The notes under the pieces are model-generated. The model ran no database searches. It was not told where the DNA came from and saw only the letters and a list, made by a program, of their open reading frames with translations. A stretch of DNA of 64,000 nucleotides from Microcyclospora pomicola (taxonomy: Eukaryota; Ascomycota; Dothideomycetes; Capnodiales), in NCBI GenBank assembly GCA_002786065.1, contig NHNY01000015.1, forward strand, positions 413,095 through 477,094. Direction: 5' to 3'. Of this stretch, positions 1-64,000 are shown piece by piece (position 1 is the first letter of the stretch; the number at the start of each line of letters is the position of its first letter). The translations under genes were made by a program, and so were the position numbers.

Positions 1-2
1 CG

Positions 3-479
3 CAAGTCCATCCTGTGATTGCCACACGATGGGCGGGGCACCTGCAGAGTAAAGCGTTGGAGGTCGTCATGGTGGCTAACAAGGGGTATATCCCAGGGCG
101 GGTGAACTTCTCCTGTCGCATCCCGAGGTGTGCGCGAAGTCGCGATCCTCCTGTCTCCATCATTGAACGTCTGCGATACTATGCGAGCTTGCCAGACATC
201 GTGATGGGAGAAGATGGAGTAAAGGAAGATTCCACAGACGGGAATGGGGCGCCAACTTCGACATTGCTAGAGCGAGTAGGCGATGACTTCGCTCGCGGCC
301 ACGTCCAAGCCTCAGGAGGCATCGTCAGCGAAGCCGACTTCGACGAATTGCTACGATTAATGCAGGTTGGTGTCAAGCCAGCCAAGTCAGAGACGGAAGG
401 TAGCACGCCCAAGAAGAAGAAAGCCGGCATCGATCCGGGCCAGAAGAACACGCTGATGAGCTACTTCGGGAAAAAGTGA
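3..479 (+). CDS. RecJ-like DHH-family phosphoesterase, C-terminal part
   Basis: The frame is open at the left edge, so only about the last 159 residues are present and the start lies outside the window. The visible part resembles a DHHA1-type domain as in RecJ-like single-strand exonucleases. It has a strand ending VANKGYIPGRVNFSCR, then a Gly-His-Gln-Ala-Ser-Gly-Gly motif (FARGHVQASGG) that parallels the GGHPxAAGG motif of RecJ DHHA1. The tail is lysine-rich (PKKKKAG, possible nuclear signal) and ends QKNTLMSYFGKK, which looks like a degenerate PCNA-interacting box. The catalytic DHH domain is not visible, so the family call rests on the DHHA1-like part. The gene converges on the ArAE transporter gene, with 185 bp between the stop codons. 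Confidence 0.6.
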   Translation, partial: QVHPVIATRWAGHLQSKALEVVMVANKGYIPGRVNFSCRIPRCARSRDPPVSIIERLRYYASLPDIVMGEDGVKEDSTDGNGAPTSTLLERVGDDFARGHVQASGGIVSEADFDELLRLMQVGVKPAKSETEGSTPKKKKAGIDPGQKNTLMSYFGKK

Positions 480-664
480 ATGGGATCATCAGAAGGGGCA
501 CACTCTGTTATGCGAAAGCTTCAAGATGTGATCACGTCTCCTTGATCTTTTCCTCGTCGTTGGAAGACGACGCGGACGAGTCGCTGCTGTGTTTGCTAGA
601 GCTTACAGCGTGGAAGGTGAAGTCGACCTCGCCAACGAGATTCTTCACATGTCTGTCATGCAGG

Positions 665-3600
665 TCAGCTTCTGTGACGTATCGCACGATGCACGAGAAC
701 TACATACCTCGCCAAGTTCTCAATATCCACATGGATGGATCGTGCACAAATCTGCAGCACCGCGAAAGCGCTGTACTCCGGTTCTGCTATGTGGCGAACG
801 CTCAATAGATCGGGGTCCAGGGCATCGATCTTTTGGAGTAATTGATACGATCTTTGATCATAGTCAGTCATATGGCCAACGAGTTACGAGATTCACTAAG
901 ATGCGGCTTACTGAGGAAGCTGAAGATATGGTGGTAGAGGCTGCCCGTTTGTGATGCTGGAGGACAGGAGCGCCAGCAGAGAAGTGGTTTGATGGGAGGT
1001 GCTGTTGACGGACACCAGTAATTTGCGGAAGTCGCTTGACCATTTGGAAGCTTCTCTGCCTTGCTTCTCGTGGAGGGAGAAAGTCGCAGAGGCATAACCG
1101 AGCAGACTAATGTATTGAACAAGGCGGTTGCAGCATTCGATGAGACTGATTGTTGTACGTTAGCTGACCGAATACCACGATTTGCGCGTGTACTCACCTC
1201 TCATATTCCTCACGAGGGAATTTGCCTCCCATACGTAGCTGGAACTTGCCAAATGCAGCATTGGTCCTGAGCGTGGTGATCAAAAGCATAAGCTTGTTCA
1301 GCACGGTGTTTCTTGCTTTCTCGAGATGGAACGCATGCGTGCCTTTCACGCTGGCATCTCCATCTGTGCCGTGGACTCGCGATTTGACGGTTTCGTGGAC
1401 GATCGAGTAGAAGTTGGACAGCAGGTAGAGTGTCGCACCAAGATCCTTGCGAATTTCCGCATTCTCCGAAATTGGGTATGGGAAGATGGTCCACACAAAG
1501 GCCACAAAGATGCCTCCAACAACGGTGGCCAGACGGTAGGGAGCGAGAAGATAGGTCGGGTAGGCGGGTTGTCCATTGGACTCGACGACTGCGGTTCCGA
1601 TGACACCAACTTGTAACTCGTATCCGATGATTAAGATCGCAGTAACCATCGACAAGATGGCAACAACGATAAATTTCGGCGTCTTCACCACGAAATAGAA
1701 GGAGGTCGTGACCCAAAGCCAGAGAAAAACAATCACACCAGGTGCTAAAAACTGTCAGCTCACCATTATTGGCATGAAGGTGTCGTTCACGTACCCTTGC
1801 CATCAACGATGTACCAAACAATATAAGCTCCGACCATTGCAATGGCCGTACCGAGGACGCGGAGCACGAAGTTGAAGAGGCTCTGTCCAGCGGTCCGCGT
1901 CATTGAGATCGCGACCATGATCATGCTCTATGAACTTCAATCAGCTTGCAATCCAGATCAACGATATGCTCACAACCTAGCGAGAACTTACCCAGAGCAG
2001 TCGCTGCTTCAAGAAGAATGCCTGTGTGGCTTCTAGATAGCATATGATGCCGATCGACATCGTGGCAAGCACAACACGAATGCCTAGAACCCATCAATGA
2101 ATGGTACACCGCCGATACTGAGCAAGGTGAAGCTTACCGAATGCTGAAGCGTCAGACCGGAAAAACCGTGCAATCCCTCGGATGCGATTGCCCAATCTTT
2201 CCAAGAAGTTACTCGGCGGTAAATGTTCAGGGTCTTTGCGATTGCTGAAGTCCGTTCCAAGAAAGACGCTTTCCGATCCATTCGGGTCCATTTCAGCAAT
2301 GTAGTTAGTGTCCTTGGTCAAGTCCTCCTGGGCAAAAACAGCTTTGAGCCACTTGTACAGCGTCTTCGAGCCGGGGAAGATCAACTTGTTACGTTTCAGC
2401 ACACCTTCCGACTTTCTCTTCTCTGCGAATGTTATTGCTTCAAGGACTGCTTCGCTGGTTCGGAAGAGAAGATAGTCCAAGTACAACGCGAAAAACAGTT
2501 GCCTCTGCGAACCGCGTCTTTTTTCTTCATCCTGAATCAATGGGTCATATGACCCGGCGAAGTTCTCGTCAAAGAAGCCGGGTGGAATCTGGATGTCATG
2601 CTCTTGGCACCACTGTTCCAAAGTCTTCTCTTTAGATCTGTGGAAGTCGAGCACAACATTCTTGTACTCTACAAGAAATTCAGCCGACCCAGGTACCAGA
2701 GTGTTGCCCTTGCTTTCTTCATCTTCCGTCTTGCCTTTCGGAGGTTTCATCAGCTCGAGCGTGATCAGAAAATGCTGGATGCCTTTTTCGATGTCAGCTG
2801 ACATCTTCATGAATGGAGTATGCATCTCTTTCATGAGGTGCCGCAGATTATGGATCTGCTCATGTCGCTCATTCCTCTCTGATTCTGTCACACCCTCGTA
2901 AGCCAAGTTCGCTTCTCCTGCGCGCCTTTGCAAAAGCTCCAGGGAAGCATTCAGACCAAGGACGGGAATCATGATCCGACGCAAGAGTTTCCAGATCTCA
3001 GTAAGATCATGACTTTCCAATTTACCCAACGCAAACTCGCGTTTCGCAGGCGTGATGTCGCCATTGAGCTTCGTGTGTAACTCCAGCAGTTTCCCGACGC
3101 TTGCACGAAGTTGCAATGCAGCCGGAGTTGTCAGAAGGCCGGGGCCAGGACCTTTCGCTTTTTTATTAGACTTCTTACTAGTCTTCTGCTGTTCTGCTTG
3201 CTCCCGTAGCGCTACAGGATCGTAATCTTCCAGGCTTGCCATAAACGCGCCTTGAGCTTTGAGCGCGCCACTCAGACACATTGAGTATCCCTTCATCTCC
3301 GCCAGCACGACCTTTCTCGAGCTGGTGGGGAAGACGAAGAAATGCACAGCAGTAGCCAGAGCAAAGCCAGTGAGGAATGCTTCCATCAGCCTCTTCATGA
3401 AACTTATGCACGCGGCCATGGTGGGAAACTTCGTTCCGTACGTCATACTGTAGGACATCAGAGCTGAATCTAAATGTTGCCATGATAAGACACCTACCTG
3501 ACGACAGTGAAAATCGAGTAGATGATAGCAGGGAACATGAACTGAGGTCGAGCTGCTCGTACCACATTGACGAAATAGATCTGGACGGTGAGCCAGATTG

Positions 3601-4072
3601 CTAGGACGGCACTCGCAGACGAGTTGTATGCTAACGGCGATGCCCCAGGAGCAGCTGTGTGCTCTCTAGCCTTCACAGCAGAGTAGAGTGCCAGGAGATT
3701 GACGGCAGCACCTAAACAGATGCCTATCACCTCCAGTGCCATGTTCTGAATGAACTTCCCGCGAGGCATGATGCAGAACCCTAGGATCGATGCGATGGCC
3801 ACCAGGTATCCTAGCGTGGTAAAGTGCTGGGCTACAGCTTGCGACTGATACATGGCAATAGCAATGATGGGAGGAAGAGAGCCCTTGAACATTAAAGAGG
3901 CTGTCATGACATCCAATCCGACGTTGTCCCATGCTTGCTTGATCCTGGAAGGCTTCTTTGCAGCAGGTGTCGTTTCGTTTGGTGGTGCACCACCCTTGGA
4001 TGTCTCCCGACCGTTCGGCCCCGAAACACTGTCAGTACTGCCCGGGGCCGATGCGTTTGCTTGTGCGCTCAT
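665..4072 (-). CDS. Fungal ArAE_2 / DUF2421 (BRE4-like) membrane transporter
   Basis: Seven exons give a continuous 1025-aa frame: 4072-3498, 3447-2138, 2083-1992, 1927-1795, 1744-1198, 1145-912 and 851-665. All six introns are 50-64 bp with GT-AG ends, and the total length is divisible by three. The protein has the layout of the aromatic-acid-exporter (FUSC-like) family related to yeast BRE4. An N-terminal membrane bundle is followed by a long soluble charged segment (residues about 240-620), a second membrane bundle, and a C-terminal DUF2421 region containing SVRHIAEPEYSAFAVLQ. The start is the Met of MSAQANASAPG; a farther upstream ATG at 4174 in the same frame is less likely because it adds a poor leader. 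Substrate is unknown. BRE4 was named for brefeldin A sensitivity, so a role in efflux or endomembrane traffic is inference. The last intron (911-852) is the least certain. Confidence 0.85.
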
Positions 4073-4513
4073 CTTCGCATAGGCAGGAATACAAATTCTC
4101 GCCAATTTGGCGCTGTTCCTGTGGTGTGATTCAGAGTCCCAGAGTGAAGTACGAAAAAAGGCTAGGAAGCGCAAGGAGATAGAGCCTCAAGGTAGGATGT
4201 CCTCATGACAATATAAATACATGAACCCAACATTTGCGCCAGACGTTGTCCTAGTTCCCGTGTTAGTCAGCTGTAACGCGATCGGGAAATCGGCGAATGG
4301 AAAACACCGCTGCCACGCTAGCGCTGACTAACAATAGATGTATCTGAGATTGCCTGCCATATATATATGTATTGCATTGATCCAAGCATTGCTGTGGGAA
4401 TATAACAAAGTCCAAAGCTGACCATGACCCGTGCCTGCGCCGTTCCTGGGTAGCCTCGTCAATCTGGTGGCGATACCCGTAACTCCCTGTACACCACAGC
4501 TAGAAATGCAGGC
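4073..4513. other. Intergenic region, upstream of ArAE gene
   Basis: No coding signal is visible. It holds the presumed promoter of the minus-strand transporter gene, with an AT-rich TATA-like stretch near 4208-4220 and a short (AT)n tract near 4361-4371. Confidence 0.5.
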
Positions 4514-4904
4514 CTAACTAGCTCTTCGGCTCTCGTCTGGGCTCGACCCTAAAGATAAAGCGTCGTAGTGTTGGGACATGCTGTGGTCGGCGGGGACGGG
4601 ACTTCGTCTCTTGTTCTTGTCGTTGATCTCCCACGCCCTGAATCGATCTCGCAGCATCTTCTCTCTGTGACGATGTGTCAGAACGTGATGTCAATGGAGA
4701 GGTATTGATCAAACTGAGAACATACGTTGCCACGAATCCGTAGTTCCTCAATACTTGTATGATTTGCCGCGCCGTAAGCTGTTGATGTTTGTAGAGATCG
4801 GTGATCAGAGGTCGATAGGCTTGCCAATCTGACCGCGAAGGTGGATAGGTAGGGTTAGGCAGTACTGTCATCGCGGGCTGCTCCATCCAACCGGAAGCAG
4901 ACAT
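4514..4904 (-). CDS. Small Clr5-domain protein
   Basis: Two exons, 4904-4726 and 4664-4514, are joined over a 61-bp intron and give 109 aa. The pattern matches the fungal Clr5 domain: a Trp-x-x-Tyr-x-x-Leu-Ile-x-x-Leu-Tyr start (DWQAYRPLITDLYKHQQLT), an RxIIQVLRNYGF helix, and across the splice EKMLRDRFRAWEINDKNKRR. This corresponds to the usual ending of the domain (Lys-x-Tyr/Leu-x-x-Arg-Phe-x-x-Trp-x-x-x-Lys-Asn). Clr5 domains occur at the N terminus of many fungal proteins and are thought to bind nucleic acid; S. pombe Clr5 is linked to heterochromatin silencing. Here the domain is nearly the whole protein. The start could be the ATG at 4904 or the one at 4955. Specific function is unknown. 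Confidence 0.72.
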
Positions 4905-6691
4905 TTCGCACGCAAGATGTGTGGAAGATCGTGGAGAGAGATGCAGCCGATTCAAACGCTAAGGAGAGCAGCTAAGCAGGAAAAGCAGGCGGAAAGAGAG
5001 TTGATGCGCTTATGAGTATTCATTCAACATGAGCAAACGCTGGAGACTCGTGGTACTTATGACGGGCGACACATCCTGCCATGGCCTGCTTAAAGGAACC
5101 CTTGGCGAGCACGTCCACGACGATGCACATGGCGGCCTGTGGCTTACGGAACGCATTCCTGAGCGGACGGTCATCGTCAACGCATGGCGGATCAGTGGTG
5201 CGGTTGCGAAATGTCCCTTGCTGGTGGCGCGTGTTGTCGTCCAGACTAAAAGCGACCTCGCAGCTCAGATCATGGCTTCGGCGGAGAGTCGGGCAAAGTA
5301 AATCTGACCTTGTTCCGGCGCCTAGAGGGATTACAGGACGACCATCCAGTCTACAACAACGGTACCAAGGATTTCAAATGATGTGTTTTCGCGAACCGCG
5401 GGGAATTTTCAACATCACACGCAATGCCTCCCATATCACTGAAGTCCTTTCACAATGAGGTATCTTTTGTGCAATGCGTTGCGTGTGCGGCCGCTAAAGA
5501 ATCGACCACGACAAACGCAACCCGAGCTCCAAGTCACACTACTGTACTGGATGCCGCAATCTTCCTACAGGACGAGGATCTTGGCCCGTCCTCCTCACGG
5601 CGCTGTCATGAAACGTCTTTGCTGAGCACAAGAATGTTCCCATAAGGCGTCTGTGAGACAGCGATGTCCCCGTGGGATGCAACATTGTAAGACCGGACTG
5701 CCTTGTACTGATTGATACGTTGGCCACTCAACCGTTCAACGTAGACGTCAGACCAAAATCTCCGCACGGGCATTCGGGTGCTTCATCTTGCGGTTTCGTC
5801 TGGATTTCCTGATTCGATTACAGAAGAATGTAAAGCACGTACTGTATGCAGGGATCAATGATCCTCACTGCTAGAACACGTGTGCAACGTGGCAAACAGA
5901 CGGAGCTCGCACTCTCGACCAATCGCAGACGGGCAATCTTTCATTAGTCTCAGCCTTGAATCAGTGGAGGATCACTGGCGATGAAGGATTTGGCTTGACC
6001 ACAAGCTCCCCACTACTCCTTCTTGTCTCGCCGTGGCAAGCTCATCGTCGACTTGGCACATGCAACGATCCTTCAGATGACCAGGATACTCCCTGCTGGC
6101 CATATATCTCGCACGATCGACGGAGGAGCCGTGATGACACGTGTGGTGACCATTTAAGGCTGAGCTAGCATGTAATTGCACTGTCGAAAGCCCTCCCGGT
6201 GCCTATATGTCCGCTTCGGAGGAATTCTCTGTAGCCAGGACCTCTGCTCGGGCCACGATGCCACGTTTGATGGCTGAGCACATGGCCTGCTAGTCGCCAG
6301 TCAGAGATCACCGGTGTGACTGATCTCCAGCTACTCGGTCAACGCCGCCAGCGAGGAATATATAGGAATGTACTACTACTACTCCAGTAGCTGACTGCGC
6401 TGCTCTCGCCGGTAGTGGCGGCCTTGCCAACTCCATGCGTAGATCTCGCACCGCGGAGCTGGGGATCTCCGCCACAGTGGAAGGTTCGCCATGCTATTCT
6501 ATAGACTAGCACGGAACGACCTTGTTTCAAGGCCTCCACAATGCATCGGTTCCCGGCTACACACTGAGAAGGAAACTCACCTTTCGGCTCACATCCTGAC
6601 AGACTTACGAGGGATCAGCGGAGAAGTAGTAAACATGAGGTCACACCACTCATAGTGACGAGCGGACTCCGTACCACTGTAAGACGAGATG
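4905..6691. other. Gene-poor region, no supported gene
   Basis: About 1.8 kb. One plus-strand ORF at 5029-5301 (90 codons from an ATG) has no recognisable motif and is not called as a gene. Nothing else here has conserved protein character, and I see no RNA gene. Confidence 0.4.
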
Positions 6692-7421
6692 CTACCAGAC
6701 CTCAGAAGGGTCGACCTTGACATTCTCCCCGTTCGCCCTGATCGTCTTCCGCTGCTTATCCCTCCTCAGGGGTTTCCGCATGTCGAACGCATCCTCGCCG
6801 TCATTGTAGTAATTCACGATCCGGCGATAAATCGAGTAACTTGAACATGCCGCGTCAGCTTCACGCATCAGGAATGTCATGCAATGCAATAGGAATGGGA
6901 TTCGTCCTCTCACCCCATTTTCTTGTACAACTTGATCGCCGCTTCATTCTCGATCCGCACGAACAGATCCACGAACCACGCGTTTTCGTCCTCGCCCATC
7001 TGCTCCAGCGCTTCGGACAGCCGTGTCGCGTGCCCTTTTCGCCGCGCGGACGGTGAGACGGTCAACGCCGTGATGTGCGCATGCCACGGCAGGTAGTTGG
7101 CGTACTTCTTCTGGTATAGCTTCAGGCCCGGGTCATACGGCTCGACGGGCATCGGATATGGCGATGCCTCCACCTTGCCCAGGACTAGAAGTGGGATTTC
7201 AGTCGCTGTGCTCGCGGACGGGTTTCAGGTGAGATTGCGAGCCGCTTACTGTATGCTTCGACTTGCCCGTTGGCGCCCTCGATGACCTTGCACAAGTGTG
7301 GCCATCGCGTGAAGTAATCCAGGTAGAAGCCGATGCCGTAGGTTTCCGTGAGGTGGTCGAGATTGCATGGGTTGAACTTCAGCAAATCCATGGGCGTCAT
7401 AGGACGCATGGTCGCTGCCAT
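6692..7421 (-). CDS. naa20: N-alpha-acetyltransferase NatB catalytic subunit (NAA20/Nat3)
   Basis: Three exons (7421-7250, 7184-6914, 6839-6692) give 196 aa, the normal length for NAA20. The N terminus MRPMTPMDLLKFNPCNLDHLTETY is typical of this GNAT subfamily. The acetyl-CoA binding motif Arg-x-x-Gly-x-Ala is present as RRKGHA in exon 2, followed by AxxLYKKMGY, which spans the second splice site. The C terminus has the RKPLRRDKxRKT segment usual in NAA20. NatB acetylates the initiator Met of proteins starting Met-Asp, Met-Glu, Met-Asn or Met-Gln, on the ribosome, together with the large subunit NAA25 (not in this window). The introns are 65 and 74 bp. Confidence 0.92.
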
Positions 7422-8471
7422 GGCTGTTGAACCCTTGTTGTTGATGTGTTCTGATAATGCTCGCCTATCCGGTGGCTGAAAGTCTTTACCTTATACTCTG
7501 TACCTAGGTCTCCATGCAACTTGCAGATCTCGAAAGCTTCGTGTGTGTGGTGGGGGTGGGGATCATGGCCTTTTTATGTTCAGATGCACTCAGTGGGAAA
7601 TGCTTGAGTACGACAAAATCGCTGTACACCGTTACATAATGTACAATCAGCCTCTTCAGGCTCTGATTCATGAAGGTGTAAAAGTTGGTAGAGTCGACAG
7701 CGCAATCATCATCTACAAGTTGCTCTAACAAACTGAACTCGCACCAGCATTGATGTCATTGTCGCGTGCTATTCGAACAACCTCACGCGACGTAGTGCCA
7801 ATATAAGGTACTCACACTTCGTGTCGCAAATTTCAAAAGGCTGGAGCGCTTTGTGGCATTGGGCAATAATAAGAGATCTGGGTAAACCGATGAGTATCTG
7901 GGACATAGTGCCGAGCATCGACTCAACTCGAACGTGTTCCTGGACCACAAGCCCCATATGCCTATGCCATCAGACGTGTGGTACAAACGTGATGTGCAAC
8001 AACCACGACCCATTCCTCGACTCGTCTTTCAACTTGATACGCATGCTGGCATTAGATACTATTACAACGCACTGGGTTTACGCATCCGCACGTCCCCTTT
8101 CACTATGTCCATCCACGTATCACGAGTTTTGTTTCTTTGTCTCTTGTCCCGTGCGTTCAAACGAGCCGTGGCACCAGTCTCATCCAATTCGTCATGACCT
8201 GCCTGCTGCAATATCCTGTCATGGCTACCACAGCCGGCCGGGAAAAGCTTGTGAATGTGGTCGGATGCGCCAGCTTGCACCGAAGAAGAGAACAGTCGAC
8301 AACACTCGAGCGCATTTTTCCATCTACTAGCCATCCTCCGATCCTGGAGGTAATCGCCTCTGCTATGAGCAACAAAGAAAGGTTTGTGGTGGATATCACA
8401 CGCGTGATAGGAGCGAATGGGCGTGGGTAGAAATGGTCTTGTTGTGATTGAGTCCAGTCTGCGACCATGTT
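7422..8471. other. Intergenic region between NAA20 and G-gamma genes
   Basis: Contains the presumed NAA20 promoter and the 3' region of the G-gamma gene. Open frames of up to 169 codons occur on both strands but none has recognisable motifs, and they overlap each other. No gene is supported. Confidence 0.4.
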
Positions 8472-8886
8472 TCACATGACGGAGCAACAGCCACCTGATT
8501 GTTGTGGCGCATAGGGATCATCGCGCTTATCAATCTTGTCTCTCTGTCAGTGTCTGTATAGAGTATGACATGTGTCTGGACTTACCACGCCCCAACGACT
8601 GGGTACCATGAAATCTTTGGGCTCCCTGTCGGTGAATGATATTAAGCTGCGTTGATGATCAGCTCAATGTTTCGGCAGCATGAGATGCATTCCAGCCAAG
8701 CATCATCTTGAGACTGGACGAATGAACATACTCCATGGCAGCTTCCGAAACAGGTATCCGCCGTCTGTTCAGATCTTCTTGTAAACGCTGGTTCAGCTCT
8801 GTGAGCCGTCTCAGCTTGAGTTCCGCCATCGATTGTTTCTTGCTCTTGCCGTTGTCGCTGGCACGAATTTCGTAGCCAGATGACAT
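8472..8886 (-). CDS. Heterotrimeric G-protein gamma subunit
   Basis: Three exons (8886-8732, 8646-8586, 8534-8472) give a 92-aa protein. Exon 1 carries the signature KKQSMAELKLRRLTELNQRLQEDL of fungal G-gamma subunits, a helix that pairs with G-beta. Exon 2 gives LISFTDREPKDFMVPSRWG, matching the conserved DFMVPSxWG element. Exon 3 gives DKRDDPYAPQQSGGCCSVM. The last four residues, Cys-Ser-Val-Met, form a CAAX box for farnesylation, with an adjacent Cys that could be palmitoylated, so membrane anchoring is expected. Without the two introns (85 and 51 bp) the frame runs into an unrelated tail. The G-beta-gamma dimer acts in pheromone, nutrient and developmental signalling in filamentous fungi. 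Confidence 0.93.
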
Positions 8887-10340
8887 GCTGCGCACGGCTG
8901 TGTGAACGCGCGGGCGACCTCGGTCGGGCGAGGATGAGAGATTGACGTGAATGCGCGGCGCAATGATCGTAGACGTTGGTCGAGACGGGGTGAGGACGAA
9001 GGTGGAGGCGACGCGTAGAAGAGCTCGCAGCGATGTTGTCGCAGTTGGCGAGTGGTGCAGTGTGTTGTCGCGAGAATGGGTCGCGATATGGGTATGCTTC
9101 TGGCGGCAGTTGGCGGAGGATTCACAATCAACTGCGACTCGGGTGTTTCGAAGACTTGGAGATGATCAGCTACATGGACATTCCGATTCTGACGATAGAG
9201 CGCATTGTGCGACATCAAGTCGATGTGCTGGGTGTGGGAGGTCGTCCATCCGACAGGCTCAACAGCAACGCCGGTACTGGCGGCATTACCATGATCCCCT
9301 GTCGCTAGTGTGATTGCCAAATGCTCACCTTGTACACAATCAACGGCGATGTTCCTCACCACGGGCGACGGAAGCTGCGGTGCTCGAGCGCTAGACAAGT
9401 CTTTCGCGCTGTCGTTCGTCGATGCAGTGATAGCCGTGCCACATTGGATGTAGGTATATGTGAGTAGCAGAGGTTCGGGGTTGATGGTACTAGCGGGACC
9501 GGACTCATCCGCTGGCTAAGAGTTTAGGGAGGAGGCCCGTTTTGACTGCTCGAGGGCATAACCGGTCAAGCAACACACCCGTGGCAGCGCGTGCTCTGCG
9601 TCGTACAATCAAGCTGTTTTTAAGATACATAGGCAACTTGACTCGATGAGCATAGCTGTGTGCTCACGAATGCGAGGCAACGATCACGCGCGTTGGCTTG
9701 CGCTTCGGAAGATGTCGATAATAGCATGAAGACATAGATGACCTTTCTCCTTACCATTCCTAGGGTAAAGGTGCCTACTCTTCCGTTGGCTCACTTTGGG
9801 GGACACCAACTTGTGCAGTTTACATCGGTGTCCTAACTTTCGTCATATCGTTCGTGTCCTCGCTGGTAAGGGATCTCACATGTGTATTACATAGACATAT
9901 CTTGTTTAACAAGTGCTCCCTGAATTTGCTTCGGCATGTGTTGGACGCCAAAGAGGTACAACCGCTCACCGCCATCACGTGATACGCATGTGTAGTGACC
10001 TCAACCCTACAACAGATCAATTTCGATTCTGTGCGAACAGCAGAAGCGTCCTGATCATCACAGTGAAGGCAGCAGAGAGTGTCTGTTTTGAAGCGTCTGG
10101 TAACGCTTTTGGCACATCTACTCGAGGACGCTGGCTGTAGACTCCCGCACATCTAACGTCTGACTAAGAGCAAACGCCAAGCCCCGCAAAAGCACACTGA
10201 GATTGTCACGTCAAGACGACTCGAGCTCGACAGACCAACCATCAACCCGCCATACAAGCTACTGGCCACCCACCATCCATCAAGACCAGCACTCGTCGAT
10301 TACCCGCGTTCTCCATACATCCTAGAGGAGCCTGCCCAGC
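8887..10340. other. Divergent intergenic region between G-gamma and eIF3a
   Basis: About 1.45 kb between divergently transcribed genes, so it probably holds both promoters. A 195-codon minus-strand frame (8811-9398) overlaps the G-gamma first exon in another frame and has no motif. Nothing else is supported. Confidence 0.4.
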
Positions 10341-13300
10341 ATGGCTCCTCCACCACACACCCGCCCGGAGAATGTCCTGAAGCGGGCCCAGGAACTCATC
10401 GGCGTGGGCCAGCAACAGGCGGCCCTCTCCATCCTCCATGAACATGTCACGTCGAAAAGGACACGAAACAGCACCATCGCGGCCTTGGAGCCAGTGATGC
10501 TGCTGTTCGTGGAGCTATGCGTCGATCTCAAGAAGGGCAAATCCGCAAAGGACGGCTTATACAACTACAAGAACACCAGCCAGAACACCAACGTGGCTAC
10601 CATCGAGCTCGTGTTCCGCCGCTTTATCGAGCTCGCCGAGCAAAAGGTCAAGGAGGCTCAGGCCAAGGCAGATGAGGTTTCTGGACAGAGCGTCGATGAT
10701 GCGGCTGGTGAGGACACGACTCTGGCCAACGTTGGCGATTTGGAAGCTATGGAGACCCCAGAATCCATCTTGCTCTCAACAGTCTCGGGCGAGCAGTCAC
10801 GGGACAGGACCGATCGCGCGATCGTTACGCCATGGTTGAAGTTTCTATGGGAGACCTACCGCACCGTTCTTGATATCTTCAAGAACAACGCCCGGTTGGA
10901 GGTCATGTACCAGACCACGGCCCATCAAGCCTTCGACTTTTGCAAACGCTACACACGCAAGACTGAATTCAGACGTCTGTGTGAGCTTCTGCGCAACCAC
11001 CTGCAGAACGCCGCGAAATATCAGCAGCAAGTTCACGCCATCAATCTTAGTGACCCGGAGACACTTCAACGTCACCTTGATACCCGCTTCGAGCAGTTGA
11101 ATGTTGCCGTGGAGTTGGAGCTCTGGCAAGAAGCGTTCAAGAGTGTCGAGGACATTCACACTCTTCTCAGCTTATCTAAGCGTTCTCCAAAGAACTCCAT
11201 GATGGCTACCTACTTTGAGAGGCTCACACGTATCTTCCTGGTCAGCGAGAATTACCTTTTCCACGCTGCAGCATGGAGCCGTTACTACAGTCTGCTTGCC
11301 GCCTCGGCTCGTGCTGTTGCTGCTGGCGCTTCCAAGAAGGACAACCCATCCAACATCTCTGATGCCGATCTCTCAAAAGCTGCGTCGTACGTCCTGCTGT
11401 CGGCTCTTGCAATCCCTGTCATCAGCACTTCTCGCTCACGAGGAGCACTCATCGATGTGGATGCTGCGCGCAGCACCAAGAATGCACGTCTTACCAACCT
11501 GTTGGGTATGAACTCTGCTCCGTCTCGCTCCATCCTGTTCAAAGATGCTCTCAACAAGGACATATTGCAACGGGCACGTCCAGAAATTCGCAGTCTCTAC
11601 AACATCTTGGAGGCAGACTTCCATCCCAAGTCAATTTGTGCCAAGGTTTCGCCTATTTTGGCACAGATCGGAGCAGACGAGGAGATGCAAAAATACGTGC
11701 TGCCACTACAGCAAGTCATTCTGACGCGCCTCTTCCAGCAGCTTTCCCAAGTCTACACTGACGTCAAGCTGGAAGACGTGTTGGCACTCGCCGAGTTCCC
11801 TGACCCTTTCCAAGTTTCGGCTGCTACCATTGAGAAATTCATCATGAATGGATGCAAGAAGGGAGACCTGTCAATCCGTATCGATCACTCCACAGGTATT
11901 CTCACCTTTGATTCGGACGTTTTCTCCTCTGCAAAGGCCCTGCACCCTGGCTCCGGTGCTGGCTCGGCCGAGGCGGACGGCAGTTCTGTTCAGCGATTGC
12001 AGAGCACTCCCTCCGAGATTGTTCGTACGCAATTGTCTCGCCTGTCTAAAGCTCTCTATATCGCTGCCCAATACGTGGATCCGACCTTGAATGAGGACCG
12101 TCGCAAGGCCAAAGTTGCCGCGCTGAAGCGTGCTGAGGCTGGTGCCGAGCAGGAACATGCCGATCTCATCGCCCGTAAAGAGCTCATCACTAAGCGTAAG
12201 GAGACCGCGGCCAACGTGCATGCAGCCAAGCAGCGAGAAGAGGAACAGAGGCGCAGAGTGAGGCAGCAGGAGCTTCAGGCTGCCGAAACCGAACGTTTAG
12301 CACAAGAAGCCAAGGATCGTGATGAGCGCCGAGTACAAGCCGAAAGGAAGCGAGTGCAACGGGAGGAGACCGAGAAGCAGCTCAAGGAGCTGCAACAAGG
12401 TGTAAAGGGCGTTGACATTTCTGGCCTCGACATTGACGACCTTGACACCGGCCGCATTCGCCTGCTCAAATTACAGGCGCTCGAGCGCGAGAAGAACGAG
12501 ATGGGCGAGAAGCTCCGAATTACAGGAAAGCGGATCGATCATCTGGAGCGAGCTTACAGAAAGGAAGAAATCAAGCATCTACCTGATGATTTTGCTGCAC
12601 AACGCGCTCGAGATCTGGAAGCATTCACCAAGAGTAAAGACGAAACCATCCGTGCCGCAAAAGAGAAGCACACAGAGGATGTCGCCCTGAAGCATCGTCT
12701 CAGCAGACTGGTGTCCACCTATGAGACCTTCAAGCGCGATATCACCGAGCAGCGTCACGCCGACTTTGAGAAGCGTCGCAAGGCTGCTGAAAAGGAGTTG
12801 AACCAGAAGATGGAGCAACGTCGCCGCGAAGTAAAGGAGCAGAGAGCAGCAGAAAAGCGCCGTCAAGAAGAGGAAGAGCGCATGCGCATCGAGGAAGAAG
12901 AGCGACAGGCTAGGGAAGCTGAAGAGGCAGAGCGTGCTGCAGAGGAGAAGAGGATCAAGGATGCTGAGATGAAGGCAGATGCAGAGAGACGCAGAGCAGA
13001 ACGTCAAGAGGCTGCCCGCAAGCAGTTGGAACGCGAAGAAGAAGCGGAAAGAAGACGCCAGGAGAGGAAGCAGGGTGGCGGTGCTCCGAGTGGCTTCGAC
13101 AGAAATTCCGAGAGGCCTAGGATGGAGCTCTCCAAGAGGTCTGAAGAACCCCCAGCTGCATCAGGACCACCAAGACTGGCACTTGCTGGCAAGACCGGCG
13201 CAACAGTCGGTTGGCGGGAGCGTGCGGCAGCCAAAGCTGCTGCTGGCGAAGGTGCCGCGCCTACCAGTGAAGCTGCGGATGCACCAGCAGTTGCTCCGCC

Positions 13301-13577
13301 AGTCGAACCAGTCTCTAAACCTGCACCAGTCGAAGACGGACCAAGGAAGTTTGTCCCACCTGCGCTTCGTGGTAAGGCTCCTGGTGCCGATGCGACACCG
13401 CCAGCACCCGAGCCCAGGACGGAGAAATGGCAGCCAAGAAGAGCCCGCGAAGGTGAGGGCGAACGGAGCGAGAGCCCGGCTGCTGGTGGAGAGCGATGGG
13501 CCCCTCGCGGTGACCGATCTACTCCCAGTGCTGGTGGGTCGTCTGGTGGAGCTTATCGTCCTCCTGGCAGAAGGTGA
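10341..13577 (+). CDS. tif32: Translation initiation factor eIF3 subunit a (TIF32)
   Basis: A single-exon gene of 1078 aa. The start [29 protein letters not shown] and the following [23 protein letters not shown] segment are diagnostic of eIF3a. The middle (about residues 320-500) corresponds to the PCI domain that anchors the eIF3 core. Residues about 560-900 are a long charged coiled-coil/spectrin-like segment rich in Arg-Arg-Glu-Glu runs. The C-terminal 170 residues are low complexity (Pro, Ala, Gly, Arg) and include [10 protein letters not shown]. eIF3a scaffolds eIF3 on the 40S subunit and assists mRNA recruitment and scanning. The length is normal for filamentous fungi. Upstream is the long shared region with the G-gamma gene. 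Confidence 0.97.
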
Positions 13578-14510
13578 TCGCACAACTGATCGTGGTCAGC
13601 AAGGCGTGACGGATACAAGGCAAGGCGAAAATGGGCAGCAAGTTGCTGACGAGCGTACTTTCCTCGCTTCGAAGGAAATGTTGCTTCAGCGAATGGATTG
13701 ATCAAAGACGGCGTTCAAACACATGGTATAGCAGCGTGTAGACATGACTATAGAGCACGTTCTACATACATTCCGACGCGCTGCGCCACAATTACTTGAC
13801 CGATATCGTGTGAATTCGTATCCTTTGTACCTTGCTGGCTATATATAGTCTCTCCTTGTCCATATGTGTGAGCCTGTATCACAATCACGGGCTGCAGTCG
13901 GCTGTCAGCAGTGAGTGAAGTATTGTCTGGCAGATGAGTCCGCTGAGACATTCATGGTCACATGCAAGCTGATATCATGCACGCGCCCCCTCCTTCCGTG
14001 ATGGTGGGGTTGGCGCGTACTCTATCACAACACCATGCGTCTGCCGATGACCTGGAGCTTGTGCTTTCACCCGGAGCTCGACGAAACACTATCTGACCGC
14101 CATTCCGCTTCGATCTTCTGCTTCCCTCCCCTCACTTGACTGCATAGACTTGTTTCGCGTATATCAGCGTCACGACCGTGAACGAGCCACCTTCGCACGA
14201 CCGTGATACAGTCAGCTGTGCCTCCTGCGGGTTCGGTCGTTCAGAGCATCTGACTGTCAAGCTCGACCGAAGTGGAGGCGACCTCCTCCTTCTGCCACCT
14301 TCCACGTGTCCCTCTATACCTCACTGCCATTCGTGACGAGCAACGAACTGCAATTCCGGCCTTCAACACGTTCAAACAGCCGACAATCTGCAACCAAGCG
14401 ACCTCTCCCACCGCCGCTCAAAGTCGCGGACACAGGAGGGTTAGCTTGAGAGCCCACCTTGCCCGCAGCACCGTTCACTTACCAACGATTTACTCAGGGT
14501 TGGCCGGCTA
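13578..14510. other. Intergenic region and probable 5' leader of BCAS3-like gene
   Basis: No gene is supported. The 400 bases before 14511 are CT- and CA-rich, as in fungal 5' leaders. The decamer acgaccgtga occurs twice near 14172 and 14197. Confidence 0.4.
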
Positions 14511-17500
14511 ATGCCCCCGATCAATCTTCAAGAGGAAGACAACCGTTTGTTAGGTTTCGACGAAGCCCAGCACGTAGCTTCTCTAGAAACACAGACCCCA
14601 GCTTTTGCGCAGCATACTACTCCCCCCGAGTCGGAGCCAGATGGGTTGCCTTCAAAGATCAGAAAGAGCAGTAAGAAGTCGAAGAAAATTAAGAAGAAGG
14701 GAGTTCCATCTTCAGAAGAGGTCCGGCAACCAAGCGAGGAGAAGGACGAGACTATAGACCACGACGCGCCACCTATCCCCAATCACGAGCCTGGGTTGGA
14801 CTTCGGGTTTGGAGATGTGCCTGAGAAGGAAGACGTGAGGTCAGAGCTGGATGCGTTCCACGACCCAGTGTCAGCATGGTCTGATCCGGCAGACTTGGTT
14901 CACTTGGAAGAACAACCTCCCGTAGCGACCAAAGCAAACATGCATCTTGCGGAGCTGGACCAACAAGATGATCTGTCAGATAACGGAGATCGTCGATTGA
15001 AACCCACCGCTCAGCATCCGGCAGCCACGAAATCGACCGCAAATCCAGCTTCACCTCCAGCTACAACTGCCGTACCAGCAGGTTCGTTACGGAAACACTA
15101 CAGTCCTGTCGAACCTGGCCGGTCCGATCAGCATGTTCAAGCACCAAATCCCCGACGACAGTCATATGTGCATGCACAGGCAACTTCGCCGCGGCAGAAT
15201 TTCATGAACCCTGCTCTCCCGCACCTGCCGCAAGAGCATTTCTTCCGACTGCCAGATCTTGGGCTGAACCTTGGACCGCAGAAAGAGCTTGGCAAAGCTG
15301 CAGGATCCGATGGCTGTTGTTGTTGCTTCGATACGTTCACGGATGCTGGCGACACAATATCAGGCAAAAAAGCCAAGGATGCGCTCCTCGTAGGTTTCGA
15401 TGGTGGGCTTGATGTGTACAGAGTCCTGTCCGACAGATTGGAGGTTGTTGGAAGATTGGAAGGTCTGCGAGGACTAGTCGTGGGAGCGAAAGTCCTACCA
15501 TGCTCGCAGACGGACGATCCGTTGGTGGCTCAAAGACCACTAATCGCACTGATAGTGCATGGTCTCATGGCTGACGACCGGACCGACTCGGGCCAGGATG
15601 ACGATGGTGTACAAGAGTCTGCAACCCAATACCAGACCACAGTCGAGGTATATGCGCTCCAAGACCAGCAGCATGTTGCAACACTATACAAGAGTCTTCC
15701 GGTGAAGAAAGATTCTCCTGTTGCCAGTCATCTCACGGTACCGCCTCGCCCAGTAGGAGACCTTGCAATCGACGCGGCAAGCGACTTCGTCACGATTACC
15801 TCTGGAAAAAGTGGCGAGGTTTATGTCTTTTCCAATGCGTGCCCTCCTGGCTTGAGCGAACCTCACTTCAGGATGGTAGGAAAGTTTTGGACGGCTCTTC
15901 AGGTGAAGCACGAGCAAGGAGTCAACGAACCTGCTCCGAGTCTGACCAGTATAGAGAGGACTTCCGGTGTCCCTCTTGCAAGTCTCAGTCATCGTTGGCT
16001 AGCCATAGTTCCCCCTTACACATCTGCGAGCCATACTATCTCGGGATCGCCATTGCTGTCTGGTAGCAATCCAACACCTCCTGGGCTCAGCTCACTATCA
16101 GCCCCTGTACAACCGCATGTCAGTTGTGAGGTCGCTGGAGTTGATGCAGAAGGCATGCTTAGCTGGCTGTCGCGCACAGCTGCGCAAGGATTGGTCAAGG
16201 CTTCGCAAAAGGGATATGAGATTAGCTTACAAGGGTGGAAAGAGCTGACAAACCCGTCACCGCCAAATAGTAAAGAGCATGTACCGAACACGGAACAACA
16301 CATGTTCCCCCCAACCAATGCTCCAGCTGATGATCCAAGAAGACTGGCGAAAGAGCCAGCGTTGGTCTCGCTGATCGATCTGCAAAAGCTGCTACATTAT
16401 GAAGCATACAAGCCGAAACAACCGCCAGGACCCTTAGCGACTTTTGCTTTGGTGGAAGGGTGTAACTACCTTTCTTTCTCGCCAGACGGCTTGAGGCTGC
16501 TAACGACAACCCGAAAAGGTGAAGCGTCCACAATCTGGGACTTACAGCACATTGCACATGGCAGCACCAAAACAATCACGAACAAAGATGAAGGGATGGA
16601 GCTTGGGCCACATGTGAAGCAGGTGCATAGGATTGCAAGAAGCAGCCCGTCACTTGTCATTGACAGTGTATGGTGCAGAGATGGCGACTGGTTAGCGCTA
16701 GTCACCACACACGGAACAGTCCATCTACATCAGATCCCTACAACTGCAACGACCAGGAAGCGAAAGCGTAGAAACACCATTACCGCACCAGCATTTGACA
16801 AAGCGGAAGCTACAGTCAGTGTATCACAAGGCATGTCCCCTCCAAGCAACGGATTGTGGGGAAGATTCAGCTCAGGACTGCAATCTGTTGGGGTTCAGGT
16901 CAATGCTATGCGTGCTCAAGGGTCCATCCAAACGACTTTCGCTGGCTTTCGAGAAGCGACAGGTACACTCAAAACTGCTGGCGGTAGAGCTCTTGCCAAG
17001 GGTTTCAATCAAGGAATCAGCGCTGCTAAGGATGGCGCGAGCGACATCTGGCACGCCGAAGATAACAAGGTACGACACAAGGGACTGCAAGACCCGTCGA
17101 CCAGGACGGCTTGCGTTCGGTGGATGCAGAGAGGGACCGATACATCCCTAGCAGTCGTGTGTGCTGGCTCGGTGCATGTTCATGGGGTGAGTCCTGTTGT
17201 ACGACGGAAAGGCGAGACCGACGTCGCAGGTTTGAAGCAGGACAAGCGTGGACGCAAAACCTTCGCACTGCCACGCATCAGCACTGGGCGCGACACCAGT
17301 AACACACCGAATCTGAAAACTTGCACCGCCGCTGGTCCGCATGGCTTCTGGAGCCTACGATATACTGCCCCGGCGGAAGACAGATCTTACGCAGGCCAAC
17401 AACAGGGTACACTGTCCAATGCACCATTTCCTGCTCAAACAACGGAAGTCGAGACAAACCCACCGTATTGTCCTTTCCATATTGACGCACGCGTCAGCAT

Positions 17501-17876
17501 TTTCGCATATGAAGAGAGTACCGCTGATGCTGCTGCTGTGCTCGATGCGTTTCTCTTCCGCGGTCACGGGGATGGAGAGGACACAAACGCATGGCTGTTT
17601 GGAGAGCCTCTGCCTGCCAGTGTGAAAATTAATGACACGCCGATAAGCGGTTTTGAAGGATACGACCACACGTCATCCGACAGAGGCGGTGGTGACGACG
17701 AGTCTGATGTCGAAAGCCTAGCTGGTCAAGTTGAAAGCCGGTTGACGGTGCATAACATTACCGTTGATGGAGGCAACACTAGTCAAGAAATCCACGTCGC
17801 GACTCGTCGAGCTCGACGCGGGGGCGATGAGCCGGGTGCAGCAGAGTTCATCATGCTCGAGGACGATGATGACTGA
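14511..17876 (+). CDS. BCAS3-like WD40 beta-propeller protein
   Basis: A single-exon gene of 1121 aa. The N-terminal 280 residues are low complexity, with a very basic stretch at residues 49-64. The rest looks like a seven-bladed propeller of the PROPPIN/BCAS3 type. Blades are visible at LLVGFDGGLDVYRV (about 295), FVTITSGKSGEVYVFS (about 420), YLSFSPDGLRLLTTTRKGEASTIWDL (about 655) and DWLALVTTHGTVHLHQI (about 725). A C-terminal segment around HVHGVSPVVRRKGE resembles the BCAS3 domain. The tail is acidic (LEDDDD). In animals BCAS3 acts with PHAF1 at autophagosomal membranes; a similar role for the fungal protein is inference. An alternative is a generic WD40 protein of unknown function. Confidence 0.7.
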   Translation: MPPINLQEEDNRLLGFDEAQHVASLETQTPAFAQHTTPPESEPDGLPSKIRKSSKKSKKIKKKGVPSSEEVRQPSEEKDETIDHDAPPIPNHEPGLDFGFGDVPEKEDVRSELDAFHDPVSAWSDPADLVHLEEQPPVATKANMHLAELDQQDDLSDNGDRRLKPTAQHPAATKSTANPASPPATTAVPAGSLRKHYSPVEPGRSDQHVQAPNPRRQSYVHAQATSPRQNFMNPALPHLPQEHFFRLPDLGLNLGPQKELGKAAGSDGCCCCFDTFTDAGDTISGKKAKDALLVGFDGGLDVYRVLSDRLEVVGRLEGLRGLVVGAKVLPCSQTDDPLVAQRPLIALIVHGLMADDRTDSGQDDDGVQESATQYQTTVEVYALQDQQHVATLYKSLPVKKDSPVASHLTVPPRPVGDLAIDAASDFVTITSGKSGEVYVFSNACPPGLSEPHFRMVGKFWTALQVKHEQGVNEPAPSLTSIERTSGVPLASLSHRWLAIVPPYTSASHTISGSPLLSGSNPTPPGLSSLSAPVQPHVSCEVAGVDAEGMLSWLSRTAAQGLVKASQKGYEISLQGWKELTNPSPPNSKEHVPNTEQHMFPPTNAPADDPRRLAKEPALVSLIDLQKLLHYEAYKPKQPPGPLATFALVEGCNYLSFSPDGLRLLTTTRKGEASTIWDLQHIAHGSTKTITNKDEGMELGPHVKQVHRIARSSPSLVIDSVWCRDGDWLALVTTHGTVHLHQIPTTATTRKRKRRNTITAPAFDKAEATVSVSQGMSPPSNGLWGRFSSGLQSVGVQVNAMRAQGSIQTTFAGFREATGTLKTAGGRALAKGFNQGISAAKDGASDIWHAEDNKVRHKGLQDPSTRTACVRWMQRGTDTSLAVVCAGSVHVHGVSPVVRRKGETDVAGLKQDKRGRKTFALPRISTGRDTSNTPNLKTCTAAGPHGFWSLRYTAPAEDRSYAGQQQGTLSNAPFPAQTTEVETNPPYCPFHIDARVSIFAYEESTADAAAVLDAFLFRGHGDGEDTNAWLFGEPLPASVKINDTPISGFEGYDHTSSDRGGGDDESDVESLAGQVESRLTVHNITVDGGNTSQEIHVATRRARRGGDEPGAAEFIMLEDDDD

Positions 17877-19663
17877 AGGGTTGCAGGCATGGGTACATGG
17901 CGTCCGGTTTCTGGGTCACGATGCTGCGATAGATTCTAAGTCGGGTCGGCATTTGCCAAAGTACTCGTTCCCGCCGATCTTGGGGCCATGTTCGGTTGCA
18001 TGGCCATGGGAATGATTGTCGTGATGAACCTTTTACTACATACGTTAGCTATATCTCGCTATGCATAAATTGGATTCAAGCTATATCACCTCGATCAAAC
18101 GCTGGTGGTGTTGGCTGTGTTTATACTCCTTTATACATGCTCCACGTACAGGTAGCTCCGCCGATGCTTGTCTGCGTGGGCAGTCATCGGATGTCTCTTG
18201 CTGCAACCACAACGTCCAGTCGATGATCATTGGCAATGAGGATCTGGTCAGTGTTACTTCAATCCAATTACGACGCATCGCAGGCATCCAGTCTTTTCCC
18301 AGACCAAGTCTCCTCAACATCTCAGCACTTACCGTCCGGCTCGATTTGTTCGAGCAGTTTTCAAGTAAGGATGCTCCACTAACTATTTGCCTCACAATGA
18401 GACACTCGAGGAGAACGATGCTGTGCCATACGTATCACCGCTCAAGCTCTCGTAATTCTACCGACGACATCCGTCGCTAGGTACATCCACCTGCATCGAC
18501 AAAGATGGTTGCATAGCGTGTGACAGATCAGCTCGGCAGAATGCCACCAGGGATTGATCGCTGCCGTCGACATGCTGCCAAGCGATGAAACTCGCTCAGA
18601 TCAACACATGTAGCTGGTACCTTTCTGCGGCTAGCACGACGGACGCATGCCCGCAGCCTCAAATGCCCCCTCTGGCACTGGGCCGTGTTGTTGACACCAC
18701 TGGCTATCCCGAATCATTCCTCCAACGCCTCTCCCGTGATGGAGATGCGTGCAGCTCTCGCGTGCCGACATCCACTCCAAACATGAGAAGGCAAGTCGTG
18801 TTGTTCTGAGACCGATATTCATGTCTCTGCGAGTAATTTGTACACAAGCAATTATTGCCGTGCCATGCAAACCAGTGCTGGGAGTGGTGGTGGGGATTAC
18901 ATAACCCGGATTAGAGTTGCTGAGGGTCGGGTGCTCGCCGAGACAGAGCGATCGAGAACTCGTGTAGATCCGCCTCGGTACTGTGCAGTAACTAGGTGAT
19001 GCTGCTCACTATAAGCATCCGAGCAGAGCCTCTTCCTCGCCAAGTCATGCCCCGTCCCTCACCGAGCTGCATGCTGTCACCGACGTATCAACGTTGAACG
19101 ACAGCGACCTCCACCAAGAATCAGCAAGGTAGGCCCGCGCCATTCACCGCATCTCGCTCTGGGACTGTTGCGCGCTGGAACATGAATCGGTACGTGTCTC
19201 TCTGCATACCACATATACATCATCCCACCTGGGTGAAGAGCCGTTATCCCCACGTCTGGTCCATGTCACTACGAGCACATACCGTACATGTACCCGCGTG
19301 TACGCTTGTGCTGTGCTTCTTCTGCCATGCGCTTGCCCTTTGTGATCGCACAGACCACGACCATCACAGCATACTTCAGTTTCCGCCTCATCTCCCCGAA
19401 CCTGTCGCTAGCACCATGAACGCAATCACCTTCTCGCGATGCTGGGCGCTTTGTCTGTGCTGACCATCACGGACCCAGGCGTCCCTCGATTATCGCCTAC
19501 CAAAACGACCTCGGCGTAATTCTCGCCCGTGGATGCGGTGCGAAAACATCCTGATCGATCTTCTTGGCCCGGCGGAACCGGTTTTGTGACGCTGGATTTT
19601 GATCGTCGTCCACCCTTGGGGACATCAGTTGCGGCGTTCTGGGTAGAAGAACAGCCTGCATAC
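17877..19663. other. Intergenic region upstream of C2H2 regulator
   Basis: About 1.8 kb with no supported gene. Short ORFs near 18081-18395 (minus) and 18061-18480 (plus) overlap and show no motif. The region probably contains the promoter and a 5' leader, or an unresolved first exon, of the zinc-finger gene that follows. Confidence 0.4.
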
Positions 19664-21397
19664 ATGGTGTATTTCCCCGAAGACGAGCCCATCTTTCGCG
19701 ATTCACCACATCCTCAGGACGCGCTTGATCATCCTTCGCCTGGTTCTTCTACGAGAAGTCAATCTCCGGTCAATATCGTATCTGATCTTGACATTCTGAA
19801 TTCCAAACATCGCGTCGCCGATCCAGCGCTTGCAGTGTTGCCATTTCCCGTGTTTGCTGGGGACGGATCCCAGACCCCACGTAGCTCTACTCCATCAGAC
19901 ATCGACCGCATGGAGTCGGCTTCGGCGGATGGAGGCGTTGGTGCGGAGAGGGGAGCTGAACTTCAGCCGATGCAGTCTGCTACCGCGACCTCCCCACGGC
20001 GACATCTTTCAAGGCCTGACGCGACAGTGCTGGAAGCCCAAGCCGCCGCTGCTATTGCTGAAAGTGAAAGCAAGGCCGCGGAAGTCAGGCTCGAACCGCA
20101 ACGGATTGATTCTGGCCATGAAGAGATCGAGACGCAGCTACCTCCCAAATCATCTACAACCACCGACCGAAACCTGGCGCCAATCAAACCAGGTTCGATC
20201 CCGCTCGTGGACGCTGGCCGACAGGCTCCTACGGAGAGCAGCACTGCTCGACCGGCTTCACAAGACCTCGCCAGATCGCCACTTCCAGTCCTACGATCAA
20301 ACTCCTCAGCCAGCCAGGATGCAGCATCTACATCACCAATGACTACAAGGTTGCCATCTTTCCAACAATTCAATGACAGGCTTGTTGGTCAAGCTGGGCG
20401 AATGCCCGAGCTTGCCGAAGCTGCAGCTTGTCAGGAACCAGCTCAGCAACCGTTCTCGCACGCTCACAAGCCATCGTTTGGCTCCGCGGCTTCACATTCC
20501 CCTCGACTGCCTTACCTTCCTTTCACAAGTAGTACGCAAACATCGCCGATCAATTATCACGCGTACACCTCTCGATCGCCCACGAGCGGTACTACCCAGC
20601 ACTACGGCTCTCCGCCTCAATCTTCACATCCAGGCTACTACGCGGATAGAAGATCCGGAGCGATCCCAGAGAGTGCCATCACCTTCCCACCGAGTATGCC
20701 GTCTATGCCTTCTGCGTCTTCCTCGGGTGACAGCCGAGGACATGCTGGTAGCATGAGTGGGGACGGCTACAGCACCACGCATACCACACCCACTGAACAG
20801 TCACATATGTCGACGCCAAGACCGACCCTACCTCTCCCGCGTGGTATGCCTGCCAGCGCCATTCTATCGAATGTCGTTTTCAGATGTGAACATCCCGGCT
20901 GTACAGCCGCGCCCTTTCAAACGCAATACCTCCTCAAGTAAGTCAGTCTTGTTGACATGCTGGCGCCGCGCTTACTAATTTATGCAGTTCCCATCAAAAC
21001 GTGCACAGCTCCAGCAGACCCCATTACTGTCCTGTTCAGGATTGTCCGCGGAGTACTGGCGGCAAAGGCTTCAAGCGGAAGAACGAGATGATCCGCCATG
21101 GCCTGGTGCATAACAGCCCCGGCTACGTCTGTCCGTTTTGTCCCGACCGGGAGCATAAGTATCCTCGACCGGACAATCTCCAACGGTGTGTGATCTCATT
21201 TTCTCTCCCCGGCAAAGGCAAACAACATGAGCATACCCCCGCTGACTCAAGACCTGCCACACAGACATGTGCGAGTACATCACGTGGACAAAGACCGCGA
21301 CGATCCAGAGCTGCGTGGCGTGCTTGCCCAGCGGATCGAGGGCGCCGGCAAATCACGCAAACGGCGGACGACCTTTAGCGGCTCTGGGAATGATTGA
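19664..21397 (+). CDS. C2H2 zinc-finger transcription factor
   Basis: Exons 19664-20937, 20988-21185 and 21265-21397 give 534 aa when started at the ATG of MVYFPEDEP. Introns are 50 and 79 bp; the first has a clear branch site (cttactaat). The first 420 residues are low complexity and Ser/Pro-rich, as in many fungal regulators. The zinc fingers lie at the C terminus: CEHPGC..FQTQYLLNSHQNVH spans the first splice; CPVQDCP..FKRKNEMIRHGLVH follows; CPFC..YPRPDNLQRHVRVHH spans the second splice. The end VDKDRDDPELRGVL is typical of a Pezizomycotina C2H2 family. The 5' end is uncertain: the frame continues upstream of 19664 to a TAA at 19517-19519, so an upstream exon is possible. Target genes are unknown. 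Confidence 0.8.
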
Positions 21398-21410
21398 GTC
21401 TGCGAGCTTA

Positions 21411-21440
21411 TGATGATTATGATGATGATACATGATGATT
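21411..21440. repeat. ATG/ATT trinucleotide microsatellite
   Basis: An imperfect run of tga/atg units just downstream of the zinc-finger gene, with further scattered copies to about 21472. Confidence 0.8.
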
Positions 21441-22063
21441 TACCAAGACGGCCCATGATGACTGATGATGGACACGTCATTTGTTGCTGAGGGCCATCCG
21501 GTCTGGGCAGGTAGGCTTGGGTAGGCATGAGCGGAGCGTTCTCAGTACGGCATCGCGGTCGGAAAAAGAATAAAACTACAACACGATATGAATAACAAGC
21601 GGCCCTCCGATAGCACAGACATGGTTCCGATCTATTGACCTGCCCTAGGCGCCCGTTCGTACTTGCTCAGAGATTCAGCGCAGGGAGATCCTTGAGTCTA
21701 CATACGACCCCTTTAAAACCAGCAATACCAACACCAATAAGAACTAACACCCATGATGTCGTTGCATTGATTCCCACAGCTTCGATGTCTCGTCTCATTT
21801 TTGCCATGATATCCTCCCTCTTTCGCCCCACCTAGATCAGCAGCCTGCATACTTACATGTCGACCGCACCATGCCCGAGGGGGAGAGCATACCTCGATGC
21901 TTACCGGATCGTCGTCATTCTGCTACCTCCCCTGTTCTCTACACATACACCATCCAAGGTCAGGACTCCTCACTGCCACATGCCGCCTCTGACCTCCATG
22001 GCTGCGTCATAGATAAATCATCCAAGTCCTAGTCCGAGTTCGAACAGACATCCCACGGGCGAA

Positions 22064-22197
22064 GAACACCAACCCTTCGAGAGACCATGTCAGAAAAGGC
22101 ATGTGAGGTCTCTCCGATGTGTACCTGATGATTCTGTATCACATCCGATAGACATCACATGGCTTCCTCACATGGTCCTTTCGAAGCGTTGGTGTTC
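22064..22197. repeat. Long imperfect inverted repeat (hairpin of about 134 nt)
   Basis: The left arm begins gaacaccaac at 22064 and the right arm ends gttggtgttc at 22197; these ten bases pair perfectly. Pairing continues inward through cttcga, accatgt and atgtga/ccgatgtg blocks with a few mismatches and small bulges, leaving a loop of about 11 nt near 22125-22135. It could be a miniature foldback element or a transcribed hairpin; the sequence does not say which. Confidence 0.75.
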
Positions 22198-23347
22198 ATT
22201 ACCATTTAGATGGCTTGGTTGGGCGATATGGATCTGATATGTATGTGATGTGTATAACTCAGTTGGGTGAGTTGTGTAGAGGAATAAGGTAGAGATGCAA
22301 GTTCACATGTCTTGAGACTCGATGGTCTGTATAGCTATTGACTAAGGTAGCCCAGCTATTTCTGGTTAGCTTAAAAGCTCACCTCGAGTTCAGTGGAGTA
22401 TGTCGATACAGGATTAGCGTGAGGACGGGTAGAATCACATGTCTCGCGCGCACGCGACGGTAAGTTCCGGCCAAGGCGGAGAAGGTAGATGAAATAGTGG
22501 AACCGAACGGAGGATTCCTGTGGTCTAGTAGTGGACAGTGAGGAGCACTATCAGCACTTTTACATGGACACATCGTACCTCATGGATGATGCCGCGGCTG
22601 GAGTGCTTTTGGTTCGGTCGTGGACTGTGTTTACACCGTACAGTGGCGTGGACCTGTACATGTGTGTGAAGAACAGTATGTCTTCGAGATCTTGTCGTGG
22701 ATTTAGGAAGTAGTCGAGTCGAGTCGAGTGAGATCCCTCTCCAGCTACATCTTGGTCCATCATCGTCAAAGTGCATAAGGTATGTATAGGCGATTGCGGC
22801 GACTGATTAGACGACGGCTCCTCTACGTTGTTCTCCGCCTGTTTGCCACGGTGGGAAGCGAGACTATTGACTAGAGTTCTTACATGTATGGTAGGCAGTC
22901 TCATGTTCTGGTTTGACCTCGTCTCTCACGTGCGTGATGATGATGTGGTCGCCAGTCCATTTCTTCTTTCCTCTGTATAAAATCTATGCTTGTTGGCAGG
23001 ACGTGCGATCGGATTGGTTGATAATATAAGTTACTTATGAAGCTGCCCAGTGTTCCACAGGAAAAGCTGCGAGGTGGTTACCATTTGTTCGCTTGATGGG
23101 GAGGTTGGCAGGGGTTGCATATGATGTAGATGTGGTCACGAGGATGATGGAGGTGTATCACCGTCGTCGAACTTCAATACCCTCACTTCCTGCCATCTCA
23201 CCGCCGTACTGTAGGAATGGATCGATGGATGATTACATGTGTGTATGGTGCTGTCAAGATAGGCGGGCGGGTGGATGCTGGCGTGGTCGCGTGGCGGTCA
23301 GTCTAGAACTTCAGCCTCAAAGTCCAGAACAGGACTGCAAGTCTGGG

Positions 23348-23403
23348 CACACACATACACACACGCACACACACACATACTCTCACACTCAAACACACAC
23401 ACA
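23348..23403. repeat. CA-rich microsatellite
   Basis: An interrupted (CA)n tract of about 55 bp with occasional T and G, in an otherwise gene-free stretch. Confidence 0.9.
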
Positions 23404-24119
23404 ATCGCCTACACTGACCCGTCGAACCGACCACTCTAGCTCACCATCCATGCCATCGACTCCGTCTCGCCAAGCAGCATTGCCGCGGAACTGATACCAC
23501 AATCGCTCGACGCATCAATCAGACGCCACGACGCTCCTCCTCTTGACCGCATGCAGCCTCGTCTCGCCCCGGCCACGCGCCAACAACCGGGAAAGTCGCC
23601 CATGCCGCGCACGCCCAGAATCCTTCCCCATGTCTGTGAAGTGAAGTCAAGTACCATGACCCTCCCGCGTGGCCTGCATGGATTGACCTCTTCTTCGTGA
23701 TCTCCGTTCTTCTGTATCACTTCACTTCCACTCCCCAATCTCCCATCGTCACACGACCATCACCGTGTATACCCAACGATCGGCAGCCGAGACCACCCCA
23801 GGTTCCGCCCGGCATATAGCTCCACCCAGCCCACATCTACATCCCTGCCGACCCAGCATCATACCTCCATCACACGTCCGCGGAGTGCCTGACGATTTCT
23901 TGGATAACATCTGCCATTTCTGACGCTGTCCTCCGCTCTTTACTTCGGCGATTCATCAAGATTCGGACTCTACGCGAACAACCGAAGCTGCACCAATCCT
24001 CATAGCAGAAGGTTGGCCATGTCCGTGTAAAGCGGCCAAGTGCATGCAGCGCGCGTCGCAGTAGATTGGTGCAGCATTGGCATATTGGAAACTTGAGGTG
24101 AACAAGCTGGTGGTCGAAA

Positions 24120-25754
24120 ATGGTTCTCTCGCAGGTCGCGCTTTCCATCCTGGGCGTGGATAACGTCCGGGCGCCTCAAGAGCATGCTTCTGTGCAAGAC
24201 AGCAGCGACATCACCCCAGCGGAAACCGCACGCTCACATCGATCCTCGCGCCGGGCAACAAGTCACTACAACAGCTTCCAGACCGTGTGTCTACCTGCAA
24301 GCGACGATCCCCCGTCATACGCCCTCGCCAGCACTCAGCGAACACCACCGCGACCGCGCGAGGATGCGACCGCTGCTCCCCCTGCGTATACCTGCACGGT
24401 CGCCGCAGAAGGCAGATTCCAGCTCTCTCTGGAATCCATCTATCCCCTCGGCGGGCTGGCAGAGCATGACTGGAGAGATGTGTATGTGGTTTTACGCGGC
24501 ACACTTCTCAACCTCCACCGAGTGAAGGATCGAGGACCCGGCCGACTGCTCCGTAGCTACACCCTCCAACACGCCGAGGTTGGCTTGGCAGTCGACACTG
24601 CACATTCCGTCATCGTGCCTCAAACTCGACTGGCGCATCTGCTGCCGTCCGCAGCCCGGAAGATGGCGTGGCAGAAAGACCCCGACCTGTTCAAATCGGT
24701 CAAATATACCGTCCTTCGACTTCGTGCCGAGACCGACCAGATCATCTTGGCTGATGCGTCGGAAGAGCGCGTGTTCGACTGGGTGCAGAAGATCAGCGCC
24801 GCGATCGACATTTCACAGGCCATCGACGAGCGAAGCATCCCGCGGCAATGCACCGTCCCGCGACGACGAAGAAGACGAGCGCCGCAGCCTGTGGTGGGTG
24901 ATCTAGCTGATCCCGCGTTGGTCGCGCAGCAGGAACGGATTATGCGGGAGATGTATCCAGGATTTGCGGAGAGGCAGGCGAATGAGCAGGCAGAACTCGT
25001 GCGGTCGAGCACATTGGAGAGTCGCACAACGATCCAAGAACCGATTGCCGAGCCTGCACATCCAACGATCCACGAAGACGACGAACTCGATTTGAGTGAG
25101 ATCCGGGAAGATTTTGCGCCTCCTGAAACGAACCCAACCTCGCATCATGACTCGCGAACAAGACCGCCCATCTCTCGATACACCACCGCCTCCTCGGTTA
25201 CCAGCACCGACGGCATGATCTACGCCACCAACCCCGCCAACTTCAGCAACGCCGGCAAATGGGAACCCCCTCACCCCCGCACCGCCGCGCAGATCCAGCG
25301 CTACACCCGCCGCTGTATGCCCATCCTCCACGCCGAAGCCGCGCGTGCCAGCGACGTGCTCATCAGCGAGGGCAAGCGCGTCAAGATCAACTGGCGCATG
25401 GACGTGCTCGAAGAGTGGGAGCTGAAGCCGCCCAGCTACCGCTCCCACCATTTCCACCAGCAGGAGTCCACCGCGCTCGTACGTAGTCGCTCGCAGACCT
25501 CACACGCCGAGTCGTCCGCCAGCGCCAACACCGGCACGCTCGCCGCCGACCCAGACCGGATCGAGACGGCGGAGCAGCTCTCCAACTCGGCATGCGAGCT
25601 GCGTCTCGATCGCAGCCATTCCTCATCCAAAGCGGACAAAGAGGCCCTGACGCCTGCCCGCGCCGAGCAGACGTCGCACGCCGAGGCGGAGAGCAAACGG
25701 CCGCTCTCGCATCTCTCGAGCCGCGACCTGCATGGGGTTGTGTTTTGCTTTTGA
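24120..25754 (+). CDS. PH-domain protein
   Basis: An intronless frame of 544 aa. After a low-complexity N terminus with PPSY and PPAY motifs (about residues 63-92) comes a pleckstrin-homology-like domain, roughly residues 96-235. It contains HDWRDVYVVLRGTLLNLHRV, a long loop, then KYTVLRLRAETDQIILADASEERVFDWVQKISAAIDI, where the conserved Trp of the last PH helix is visible. A polybasic segment (RRRRRR, about residue 245) follows. A conserved C-terminal block contains NAGKWEPPHPRTAAQIQRYTRRCMPIL and IDxR/KxNWRMDVLEEWELKPPSY. This layout fits a fungal PH-protein family of unknown function, presumably at membranes through phosphoinositides. The PPxY-like motifs could bind WW-domain ubiquitin ligases (inference). 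Confidence 0.8.
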   Translation: MVLSQVALSILGVDNVRAPQEHASVQDSSDITPAETARSHRSSRRATSHYNSFQTVCLPASDDPPSYALASTQRTPPRPREDATAAPPAYTCTVAAEGRFQLSLESIYPLGGLAEHDWRDVYVVLRGTLLNLHRVKDRGPGRLLRSYTLQHAEVGLAVDTAHSVIVPQTRLAHLLPSAARKMAWQKDPDLFKSVKYTVLRLRAETDQIILADASEERVFDWVQKISAAIDISQAIDERSIPRQCTVPRRRRRRAPQPVVGDLADPALVAQQERIMREMYPGFAERQANEQAELVRSSTLESRTTIQEPIAEPAHPTIHEDDELDLSEIREDFAPPETNPTSHHDSRTRPPISRYTTASSVTSTDGMIYATNPANFSNAGKWEPPHPRTAAQIQRYTRRCMPILHAEAARASDVLISEGKRVKINWRMDVLEEWELKPPSYRSHHFHQQESTALVRSRSQTSHAESSASANTGTLAADPDRIETAEQLSNSACELRLDRSHSSSKADKEALTPARAEQTSHAEAESKRPLSHLSSRDLHGVVFCF

Positions 25755-26512
25755 AAGGCACGAAGCCAGGCAAAAGCCGTGCAGCAACGACGATAGGCTG
25801 GCTTCTGCTACCCTGTTGATCAGAATCGCATGAAAATGAGCAAGCAGCCATGCAGTCTCGCGCGCCAGAAGAACTCGGCATATGACCGCCATCTATCAAC
25901 TTCGAGTCATCTCACCTCGATCTCGCCCCTCATTGTCAATCTCCACAGAGTACGACTCATCAACTGCCAAGAGCAACCGCAGTCTTCACCAGACATCTCC
26001 ATCCACGCCATCAAAAGCAGCCCGCTTGAAACTGAAACCAGGTGGTTTCAGTAGCATGAGCATACTGCAGCTGCAGAACTTTACATCAAAGCCAGGGGAT
26101 CTTCGTGATAACTCCCTCGGAAATTTCATGTCAACACCATCTCGCTTTGGAAATACCATCGTACAGCATCCGATACCAACAGCTACCAGCTACAGCTACA
26201 GCTATCTATGTCTACCTATGTATATAACGACCCGTATGAACTCACGAACAACACGTCTACCCAAAAACAGAGTCCTCATTAATCCATCTCAACTCTTTCT
26301 GATTAACGATCTGTACTTATTCGTCTATACCCGAGTAAGTAGCTAGAAGTATAGCTCCAATACACACGTAAGTAGAGTAGAGTAGCCTCTACGAAGAGAC
26401 TACGGTCCGTATAATAATAGACTCGCCCTGTGCCTCGAGATACCTACCTACATAGGTACCTTGTTATATACGGTATCTTCTACCGCGTCGACGCCGATTC
26501 AGATATTAGGTC

Positions 26513-26552
26513 GCTCGTGAGCTCGTGAGCTAGTAAGCTCGTAAGCTCTCAC
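26513..26552. repeat. Degenerate 8-bp tandem repeat
   Basis: Five consecutive units close to gctcgtga, drifting to gctagtaa, gctcgtaa and gctctcac. Confidence 0.8.
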
Positions 26553-26582
26553 TTAGGTTATACACATCTTATCGTGTGTAGA

Positions 26583-26657
26583 GGTAAGGAAGGTAATGTA
26601 AGGAAGGTAATGTAAGGTAGGTAATGACATGACATGACATAACATGACATGACATGA
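26583..26657. repeat. Compound tandem repeat (ggtaatgtaagga units then gacat units)
   Basis: Three imperfect copies of a ggtaatgtaagg-type unit run directly into six or seven copies of gacat, one of them mutated to aacat. Confidence 0.85.
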
Positions 26658-27477
26658 TAGTAGAAGGTAGATACTATTAGATCGAGCTATGTACATTCCA
26701 TTCTATTCCTTTCTACTCTATTACATCTATAAAGCTCAACCCTCGCGTGTCGTCGATGAGGAAGGACGTTATATAGGTACTCTATGCTACTAACACTAAG
26801 GAGTAAATAGCAGATGGAAGGATCCTTCTATCCTCCTAAAGTCTACGATCTACCTTTCCATATACCCCTTAGTCTACCTAGGCACATAATGAATACTAGT
26901 AAACATTACTCGCTTAGCACTCTATACCTTAAGATAAGGTACTCTACCTTCTTCATTAATATGGTAAGATGTAAACAAGCGCGAAAAGTGGCAACAATGA
27001 GGGAAGGAATGTTCGCTAGATATTCTATAAGGTAGGTAACATTAAAAGGACCGTGACGACGATGCTTTTCTCCCACACGTGAGAAGTACTTGTGATCTGA
27101 AAGAAGAAGAATCGTCATGTCGAGAGAAAATGAATGAATAAAATTAGGTGCAGTTCAGAACTATGTGGTTCAGACGAAGGAGTGCGGTCGTATCGTGTCG
27201 AGGACGAGGTCTATGAGAGTGAAACACTGTATTCCGGATATATAAGGAGAATTTAAAGTTCGAAAGCATCCGCTCGTGGGTAAACGCCGTCGCTAAAGGC
27301 TGTGCCGGACTGGGGGAGAGAGAGTGTGAGAAGTGTTGTGGATGGGAACTATTAACTGTAGTGGATCGCTTGACGATATGTGTGCGTAAAGGACCATGGG
27401 AGACCACCCTCGCACCAGCGCTTGGTGCGAAAGACGAGACCCCATCCCTTTCAACCACGTTCGTGCCATGATGCAGC

Positions 27478-28721
27478 TCAATACATGAAAGCCAACATGG
27501 CCAGAAGGAAGATCGTCAGCACGCCACCGACAGGCGGCGGCGGAGTGAGAGAAGACGCGGCGGAATCAGGCGTGACGGATGACTGGACAAACATCGGACC
27601 GCAACCCATGTCGATCTGCTGTGCCGCCGCAGAATAGTCGGTCGCAAGAGCCTGACTGTGGTTGCTGGCAGCGGTGGCGAAGATGGCCATCGTGTCGCGG
27701 AGGCACGTGTTGCACGCGGGACGAGTGCCGGCGGGCAGCTGGACCCCCAGCGGGAGGTAGTAGACGTAGCTGCTGGTCGGGGCGGAAGTGTTGGTGATGG
27801 CTTCGGCGAAGCAGTATTCGCCTTGGGAAGAGGAGGAATCGGTCAGACAGCCGGCGTGGTAGAGGGGATCGTAAGCCATGAAGCCGTGATAAGCTTGCAG
27901 CACCATCGGGTTCTGCATCTGGAAATCGGCGCCGCAGTTGGAGGTGGATTGGATTTGGATAGCGAGGGACGACATGAGGCTCGAGCATTGCGCGTAGTCG
28001 ACGTTGCATGTCGCGTCGAGAGTTTGACTCAGGCGGACGAGTGACTGGGACGCTTCGAAGAATGAATTCGAGGTCTGTGAACGAGTCAGTCTGAGGATGC
28101 TGTCGCGGTGACGACGGACGACCACCATACCTGAAGCAGTAGCGAGAACGGTAGACAATCATTAAAAGTATCATTATTCAGGAAAGTTGTAAAGAATTCG
28201 GGACAAGTGGAGGCCGTGAAATTATTGCCAAGATTGCTGTCGAAAGGTTTTGGCAGGGAGTCGGTTGCGGATGATGCAACTGCTAGACTTGAAGAAGAAG
28301 TAGTTGCCCGGTTCGAGAGGGTCGCTGTCGCGTCACCGACAGAGTCCTGTCGTGCTTTCAATGCCATGTGTGGGACAGGCTTCGGACTTGTATCGATCAG
28401 CAGCTCGGCGCGAGGACTGACGTGCCGTGGAGAAAGAATGCTGGCGTTCGCTCCAGGACATATCGAGCAAATGAGAAGCAAACTCAACAGCGTGAAAAGA
28501 AAGAGATGCTGCGTTCCAGCACATGCTGGACTGGAGACACGACAACGGCGTGAACGGGTCTGAGATGAACTGGAGATGCGCCTCACGGGTTTGCCGATTC
28601 CTGCATCGTCGCACAAGGCGTGGTGGGGCGCAAACCGGCCGGGTTCCTGCTGGGATGGTGATACCACAGCAGCCGGAGATGGCGTGCAGCAGCGAGACAG
28701 GCGGTGGTGGAGAGCTGTCAT
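27478..28721 (-). CDS. DUF7729-type secreted or cell-surface protein
   Basis: Two exons (28721-28131, 28074-27478) joined over a 56-bp intron give 395 aa. Near residue 68-95 there is a strongly hydrophobic segment (LFLFTLLSLLLICSICPGANA) preceded by Arg-rich sequence, which acts as a signal anchor or a late signal peptide. The mature part has the DUF7729 pattern: LGNNFTASTCPEFFTTFL, SLLLQTSNSFFEASQSLVRLSQTLDATCNV, NCGADFQMQNPMVLQAYHGFMAYDPLY, YVYYLPLGVQLP and IDMGCGPMFV, with about ten cysteines. It ends in a short hydrophobic tail (VGGVLTIFLLAMLAFMY), consistent with a GPI signal. The start could also be the ATG at 28910. Function is unknown; localisation to the cell surface is inference. 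Confidence 0.82.
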
Positions 28722-30678
28722 CGCATGGGTGTTGGGATGTTTGGTGATCGGGGCATGACCGGTGGTGATGAAGCACGCCGGTAATGGTGTCCTGGCTGGA
28801 AATGTCGAAGGATGGAGCAGCAGTCTGAGCAGAAAGGAGAGTGTTGGATATCGGTCTGAAGCGAGTGTGGTGGTCGTGATGCGCGACTGCTGGGACTGAT
28901 GGCGCTGCACCTCGAAAGCAGTCGACGACTGAAGACGAAGAGAAGTCGTGAAGGGGAGATCACCACCTAAAGCAGGACGTCTGCAACACTCTAGACCGTC
29001 CGACAGGTCCGGGCCGGGGCAGGGATGTTGATCTCGCCAACATCAGCACCAGCACCCGTTGGCGTCAGGATCGCGCGGACGACTAGACCTGGGCCGCTTG
29101 ATTCGCTGCAGACGGCTGGAGGGATGAGCTGAATTCAATACGGCAGACGTGGGAGATGTGAGGAGATTGGAGGGGTCCCAACCGGAATCGTCAGGATGGA
29201 GGTGGACGTGGTCAGCCGGCCGCGCATTATGTTGATTGTGTTTCTTTGTTGCTGGCCAGTATGTGCAGAGGATGGGATGAGGGTGCACAGGGCGGGTGCG
29301 GCCACGGCGAAAGGGGACGTCCATTGGCCGACTAGTGTCAGCCTCGGCGGATATTGCTTCCCTTTCCATCTCCAATCTTATATCATCGTCTTCACTTCTT
29401 CTACCGCGATCTCTTCAAGCGAAAGATCAATAGCATCTTGACCATCATCTCTCTGCTGATCCATGCTCACATGCATATCGCTGCACCAACCAAGAGCATC
29501 ACGACCGAGTTCCCTTCAAGCACCCGTCAATATCATGCAGGAGACGGATAGAGTTCAAAGCACATGTTTCTATCTTCGGAACAAAGTTGAATTGCTCTCT
29601 GCAGCCTGTGCCACTAAGTCCTCGTCTGCACTTGCCAATTGCTATGCATCGCATCTCGCAGCCCGTCATTCTTGGTCTTCTCGGCCATGTATGATGTTGG
29701 GGATGACAGTATTCCAACGGCATGATTGAGAAGAAAGGACAGATTTGGATCACTCGCGCTCAACCCTCATCCCCTCGTCCGGGCCTCGAAGTCTTTTCAG
29801 TCAGAGAAACTCACCTCGTCCTGACATACAAACCTGCCGTCCGCCAAGGTCCACACTCCACCACCTTGATCCTTCAGCCTTTGAACGAACGATTCCTTCA
29901 GCACCTCGGGAGAATGTCGGCTCGCACTCTGCTTCCCAACATCGCAGCAGTATAAAACTGTAAATCACTGCCCTGAATGTGAACTGACCTGAATGTGAAC
30001 CGTGAACGATCTAACCCTTCCGCAACCGCGTCCGGGTGTCGGCCATGTGTCAACAGGGTCATGTCTGACTCTGAAGCGAAGCCGTTGCTAACTTGCCGCA
30101 CCTCCTAACGTCTGCTAAGACGAAATGCAAACGCCCGACGTGTTCTGTGAATTTGTGACAGAGCTTGATGATGACTCGAGAAACGCGAGACGGGTCAAGG
30201 TACATGATTCACGCGCCCATCGATTCGACGTCGGGTGGTGATTGATGCTCTCGTGCTCAGTGTCGTTCATCGCCCTGCGTATGCAGCTCGTCGATTGCTT
30301 GGAATAATGTGGTTCCTTTGCCAATGTGATGGCTGGGCTTTCTCATCACTTACTAGGAATGCATCGAATGTCTCTGTGGTGTCGTATACGCGTAAATCAT
30401 CATGCTGGCTGGCGACCCCACACCCCACCCGGACCCAAAGCTCCGCTATCAAGATATGGCCGACTTGTACGATACACTTCAAGATACCATGCGAGTACAC
30501 CTCACCTCAGTCAAGCTCGATACGCGGCTCGATGATATGTCCATTGTAGAATTGTAGACATAGCTGATGATCTATCTTGTGTTCTGTTGGAACATCCCCT
30601 CAACAATCGACCTCAATTTTAGTCCTACACAAAAGATAAGGCGACGTCTCGAAGCCAGACGAGATCGCATTCTGCAGC
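28722..30678. other. Intergenic region between DUF7729 and amidase genes
   Basis: About 1.9 kb between divergent genes. Several short ORFs occur on both strands, none with a recognisable motif. No RNA gene or repeat is evident. Confidence 0.4.
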
Positions 30679-32482
30679 ATGTCTTCGACAGCTCCGCAAG
30701 CAACATGGCAATCGATCGCGCAGTCTATGCAACTCCATCGAGATCAAACCATCGCCGCTGTTCAGCCGTCGATCCCAGATGTTCCCAGCGAATCCTCGCT
30801 CAACGTGACTAGTATCCCACGTACACTCCTTACCCAAGAAGTCGTCGGCATTACCGAGTCACCACCAGAAGGTCTGCTCGCGCAGCTCTCGACCGGCAAA
30901 CTTAGCAGCACCACCGTGACAACCGCCTTTCTGCAGCGCGCGGGACTCGCCAGCCGACTCACAAACTGCATCACCGAGCTTCTTCCGGCTCGAGCACTCG
31001 CCCGAGCCAAGTACCTCGATGAGCACCTCGCGCAGCACAAGCAGCCGATCGGCCCCTTGCACGGCCTTCCCATTTCCATAAAGGAGCACTTCGGCATGAA
31101 GGGGCTGGATCTGAACGCCGGCTTCATCGCATGGGTGGGTCGCATCGCTCCCACCGACGCGATGATCCTGCAGCTGCTCTGGAACGCCGGATGTGTCTTC
31201 TACGCACGCACCACGCAGCCGCAAACCCTGATGCATCTCGAGACATCGAGCAATCTGTACGGCGCGACGGTCAATCCCTATAACACGCGCCTGACGAGTG
31301 GGGGAAGCTCGGGTGGCGAAGGCGCGTTGATAGGCATGCGTGGGTCGTGTATGGGTCTGGGTTCGGATATTGGAGGGTCCATTCGGTCTCCAGCCGCCAA
31401 TAATGGAGTCTTCGGTCTGCGCCCAACCACGCATCGGCTACCGCTGGGGGGATTGATGGCGGCGATGATGGGGTCGGAGCAGGTCGTACCGGTCATTGGC
31501 CCCATTTCGACGTCTCTGGAAGGCGTGCGGATCTTCATGCAAGCGGTGCTGGACCAGAAGCCATGGATGCTCGATCACTCGCTTGTAGCGATGCCTTGGA
31601 AGCGGGAGTCGCTATTGCGGCTCGGTGCGGATGGGAGACGCAAGCTGAGGATAGGTGTGCTAGCCGATGATGGAGTGGTGAGACCCCATCCGCCGATCCT
31701 GAGAGGAATGGAAACGGTGTTGGCGAAACTTCGTGGTTGTCCTGATATCGAGCTCGTCGACTTCCCGCCATGGAAGCATGCGGAGGCTTGGCGTATCATC
31801 AGTAGTCTTTACTTCGCTGATGGTGCGGCGGAGACTGCAGAAGCGATCGATGCGTCGGGCGAGCCGTGGAGGCCATTGAGCAACTTCATCACCAAAGATA
31901 ATCCCAACGTCAAAGCATTGACCCTCGCTGAGGTCTGGGAGCTGACGAAGCAACGAGAAGCATATAAAGCAGGATACACGAGACACTGGAATAGTGTTGG
32001 GACTTCACTGCCTGGACCGGATGACATCACGGCAGAACCAAACGTAGAAGATGTCCGCAGCAAGGTAGACGATATGGTCGATGTCATTCTGACCCCGGTT
32101 GGCCCGGGTTGCGCTCCGCCCTTGGACTGTGCTAGGTATTGGCCATATACCTCGCAGTGGAATTTGGTGGACTATCCAGCTCTGGTGTTTCCCATGGGTC
32201 TGCAGTGTGTTGCGGAAGACAAGGTAGATCAAGCATACCGGCCCAGTAATGAGCAGGATCGATGGAACCATGAGCTTTGTAAGTATCCTCTTCGGCGTGG
32301 GTCGATGTGATGTGACATAGACGAATGCTGACACTCTTCGTTTGACAGACAACCCGGAGACATACATGGATGCGCCGATCTCGCTACAATTGGTCGCGAG
32401 GAGATATGAAGATGAGAAGTTGATTGAGGCGTTGGAGATGATCTTGAAGGAGGCGGGTCTGTCGGCTGTTGCTAAGGTCTAG
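30679..32482 (+). CDS. Amidase (amidase-signature family)
   Basis: Two exons (30679-32278, 32349-32482), 577 aa. The Ser-cisSer-Lys triad of the amidase-signature fold can be placed: Lys135 in PISIKEH, cis-Ser210 in TSGGSSGGE and nucleophile Ser234 in GSDIGGSIRSPA, with the usual 24-residue spacing between the serines. Exon 2 supplies YNPETYMDAPISLQLVARRYEDEKLIEAL, the normal C terminus; without the splice the frame ends in an unrelated tail. Fungal members hydrolyse acetamide-type or indole-acetamide-type substrates; the substrate here cannot be told. No signal peptide is visible, so it is probably cytosolic. The 3' end converges on the HYPK-like gene, 263 bp away. Confidence 0.93.
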
Positions 32483-32745
32483 ATGGTAGAGCTTTGCCAC
32501 ATACTGTACAACTTTCATGCCTCTGGTGGTACAAATGTTGTCGTCTCACTTCTCATGCTGACTCCATATCTCAAGAACGACAGTCGGTTTCAGGGCTGTG
32601 GTACAGAGCTCACGTTGAAGAGTCTTGGCCTTGTCGATTCCGGCATGAGCACCTCCTCACTTCTCATGGTCTGGAAAGGTCGTGATCTCTAGCTTCATGT
32701 CGGCATGAGTTCATGTGATACGAACCAATCTCTTTCATGCCCCTT

Positions 32746-33217
32746 TCATACAGACGCTGTGACCCAAGCAGTCAGAGCTTTAGACACATCAGCGTCATGC
32801 GCTCGGAGAAACTCCGTAGCCTTTGTCTTGTTCATGTCCAATTGATCCACCTATCCATCCCAATCAAGTCAGTTATACGTACTCAGCCAGCCAATTTCCT
32901 CCCCTCCACATCCTCCACCCCACACAACTCACCAGCAACGCAACATCCGCCGCATCCACTTTGATCAGCGGCTTCTTCACTTCCTCCTCCTTGGTCTTTT
33001 TCGCCGCGACTGTTGTCTTTCCCGCCTTCCCGGTGTCAAGGTTCTTCATCGCCTCGCTCAACGCCTTCATGTCTACTTCCTTCTTGGGTGCCTCGTCGCC
33101 GTCCTTGGCGTCCATGGCGTCCATGGCTGCCGCCGCTTTGCGATCCTCGGCATTCGCAGCTGGAGCCTCGGGCTGCGAAGCACCTTCGGTGACATTGGAG
33201 GGTTGGGGTTCGGCCAT
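32746..33217 (-). CDS. HYPK-like NatA-associated protein (UBA-like)
   Basis: Exons 33217-32933 and 32850-32746 give 129 aa. The first two thirds are Ala/Lys/Glu-rich and probably disordered. The C-terminal domain is formed across the splice: VDAADVALL then VDQLDMNKTKATEFLRAHDADVSKALTAWV. This is the UBA-like fold of HYPK, related to the nascent-polypeptide-associated complex alpha C terminus. HYPK binds the NatA N-terminal acetyltransferase (NAA15/NAA10) on the ribosome and modulates its activity. The 82-bp intron sits inside the conserved domain. An alternative reading as a divergent NAC-alpha-like protein is less likely because there is no NAC domain. Confidence 0.8.
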
Positions 33218-33555
33218 TGTTGAGATCCAAGGAAGGGTAAATTGGGATCTCGAGGACGTCAATGAAGAATGTTGATGTGAAGGTGGGATATGCGGTGGTG
33301 GTGGGTGCCTGAGGCCTGAGGCAGACATTGAATCTAGGAGGTCAGCAAGCATGTGGACGTCGTTTGCCTCCTGGCAAATGACCTAGAAATCCGCAGCACG
33401 ACAATGAGTGTAAGATATTGAACGATCGATCAAATAAGCCTACCGACGAGTCTCAAACGACTGAAGCCTCCATGTTTGTTGTAGGGTAATTCTATGCAAC
33501 ACAGTGATCCTGTAGAAAGTGATTCACCGACATTCCAACACAACAGCTTCACAGC

Positions 33556-35022
33556 ATGGAGGGGCAAACAAAACCTAATGGCACAGCAAGCAGCTGGTCG
33601 CCTGATTCTTGGAGAAGTAAACCCATCAAGCAACCAGTGGACTACGAAAACGAAGCAGCTGTCTCCAACTCAGTCTCAAAACTACAACGCCTTCCACCGA
33701 TCGTCACACCTTATGAGATCTGGAAACTTCGCCGCTCGCTCGCAGATGTCGCGCAAGGGAAAGCATTCCTCCTGCAAGGTGGTGACTGTGCGGAGCTCTT
33801 CGACTACTGCCAGGATGATGCCATCGACTCCAAGATCAAATTGCTGCTGCAGATGTCGCTCGTGCTGATCTGGGGCGGCGGCAAGCCTGTGGTTCGTATT
33901 GCACGGATGGCGGGACAATATGCTAAGCCGCGATCGAAGCCTACGGAGATGTTCGAGGGCAAGGAGATACCAAGCTTCCGCGGTGATATCCTGAACGGCT
34001 ACCCCGAGGATCAGAGGGCGATCGATCCCGATCGCTTGGTGCAGGCGTATTTCCATTCGGCTGCCACACTCAACTATGTTCGCGCCCAAATCTCATCAGG
34101 AATCGCTGATCTGCACAATCCATTGGACTGGAATCTTGGGCATGTGGGGGATCAAGAGCTACAGCTGAAGTACAGGGCGATCGTTGCAAGCATTTCTGAG
34201 TCCTTGAGCTTCATGCGGACGGTTGGAGCTGATACCGCAGGACAATTGCAAACAGTAGACCTGTTCACTAGTCATGAAGCGCTCCTCCTCGAGTATGAGT
34301 CTGCTCTCACTCGGAAACTCAGACATCCAGCAAACCATGATTCACCACCAAAGCCAGCCGGGATTCCTAAAGTCTCTCCTCGCACGGGTGGCGTTCTGTC
34401 CAATCCGGCCATCACAGAGACCTCCGGCTACTACAACACCAGCGCCCACTTCCTTTGGGTCGGCGATCGGACTCGCCAACCCGACCACGCTCACATCGAG
34501 TACCTCCGCGGCATCGAGAACCCCATCGGTATCAAAGTCGGCCCGACCACCACTCCCACGGATCTCGTCGCCCTGCTCGATCTTGTCAACCCGTCCCACC
34601 AAGTCGGAAAAGTGACACTGATCACGCGCTACGGCGAGGGCAAAGTCGATGAGCTTCTGCCCACGCACATCGCAGCGGTACGCGCGACACCTCACGCCAA
34701 TGCTGTGGTGTGGCAATGTGATCCGATGCACGGCAACACTCGCAGCACCTCGTCCGGGGTGAAGACGCGCTCGTTCACTGCCATCTTTTCGGAGCTGACC
34801 AGCGCCATCCGCATCCATCAGCAGCAGGGCACGTACCTTGGCGGTGTGCATCTCGAGCTGACGGGTGATGCGGTGACGGAGTGTACGGGCGGTAGTCAGG
34901 GACTGCAGGACGAGGACCTGGCGGAGCGCTATGAGACCTTCTGCGATCCGAGGCTGAACGAGAAGCAAGCGTTGGAGCTGGCTTTCTTGGTCGCCGACAG
35001 TCAAAGAGATACGAGGCGATGA
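33556..35022 (+). CDS. Class II DAHP synthase (3-deoxy-7-phosphoheptulonate synthase)
   Basis: A single-exon 488-aa protein. It has the class II (plant-like) hallmarks: PPIVTPYEIWKLRRSLADVAQGKAFLLQGGDCAELF with the metal-binding Cys, VVRIARMAGQYAKPRS, PSFRGDILN, TSHEALLLEYESALTR, TSAHFLWVGDRTRQ, GIENPIGIKVGP, VVWQCDPMHGNT and GVHLELTGDAVTECTGG. It condenses phosphoenolpyruvate and erythrose-4-phosphate, the first step of the shikimate pathway to aromatic amino acids. Many filamentous fungi carry a class II enzyme beside the yeast-like class I enzymes. No targeting peptide is obvious. An alternative ATG upstream is not supported. Confidence 0.96.
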   Translation: MEGQTKPNGTASSWSPDSWRSKPIKQPVDYENEAAVSNSVSKLQRLPPIVTPYEIWKLRRSLADVAQGKAFLLQGGDCAELFDYCQDDAIDSKIKLLLQMSLVLIWGGGKPVVRIARMAGQYAKPRSKPTEMFEGKEIPSFRGDILNGYPEDQRAIDPDRLVQAYFHSAATLNYVRAQISSGIADLHNPLDWNLGHVGDQELQLKYRAIVASISESLSFMRTVGADTAGQLQTVDLFTSHEALLLEYESALTRKLRHPANHDSPPKPAGIPKVSPRTGGVLSNPAITETSGYYNTSAHFLWVGDRTRQPDHAHIEYLRGIENPIGIKVGPTTTPTDLVALLDLVNPSHQVGKVTLITRYGEGKVDELLPTHIAAVRATPHANAVVWQCDPMHGNTRSTSSGVKTRSFTAIFSELTSAIRIHQQQGTYLGGVHLELTGDAVTECTGGSQGLQDEDLAERYETFCDPRLNEKQALELAFLVADSQRDTRR

Positions 35023-35304
35023 GCTGGATAGAAGGCCAGAGGTGAAAGAATGGGATGTACGTGTGGTCACCACTGCTGGCAACGGTGTTGCAAAAACGAC
35101 AAGTAAAAATTTATGAATGATCGAGAAAAGCGCAATGTGATATTGAAATGCCTCGTTGCTCATCACGTCGTCTATTGCTTTGGCGAGTTATGCATCCACT
35201 GGATGTGTATTCAACGTCACACGAACAGCCGTCGTCTATGCACACAACCCTTGCTCATGGAGATTGGGTTGCGGGATGTCCATCATGATTCTATCGCCTT
35301 TCCC

Positions 35305-36392
35305 CTAATCCAGGTCATCATTCGCCCCTCCAGTCGAGGCTGACTTCGCCTCCTCCTTGCTAGCTTCGCCAGCCTGATCCTTAGGTTCCAGGGTGAAGAC
35401 CACGACGAAGAGCTCTTTGTCAGTCTTGCGGTTCTTGAGCACGTATCTGAGCGTATGTGATCTATTAGCGCCGAGAGACAGGCAAGGCATATGTCAGATT
35501 GATTTGCGCGAAAATGAAGAGACATGAGTGGATGACGAGAACGTGCATGCGAAACAGGATCAAGGCTTACCGCAGCGGTTGTCCATCCCAGTAGCTGATG
35601 ATCGGGATGGTGATACCGGGTATCAAGCTGAATCCTGGCAGGCGTAGGGCGAAGTCTGTCTTGATCTCAGTATCACCGTCCATGGTATCTCGCTCAGCTC
35701 AGGTGCAACAACCCACCATTGAAGTCCAGATACGGGTTAAAGAAATCGTTCGAGTACTCCCGTCCCTTCTCGAAGGTGAAAGCCTTCTGGTGTTTCTCGT
35801 CCAAGAACCATTTCTTCCGGCCGGCAGCATCGCCAGGCAAGCCCAAGCTCTTCCGTAGCTCCTCGCCGTCGCCGTCCGCGCCCTCCTGGAGCACCACGAC
35901 CTCCTCGTTGGCTCGCACCTCCTCGATCTTCTCCTGCTCCTTATCGTCCTTGGGACCTATTCTCATAACATTCATGGAACTAAGTAGTGGACCATAGAGA
36001 TAGGGTTCATCCGCGTGCACATCGCCGTAAAGGCCTGGATCGATGAACCATTTCACGATGTTGAACGCTTGTTGGAAACCCGGCGGGAGCTTATCGCGGA
36101 TCGGGTGGTCGAAGTCATTGCCAAAGACTAGATCGTGGCCGTTGATGTCCTCCTTGGGCGTGAAAGAGAACCCTAGTGAGTACAGATCATGCTCGTGAGG
36201 CGCTCGAGAAAAGTAGGGGGATGTCTTGGGCGAATTGGCTGGAAGACCCCGGTAGTTCTGGATTCGCAGCGTGAGGTTCGCAGTAAGAAGATCAGAGGAG
36301 ATGTGGGTTGGACTTTCAGTGTTGATCGGAATGGGTTTCTGGTCGGTATAGCTGGGACCTGCCGTGACTTTGAGCATATACCGGTCTGCCAT
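35305..36392 (-). CDS. DUF1769 / UPF0590 family protein
   Basis: Three exons (36392-35717, 35655-35571, 35446-35305) give 300 aa with no remainder. The conserved pattern is LRIQNYRGLP..SPYF, YSLGFSFTPKEDINGHDLVFGNDFDHPIRDKLPPGF, IDPGLYGDVHADEPYLYGPLLSSMN, and across the first splice YSNDFFNPYLDFNDFALRLPGFSL then YWDGQPLRYVLKNRKTDKELFVVVFTLEP. This matches the fungal DUF1769 family, proteins of unknown function found in most ascomycetes. No membrane segment or signal is seen, so cytosolic or nuclear location is likely. Introns are 61 and 124 bp; the acceptor of the first was chosen because it restores the family motif LDFN-D-FAL. Confidence 0.85.
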
Positions 36393-36646
36393 GTTGAGTT
36401 GAGCTCGTCGTATGTTTCGAGCAAGTCAAAGAGGAAGTGTTTACGACTTTCACATGCCTCAGCCAAGATTCATGTGATTGTGGCTCGAAGCACAAAATCG
36501 TTCGCGGGGCACGCGTCATGATTTGGTAAACAATTTCGTGCCCCACGGTTCGTTGCAGAAGCACATGTCTGCCATGTGTTCGGCACCCAGCCACATCAAG
36601 CTTCAAGGGTTTTCGAAACATATTTTTACACGACGATTCTACATTC

Positions 36647-38289
<1,643 letters not shown>

Positions 38290-40144
38290 TCACTTCTTCT
38301 CCGCCTTCTGATCGTCAGGAGCCACAAAAGTGCCGCCTCCTCTCTGCTCGAGCAACTCGCCTTCCTCCTTCAGCACCAAATCTTCCATTTTTCCAAATCC
38401 TTCCACCGCATCTCCATATGTCTCGAAGACGCCCTTCTTGTAGCCATCTGCCACCTTTTTGACGAAACTCGCCTCATCCCATCTTGCACCAATCAACTCC
38501 TCGAAAGTCTCCTTCTCGTCCTTCCGCTCGCATCCCCACACTGCTTTATACGCAGACCCTAGTGCACATGCATTCCCACCGATGTCTAGCTTGTAGACCC
38601 CTTCGGCGGAGCCAAGGACCTCACCGGCAATCTTCGCAATGGCAGAGTTCGCTGACCCGCCACCGACGAGATAGACCCGACGAGGCTGCGGCGGCAGCTT
38701 TTCGCCACTCCCGGTCTCCGGCGCGTGCACGAGATTGTGCGAGCGTAGACGAAGGGAGAGGAATTGCGATTCCACGATGTTCCGTGCGTCTTCCGGGACG
38801 AAGTCGGCGGACTTTGGGGTCAACTGGCTGGACTTCGGATCGTAGTCGCAGCGCCATTGACCAGCGGGCAGGTTCGGGACGATCTCAGGTCGCGGGAAGT
38901 AGAGACCAAGTCGCATCGCTGACGATGGTGAGGACTGAGAGACTTCAGGGGTGGAGAGTGCTGTGGAATCAAATTTGTCCCATGACCCGGAGTCGTCTCC
39001 GTTAAGCTGGTCTCGGATCTGTTCGCGAGCTAGACCGCCGTTCTTGTAGCAGAGCATGAACATGTAGAGACCCGGGGTCGTCGGGTGGTTCATGAAGTGA
39101 TATGCTGGATCAGGTTTGTACTGTGGTGTAGACATGAGAAACGTAGTTGACGTGCCGAGGGAGACCATAGCATCGGACGGTCGTAATGGTAGGGCTAGAA
39201 TTGTAGAAGGATTGTCGCCCGTGAAAGGAATGATCTTGCACTCTGAAGTGAAGTTGTAGCGCTGCACAAAGTAGTCGCTGATGCTCCCAAAAGCATTACC
39301 GCCGCTTTCTCGTACGTCGCCGAGTTTCTTCTTCAACTCCGCAACATGTTCGTCACCTCCAGCTGCCAGAGAAAGCAGCTTGTCCGAGTATGCGCCTTTC
39401 TTGATATCCCAGAGGTTCATACCTGTCACATCACTAATGTCGATCGGCGCGAAGTCTCCTAAAAAGACAGATGCCAGGAAAGAGGACACGAGTGAGATGC
39501 GGGCAGTCCGCTCGTAGTGCTCGGGATATTTCGTCCTGTAACGAAGAATTTGAGGTCCACTGAAGCGATGGTGCGCCTTGCTTCCGGTGGATTCTGCCAG
39601 AGTCTCCTTATCTCCAAGCTGCACATCGAACGCGTCGCATTGTTTCTGCGTGCTGGCGTCTTGCCAGTTGGGGCTCATCGGGTGAGCAAAAGCACTCTTG
39701 CCGTCGTCGGTGCCGTGCGGTGCTAGCTGCTCGACGATCGTCTTCGCCGGATCGAGGCTCGACAACAGACCCTGTGCCTCACCTGACCAAAAGACGGTTC
39801 CATGCTGCATACCGGCGCCGGAAAGACCTCTGACCAGGCTGAAATCCAGGCCTGCGTCCTTCAACCTGTCGAGAACCAGATTGACAGCGTCTAACCACAT
39901 CGCTGGAGGAGCAAATACTTCGCCTTCCGATGGATTGGTGAGGACGCCCTTTTCGATACCATACTTGCTGCCGAAGTCCTCGTCAAAGTCGACTTTAGCT
40001 TCAAATTGGAGCTTGAGACTCGAATCGACACAGAGACCTAGCATATGTTAGGAATTATGACCACATGTATCGGAAGATGGACTGACCTTTGAGTTGCTGG
40101 GTGGACAGATCGAAACCCAAGTATAATGCTTCATTATTAGACAT
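38290..40144 (-). CDS. D-xylulose kinase (FGGY family)
   Basis: A short first exon (40144-40087, [19 protein letters not shown]) and a long second exon (40037-38290) give 601 aa. The N-terminal [15 protein letters not shown] is the phosphate-binding loop of FGGY kinases. [13 protein letters not shown] covers the substrate region, and [26 protein letters not shown] and [16 protein letters not shown] are the C-terminal ATP-domain motifs. The length and the internal insertion match fungal xylulokinase (XKS1/xkiA). It phosphorylates D-xylulose to xylulose-5-phosphate, feeding pentoses into the pentose phosphate pathway. Cytosolic. It is divergent from nudC across a 409-bp spacer. Confidence 0.93.
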
Positions 40145-40553
40145 ATTTTGCTCTTACTTTTCGAATTACAGATTGCGCAAGTATTATACAATGTGTCTTG
40201 TGAATGAGGAGTCGTGAGGAATAAGAAAGAAGCAAGAAAGATTGCACAATCAGAAAACCCGGTCGGATTGAGTGAAGAGATCAACGTAAAACAAACCTTC
40301 GAATCCTTCAACCTGCTAGATAAGGTAGTGATCAGACAATCACGTTCGATCATTCATCTGATATCAGCCTGGCATCATCGGTAGGCATTGGAGGACAAAC
40401 CAAGGGTCTACCTCAAAACAATTACGACAGAGCCGGATAAACGCGGCTAAAATTGGCGCATGGTGGGGTGAGAAGCAAGGCCTCTAAACGGCGTTTGGTG
40501 GGCACACAAAACAACACCACAAAGGTTATACGATCATTACGTTTCTCAACGTC
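40145..40553. other. Divergent promoter region of xylulokinase and nudC
   Basis: A spacer of 409 bp between two divergent start codons, therefore presumed to contain both promoters. No specific operator is claimed. Confidence 0.5.
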
Positions 40554-41207
40554 ATGTCGTCCAAGGAAGCAGAGCGCACTCCCGAGGAGCAAACAAAGCT
40601 CGATAAGGAAGCCAAAGTCAAGGAAGATGCCGAACAGGCAGCCCTCCCATACAAATGGACGCAAACCATCGCAGACCTGGACCTCACCTTCCTTGTGCCT
40701 GGTAATCTAAAGGGTCGAGACCTGGATGTCAAGATCACCAAGACTAGCCTGAAGGCCACTGTCAAAGGTCAAGATGCTGTGATTGAGGTAGGCAGATTCT
40801 CGCACGACCGCTGCTCTGTGCATCAAGCTAACCGCGAGTTCTTCTCCTTCTCACAGGGACAATTCCCCCACCCCATCCTCGTCGATGACTCCACCTGGAC
40901 GCTCGACTCGCACCCCAGCGGCTCAAAAGAAGTGTCGATTCACCTCGACAAAGTGAACAAGATGGAGTGGTGGGCACACGTGGTAACGTCGGCGCCGAAG
41001 ATCGACACGTCCAAGATCACGCCCGAGAACTCGAAGCTGTCGGATCTGGACGGCGAGACGCGCGGGATGGTGGAGAAGATGATGTACGATCAGCGGCAGA
41101 AAGAGAGCGGGAAGCCGACGAGCGACGATCAGAAGAAGGCCGATCTGTTGCGGAAGTTCCAGGAGCAACATCCCGAGATGGACTTCAGTAATGCGAAGAT
41201 GAGTTGA
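40554..41207 (+). CDS. nudC: Nuclear movement protein NudC
   Basis: Exons 40554-40787 and 40857-41207 give 194 aa. The CS (p23-like) domain reads [46 protein letters not shown], continuing after the splice as [38 protein letters not shown]. The C-terminal helix ([24 protein letters not shown]) is the NudC signature. NudC is needed for dynein-dependent nuclear migration and acts as an Hsp90-type co-chaperone. The 69-bp intron is a multiple of three and has no stop, so an unspliced read adds 23 residues; the gt..cag borders and family alignment favour removal. Confidence 0.94.
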
Positions 41208-42025
41208 GCACAGAACCCGTAGAAGAACAGGTCGGTGACTGCAAGACTACCTGTGAGGATTGCGAGCAAAGACGGACGTGAAGGGTTCTGCTGCTTGTCT
41301 CTGAACATATGCAGTGTATCTCGGCACGCGCGAGCAGAAAGCATGGACAGAGCAGCTTACCTCGGGGGCTTGCATCGTCCAGGAGTGGACGTTAATATAC
41401 TAAGCAGATCATCTTATGCTGTTCGTAGGCCATCTTTCAACGATAGCAAATGCGGCGTATACAGTATCAGGGGTCTATGGGAGGTCCCGAGAGCTTGAAA
41501 GCTGTATGAGAAACCATTCTTTGCATATTGGGACACTGATCTGTGGTGGCGTTCCACACACTCAGCGCATTAAGTACATCTATATCAGAAGGACCATCAC
41601 AAAAGTGATGCATCAGATAGAAACTCTCTCCGTCATGAAACTGAGAAATGAACGCACAGCAAAACCACATCACATTCTAGACTTCCGTCATTTCCTCCCA
41701 GTATGCCCCCATCGCGCTTTGCACCTCGACTCATACTCTGTGGTGTCTCATCTGCCGCCCATCGAAGATTGACCTGTAAGGCCGTCTGGAGATACAGTGT
41801 TCCGCATTCCGGGGTTGTGGCGAATGCTGAGGAAAGACTGGGCGCTGTAGATGGTGTGCTTTACTCGTGTACCGACTGACAGCCGTTTGCTGCAGCTGCC
41901 TGCAAGCTTTGTGCGAGCTTCCATGTCGAAGATCTGTGGAGCCATATGCACAAATTTCCGTGCATTATGTGTTTGAATGTATGTTGGTCTTGCACTCTTG
42001 TCTTGAGAGCAAGATGCACACTGCT
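41208..42025. other. Convergent 3' region of nudC and the PIN-domain gene
   Basis: About 0.8 kb with no coding motif; short overlapping ORFs only. Confidence 0.4.
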
Positions 42026-43481
42026 TTAACTTGGCACCCACAATTTTCTTCCTCCACGTCCGGTGAATCCGCTTCCGCGTGGGCGTGTGAAGCTGTCAGG
42101 GTCAATCTGGCGTTCAGGAGAAGTTGCACTGATCTCGACTGCTCGATTGACTGGAGAGAAACCGCCACGGTTTGGGCTAGCAGTGGCATTTCCTCCACGT
42201 CCGCGAGCACCGCCACGAACACTACCACGGCCATTAGCACGACTATTGTGCTGCATGCTCCCGCGGCCCTGCTGTGTTTGTGGCTGTGATCTTGGCTGAC
42301 GTGGAGACTGCGGCTGTCCAGGAACTGTATTCTCAGAGACTGGGCCTGCGTTTGAAGAGCGGCTGAACGCATTTGGGTCCATCATATTCATCGACGATGG
42401 CTGTAACATGGCAGCAGGCGCACGAGGCGGTGGCTTGAAAACGACCTCCTCATCTTCATCCTCGCTCTCATTGACGTCTTGCACGGTATCCGCAGGTAGC
42501 ACTGCCTCAGTGTTAAGTGCAGTGGTCAGACTGCCCCGGTTCTGCAGGTTGCGACGGTTTCGGAAATCGCGATCCTCTCGACTGACAGCCTCGCGGAGCT
42601 GTTCCAGGCGCTTGTAACGAATGTCAAATCCTCTAGCGTAATTGACCTTGTTCGGATCATTGCACAGGAAAATGAAAGACTCAAGAGCAGCAATGGGGTC
42701 GAGCTCCTGGTGCACACGCCACAAGATGTAGTTGAATAGTGGCTGCAGACGTACTGGTACCGTGGCGTTGGAGGAGCCTTCGTGCACATGCGCCTCCGTC
42801 AGGGCTGTAAAAGAGGCCACGGGCGACGAGGATTCTTTCGTGGGGCTAGTCGGGGGTGAAACGGGGCTCATACTGGAGCGCACACTTCGCATAGATGACG
42901 GGGACGCCGTGCCTGACATATTCGAGCCTGCCGAGCTCAAGGGCGTTTTCGGGTCGTCCTCAGACAGAGTAAGCTTGTTGGTCGTCTCCTCCAGTGGATC
43001 CTCCGTCATCATCTCCTTCTCGATCTCGTCCATATGATCATGCTCAGAGAACAGCGTGCGAGGGACTGCAAAGTTCTCAACCTCGGCCCATTTCTGGTAG
43101 TACTGGTCGCCACCTTGTAGAGTTACGGCATGTGGGTATTTGGTGGTAGCCTCGTCCAGCCACTGTAGCGTTTCCCGAACGTCCTCACCATGACGGTTGC
43201 TGCTACTTTTCTGGCGGCTGAGTTGGTCGAGTGCTATCCATTGTCAGCTTCCCCTCCGAGCCATCGATATCGTCTACACTCTGCTACGCACCATGAAGAG
43301 GCACGAACAAGCGTATCTGTCCATTCTTCACCCACTGACGGATCCCATTCCTCGTGCTCTTCTTCACTCCAGCGACCAGGGCGGTATCGTCCACGATGCA
43401 GTTGAAGACCTTGCGAGTAGGCTGAACAGGATATGGCTGGGTGCCCTGCTGGGATGTGGGGCGTGAGCGTGGGGCACGCAT
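42026..43481 (-). CDS. PIN-domain protein, Nmd4-like, with RGG tail
   Basis: Exons 43481-43292 and 43233-42026 give 465 aa. The N-terminal 150 residues look like a PIN nuclease fold: VFNCIVDDTALV with an acidic pair, then RQWVKNGQIRLFVPLHALDQLSRQK across the splice, then REDVRETLQWLDEA-like helix. The middle is acidic and Ser-rich, followed by LFNYILWRVHQELDPIAALESFIFLCNDP. The C-terminal 120 residues are rich in RGG/RGR motifs, typical of RNA binding. The layout fits the fungal relatives of Nmd4, which binds Upf1 in nonsense-mediated decay; that assignment is from family resemblance. The 58-bp intron restores the motif FVPLHALDQL. An upstream non-coding exon is possible. Confidence 0.65.
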
Positions 43482-45072
43482 CCTTGCAGGCGATCGTAGT
43501 GTCTGCGAACGAGGGAAAAGATTAGAGCGGGGACGCGGCGGTGGCTATGAAGTAGGCTTATGGCAAGCAGGCAGGCAGAATGGCAATGGCTACGGCATGT
43601 ATGTTGTTCGAGCCAGAAGCGAATGATAAAGAATGGTGTGTCGCGATTGTTACGAGTGGGCAGCTCACCATCAGGGTGTATATGGTGCTTGTGAATGAGG
43701 GCAGGCGGGTATGCGAGCAGGCTTCCTGCTGATTGTCTTCAGTGACTCGAACAGCATCGGTATACTGTCTTCAAGGTTGCGCAGTAGGCGCTAGGCGAGT
43801 CAGGACGTGCATGATGTTGCTGAAACGAAGAAAGTCAACTGAGAGCCCGTCTGGCACATTCTCAGCATGACCCGGTCCTTATACGTGTCGCAGACCAGCG
43901 TTGGGACCAGAAGCGACTGTTCACGACAGCAAGATGCGAGTGCTACGTTGTTATGGATCGAGTGGAGTGTGAGTGGCCCGATCAGGAAGTCAAATGCTTG
44001 GCGGAACGAACCACATGTGACGTCCTGTGAGGCAGACTGACGCATGTTCATACTTCATGTCGCTTGAACAGTATGATTAAACCAGCATCGTTGAGAGCAA
44101 TGAAATTATATAGTCACCATGTCTAAAATGCTCGTCTCTAGCCAGCAATTGTCGCAGCCTACCAATACCAGTCATGTACATTTATAATTGCCCATCGATC
44201 GCGTCCAGATCCCTACACCGGAACCCCCGTCGTCGTAGGCATTTCAGTAAATCCCCCTTCCATACCTTCAGCAGCTCACTCTCAGATCAGCCGATCAGTT
44301 TCCTGATCCACTCGGCATGAACCCGCGGTCTTCTCCCATCAGTCGAAGAATAAGCCTTAGACAGTGTCGCGATGTGTGAGATTTCATGAGCCATGGGTGT
44401 CGCCACGTTGATGCAAATGTTCGCTATCAATGCAGTCGGCACATTCTCCCTCCTCCGCACACTGCTTCCCAGCCCGCGGCTGGTGAACACAATAGTTCGC
44501 TCTCTTGCCGCTGGCGCCCCACAAGTGCGTTCGTGCTGTACCACTCTGGACGTGTCGGGATGAAGCTAGTGAAGTGTGTGAGGGAGGGTGGAATCAGTGC
44601 GCAGGACAGTGTTGCGGGGATCTGTCCACGAATCGAGCAGTGGAGGAGAAAAGATAGTGAAAGTCGCACGGTAGGTTCGAGCAAGTCATTGAATGGTAGT
44701 CGTGTATAGCAGTAAGAGAGACTGTTCACCAGTGCAGAGAACGGGAATGAATGACGATGCGAACCTCCTGATCTAGTCAACAAGCGTGTATGCTGCGTGG
44801 ATGGAGATCAAGTTGAAGTGGGAGAACATTACTTAGACTCATATATCGTCGTTGTGTTGGATTTCGCTAACCAGCGGTACAGAGTGTTGACAAGCTGCAG
44901 GTGTTTGACGACCATCAACATCGCGTGAAAGTACCCAGAGGAGGACGCCCTGAGCGCCGGACTAAGACGTGCCTCATCCCCACCAGTCATCATAGCTGTA
45001 TTTCGCACTTGCGGTCTCCATCGCATCTTGATCCATTCAATCCCATCGACTCCTACTACGTCGCTGCATTAC
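43482..45072. other. Intergenic region, no supported gene
   Basis: About 1.6 kb. A minus-strand frame of 85 codons at 44287-44544 (ending WIRKLIG) has balanced composition and could be the last exon of a small unknown gene, but no upstream exon could be assembled. Nothing else stands out. Confidence 0.35.
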
Positions 45073-45847
45073 TTACACATACTGCGACAACCAGCGGATA
45101 CCCTCGCCGTAACCTTGTCTCATCACCACGGAGCACATGAAGATCTCAATGGGGCGAATGCCTTCAAGAGGGACCTTGCCTTTGCCAGCTGTTCAAACAC
45201 ACAAATCGTTAGCATGCCGAACTCTTCCCACCAGGTTATCCTCTAGGATCAAGGGGTTGTCCTTACTCGTCTGGTACAATCCCAACTCATGCCTCAGCTG
45301 GTCCTCGCTGACCGCACCCGGGTGGTCGATCTTGTTGCCCAACACCAAGAAGGGGGTCTTGTTCAAGTCCTCCATGCTCAACAACGCATCCAGCTCGGCC
45401 TTGCTCTCGGCAAAGCGCTCGGGATCCTTGGCATCAACCAAGAACACGATTCCGGAAACCTCGGGGAAGTAGTCCTTCCACAGACGTCGAGCTTGCTGAT
45501 GACCGCCGAGGTCAAAGGTTGTGAAACGGACGCTGCCGATGCTGAGTTCTTCCGAGGTCGGGTGGAGGGTGGGTTGCAGGATGGCTACGCGGTCGTTCTT
45601 GAGCATGTGGAGGAGCTGTGGGGAAAAGGCGAGTTAGACAAGATCGGACCATGCGGTCATGAATGGAAGTGCGTACGGTTGTCTTGCCGGCATTATCGAG
45701 ACCGAGGAAGAGGAGTTTGGCATGCTTGTTCGCGAGACCCAGTTGGGCGAGCACATCCCAGACTGAACATGACATTAGTTATCCATGTCCTGGATAGATA
45801 CACAGCCATTCTCTCGAATGAGACATACACCAATCAATGATCCACAT
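45073..45847 (-). CDS. sar1: Sar1 small GTPase
   Basis: Four exons (45847-45829, 45762-45677, 45615-45267, 45188-45073) give exactly 189 aa, the family length. The 19-nt first exon encodes MWIIDWF, giving the amphipathic N terminus [16 protein letters not shown] that inserts in ER membrane. GTPase motifs are G1 GLDNAGKT at 27-34, switch [11 protein letters not shown]3 [12 protein letters not shown] and G4 NKID. The C terminus [23 protein letters not shown] is assembled by the last splice. Sar1 recruits Sec23/24 to start COPII vesicle formation at the ER. Introns are 66, 61 and 78 bp. It is divergent from DPM2 with 343 bp between the start codons. Confidence 0.97.
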
Positions 45848-46190
45848 ATTGCCGAGAATTCGTCAAGTGCGTTTGGGCGTCGACAAAGAAGGCTCAGTAT
45901 TAAGAAGTGCCTGAATACAATGGAGCAAGACGGGTGCCTGCGTCCAGACGGGAAAGTGGAAGTGTTGTTCACAATCGAGAAGCCAGACGGATCTGCCCGT
46001 CAGCTCCACGGACTGTGATTGGTCGCGACATCCGCCAGCTCTAAAGTCCGTACAGCTGTCTTGTGACAGGGGACACATTTTATCAAGGTACCTTAGCATG
46101 TGGACGACCTGTTCACTCTGCTAACGATCACAACAGTCACCCTTGTGGATGCGCAGAGAGTCATTGACACTGCGTATATCGTCTTGAAGC
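45848..46190. other. Divergent promoter region of SAR1 and DPM2
   Basis: A 343-bp spacer between two start codons; both encoded proteins act at the ER. No individual site is claimed. Confidence 0.5.
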
Positions 46191-46631
46191 ATGGCCGCCA
46201 ACAACTTGGTATCATCCCACCTTCAGCATATACACGAACGCAATCGCAATACATAAAAGCTAACACTCGCGTCCGCGATCCCAGCTCGACCGTGCCGTGG
46301 GACTCAGCATGCTCATCGCTGCCTCGGTTGTGTTTGCATACTACACCGTCTGGACACTTCTCCTGGTAGGATCCCGGCCATCTATACCACTTCGCGCTCA
46401 ACCACAACAACCACTAATCCCTCTACGCAGCCCTTCGTCGACGATTCACACCCGCTCCAACTCCTCTTCCTACCTCGCGTGTGGGCGATCCGAATCCCAG
46501 TCATTCTTCTCTTGCTCGGCGGTGCCGTTGTCGGCAGCTTCCTGTCATTGGTGATGATCCGCAGCAACCGAAAGAAGGCATTGAAGGCGGCACAAAAGAT
46601 GAAGGCGGATGCAGGGAAGAAGTCAAAGTAG
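46191..46631 (+). CDS. dpm2: Dolichol-phosphate mannosyltransferase subunit 2 (DPM2)
   Basis: Three small exons (46191-46208, 46285-46365, 46431-46631) give 99 aa, too fragmented to appear as one open frame. The 18-nt first exon encodes MAANNL. The assembled protein has two membrane helices, VGLSMLIAASVVFAYYTVWTLLL and IPVILLLLGGAVVGSFLSLVMI. Between them is PFVDDSHPLQLLFLPRVWAIR, diagnostic of DPM2. A basic tail (RSNRKKALKAAQKMKADAGKKSK) follows. DPM2 stabilises the DPM synthase that makes dolichol-phosphate-mannose for N-glycans, O-mannosylation and GPI anchors in the ER. Introns are 76 and 65 bp. The 3' end converges on the WD40 gene. Confidence 0.92.
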
Positions 46632-46886
46632 TTGTAATATTTACAGTGGTATGGGTGGGAGGCATAGGCAAGACGAAAAAGCGAAGCAGGTCACGGAAAG
46701 GCAGGCAAGGAGTTCATGCATATTTGGGATGGGTTGGTTGTGAGATATAGCCTGGCTTCAAGGTATTATGCGATACCAGGTGTATGTATTGGGTATGGAC
46801 GTCCGATAACATTCCAACCTGCCATCAGCATTGCCTTTTCGATCTCGACGAGATCGGAGACATTCAACACACATGTTCTGATCAAG

Positions 46887-49800
46887 TCATTGCACAACGC
46901 AATCGTCAGCGAGCACGGCTCTACGCTCCCCATCTTGGGCTACCTCGACGGTGTCTTCTCCAGCTTCTGCCCGTTGAGCTCGAATTCGCATAGCAAGCTG
47001 GGCAAGAAAGGACCGCTGTAATCATGTAAGGGTCAGCGCAAATTCGTTGCGATGCTCATCTACTCCAATGCCTGGAGTAGATCGCCATGACCCATCCCTC
47101 CGAGAAGCAATCGTAGAAGTGCGTGCGGGGGAACCTGCTTTTGCGACAACTTTCAGACGTGAAACCAACAAGCATTGATGCAGCTAGGGGGTTTGAGAAA
47201 GAAATTTACTAACCGTGATGAGCGCGTCCTGGTTCCCGCCTTGCCTCTCAACATCGTTCTGGTTCATAATATGGTACGCTTCATGCATCTTCTTTCGTGA
47301 CGCTAATCCTGTAGGAGCAACATATTCATCGTCGTCTTCGGGGGCTGGCTGTGCTACAGCGGGCTCAGACGTGGATGTCGCCCTTGTCTCGGAGCGACGT
47401 GGCACCTGGTAGCCCATTCTGTTCGGCCACGCCAGAGAACTGAAGGTACTTGCATCGTGTGCTGCGACTCCATTCCCGCATCGTGCTGCCTCGCGAGCAC
47501 GAGCATCGGGCGAGAAGATCTTGATAGTGTGATCGATACCGCTGACGGCCAACATTGGCTCATAGGGATGACCAGTGGCCACGTTCACGACCTCGCCATC
47601 TCCTTGTAGAATATTGACCAACTCACTCGTTTTGCGGTCCCACATGAACAGATTGCCATCATCCGAGCCTGAGACGATGTACTCGTCATCCAGGCCGAAG
47701 TAGTTCACGTCTTTGACGGTCCGCACATTGCAGTGGCCACTATATTTGCGGACGTAAGCTGAGCAAGGGACATTCGCCTCAACTCGTTCGCGCATCCGGC
47801 GACGTTCAAATGCAGACCTGTACATGAATCGTGGAACGCCAAGATTGGGAACTCCGTCCTCTTCATCCGCGTCTGAGGAGTCGTCCTGCTCATCATCCTC
47901 ACTGTCTTCTTCGTCAAGATCATCAAGTTCGTATTGCTCGTTTCTTCTGTCGTCGTTATCATCATCGTCATTGTCGTGGCCATCCTCGAGGAATGCCGCC
48001 TCGAACATGTCGTTGTCGGCAGCTTCGTCTGCGCTGTCTTCGAGACCGCGAGTCCGCATAGCAATAGCCGCGACCTCTTCAGGGGAGAGCACATTTATAA
48101 TATCTCCGCTAGCACTCAGCAGCTCTACATCCTCGACCTGCTCTTCCTCCTCCGATGTGTCCAGCGCCTGCTGAGCCTCTTCCTCAACAGCCATCTCTCG
48201 TACGACTCGACCAATTCCACCGAAAGCACGATCCACCATGATGTAGTCCACACCCTCAGCAGCATTGAGCAGTATACCTCGAGCGACCTTCAACCCCCAG
48301 AAGTTCTGTGCAGTCTGTCGATCTTGCGCCCTGATCTGCTGACTATCGGCTATCGTCACAGCTGACGAAAGGTCAGCAAAAGGGATTTTCAAAGCACTCG
48401 CGAATGCCACTACTGCCGACTTCTCCGAAGCAAAGACTTGACGAGCCTGGTCTGTCTCGAAGCGATTCGCATCAACATCAACGACAGGTCGATCGCTCGC
48501 ATGCTGCCATAGATATCTGATGAGAAACTCGTCGATTGCCTCGACGGATGCCTCTGATTCAGGAATAGGCAGTCTCGACGCAGCCTTGGACTTCTCAGCC
48601 ATACTGGTAGGTCTGGTGAAGCCATCAACTACTTGCCCAATGCCAGACTCCAGCCATAACAAAATTGCCCTAAGAAAGTCGTATCCGAACTGCTCCCTTG
48701 TCGTCAACTCTAAGTCATTGTTACGTGTGGCGATGCTGGCGAAGGAGGCAAGCATGGGACTGTTCCCAGAGGGTGTTTGAAGTCTCCCGCCGAGGACTCT
48801 GGCTAAAGTCCCACCCGCTTGGACTAGTCTATAAGCACTCTCTCTATTCCGACGAAGAGTTCGCTGGTAGCCGACCATTTCTGAGCTCGGGTCGAGAGGG
48901 TACTGCCATGATCGCATCTCCTCATCCATGTCCGTTAGTACACTGGCGGCTTGTCCAAGCGCTTGCGTGAACCTTCCAGGCGTATCTCGTGCAGCTTGGC
49001 CGAACAAAGAAGCACGCATAGCCACGGTTGCTTTCGCGATCTGTTGCGCGAGCTCTTGCCGAGGAGAACGAAGTGGCGGTGCTGGGCTGCGACTCTGGAT
49101 CGGAATGTCCTCGCTCTGGCCGTTGGCATACCTAATTCGGAGGGATGTTTCTCTTGTAGCTTCATCAGCTGTACGAGCTCTTTGAGAATTGTGTCTAGCA
49201 GGGGCCCCATGCTGTGTCCGCTTTCGCTTCCGATGCTGATGCTGCACAGATCTGCTCGATGTATCCACATTGAGCGAGCTAGAAACCTCTGCTTCGCCAG
49301 CATCTGGACTTCGGACAAGATCAAAACTATAGATGTGATCACCGCTCCATGAGACGATCATCTCATCTGGCCGCGCATCGCTGATCTTACAAGCAGTGAT
49401 ATGCCCATTCTCGGTCCTCTTCATCTTCTTCTGGCCGTTCGGTGCAAATTTCCGTACGCACCGAGTTGCCTGCTGCATGAGGCTTCCTTCGTCCCCGGAC
49501 ATGGATCGCAACGGTCCAGGTGGCTTGCCGGCCTCCTGCAAACGATCCCGTCCTGCCATACGTCGATCGTGGAGCAGAGCATGCAAATGGGCCCCTCCCA
49601 GAGCAATATAGTGAGGTTGATTCGCAGAACAAGAAATTGTGTTAAGGTCGAGGGCGTAACGTTTGTACGAGATCAAAGGCGGTGGTACCTGGCCTCCGCC
49701 TCGTGGAGACGGATACGATGAGGATGGCTGCCGTAGATCCCACTGCCGGACCTCACCGTCCTCCGAGCAGGACAGGAAGAGGTACGGCGAAGACTCCGTG

Positions 49801-50351
49801 ACAATCCTCTTGACTCGGTCTCCATGACTTCTATAGACCTTGCTGCCGGTATCCCCGTCGCTCAAGTAGCGCACCCCTTCATAGACCGTATTCCTTCCTC
49901 TCCTTCTGCTCTGTGACGCGATGTTCGACGCCGCGGATGCCACCTGTGCCTGACCCGCATATTCCAGATCGAATACCCGGACCTCTCCGTCACCAGCTGC
50001 AGTCACCACGATCTGGTCGTTCTGATGTGGCATGAACTTCACCGAGAAGATGTTCTGCGTATGGCCAGTTGCGACGGTCGTCGTAAGGCGGAACGGGCTC
50101 TCCGCGTTCGAATGGTTGTAGGCATGGATGTTGAGGTGCTGATCGTCGCTACCGCTCGCAAGGAGGTTGCCGGACTTGCTCCATGACAAGGCATTGACGC
50201 AGCCAGAATGGCCATCGAGCTCGTTGACGATGTCGAGGTCCGACACGAAACTGCGGTCGCTGTAGAGAGCACGGTGTGTTTTGGAACGGACGGCAAGGCT
50301 ACGGATTTCCCGGTCGTAGAGCTTCTTGCTCAGGGTGTCCTTCATGATCAA
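46887..50351 (-). CDS. WD40 protein, DCAF6/Iqw1-like substrate receptor
   Basis: Exon 1 (50351-47214) and exon 2 (47015-46887) give 1088 aa. WD40 repeats lie at both ends: VNELDGHSGCVNALSWSKSGNLLASGSDDQHLNIH, NIFSVKFMPHQNDQIVVTAAGDGEVRVFDL and LFLSCSEDGEVRQWDLRQPS near the N terminus, then VKDVNYFGLDDEYIVSGSDDGNLFMWDR and VNVATGHPYEPMLAVSGIDHTIKIFSPDA near the C terminus. Between them is a long low-complexity segment with an acidic block (about 820-880). This split propeller is typical of DCAF6/IQWD1 and S. pombe Iqw1, proposed DDB1-CUL4 adaptors. The second exon, after a 198-bp intron, adds RSFLAQLAMRIRAQRAEAGED. The start may be the second Met two codons downstream. The precise partners are unknown. 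Confidence 0.82.
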
Positions 50352-51047
50352 AGGTGTTCGATATGTAGTGATAATGTCCGATGATGTAAACCTGGACTTT
50401 TAGTCCCCGAGTTCAGTGAGCAGATTCTCACTGCATGTGTGGTTCAGTCGGGAGTTTGGGGCATGCTTGTTGGTATCCTACACTTCGATGGACGACACGT
50501 TGTTAAAAGACTCAAGGTTGATGGGTTGTCAGAGTGCTGAGGTAGGTACACATCAGATATATGACTTCACATGATCTACATCGGTACTATAAGCATGGTG
50601 GCCGTGGCTCTGTCCCGCTATAGCGTGCTATAGCCGAACTCTTTATTAGGCTATTTCTTTGGGTAGAATCGTTGATTCATTCTATAAAGCCCCTAGAGGA
50701 TCGTAACTTAGTATCTACCTAACACTCTATTCTTCATATCTGCTATAGCCTACCTTTCATCAAAGCTTAGACATACATCTATGTCGTCTGCTAACTTCAC
50801 TTGTTCTTACACGAGGCAATGTAATGCTGATCCAAATATGTTCAATGAGCGGAAAGAATAAGGAGTCTTTCTTTTCGTGGGGTATCTCTGGACTGAATAA
50901 TGAAGGAGGCCGCAGCTATACTGTCCACCTTTTGCTATCGTAGGCACGTGAACATACGTGTCATTCAATCGCTTGAGCTCCAATGCTGCTTCTCATGTCT
51001 GCCCTGGGAGTGAAAATGTCTCCATCGCATCCTTTATGTCACTACCC
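50352..51047. other. Intergenic region with short TpA-rich patch
   Basis: No gene. Between about 50520 and 50800 the sequence is TA-rich with repeated ctatag and ctacct words, like the relic at 26-27 kb, and may be a small RIP-affected repeat fragment. Confidence 0.35.
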
Positions 51048-54000
51048 TCACCGTTTTGCTTGCTGTACAAATGCCGCGAAGAACTTGCGGAACGAAAGCA
51101 TCTCGCCATTGATGCTGCTCAGATACGTTGCGATGCTTTCGTCGTTCGCGCCGAGTTTCTTTAACTCCTGTTGTAGCTGATCGCGGTAAGCAACGCCGAT
51201 CTTGCGCAGGATGGTCCATTGCAAGGAGGCGGCTTCTTGAAGGACGTTTCGCATCTGACCGTCCTGAGCATTGAAGCCTGGCGCTGAAAGTACATCCCAC
51301 GGGATCGGAGCGATTTGCGCAAGGATGAAGCCGTCAAAGCCTGGCAGCACAGGAGCAGGAGCCTCATTCGAAGTGAGCGAGATGTCTGGGCCACCCCATA
51401 TAGTAATCATGGTCGTCAATGCAGAGAGTGATAGGCGCGCAGATTGTGGATCAGATGGGTCGCATGAGAAGCGCTTGATGGTGCTCAGATAAATGTCGAA
51501 ATTGCCCTGGTTGACTGGGCTGACAAGCACAGAGGCAAGATCGTTATTCAGAATGAAGAGAATAAAGTTGAGATATTGCTGCTTCAGTTCTTTGAGCTGA
51601 ATCTCATCGTCAGTGCCCGTAATCGGCTGCGAAAGGCCTGAGAAGACTCGTTGCGACAGTGGAGAAAGCAGCTGATCTAGGATGTCAAAAATCTCAGCTT
51701 TAAAGCCATAGACCACTTGGCCAAGTGTGCGCATGAACATAGCCATTTCGTCGTTTGAAGAGGCCGAAGAGAGCAAACCATCAATCCATCTTGGGAGTTG
51801 GGGCAGAATCTTGGCACCAAGCACACCTAGCACTCGCGAGAAAGCATGTCGAGCGGCATTCCTAACATCCGAGGAGTGGTTTAACCCTTCGAGAGCCAGC
51901 AGCACGACCTCACTGGCAACCACAAATTCTTTCGACACCTCGTCGGGTGGAGGTCCACCAGATGTGATACCAGGTGTCCAATCCGAGAAGCCGTTCGCAA
52001 GCGTACCAAGAGCCATGATGATATGATGGATTTGTCGCGTTGCCCTTGCATCTCCATTCTTAGCTGCTGGAAGATGATTCTCGAGATCCAGCGACAATGG
52101 GTCCACAACAGCTTTTGCGATAGCTACTTTGGTACTGACTGGTACGGCGCTGGTGGACGAGACTGTGCCAATAGCCTCGAATAAGAACAATTGGCTCGTA
52201 AAGGTCGAATCTGCGGATTGACCATTGTCCTCGGACGAGGCATCTTCATCTTCTTTGTCCTCGGGAAGCTCGGCTTTGATGGTGAGAAGATCACTGATCG
52301 CGCCCACCACATTCTGCGCGACGTCGCCAAGCTGTGCACGTAGATGCCGGATGAAGCGCTGGAACAGATACCACGAGCGTAGCCGCACCTTGGGATTGGT
52401 GCTATGAAGGAAAGCTACGAAGTTTTCGAGCACCCTCGAAATGCTCGCAGGGTTATGCTCGAAGAACTGCACGTAGCGTACACAGATCTCCATGTATTGC
52501 AGCTGAATCGCAGGGTGTGGATGCGATGCCAATCCCGAGTCGACCATCTTCGACATCATCTCAAGTAGGCGTTGAGAAGCCACGGAAGTTGGTTGATGCT
52601 TGGCATACAGGCCTTGGTTCTTGATAGCCAGCTCACCAAAAAGGTACATTTCGTGCATTGCCAGATCCACGTCTCTCCAGTTCGGCTGATCGTCTGCAGA
52701 ATCCAGGCGGGCGAATGTCTCAGCCACTACCCTGGTCAACGTGTCTATGTACAGACTCTCATCCACGGCCGCCACGGTCTGCTGCAGAACGTGAAGTTTC
52801 TTTCGCAGTTCTTGAAATTCTGCTTCGTCTGTCGCTTCATCTTCCTGGCCCCAACTGGCGGTTTCGTCGTATTTCATTTTCGCAATGATAGCATCTAAAA
52901 TTGGTTGTAGCATGCCCGTAAACTCAGCCGAAACTGCGCCGCGTGATTTCACATTCTTCCGAAGCAATGTAAGAAGATCTGTCAAGGATGGAATGACTGC
53001 CGAGCATATTTCGTCGTATTCATCGGAGAAGAATCGCAGTAGATAAGACACAAACGTCTGTAGCGCCTCGTTTGCTTGAGTCCGAGTTTCGTCTTGTACA
53101 GCATCGTTATCCAGCACCTTCACAATGTCGATCACGACCGTATTGACTAGTTTGGCGACCGTCTCCGCGAGATCTGTATCGTAGTTGGGCGTTGAGCGTA
53201 GCTCTGAAAGTGCCGGGCTTGCAATCAGCTGCCCGACGATCGTCCCTAGATTCAAATATCGCAGAAGTTCCATCTTATCCCGCGGTGCCATCTTCTTGCC
53301 CACGGTCTCGGTAAACGTGTCAATGGCAGCATCACGAGCTTTCCCTTGCTTACTCTCCGACGAGAACTGACCTTGCTGCCCTGCCAGCTCCAGCAAGGCA
53401 TTTTGAACATTTCCGTTCAACACGATGGAAATGTCGATCCAGCTCACCCACTTTGCGATTGACCGTAAGCACATCTCTGTGATCGCAAGATCAATTTGTG
53501 ACCACCGTGACAGCATCTCCTGCCACGTAGCCGCCACTTTTGCAACATCCCGAGCACGGATCATGTCTTTCAGCTCATTACTCCTCTTCTGCTCCACGGG
53601 TGTACGGGGGATCATCTGATCTGCAATCTCATCATGAATCGACCCCAAGATCCGCAGGTACATCACCGTCGCCGCCGGGTTGCTCGAGCCAATGCTCGAC
53701 GCATCCCCCGCAAGCGCCCGGAACTCATCGAAGAAACTCATCCATTCCGATGCATACAGCGAGCCGAACAGGTATGTGAAGGTCTGCGTGAGCTTATTTT
53801 GAATGCTCGGACTATCCAGCCGAGTGGGATCTGGGACGTAGATCTGCCGCACGTATCCCATCAAGCTGTCCTTGACGTACACCAAGCTCTGCTGGTCCAA
53901 CGCCTGTGTCTGCACGGCATTGTTCACGATCTCGAGGCATACCAGCCGCACCACCTCGGACGTCGAGGGTGTCCGCGTGAACAGTGCCAGACAGACTTGC

Positions 54001-54125
54001 CACCCATTTGGATCTTCTCTTAATCTGCCGAGGAAGTCGTACGCTTGTGCTTTGAGAGTCTGCTCGGTGCGGGGATCGAAGGCGATTTCGATCGCATTTT
54101 CGACTTGGGTGTCCATCTCGGGCAA
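51048..54125 (-). CDS. los1: Exportin-T (tRNA nuclear export receptor LOS1)
   Basis: A single-exon gene of 1025 aa. The N terminus VENAIEIAFDPRTEQTLKAQAYDFLGRLREDPNGWQVCLALFTR and VRLVCLEIVNNAVQ are the first HEAT repeats of the importin-beta/exportin-T family. LQYMEICVRYVQFFE, VRLRSWYLFQRFIRHLRAQL and the C-terminal segment AYRDQLQQELKKLGANDE follow the LOS1/XPOT pattern along its whole length. It carries aminoacyl-ready tRNAs out of the nucleus with Ran-GTP. The start could be the Met at 54125 or the one three codons downstream. No introns were needed. Confidence 0.95.
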   Translation of the reverse strand: MPEMDTQVENAIEIAFDPRTEQTLKAQAYDFLGRLREDPNGWQVCLALFTRTPSTSEVVRLVCLEIVNNAVQTQALDQQSLVYVKDSLMGYVRQIYVPDPTRLDSPSIQNKLTQTFTYLFGSLYASEWMSFFDEFRALAGDASSIGSSNPAATVMYLRILGSIHDEIADQMIPRTPVEQKRSNELKDMIRARDVAKVAATWQEMLSRWSQIDLAITEMCLRSIAKWVSWIDISIVLNGNVQNALLELAGQQGQFSSESKQGKARDAAIDTFTETVGKKMAPRDKMELLRYLNLGTIVGQLIASPALSELRSTPNYDTDLAETVAKLVNTVVIDIVKVLDNDAVQDETRTQANEALQTFVSYLLRFFSDEYDEICSAVIPSLTDLLTLLRKNVKSRGAVSAEFTGMLQPILDAIIAKMKYDETASWGQEDEATDEAEFQELRKKLHVLQQTVAAVDESLYIDTLTRVVAETFARLDSADDQPNWRDVDLAMHEMYLFGELAIKNQGLYAKHQPTSVASQRLLEMMSKMVDSGLASHPHPAIQLQYMEICVRYVQFFEHNPASISRVLENFVAFLHSTNPKVRLRSWYLFQRFIRHLRAQLGDVAQNVVGAISDLLTIKAELPEDKEDEDASSEDNGQSADSTFTSQLFLFEAIGTVSSTSAVPVSTKVAIAKAVVDPLSLDLENHLPAAKNGDARATRQIHHIIMALGTLANGFSDWTPGITSGGPPPDEVSKEFVVASEVVLLALEGLNHSSDVRNAARHAFSRVLGVLGAKILPQLPRWIDGLLSSASSNDEMAMFMRTLGQVVYGFKAEIFDILDQLLSPLSQRVFSGLSQPITGTDDEIQLKELKQQYLNFILFILNNDLASVLVSPVNQGNFDIYLSTIKRFSCDPSDPQSARLSLSALTTMITIWGGPDISLTSNEAPAPVLPGFDGFILAQIAPIPWDVLSAPGFNAQDGQMRNVLQEAASLQWTILRKIGVAYRDQLQQELKKLGANDESIATYLSSINGEMLSFRKFFAAFVQQAKR

Positions 54126-54744
54126 GTCGGTTGCAGGGCGAGAATCTTTGTGGGAGGGTTCAAGGTTTCACGTTCCGCAGCATCCACGCAGAATGCCGCG
54201 TCCTCGTGGGAAGGCTATTGGCTCATGTTGACGGTAAGTCCGAGGTTCGAGTTCAGATGTGTTGTGGTTGGCGGTGTATGAGTCAAATGACTGCAATCCG
54301 ATTATGTCAAAACGCCTAGAGAGTGTCGACGGAGCAGATGGTCCGGGATGTCGTTGAAGCCGAAGGATTTTTTGTGGGAAGGGTGTCGAGTGCTGTGTTA
54401 TAGTATTGAACTGGTATCCTCGAATGGGTGATGTCGTGTGCCTGTCGAGGTCTGAATTCTGAAGCCACCATTTTACAGAATCGGTGCCCCACACATCCCA
54501 CTTCTACTACATGAGCCGAGTCCGACAGTGTGAATGCTCACCACATGTGTCCGAGGGTGCATAGACGAATGAAAAGTCGTGTCTACAACCTAGGTAAGGT
54601 AGATTTATGCATTTGGTTTGTGAAATAGACGCCTTCCACGCCCGCATGTAATTCAATCGTGTGCGAAGCATCATTCTAGCTCATGGTATGAAGAAAGGAG
54701 ATAGCGCCGGCTAATCACAAAATTCGGAAACATCATTCGCCAAT
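54126..54744. other. Intergenic region upstream of LOS1
   Basis: Probable LOS1 promoter plus the 3' region of the next gene. No other feature seen. Confidence 0.4.
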
Positions 54745-55746
54745 TCACCGTCCATCAAGTTTGTAGTGCTCTCTGAATGGTAGAGTGCCTGCCGGCTTCT
54801 TGGCCATTGGACCTCCGTTCAACGCAGTAAAGGCCACAGTCCTGGGCGTCATTGGGTTCTTAAGCCCAAAGTCTTGGTTCATAGGAGTCTTTGGCAGATT
54901 CATGAAAAGCTGTCTGTTCTTCTCCCACTTCTCCTCTTTGGTGAGGTTGGCGTCGGGGTCGTAAGAGATGTACTTCTTCATTTCAATATCCGTCTGGTAC
55001 TCAGCCTCACGGACCACCTTCTCGTCTGGGGTCATCCTCAGATTCCACACAGAGAGGATCAGGTAGGTTGAGAAGAGGATGCTTGGTGGTAGGTCAGCAT
55101 ACTGCAGTCATTCTGTTTCTTGACATCAGACCTGACTCACATCATAACAATGGTGACTGCAAAAACAGCACGAGCTTGCATGCAAAATCCATAGTTTCCT
55201 GATGTTGCATAACTGCATCCTTTGCTCAAATACCAGGGCAAGCCCGGCGACGGGTGCGCCGGATCACTCATATCAGGAGTGGACTGGTTGCGAAGACTGA
55301 TGGAGTAAAGCACAACGAGCACTACGTGCACGAGAGCGCTGAGAATGGGTATCCAAGCGTGCATGACCCACATCGTCGTCTTGCAGAGGAGAACGAACAT
55401 GGACAACACGGAGATCACGATGTTGAATTGAACGAGACTGCGATACGAGTCTCTTGTCAGCAGATGTGTATACAGTGTGTAGCCACAGCGTGCTGGGAAC
55501 GTACTAATTGCTCCATACCACGGGTGGGTCGATGGGTCTGTAGTTTGCAAGTGCATACAGAATCTCGTTAGGACTGCTGTTGAAACCCAAGTCTGCGCCA
55601 TTCTGCCATAGCTTCGTCCGGTATGTGTTCGGGTCCGCGATGCCATACAGCGTGAGACAGGCGACGGTCATGAGAAACTCGATGCAGAAGAGGCCGATGA
55701 TGACCTTGGGGTAGCGCCATTTATGCGCGAACATGATTCGAGGCAT
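54745..55746 (-). CDS. Four-pass fungal membrane protein of unknown function
   Basis: Exons 55746-55505, 55437-55141 and 55081-54745 give 291 aa with no remainder. Hydrophobic helices are visible at VIIGLFCIEFLMTVACLTLYGIA (about 16-38), FNIVISVLSMFVLL (about 85), WIPILSALVHVVLVVLYSI (about 110) and AVFAVTIVMMILFSTYLILSVW (about 165-187, across the second splice). Between helices 3 and 4 is a loop with two Cys (GCSYATSGNYGFCMQ). The tail of about 100 residues is soluble and charged, with MTPDEKVVREAEYQTDIEMKKYISYDPDANLTKEEKWEKNRQLFMNLPKTP-type sequence. I do not recognise a named family, though the four-helix layout is MARVEL-like. Introns are 67 and 59 bp. Confidence 0.75.
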
Positions 55747-57329
55747 TATGGATCCAGTCTTGTATGTGCCAAGGTACGCCGAACTCTCTGCTCAAGTCCT
55801 GGACTCTTTGCTTCTCAAGCGGCCGCTCTCTTTCTGTCCAACTTCGTGCTCAGCTTTACCAGGTGGGTGGGGTAAGGCAGTCGGTGGGCGGAGGTGTAGG
55901 CGGATCTCAGCACTCGGTCGGCCAGAGTAGCGCTCAATCTACGGCAAGCGGCTGATATCGAGGTGGAGAGGATGAAGACGAGATGAGGATGTCGTCCAGC
56001 AGGGTTGAGAGGAGGCCAAGCATATGAGTGTCCAGCATGCCTGCCCACCTCACCCGCGCCGCAGGCCTACAGGCGCGCGAAAGTGACGGGGAGTGCAGAG
56101 AGCGCTAAAGGTGCGATCTCTTTGGCTGGAAGCAGAGGTGGGTGTTGGGAGCTTGGTCCAATGGGAGCGCGAATCCGGGGCGTCTCGGTGAAGTCCAGCA
56201 TGCAGGGTTTCAAGCCGCTCGCGGAACGTCACAAAGCTTAACTGCGCCTACATTCTGCCCATGCATACCACCGATCACATGTATCCGGTAGGCCCACGGG
56301 TGGGTTGTTGAGTTCAACTTGACCGACAATGCACAGTTGATTTGCCAGCTCTGCTCGAAGATGTCACGAAGGTCTGAGATTGTGGTCAACAATCGCAGGA
56401 GTCGCCGTTCACCACGGAATGGACCATTAGAGCTATCACTCGATCATCTACACAACAACCGATCAACTTGTGTGTGAAGATGACCCGTCTTGACGACGAT
56501 GTAGTCTAAGACATACCACTAGAGTGTCCTTTCTCATAGTCTCGTGTATCCCCACAGTTGCGTCGGAAATGTCACTGCCATCAGCTATGTTCTTTGAACA
56601 TTCGCCCCATTCTGCGCGGCCGGATGCTTCTATAGAAAGGTCATGGACCATCCGAGGTGCTGAAAGAGCCGAAAGACGAGCCATATATGGAGCTGGCCTC
56701 CAAGAAGTACCTGTGCACCAAGCAACTTATGGTGGACTGGAGTAATGCCTAGGTACGGCATGGACGACTTCCGTGCTCCAGATCTAGCAGACTCCTGCCG
56801 TAGCAGGTAGGACAGCAAGAAGTTGGCTTTTCATTGGCGGCGGATATCACCAAGCCAATCAAATGGCGAATGTGATTCGCTTTTGGTAGTCGAAGGACCG
56901 AGCACTTACACAATTGGAGAGAGCGTGCCAGATACATGGCAGAGCTCTTCCTCACGTACGAGTTTCGTAGGCAAGGGACATTGCGAACGGCTCGCATTAC
57001 GAGGGCACGTAGGTAGAGCTGTGTTGAGGAAAAGGCAAAGGCAGACGGTCACATCTCTTGAAAGTAAGGTATCTTACTTTCTAATACCCAGGATGCTCTA
57101 TGATCTATCGTAAATGTACGATGCTATGAGGAACAATCCTAGCCATACCGAACCGAATGTTTCGCCACTGTGCAATGCGTTCCAATCTTAAGCTGCCAGT
57201 TCCTCTGTACATGCCATCCATAAACTCCGGGAACAAAGGAGAACCGAAGCGACGAGCGGTCGTCGTCTTTGCGATTCGGGGTATCAATTAGAAGAACATC
57301 ATTCCAACAAATCAGCACACACACCCATA
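55747..57329. other. Intergenic region, no supported gene
   Basis: About 1.6 kb with short overlapping ORFs only. The first 300 bases are the presumed promoter of the membrane-protein gene. Confidence 0.4.
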
Positions 57330-58451
57330 TTAAGCCGCCACGGCCGAAGCAGTGTTGCTCTCCTCCAAAGCCAATCGCTCCCGTAGCGAGTCACAGAACT
57401 GTTCAAACCCGCTGACGACGTCCTTACATTCCGCGGCACAGTTCCTCGCCTTGAGTCGATCTTCAACCTTCCTATCTTGTAGCTCTTGCCTGGCGAGTTC
57501 TGCCCGCTCCCGCTCTCTTCGTAGGTCTGCCACCATGGTTTGCGTTGTCCGAAGATGTCGTGCGGCGTTGTTGGTGTCATGTTTCCCCATCTGGATTGTA
57601 TCTGTGAGTTCAGATAGCTTCTTGATGGCCACGTCGTTCGCATGGTCGAGGCTGCGGATTCCTTGCACAGCGGCAGGGTCGGGATAGGGGAGGTCTTTAA
57701 GAAGCTCTTCCACCAGCGGGATCGCTGTCTCGATTGCTTCCCGGTCGAGCGGTACAGAGAAGGCGAAAGGTGATAGGAGGCTAGTCGAAAAGCTTTGCAA
57801 CATCTTGCTCTGCGCCAGCAGATAGGATGCCTGGCTGTTCGTCGCAGTCGTCAATCGCTGTGCACCAGCTTCAAGCCCTGCTTGATTGCCCAGGTCCTGC
57901 AACAGCGCAACTACTCTAGGAACCAGCGGATCCTCGGTTCCAGGGGTACTCGTTGCCGCCATTCGTGCAATCATGTTCATAAGATCCTCCAAATCGGAAG
58001 TCATTTCGACCTCGTCAACTTCTCCATCCGGTGGTATTGCAGCGCCCAAAGCGTTGTTCGACTTTGCACCTGACTTAGCACTCGCAGTTATGTCGTAATT
58101 AACATCAATACCGGAGTCCCGCGGCGGACCGCTTTCCTCTTCTTCGTATGTTGTGTACTCCTCATCATCATCTAATTGATCCAATTCGTCTGCCAAGTTT
58201 CCCATCCCACTGTCAAGTCCCCGCTCATGGCCATCATCATCCATAGAGGAGGTAAAATCAGCCGAGAGCTGGGAGGCATTTGAGAAGCGTTTTGGTTTGC
58301 TCGACCGCGGCGTGACGGGGCTGCCGTGGTTGGACGAGAATGAACTGGTCCGCCTTCGGTACTGCTCACGGTATGCTGTTGTTGACGGAGAGGTGTCCAA
58401 CGGCGACATGTACTGCCGAATCGGCGTGAGCGGCGGCGAGGTCGTATTCAT
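57330..58451 (-). CDS. Uncharacterised protein with C-terminal coiled coil
   Basis: An intronless frame of 373 aa from the ATG of MNTTSPPLTPIRQYMSP; the frame continues upstream to 58703 but that part has no protein character. The N-terminal 130 residues are Ser/Pro-rich with several SP/TP sites (TSPPLTPIR, SPLDTSPST, GSPVTPR), as in phosphorylated cytoskeletal or cell-cycle proteins. An acidic stretch follows (DDDEEYTTYEEEE). The C-terminal half (about 165-373) is helical, ending in a charged coiled coil (RRERERAELARQELQDRKVEDRLKARN). No named family is recognised. It lies beside another disordered/coiled-coil gene in the same orientation. Confidence 0.65.
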   Translation of the reverse strand: MNTTSPPLTPIRQYMSPLDTSPSTTAYREQYRRRTSSFSSNHGSPVTPRSSKPKRFSNASQLSADFTSSMDDDGHERGLDSGMGNLADELDQLDDDEEYTTYEEEESGPPRDSGIDVNYDITASAKSGAKSNNALGAAIPPDGEVDEVEMTSDLEDLMNMIARMAATSTPGTEDPLVPRVVALLQDLGNQAGLEAGAQRLTTATNSQASYLLAQSKMLQSFSTSLLSPFAFSVPLDREAIETAIPLVEELLKDLPYPDPAAVQGIRSLDHANDVAIKKLSELTDTIQMGKHDTNNAARHLRTTQTMVADLRRERERAELARQELQDRKVEDRLKARNCAAECKDVVSGFEQFCDSLRERLALEESNTASAVAA

Positions 58452-59079
58452 CTTATCGTTCCCAGAGGCTACGTCTGTTCGTGTGGCCGCAGTCTTATGT
58501 CGTCGGATTCGCGAATATTGATGTCCCGGAAGCCGGTGTGCTGTTGCTGAAATGGTCTGCCAGCATGAATGGCGCCCGGACTGGGTCCCCGAGACAGCGA
58601 CTTTGTGATTGTGCTCGCCTCCGGGAAACAATGGGATTGAGCGCACGGATAGATAAACCCTGTCGTTGGGGTCGTGTTGGTGAAAAGTCGGGAATTGGTT
58701 CATCTACGGGTGTACCTGCGACTAGACCGACCCCGGGCAATAATCATGGGGAACTTGGAGCGTGCGGTCGCCGAGATGACGGAATGTGTCGTCGAACCAC
58801 GATATACTCATGCTGTATTCACAAATGAGTAATGCTCTCATCCGATCACTCCTGTCATCATTCGAAATGCCTGGTCTATACGTGATATGTAGACGGGAGC
58901 ATCATGTATCAACGAGCCTCAGTGCGATGCTTATCACTGATGATACGCTTCATCCCTTGATCAGTTTCTTTCCGACACCTAAATCAGCTGCAAGAAAAGG
59001 TTCCATCAATTTCCAAAGAGCTGTAAATCTGGATATTCATCATAATGACAAGACATATTCAATCACTTCGTTACTGCGT
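58452..59079. other. Spacer between two coiled-coil protein genes
   Basis: No supported feature; presumed promoter of the downstream minus-strand gene. Confidence 0.4.
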
Positions 59080-60744
59080 TCAGGACTGAGCGCTTTGCCA
59101 CGCCGGTACCCAAGTAGCCTTTGTGGCAGGCTCCATGGCTAGAGCCTCCACCTCTTCCTCCACCCTCGCTCTCTCACGCTGAACAGTCTCCCGTTCCAAC
59201 TTCACCATCACCTCCAATTCCTTCAGCATCCCCTCGAGTAGTGCTCTGCAATCGCCCATCAGTGCGCCAAGACTGGAGCTCTCGCGCTTATCATACTCTC
59301 GAGGCGCTGGTGGCAGACTATCGAGCTCTCGTTGTAAAGCGCGAACCTTCAGCGCCATGGATGTGTGCGTCTGTCTCCAGACCTCGGGAAGAGTGCTCGC
59401 GAATCCAGATCTTGCACCACTGTATGCAGACTCGGCATCTTCGATCCACGTAGAAAATGTACAGATTAGATCGGAATACCTGCTTTCCGGCTCCAGCAAC
59501 GCCGCCAGGGATGCATGGACTCTGCTCAGCACCTGCAAACTCTCCACTAACAGCGCTTGGTCGGGACACCAGGCATTCAGAGCCGTGACGTTGATGAGCC
59601 GCTGGTGCTCCAGTTCGGCCGCCCGAATGTCATTGTAGTCCTTCTGCAATTTGGTATGTCTCCGGCCAAGTTTCCGTTTGGCACTGGCGTCGTACTCCTG
59701 TACGGCAACTATAGAGGCTTGATGTAGTAGAGACAGCTGAAGCAGCTCGATCTGCGTTCTTGACATATCGCTGGTCATGGGCTCATCGGTCATTGCTGGT
59801 GCTAGTGCGGGCTTGGTCGAGCGGGCGATGGGAATTGGGGGCTTTGGCAAAGCAGACTTTGCAGGTGAATAGTGCTGTTGGAAAGTGTTGAACTGTGGGC
59901 GAGCAAGAGCAGACACCGGAGGTCGGTTACTTATGGTGGTAGGTTGTCGTGGGCTGGTGGACGTTGGTCGACCTGGTGGTGAGCCTCTTCCTGATGCCTG
60001 GCTCGTGGCTACTGATGGTTGGCGTCCATGCCCCAAAGCAACAGACGATCGTTTGTCACCATTTGACGTGGAGGATCGAACGGTACTCGTGCTGCCTGTC
60101 CTGGCACGCGCATCTTGGCCTCTGGTCTGCACGCTTGGTGTTCGCGTGAGGCTCTTCAGGGCTGATGCTTGCTCTTGACCCCTAGACGTGGTCGGTCGAT
60201 GTGAAAGGGATCCGGTCCTTTCGGGAATCGCATGAGCTCCTCCAGCAAGCTTCATCAACGGATCAGCCTTCGCAGACGATGTCATGCGAGCATGCGTTGA
60301 CTTGGCAGCATTCGTGAAAGCCCCATACATGGAAGTTGGTCTGGAAGACTTGATTCCTGACGCTGGGGGCGGCATTGCTTTCCGACTCAACTCGCCCATG
60401 GCAGGTCGACGGGGCTCCTCCGCTATAGATCCGGTCCTGTTGACCCATTTCTGATCTTCCTCCTCATGGTCATCTGGTATCCCCTTCTCGTCCGAAGACG
60501 AGCTTCGAGAGAATTGTGGTAACAAGCTTCTCCTTTTCGATATCTTGGAAGTCAATGTCGCACCGCCTTGGCCAGCAGTGCCATTGTTTCCACTGGACGA
60601 CTTAGGATTGGACATGGGTGCCTGTAGAGAGGTCCATACATGAGCCAGCGCGCGTTGTGTCGTTCCAGTCGGTGCACTCACCTCGACCATTGAAAATGGC
60701 CGGTTCGGCCGGCGCACAGAAGGCACCTTGCTGGGAGATGTCAT
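59080..60744 (-). CDS. Basic disordered and coiled-coil protein, possibly augmin HAUS8-like
   Basis: Exons 60744-60682 and 60621-59080 give 534 aa. The 60-bp intron (gtgagt..ctacag) is a multiple of three and has no stop, so it is invisible as a frame break; it is called on its consensus ends. The first 310 residues are basic, Ser/Pro/Arg-rich and disordered, as in microtubule-binding segments. From about residue 315 a helical region begins with SRTQIELLQLSLLHQASIVAVQEYDASAKRKLGRR and continues through ALLVESLQVLSRVHASLAALLEPESRYSDLICTFSTWIEDAE to a C-terminal coiled coil (VKLERETVQRERARVEEEVEAL). A basic head plus coiled coil is the architecture of the HAUS8 augmin subunit, but this is a structural resemblance only. 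The start could be the ATG two codons upstream. Confidence 0.6.
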   Translation of the reverse strand: MTSPSKVPSVRRPNRPFSMVEVSAPTGTTQRALAHVWTSLQAPMSNPKSSSGNNGTAGQGGATLTSKISKRRSLLPQFSRSSSSDEKGIPDDHEEEDQKWVNRTGSIAEEPRRPAMGELSRKAMPPPASGIKSSRPTSMYGAFTNAAKSTHARMTSSAKADPLMKLAGGAHAIPERTGSLSHRPTTSRGQEQASALKSLTRTPSVQTRGQDARARTGSTSTVRSSTSNGDKRSSVALGHGRQPSVATSQASGRGSPPGRPTSTSPRQPTTISNRPPVSALARPQFNTFQQHYSPAKSALPKPPIPIARSTKPALAPAMTDEPMTSDMSRTQIELLQLSLLHQASIVAVQEYDASAKRKLGRRHTKLQKDYNDIRAAELEHQRLINVTALNAWCPDQALLVESLQVLSRVHASLAALLEPESRYSDLICTFSTWIEDAESAYSGARSGFASTLPEVWRQTHTSMALKVRALQRELDSLPPAPREYDKRESSSLGALMGDCRALLEGMLKELEVMVKLERETVQRERARVEEEVEALAMEPATKATWVPAWQSAQS

Positions 60745-60750
60745 GGGCAT

Positions 60751-61439
60751 GCCAGAGGATGGTAGCACGACATGTAACAAGAGACACCCCTGATCATGTA
60801 TGTTTTGTTTGTCGCGGTGCGCCTGCTGTCACATGCATGCCCCCATGCCTCCTCGCTCATGCAGGGTCGGTGTTTCAGGTGCTGCACTTCACTGCATAAG
60901 CGCGGAATTTGTTCCACCACACTTTCACTGTAAGTACCGGAGCGTGCCAACCAAACCACAGACATTCACTTCACTCACTTGCAAGCACATGTAGTTCCTC
61001 CGCCAAAATGAACGACGACATACCCTTGCCGTTGCCCGTGTTGTTGAGCACCCATCAGTCTCACACACGCAGCACGAAAATACCATCAGTTTCATTCAAT
61101 GCACGCAGCATGTGCGCAACCTGTGGACAACACGAGTGAGTTTGACAAACAGTGTGTGGTTCGGCGGCGTGGTAGCATATCAGCAGGCTTCCTTTTCCCC
61201 TATCACGCGGCAACACCTAGACCAGGTAACCTTCTATTCTTCCTTGGGGCAGTACACCATGCATTTTCTTTACATGATGTTGCTGGACTTACCGTTCACC
61301 AACACATTCGGATCATTTTGGATCAAGGAGCTCGGAATATGGACCACTCAACAGTGTTCGATTTCTTGTGAAACTCATCGTGCAATGCACGCCATACATT
61401 TGCGGACGTGTATAATCAGTGTGACATACACATCAAGTT
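60751..61439. other. Unresolved region upstream of orphan coding segment
   Basis: An ATG at 61008 opens a 43-codon frame ending at a gtgagt donor-like site (61136), and an acceptor-like cag follows near 61186. These could be early exons of the orphan gene below, but no model stays open with confidence. Confidence 0.3.
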
Positions 61440-61466
61440 CAGTCACACAGGTTTACCGCTCAACGC

Positions 61467-62286
61467 AAGATTGAGACTGAGCGATGTGTCGTCAATAGGG
61501 TAGTGGCGATCAAGCGTGCCTATATTAACAAGTATCACCCGAGTGATGACTCGGTGGCAAGGCACTTGGTCGATCCAGAGACCCAGACCCTTCAAGACTT
61601 GGACAAAGATCATCTCTAACCAAGTTATTAGCAAATGCACCTGCTCGTTCCCTCCATTATCACCGACGAGTATCGTTGGTATTGGAATTACCCCAGCAGC
61701 TGCAAAATCAACTCTTAAAGACTGGGACTTCGACTGGGAATTTCCTGGAGACATTACTCCAGTATCTAACACCGCCATGAGCAATTCTCGAGCGGATCGT
61801 GCAAAGCCAAGCTATCCAGTACATTCTAGGCCCACAATGCAATCTGTCGTGGACCACGATCCTCCAGTGGTCGATAAAGGTACACCACAGAAGCACGCAA
61901 AACTCAGCTTCCGACAACACAAAGTCACACAGCTGGAGCGTGCTACTCAGAGCCGCTTGAAGCAGTCCGACCGTCCTGGAAACAAGTCAGATAACCACGG
62001 AAAAGGAAAATCCGGAAGAGGAAAAAAGCATCACGAGAACATTGTGGAGGATCAAGCATCCAGATTCGAAGCTCTGGAGGCGCAGTTGCGAGGATTAACC
62101 GAGCAGTATGCGTACGCATTGCACCAACCACTAACAATGGATCACGAGAGGTATGCCAGCATGCCAGAACCACGTCCAATCCAGGAATCGTATATACACG
62201 ATGTCGAAGATAGTGCGCAATGGGTGCATGACCATTACGGGCCCAACGGAGAGGTTATGTTGCTAACGCGGAGGTCGGGGGTGTGA
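61467..62286 (+). CDS. Orphan coding region, structure unresolved, ending at transposon
   Basis: Two pieces in different frames look coding. First, 61467-61619 reads KIETERCVVNRVVAIKRAY..NKYHPSDDSVARHLVDPE and ends at a TAA. Second, a 256-codon frame at 61516-62286 contains, from about 61680 on, DWDFDWEFPGDITPVSN, a basic block (NKSDNHGKGKSGRGKKHH) and a helix FEALEAQLRGLTEQYAYAL. An undetected splice or a frameshift between them would join both. The second frame stops inside the repeated motif at the transposon boundary, so its true C terminus may have been cut off. No family is recognised. Confidence 0.35.
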
Positions 62287-62307
62287 AATGGACGGGGGTG
62301 TGAAATG
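62276..62307. repeat. Tandem 15-bp duplication at transposon boundary
   Basis: cgggggtgtgaaatg occurs at 62276-62290 and again at 62293-62307, separated by ga. The last CpG of the window is inside the second copy (62293-62294). It may mark the terminal repeat of the element; the partner repeat lies outside the window. Confidence 0.75.
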
Positions 62308-64000
62308 CCAGATTCCAAGCTGCCACCTTCAATGCATGATAACTTCATAACCACTTAATGAAAAGGCTTGATTCTTGGTTTATATGATAGCTAAGAGCTG
62401 TGGCAATAGCTGTTTACAAGATCTTCTGGTGTGGCCTTGTGTGTGGCATGTGGTGCATGTTGGTGCCTTTCTGGCTGGCTTTTCAACTTCTGGTTCTCCC
62501 TCAACTTCTACCAATTGAGTAGGCATGTTTGATACCTGTTCAACTGACAGTGGAATGTCTGATCTGATTGGGCCTCTCTTCCTCTTCTTTCTGATGTGAA
62601 AGGCCTCATTAGCCTGTTGTAGATCATGGACCTGTGCCTGGAACAAGGCAGCTGTTGTAGCCATAATTGTGGCTCCCTTTGACAACTGCTCAATCATGTC
62701 ATATATGGGGGTTGGTGAGCTACTTTGGTGCCTCTGGAGCCTGTGTTTAATGCTTGTAGTCTGCCTAGTGACTTGCAATGCATTATGTGGTGTCTGGGGC
62801 TGCCATGAATGGCTTGATGACTGACTTGATGGCAGAGATATTGGCAATGGATCAAGCCTAGCTAAAACAACCTCTGGATTGAATGGATTGATGCCTGCTC
62901 CTCTGAAACCTGCTTGGATGTTGGCCTTGGTAATTGCCTGTGTATGTGCCATATAGAAACTGTGGATAAATGCCAGTTTATCTATGTGGAATATGTGCCT
63001 CTGGATCAGGCCCTGGTTCTGTTTTGAAAAGGCCTGTTTCAATGGACCAAAACAACCAACATCCATAGGCTGTAATATATGAGATGAATGTGGTGGCATC
63101 CATAACAATATGATGCCTTGATCCTCACAGAATTGCCTAAATTCTGAGGTGGTATGGCTACCATGATTATCCAGAATCAGTAGCCTCTTAGATCCAATTG
63201 TATATGCCTTTGTATGCCTGTCAAAGTGCTGGATCCACTGATATCCAATTTGATCTGTTGTCCAGCCATTTGGGCTCACACTGAATACCCAGTCTGGTGG
63301 TAGGCCTTCAAACCATGCCTTGTTGTATTCCTTGCCTTTGAAGATGATAAATACAGGTATGGCTCTGCCAGTTGCACTGCCACCTTGTATGAGGGTGATC
63401 CACTCAGTATTAGTTGGCTTAATCTGCTTAGGTCTCCCTTCTCCCTCTGTGGCAGTGACTACCTTGGAGGCAGATATCTGGCCCATTTGAAAGCCAGTTT
63501 CATCAAAGTTGTAGATGTCTTCATTCTGGATGCCATACTTGTTGATTGTGTTCCTCACAAGGTCAAACCAGCCTTGTATGATCTGTGGTTGCTCACATAG
63601 CCTTCTCTGGCATTCATATGCCCTACCAAGTCTCACACTGAGCTGTGGTGTCCTTTTTATGAATGTATTGGCCCATTTCATGCCAACTGGTGGTGCACCT
63701 TTGGCCTGGCATATTGAGTCTGCCATGCCTTTGATTATGCCAATTGATGGGGATAATCCCTGCCTATCCAGTTCCAGAATCTTGTTTATTATCACCATCT
63801 CTTCATGTAAATCCAGCCTCTTGTTTTTGACCTTGTAATCTGCCTTTGAAGGTGTTCCATTGATTCTTCTCCAGAGTGTGGTTACAGGGACTTGGTAGGC
63901 AGCTGCACAGGCATTGATGGACTGAAATTGGCCTTGCTTGAAAGCCTGCATTGCAAGGAGAATACTACCTTCTTTTGAGGCCATAATGGATGAAATTGGT
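62294..64000 (-). mobile_element. Pogo/Fot-type Tc1-mariner DNA transposon, partial (right part outside window)
   Basis: Contains an intact transposase gene and its 3' flank. The left end is placed by the duplicated motif at 62276-62307 and by an abrupt change in composition: no CpG dinucleotide occurs from 62295 to the end of the window. The 5' terminal repeat and target-site duplication are not visible. Confidence 0.8.
62380..63984 (-). CDS. Pogo/Fot-family transposase with C-terminal zinc knuckle
   Basis: An uninterrupted frame of 534 aa. Residues 10-43 form a psq-type helix-turn-helix (FQSINACAAAYQVPVTTLWRRING), followed by a CENP-B/Tc5-type DNA-binding region (about 60-130). The DDE_1 catalytic core has Asp161 in NFDETGF, Asp272 in LLILDNHGSH and Asp308 in LQPMDVGCFG, giving a DD35D spacing as in pogo/Fot elements. 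RGAGINPFNPEVVLARL is the usual segment after the core. The last 30 residues contain Cys510-x2-Cys513-x4-His518-x4-Cys523 (CTTCHTQGHTRRSC), a CCHC zinc knuckle. All Arg codons are AGA or AGG because the gene has no CpG. With an intact triad and no stop it could be active or recently so; the start is the first Met of MASKEGS. Confidence 0.92.
   Translation of the reverse strand: MASKEGSILLAMQAFKQGQFQSINACAAAYQVPVTTLWRRINGTPSKADYKVKNKRLDLHEEMVIINKILELDRQGLSPSIGIIKGMADSICQAKGAPPVGMKWANTFIKRTPQLSVRLGRAYECQRRLCEQPQIIQGWFDLVRNTINKYGIQNEDIYNFDETGFQMGQISASKVVTATEGEGRPKQIKPTNTEWITLIQGGSATGRAIPVFIIFKGKEYNKAWFEGLPPDWVFSVSPNGWTTDQIGYQWIQHFDRHTKAYTIGSKRLLILDNHGSHTTSEFRQFCEDQGIILLWMPPHSSHILQPMDVGCFGPLKQAFSKQNQGLIQRHIFHIDKLAFIHSFYMAHTQAITKANIQAGFRGAGINPFNPEVVLARLDPLPISLPSSQSSSHSWQPQTPHNALQVTRQTTSIKHRLQRHQSSSPTPIYDMIEQLSKGATIMATTAALFQAQVHDLQQANEAFHIRKKRKRGPIRSDIPLSVEQVSNMPTQLVEVEGEPEVEKPARKAPTCTTCHTQGHTRRSCKQLLPQLLAII

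Follow-up and report, generated by a model that had tools for sequence, protein, structure and literature searches.

An intact Fot1/pogo-type transposon with a CpG-free interior in Microcyclospora pomicola

Introduction

A transposon poor in CpG is generally taken to be a damaged one. At the end of one contig of Microcyclospora pomicola (NHNY01000015.1) lies a transposon to which this reading hardly applies, as the intact elements are here the depleted ones, and the question is how an open transposase gene came to lie in DNA without CpG. The stretch analysed, referred to as the window, comprises 64,000 nucleotides (C7:413095-477094) of a genome of 58 contigs and 23.37 Mb, and stops at position 64000 because the contig ends there. 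In the titles and abstracts of the open-licence literature we found no account of CpG-free intact fungal transposons.

Results

Extent of the CpG-free stretch

The first-pass annotation of the window had reported no CG dinucleotide from 62295 to the window end, and the count agrees, with 0 CpG against 85.6 expected from base composition. Its further observations, that CpG is frequent in the host genes (positions 1-62294 hold 4212 CpG, rho 0.96) and that TG and CA are abundant without a rise in TA (ratios of 1.71, 1.33 and 0.67 in 62295-64000), are likewise borne out. The second-longest CpG-free gap within the window measures 148 bp. As to the extent, the interior is CpG-free as had been described, but the element itself starts at 62264, with an inverted repeat of which the 31 bases at 62264-62294 carry 4 CpGs.

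Recoding the transposase protein with the codons of seven long ORFs of the window gave 87.6 +/- 6.9 CpG (minimum 69 among 500 draws), and shuffling its own CpG-free codons among like residues gave 24.6 +/- 3.9 CpGs at codon junctions (minimum 10 among 2000 draws). Chance or codon preference as the cause is rejected by both controls.

Structure of the element

The element is a cut-and-paste transposon of the Fot1/pogo type (Tc1/mariner superfamily). Joined from contig pieces of both sides it measures 1829 bp, with the TA counted at both ends (Table 1). The terminal inverted repeats match in 51 of 51 positions and have TA at both outer ends; the 51-bp repeat is present in each of seven intact pieces, and both ends are present together in the full-length dead copies L016 and L017. 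The element has 8 CpGs in all, at positions 4, 6, 13 and 30 and at the mirrored places, and none in the interior. The 534-codon frame, described as intact in the first-pass annotation, is indeed open throughout. D161, D272 and D308, which are invariant in an alignment of 35 rows and have 35 residues between the last two, are the putative catalytic residues. The C-terminal CCHC motif, presumably zinc-knuckle-like, had no match in the domain library; its C510, C513 and C523 are invariant and H518 is conserved in at least 90%. A 256-amino acid open frame (61516-62286, plus strand) runs into the inverted repeat of the element and may be what remains of a gene, or of an old reading frame, interrupted by the insertion.

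Table 1. Features of the element in the window.
Feature	Position	Strand	Basis or remark
Terminal inverted repeat, transposase 3' side	62264..62314	-	51 bp including TA; 4 CpGs at 62267, 62269, 62276 and 62293
CpG-free stretch, element interior up to contig and window end	62295..64000	.	0 CpG
3' untranslated stretch, CpG-free	62315..62379	-	sequence
Transposase, 534 aa, intact	62380..63984	-	open frame
C-terminal CCHC motif (C510, C513, H518, C523)	62416..62457	-	alignment conservation
DDE_1 endonuclease domain, residues 194-360	62905..63405	-	PF03184, E 7.6e-34, 117.2 bits (cut-off 22)
Tc5-type helix-turn-helix, residues 66-114	63643..63789	-	PF03221, 22.1 bits, cut-off 22.2 (borderline)
5' leader, part	63985..64000	-	last 92 bp to the other end read on contigs C32, C35 and C40

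Copies in the genome

The genome contains 37 matches to the transposase protein, seven of which are 100% identical and stop-free over the whole query. These seven intact pieces are all found at contig ends, four entering the element from the 3' side and three from the 5' side, which indicates at least four insertions; since they all stop at contig ends, their identity may partly reflect assembly or repeat collapse. Their use as markers of chromosome ends was dropped, as four and three entries from opposite sides are the pattern of an assembly broken at repeats. On the 3' side four different flanks stand beside identical sequence, which implies recent movement. The element is intact and has probably multiplied recently.

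Seven dead pieces (L016-L020, L024 and L033) were aligned to the intact sequence, leaving aside part of L033 (256 bp, at 76%) and, on C3, a match of 26 residues. Summed over the seven, C-to-T changes are found at 1089 of 1731 CpA sites, at 12 of 1133 CpC and at 9 of 1152 CpT; the dead copies thus show RIP of the CpA type, and their stops are TAG and TAA, as CpA change predicts. The 5 changes at 72 CpG sites are no fair test, because every one of these sites lies within the element ends, which RIP mostly spares (8/63 CpA sites changed at the ends, all from L017 and L018, against 1081/1668 inside). As the differences are almost wholly C-to-T at CpA, the parent of the dead pieces was nearly CpG-free; nine sites differ otherwise, one of them creating an interior CpG in three of the five pieces covering the site. 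A full-length copy with normal CpG content, which the first-pass annotation had named as evidence against its reading, does not occur among the seven intact and seven dead pieces compared, and its view that the intact sequence does not carry CpA-directed RIP is upheld.

Several dead copies among L018, L019, L020, L024 and L033 break off at TG... or ...CA. L020 (element 1-975) and L024 (971-1829) share 5 bp and have the flanks TGTAAGG and CCTTACA; from these junctions they resemble the two parts of a single dead copy into which an LTR element inserted, duplicating 5 bp.

Other transposon families

A second pogo family (633 amino acids, 2133 bp; contigs C21, C33, C49 and C51) has 3 CpG in its 1902-bp ORF, and 9 of the 12 CpGs of the element lie within the outer 50 bp of the ends. 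A Gypsy element on C30, encoding protease, reverse transcriptase, RNase H and integrase in frames of 395 and 1358 amino acids, contains 9 CpG where 379 are expected over the 7.26 kb between the CpG drop and the contig end; of the 93 expected in the 1697 bp that follow pol it has none. Its left edge (C30:232600) was set where CpG drops, the contig stops before its 3' end, and a fourth Gypsy match, on C38, stands outside the comparison. Downstream of pol an antisense open frame of 355 amino acids is present (L075:951-2018, C30, minus strand), partly coinciding with the CpG-free 1697 bp.

Out of 68 reverse-transcriptase matches 21 pieces were examined. Five of them (three intact and two dead, one family) have 0 CpG, and the other sixteen, from four families, have rho of 0.80-1.64. 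The pogo relatives fall apart in the same way, with rho of 0-0.13 in L021, L022, L023, L029, L037, L038 and L040 and of 0.94-1.20 in L030, L031, L032, L034, L036 and L039. In the transposase tree the CpG-poor pieces of the genome are spread over two clades, and a third contains the CpG-normal ones; with a midpoint root and long branches, which were flagged, the number of CpG-poor origins is uncertain. The hAT frame stretches have a CpG rho of 0.83. The six hAT copies L041-L046 are alike over about 700 bp and are located at five contig ends and, for L041, inside a contig; hAT is another recently moved family, with CpG near normal. Two DDE_3 remnants and one MULE remnant have rho of 1.04-1.28 with flanks and 0.87-1.17 for the domain alone. 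The survey does not extend to Copia, for which the RVT_2 model had no match anywhere, controls included. A stop-free pogo-type frame of 675 amino acids with normal CpG (L030:2318-4342, minus strand), the single example of its kind encountered, could represent a domesticated transposase or else an isolated element.

CpG loss as a property of all transposons of the genome is rejected by the CpG-normal reverse-transcriptase, pogo, hAT, DDE_3 and MULE pieces. The CpG-poor trait follows transposon lineages, which belong to more than one superfamily; the ends are spared, and non-coding DNA is affected as well.

CpG decay in dead families

Whether CpG is now being lost can be read from dead families that still bear it. 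In five close sets of other families CpG cells had changed in 29 of 840 cases and CpA in 233 of 974, wholly converted sites escaping this count, so that a marked CpG-type C-to-T signature was not found in these dead copies. CpG changes amount to 10/185, 5/152, 1/225 and 1/114 in the four reverse-transcriptase sets and to 12/164 in L031/L032, where CpC and CpT together show 6/384, an excess of about 5-fold. The distant pair L034/L039 has CpG changes at 7/46. L030, L036 (pogo clade), L062 and L074 (one family) were not used. Over the CpG-bearing dead sets CpA changes amount to 12-36%. RIP largely spares CpG in these families and hardly explains its loss, and the host's own RIP is unsupported as the cause. 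The present decay also looks too slow by itself for a residual CpG of 0-3%, which weakens an account by mutation of methylated sites; this leaves either a faster loss while the elements were active or in earlier hosts, or selection.

Codon usage

Among fourfold sites before G, C is held by 0 of 266 in the three elements and by 290 of 991 in host ORFs, and the arginine codons AGR and CGN are used 117:2 in the elements (with 1105 of the 1358 Gypsy codons) against 107:311 in the host. Two tests bearing on mutation and avoidance pull opposite ways. The NCA excess over the host pattern has a log-odds of 0.74 (95% interval 0.26 to 1.23), where the mutation model predicts 0.78 and pure avoidance 0. 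The excess of T before G at codon junctions has a log-odds of 0.35 (-0.05 to 0.77), where the mutation model predicts 0.94.

Host methyltransferases

Three C5-methyltransferase genes were found in the host. An open frame of 2232 amino acids carries a DNA_methylase domain and gave a phmmer match over residues 152-1060 (E 7.3e-147) to 7r76, which its depositors name DNA repair protein Rad8 and which we take to be the Cryptococcus DNMT5; a SNF2-type ATPase part was recognised by eye after the methyltransferase. By this similarity the frame is DNMT5-like and homologous to the Cryptococcus enzyme. The second gene, with a BAH domain at 30.2 bits (cut-off 30.8), is taken as DIM-2-like on the basis of sequence, and the third may be RID; the match of the latter spans one in-frame stop, perhaps an intron.

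Relatives in other records

The best named relative of the element is 63% identical and comes from a Quercus suber record. For host exportin-T (residues 1-500) the identity to a Quercus suber record, which presumably represents a fungal contaminant, is 89%; Meristemomyces frigidus follows with 81%, and then Teratosphaeriaceae and their kin, which suggests a Mycosphaerellales-like host. Several relatives of the element at about 60% identity are found on contigs of some 1.8 kb, and the second pogo family has relatives in Zymoseptoria, Talaromyces and Aspergillus. A search for close relatives at the DNA level, in viral contigs, genome contigs and plasmids, gave only the distant L048 and L049; the two, at 38% and 41% identity, have a CpG rho of 0.49 and 1.09 in their DNA. 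The arginine share of arginine plus lysine is 0.47 in the element, 0.41 in the second pogo family and 0.43 in Gypsy, and 0.59, 0.59 and 0.63 in L030, L048 and L049. Taken as a soft proxy for CpG, this share has a mean of 0.49 in P0001-P0037 and 0.59 in P0043-P0120 among the matches to the element listed (120 of 1339; P0038-P0042 left out), and for the second pogo family 0.45 in P0241-P0262 and 0.50 in P0263-P0360 among the matches listed (120 of 1298).

Fungal-type transposon sequence is present in L049 (a contig of a Frankia alni MAG), P0254 (a Chlamydiales MAG) and P0002 (Quercus suber); its presence in records labelled as bacteria or oak is presumably due to contamination. In L048 (IMG/VR) pogo frames (1 to about 4.6 kb) are joined to GC-rich DNA with phage-like frames, and this contig is probably chimeric.

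Discussion

Depletion in a distant relative and in an unrelated element, with other families normal, points to a long-acting CG-stripping process on certain transposon lineages. Our leading explanation, to which we assign a probability of about 0.45, is that CpG was lost by transitions under methylation while the elements were active, with selection on the protein. The CpG-poor lineages would have had a long active life under CpG methylation by enzymes of the DIM-2/DNMT5 type; methylated CpGs would have become TpG or CpA, protein selection would have kept arginine as AGR codons, and CpG would have remained only where the transposase must bind the element ends. The CpG-free state would be inherited by the transposon lineage and be older than the RIP damage now visible. 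This is supported by the empty interior (0 of 85.6 expected) with 8 of 8 CpGs in the ends, by the equal depletion of the second pogo family and of Gypsy, by the preference for AGR, by the three methyltransferase genes and by an NCA excess close to the predicted value. Against it stand the little CpG decay in CpG-bearing dead families, where even the 5-fold excess of L031/L032 alone would not lead to 0-3% CpG, the junction excess, which is below prediction, and the six-copy hAT, which keeps its CpG. In the transposons of the related Zymoseptoria tritici, moreover, CG sites are the most methylated and yet are not mutated at high rates, according to the part of that report at hand (PMC8016269).

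A serious and more novel rival is active avoidance of CpG, which we consider possible though less probable. CG maintenance by DNMT5, an activity stated for the Cryptococcus enzyme in the same part of that report (PMC8016269), needs CpG, and CpG-free variants without heritable silencing would outcompete others, new CpGs being selected against. The host has a DNMT5-like gene, CpG is scarce in each of the three families that have several copies with full-length frames, the CpG-bearing reverse-transcriptase and pogo families examined carry stops or, in L030, one lone frame, and a decay as modest as that of the dead copies would leave more CpG than the residue observed; the junction result is compatible as well. 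However, the NCA excess fits mutation with an interval excluding 0, hAT copies have spread with near-normal CpG, several CpG-poor families (L021-L023, L038 and L040) are dead too, and a stop-free reverse-transcriptase frame of 1075 amino acids is present on C1, outside the pieces examined. A CpG-free element would also not be wholly hidden if, as that report says for Z. tritici in the part at hand, dim2 leads to CA methylation too (PMC8016269). The wider proposition, that in filamentous fungi with DNMT5 several unrelated lineages have freed their bodies of CpG and so evade CG-maintenance methylation by stealth, with CpG kept only in the ends to which the transposase must bind, is doubtful, slightly more so than avoidance in this genome.

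Horizontal transfer from one or more fungi with a CpG-directed, RIP-like mutation, in which only CpG-free elements survive, with the present host as mere recipient, seems unlikely. CpG-type signatures have been reported in transposons of Tuber and of some basidiomycetes, in the part of the source at hand (PMC4352252), the element is far less similar than exportin-T to the same source, the Quercus suber records, and CpG loss spares the ends just as RIP mostly does. Functional constraint alone can, however, account for the CpG of the ends; transfer would have to be repeated for the separate CpG-poor lineages, which have degenerate relatives in this genome, and the soft arginine/lysine proxy suggests CpG-poor relatives in many sources. 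The first-pass suggestion that the element came recently from a host with strong CpG loss is weakened, because the more degenerate relatives L021-L023, L037, L038 and L040 have almost no CpG either. That the cause is an assembly artefact, chance or ordinary codon bias is highly improbable: seven of seven intact pieces do stop at contig ends, with an identity that may partly be due to repeat collapse, but the codon controls give far more CpG, the untranslated parts are CpG-free too, and the dead copies located within contigs go back to almost the same sequence.

The visible damage in this genome acts through another dinucleotide, and CpG-bearing families lie dead in it. Such a contrast of two classes within one genome bears on the question whether CG methylation acts on the sequence of transposons through mutation or through selection for escape; if the stealth reading were true, CpG content would mark the families able to stay active.

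The Fot1/Pot2-type pogo elements of ascomycetes have a DDE_1 domain with DD35D spacing, a Tc5-type helix-turn-helix, a single frame of about 530-540 codons, a TA target and inverted repeats of about 50 bp. The Microcyclospora element is like them in the other respects, with a match of borderline score for the helix-turn-helix, and differs in having no CpG outside the inverted repeats. Classical RIP of Pezizomycotina, from CpA to TpA, is the pattern of its dead copies, but as RIP mostly spares CpG in this genome it does not account for the absence of CpG. Z. tritici, in the part of the report at hand (PMC8016269), resembles M. pomicola in having three DNMT genes (dim2, a putative dnmt5 and rid) and mutation of the CpA type, and differs in that CpG-free transposons are not mentioned in that part. 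For M. fijiensis a CpG preference is spoken of in the part of PMC3562529 at hand, where, however, the indices given in the table (TpA/ApT about 2, low CpA+TpG) match RIP of the CpA type. Closest in direction, from CpG to TpG, are the CpG-type C-to-T signatures of Tuber, Microbotryum and Rhizoctonia, described in the parts at hand of PMC4352252 and PMC4014442 on transposon copies and in Rhizoctonia in genes too; M. pomicola differs from these in that its dead copies bear no marked CpG signature and it is the intact sequence that is free of CpG.
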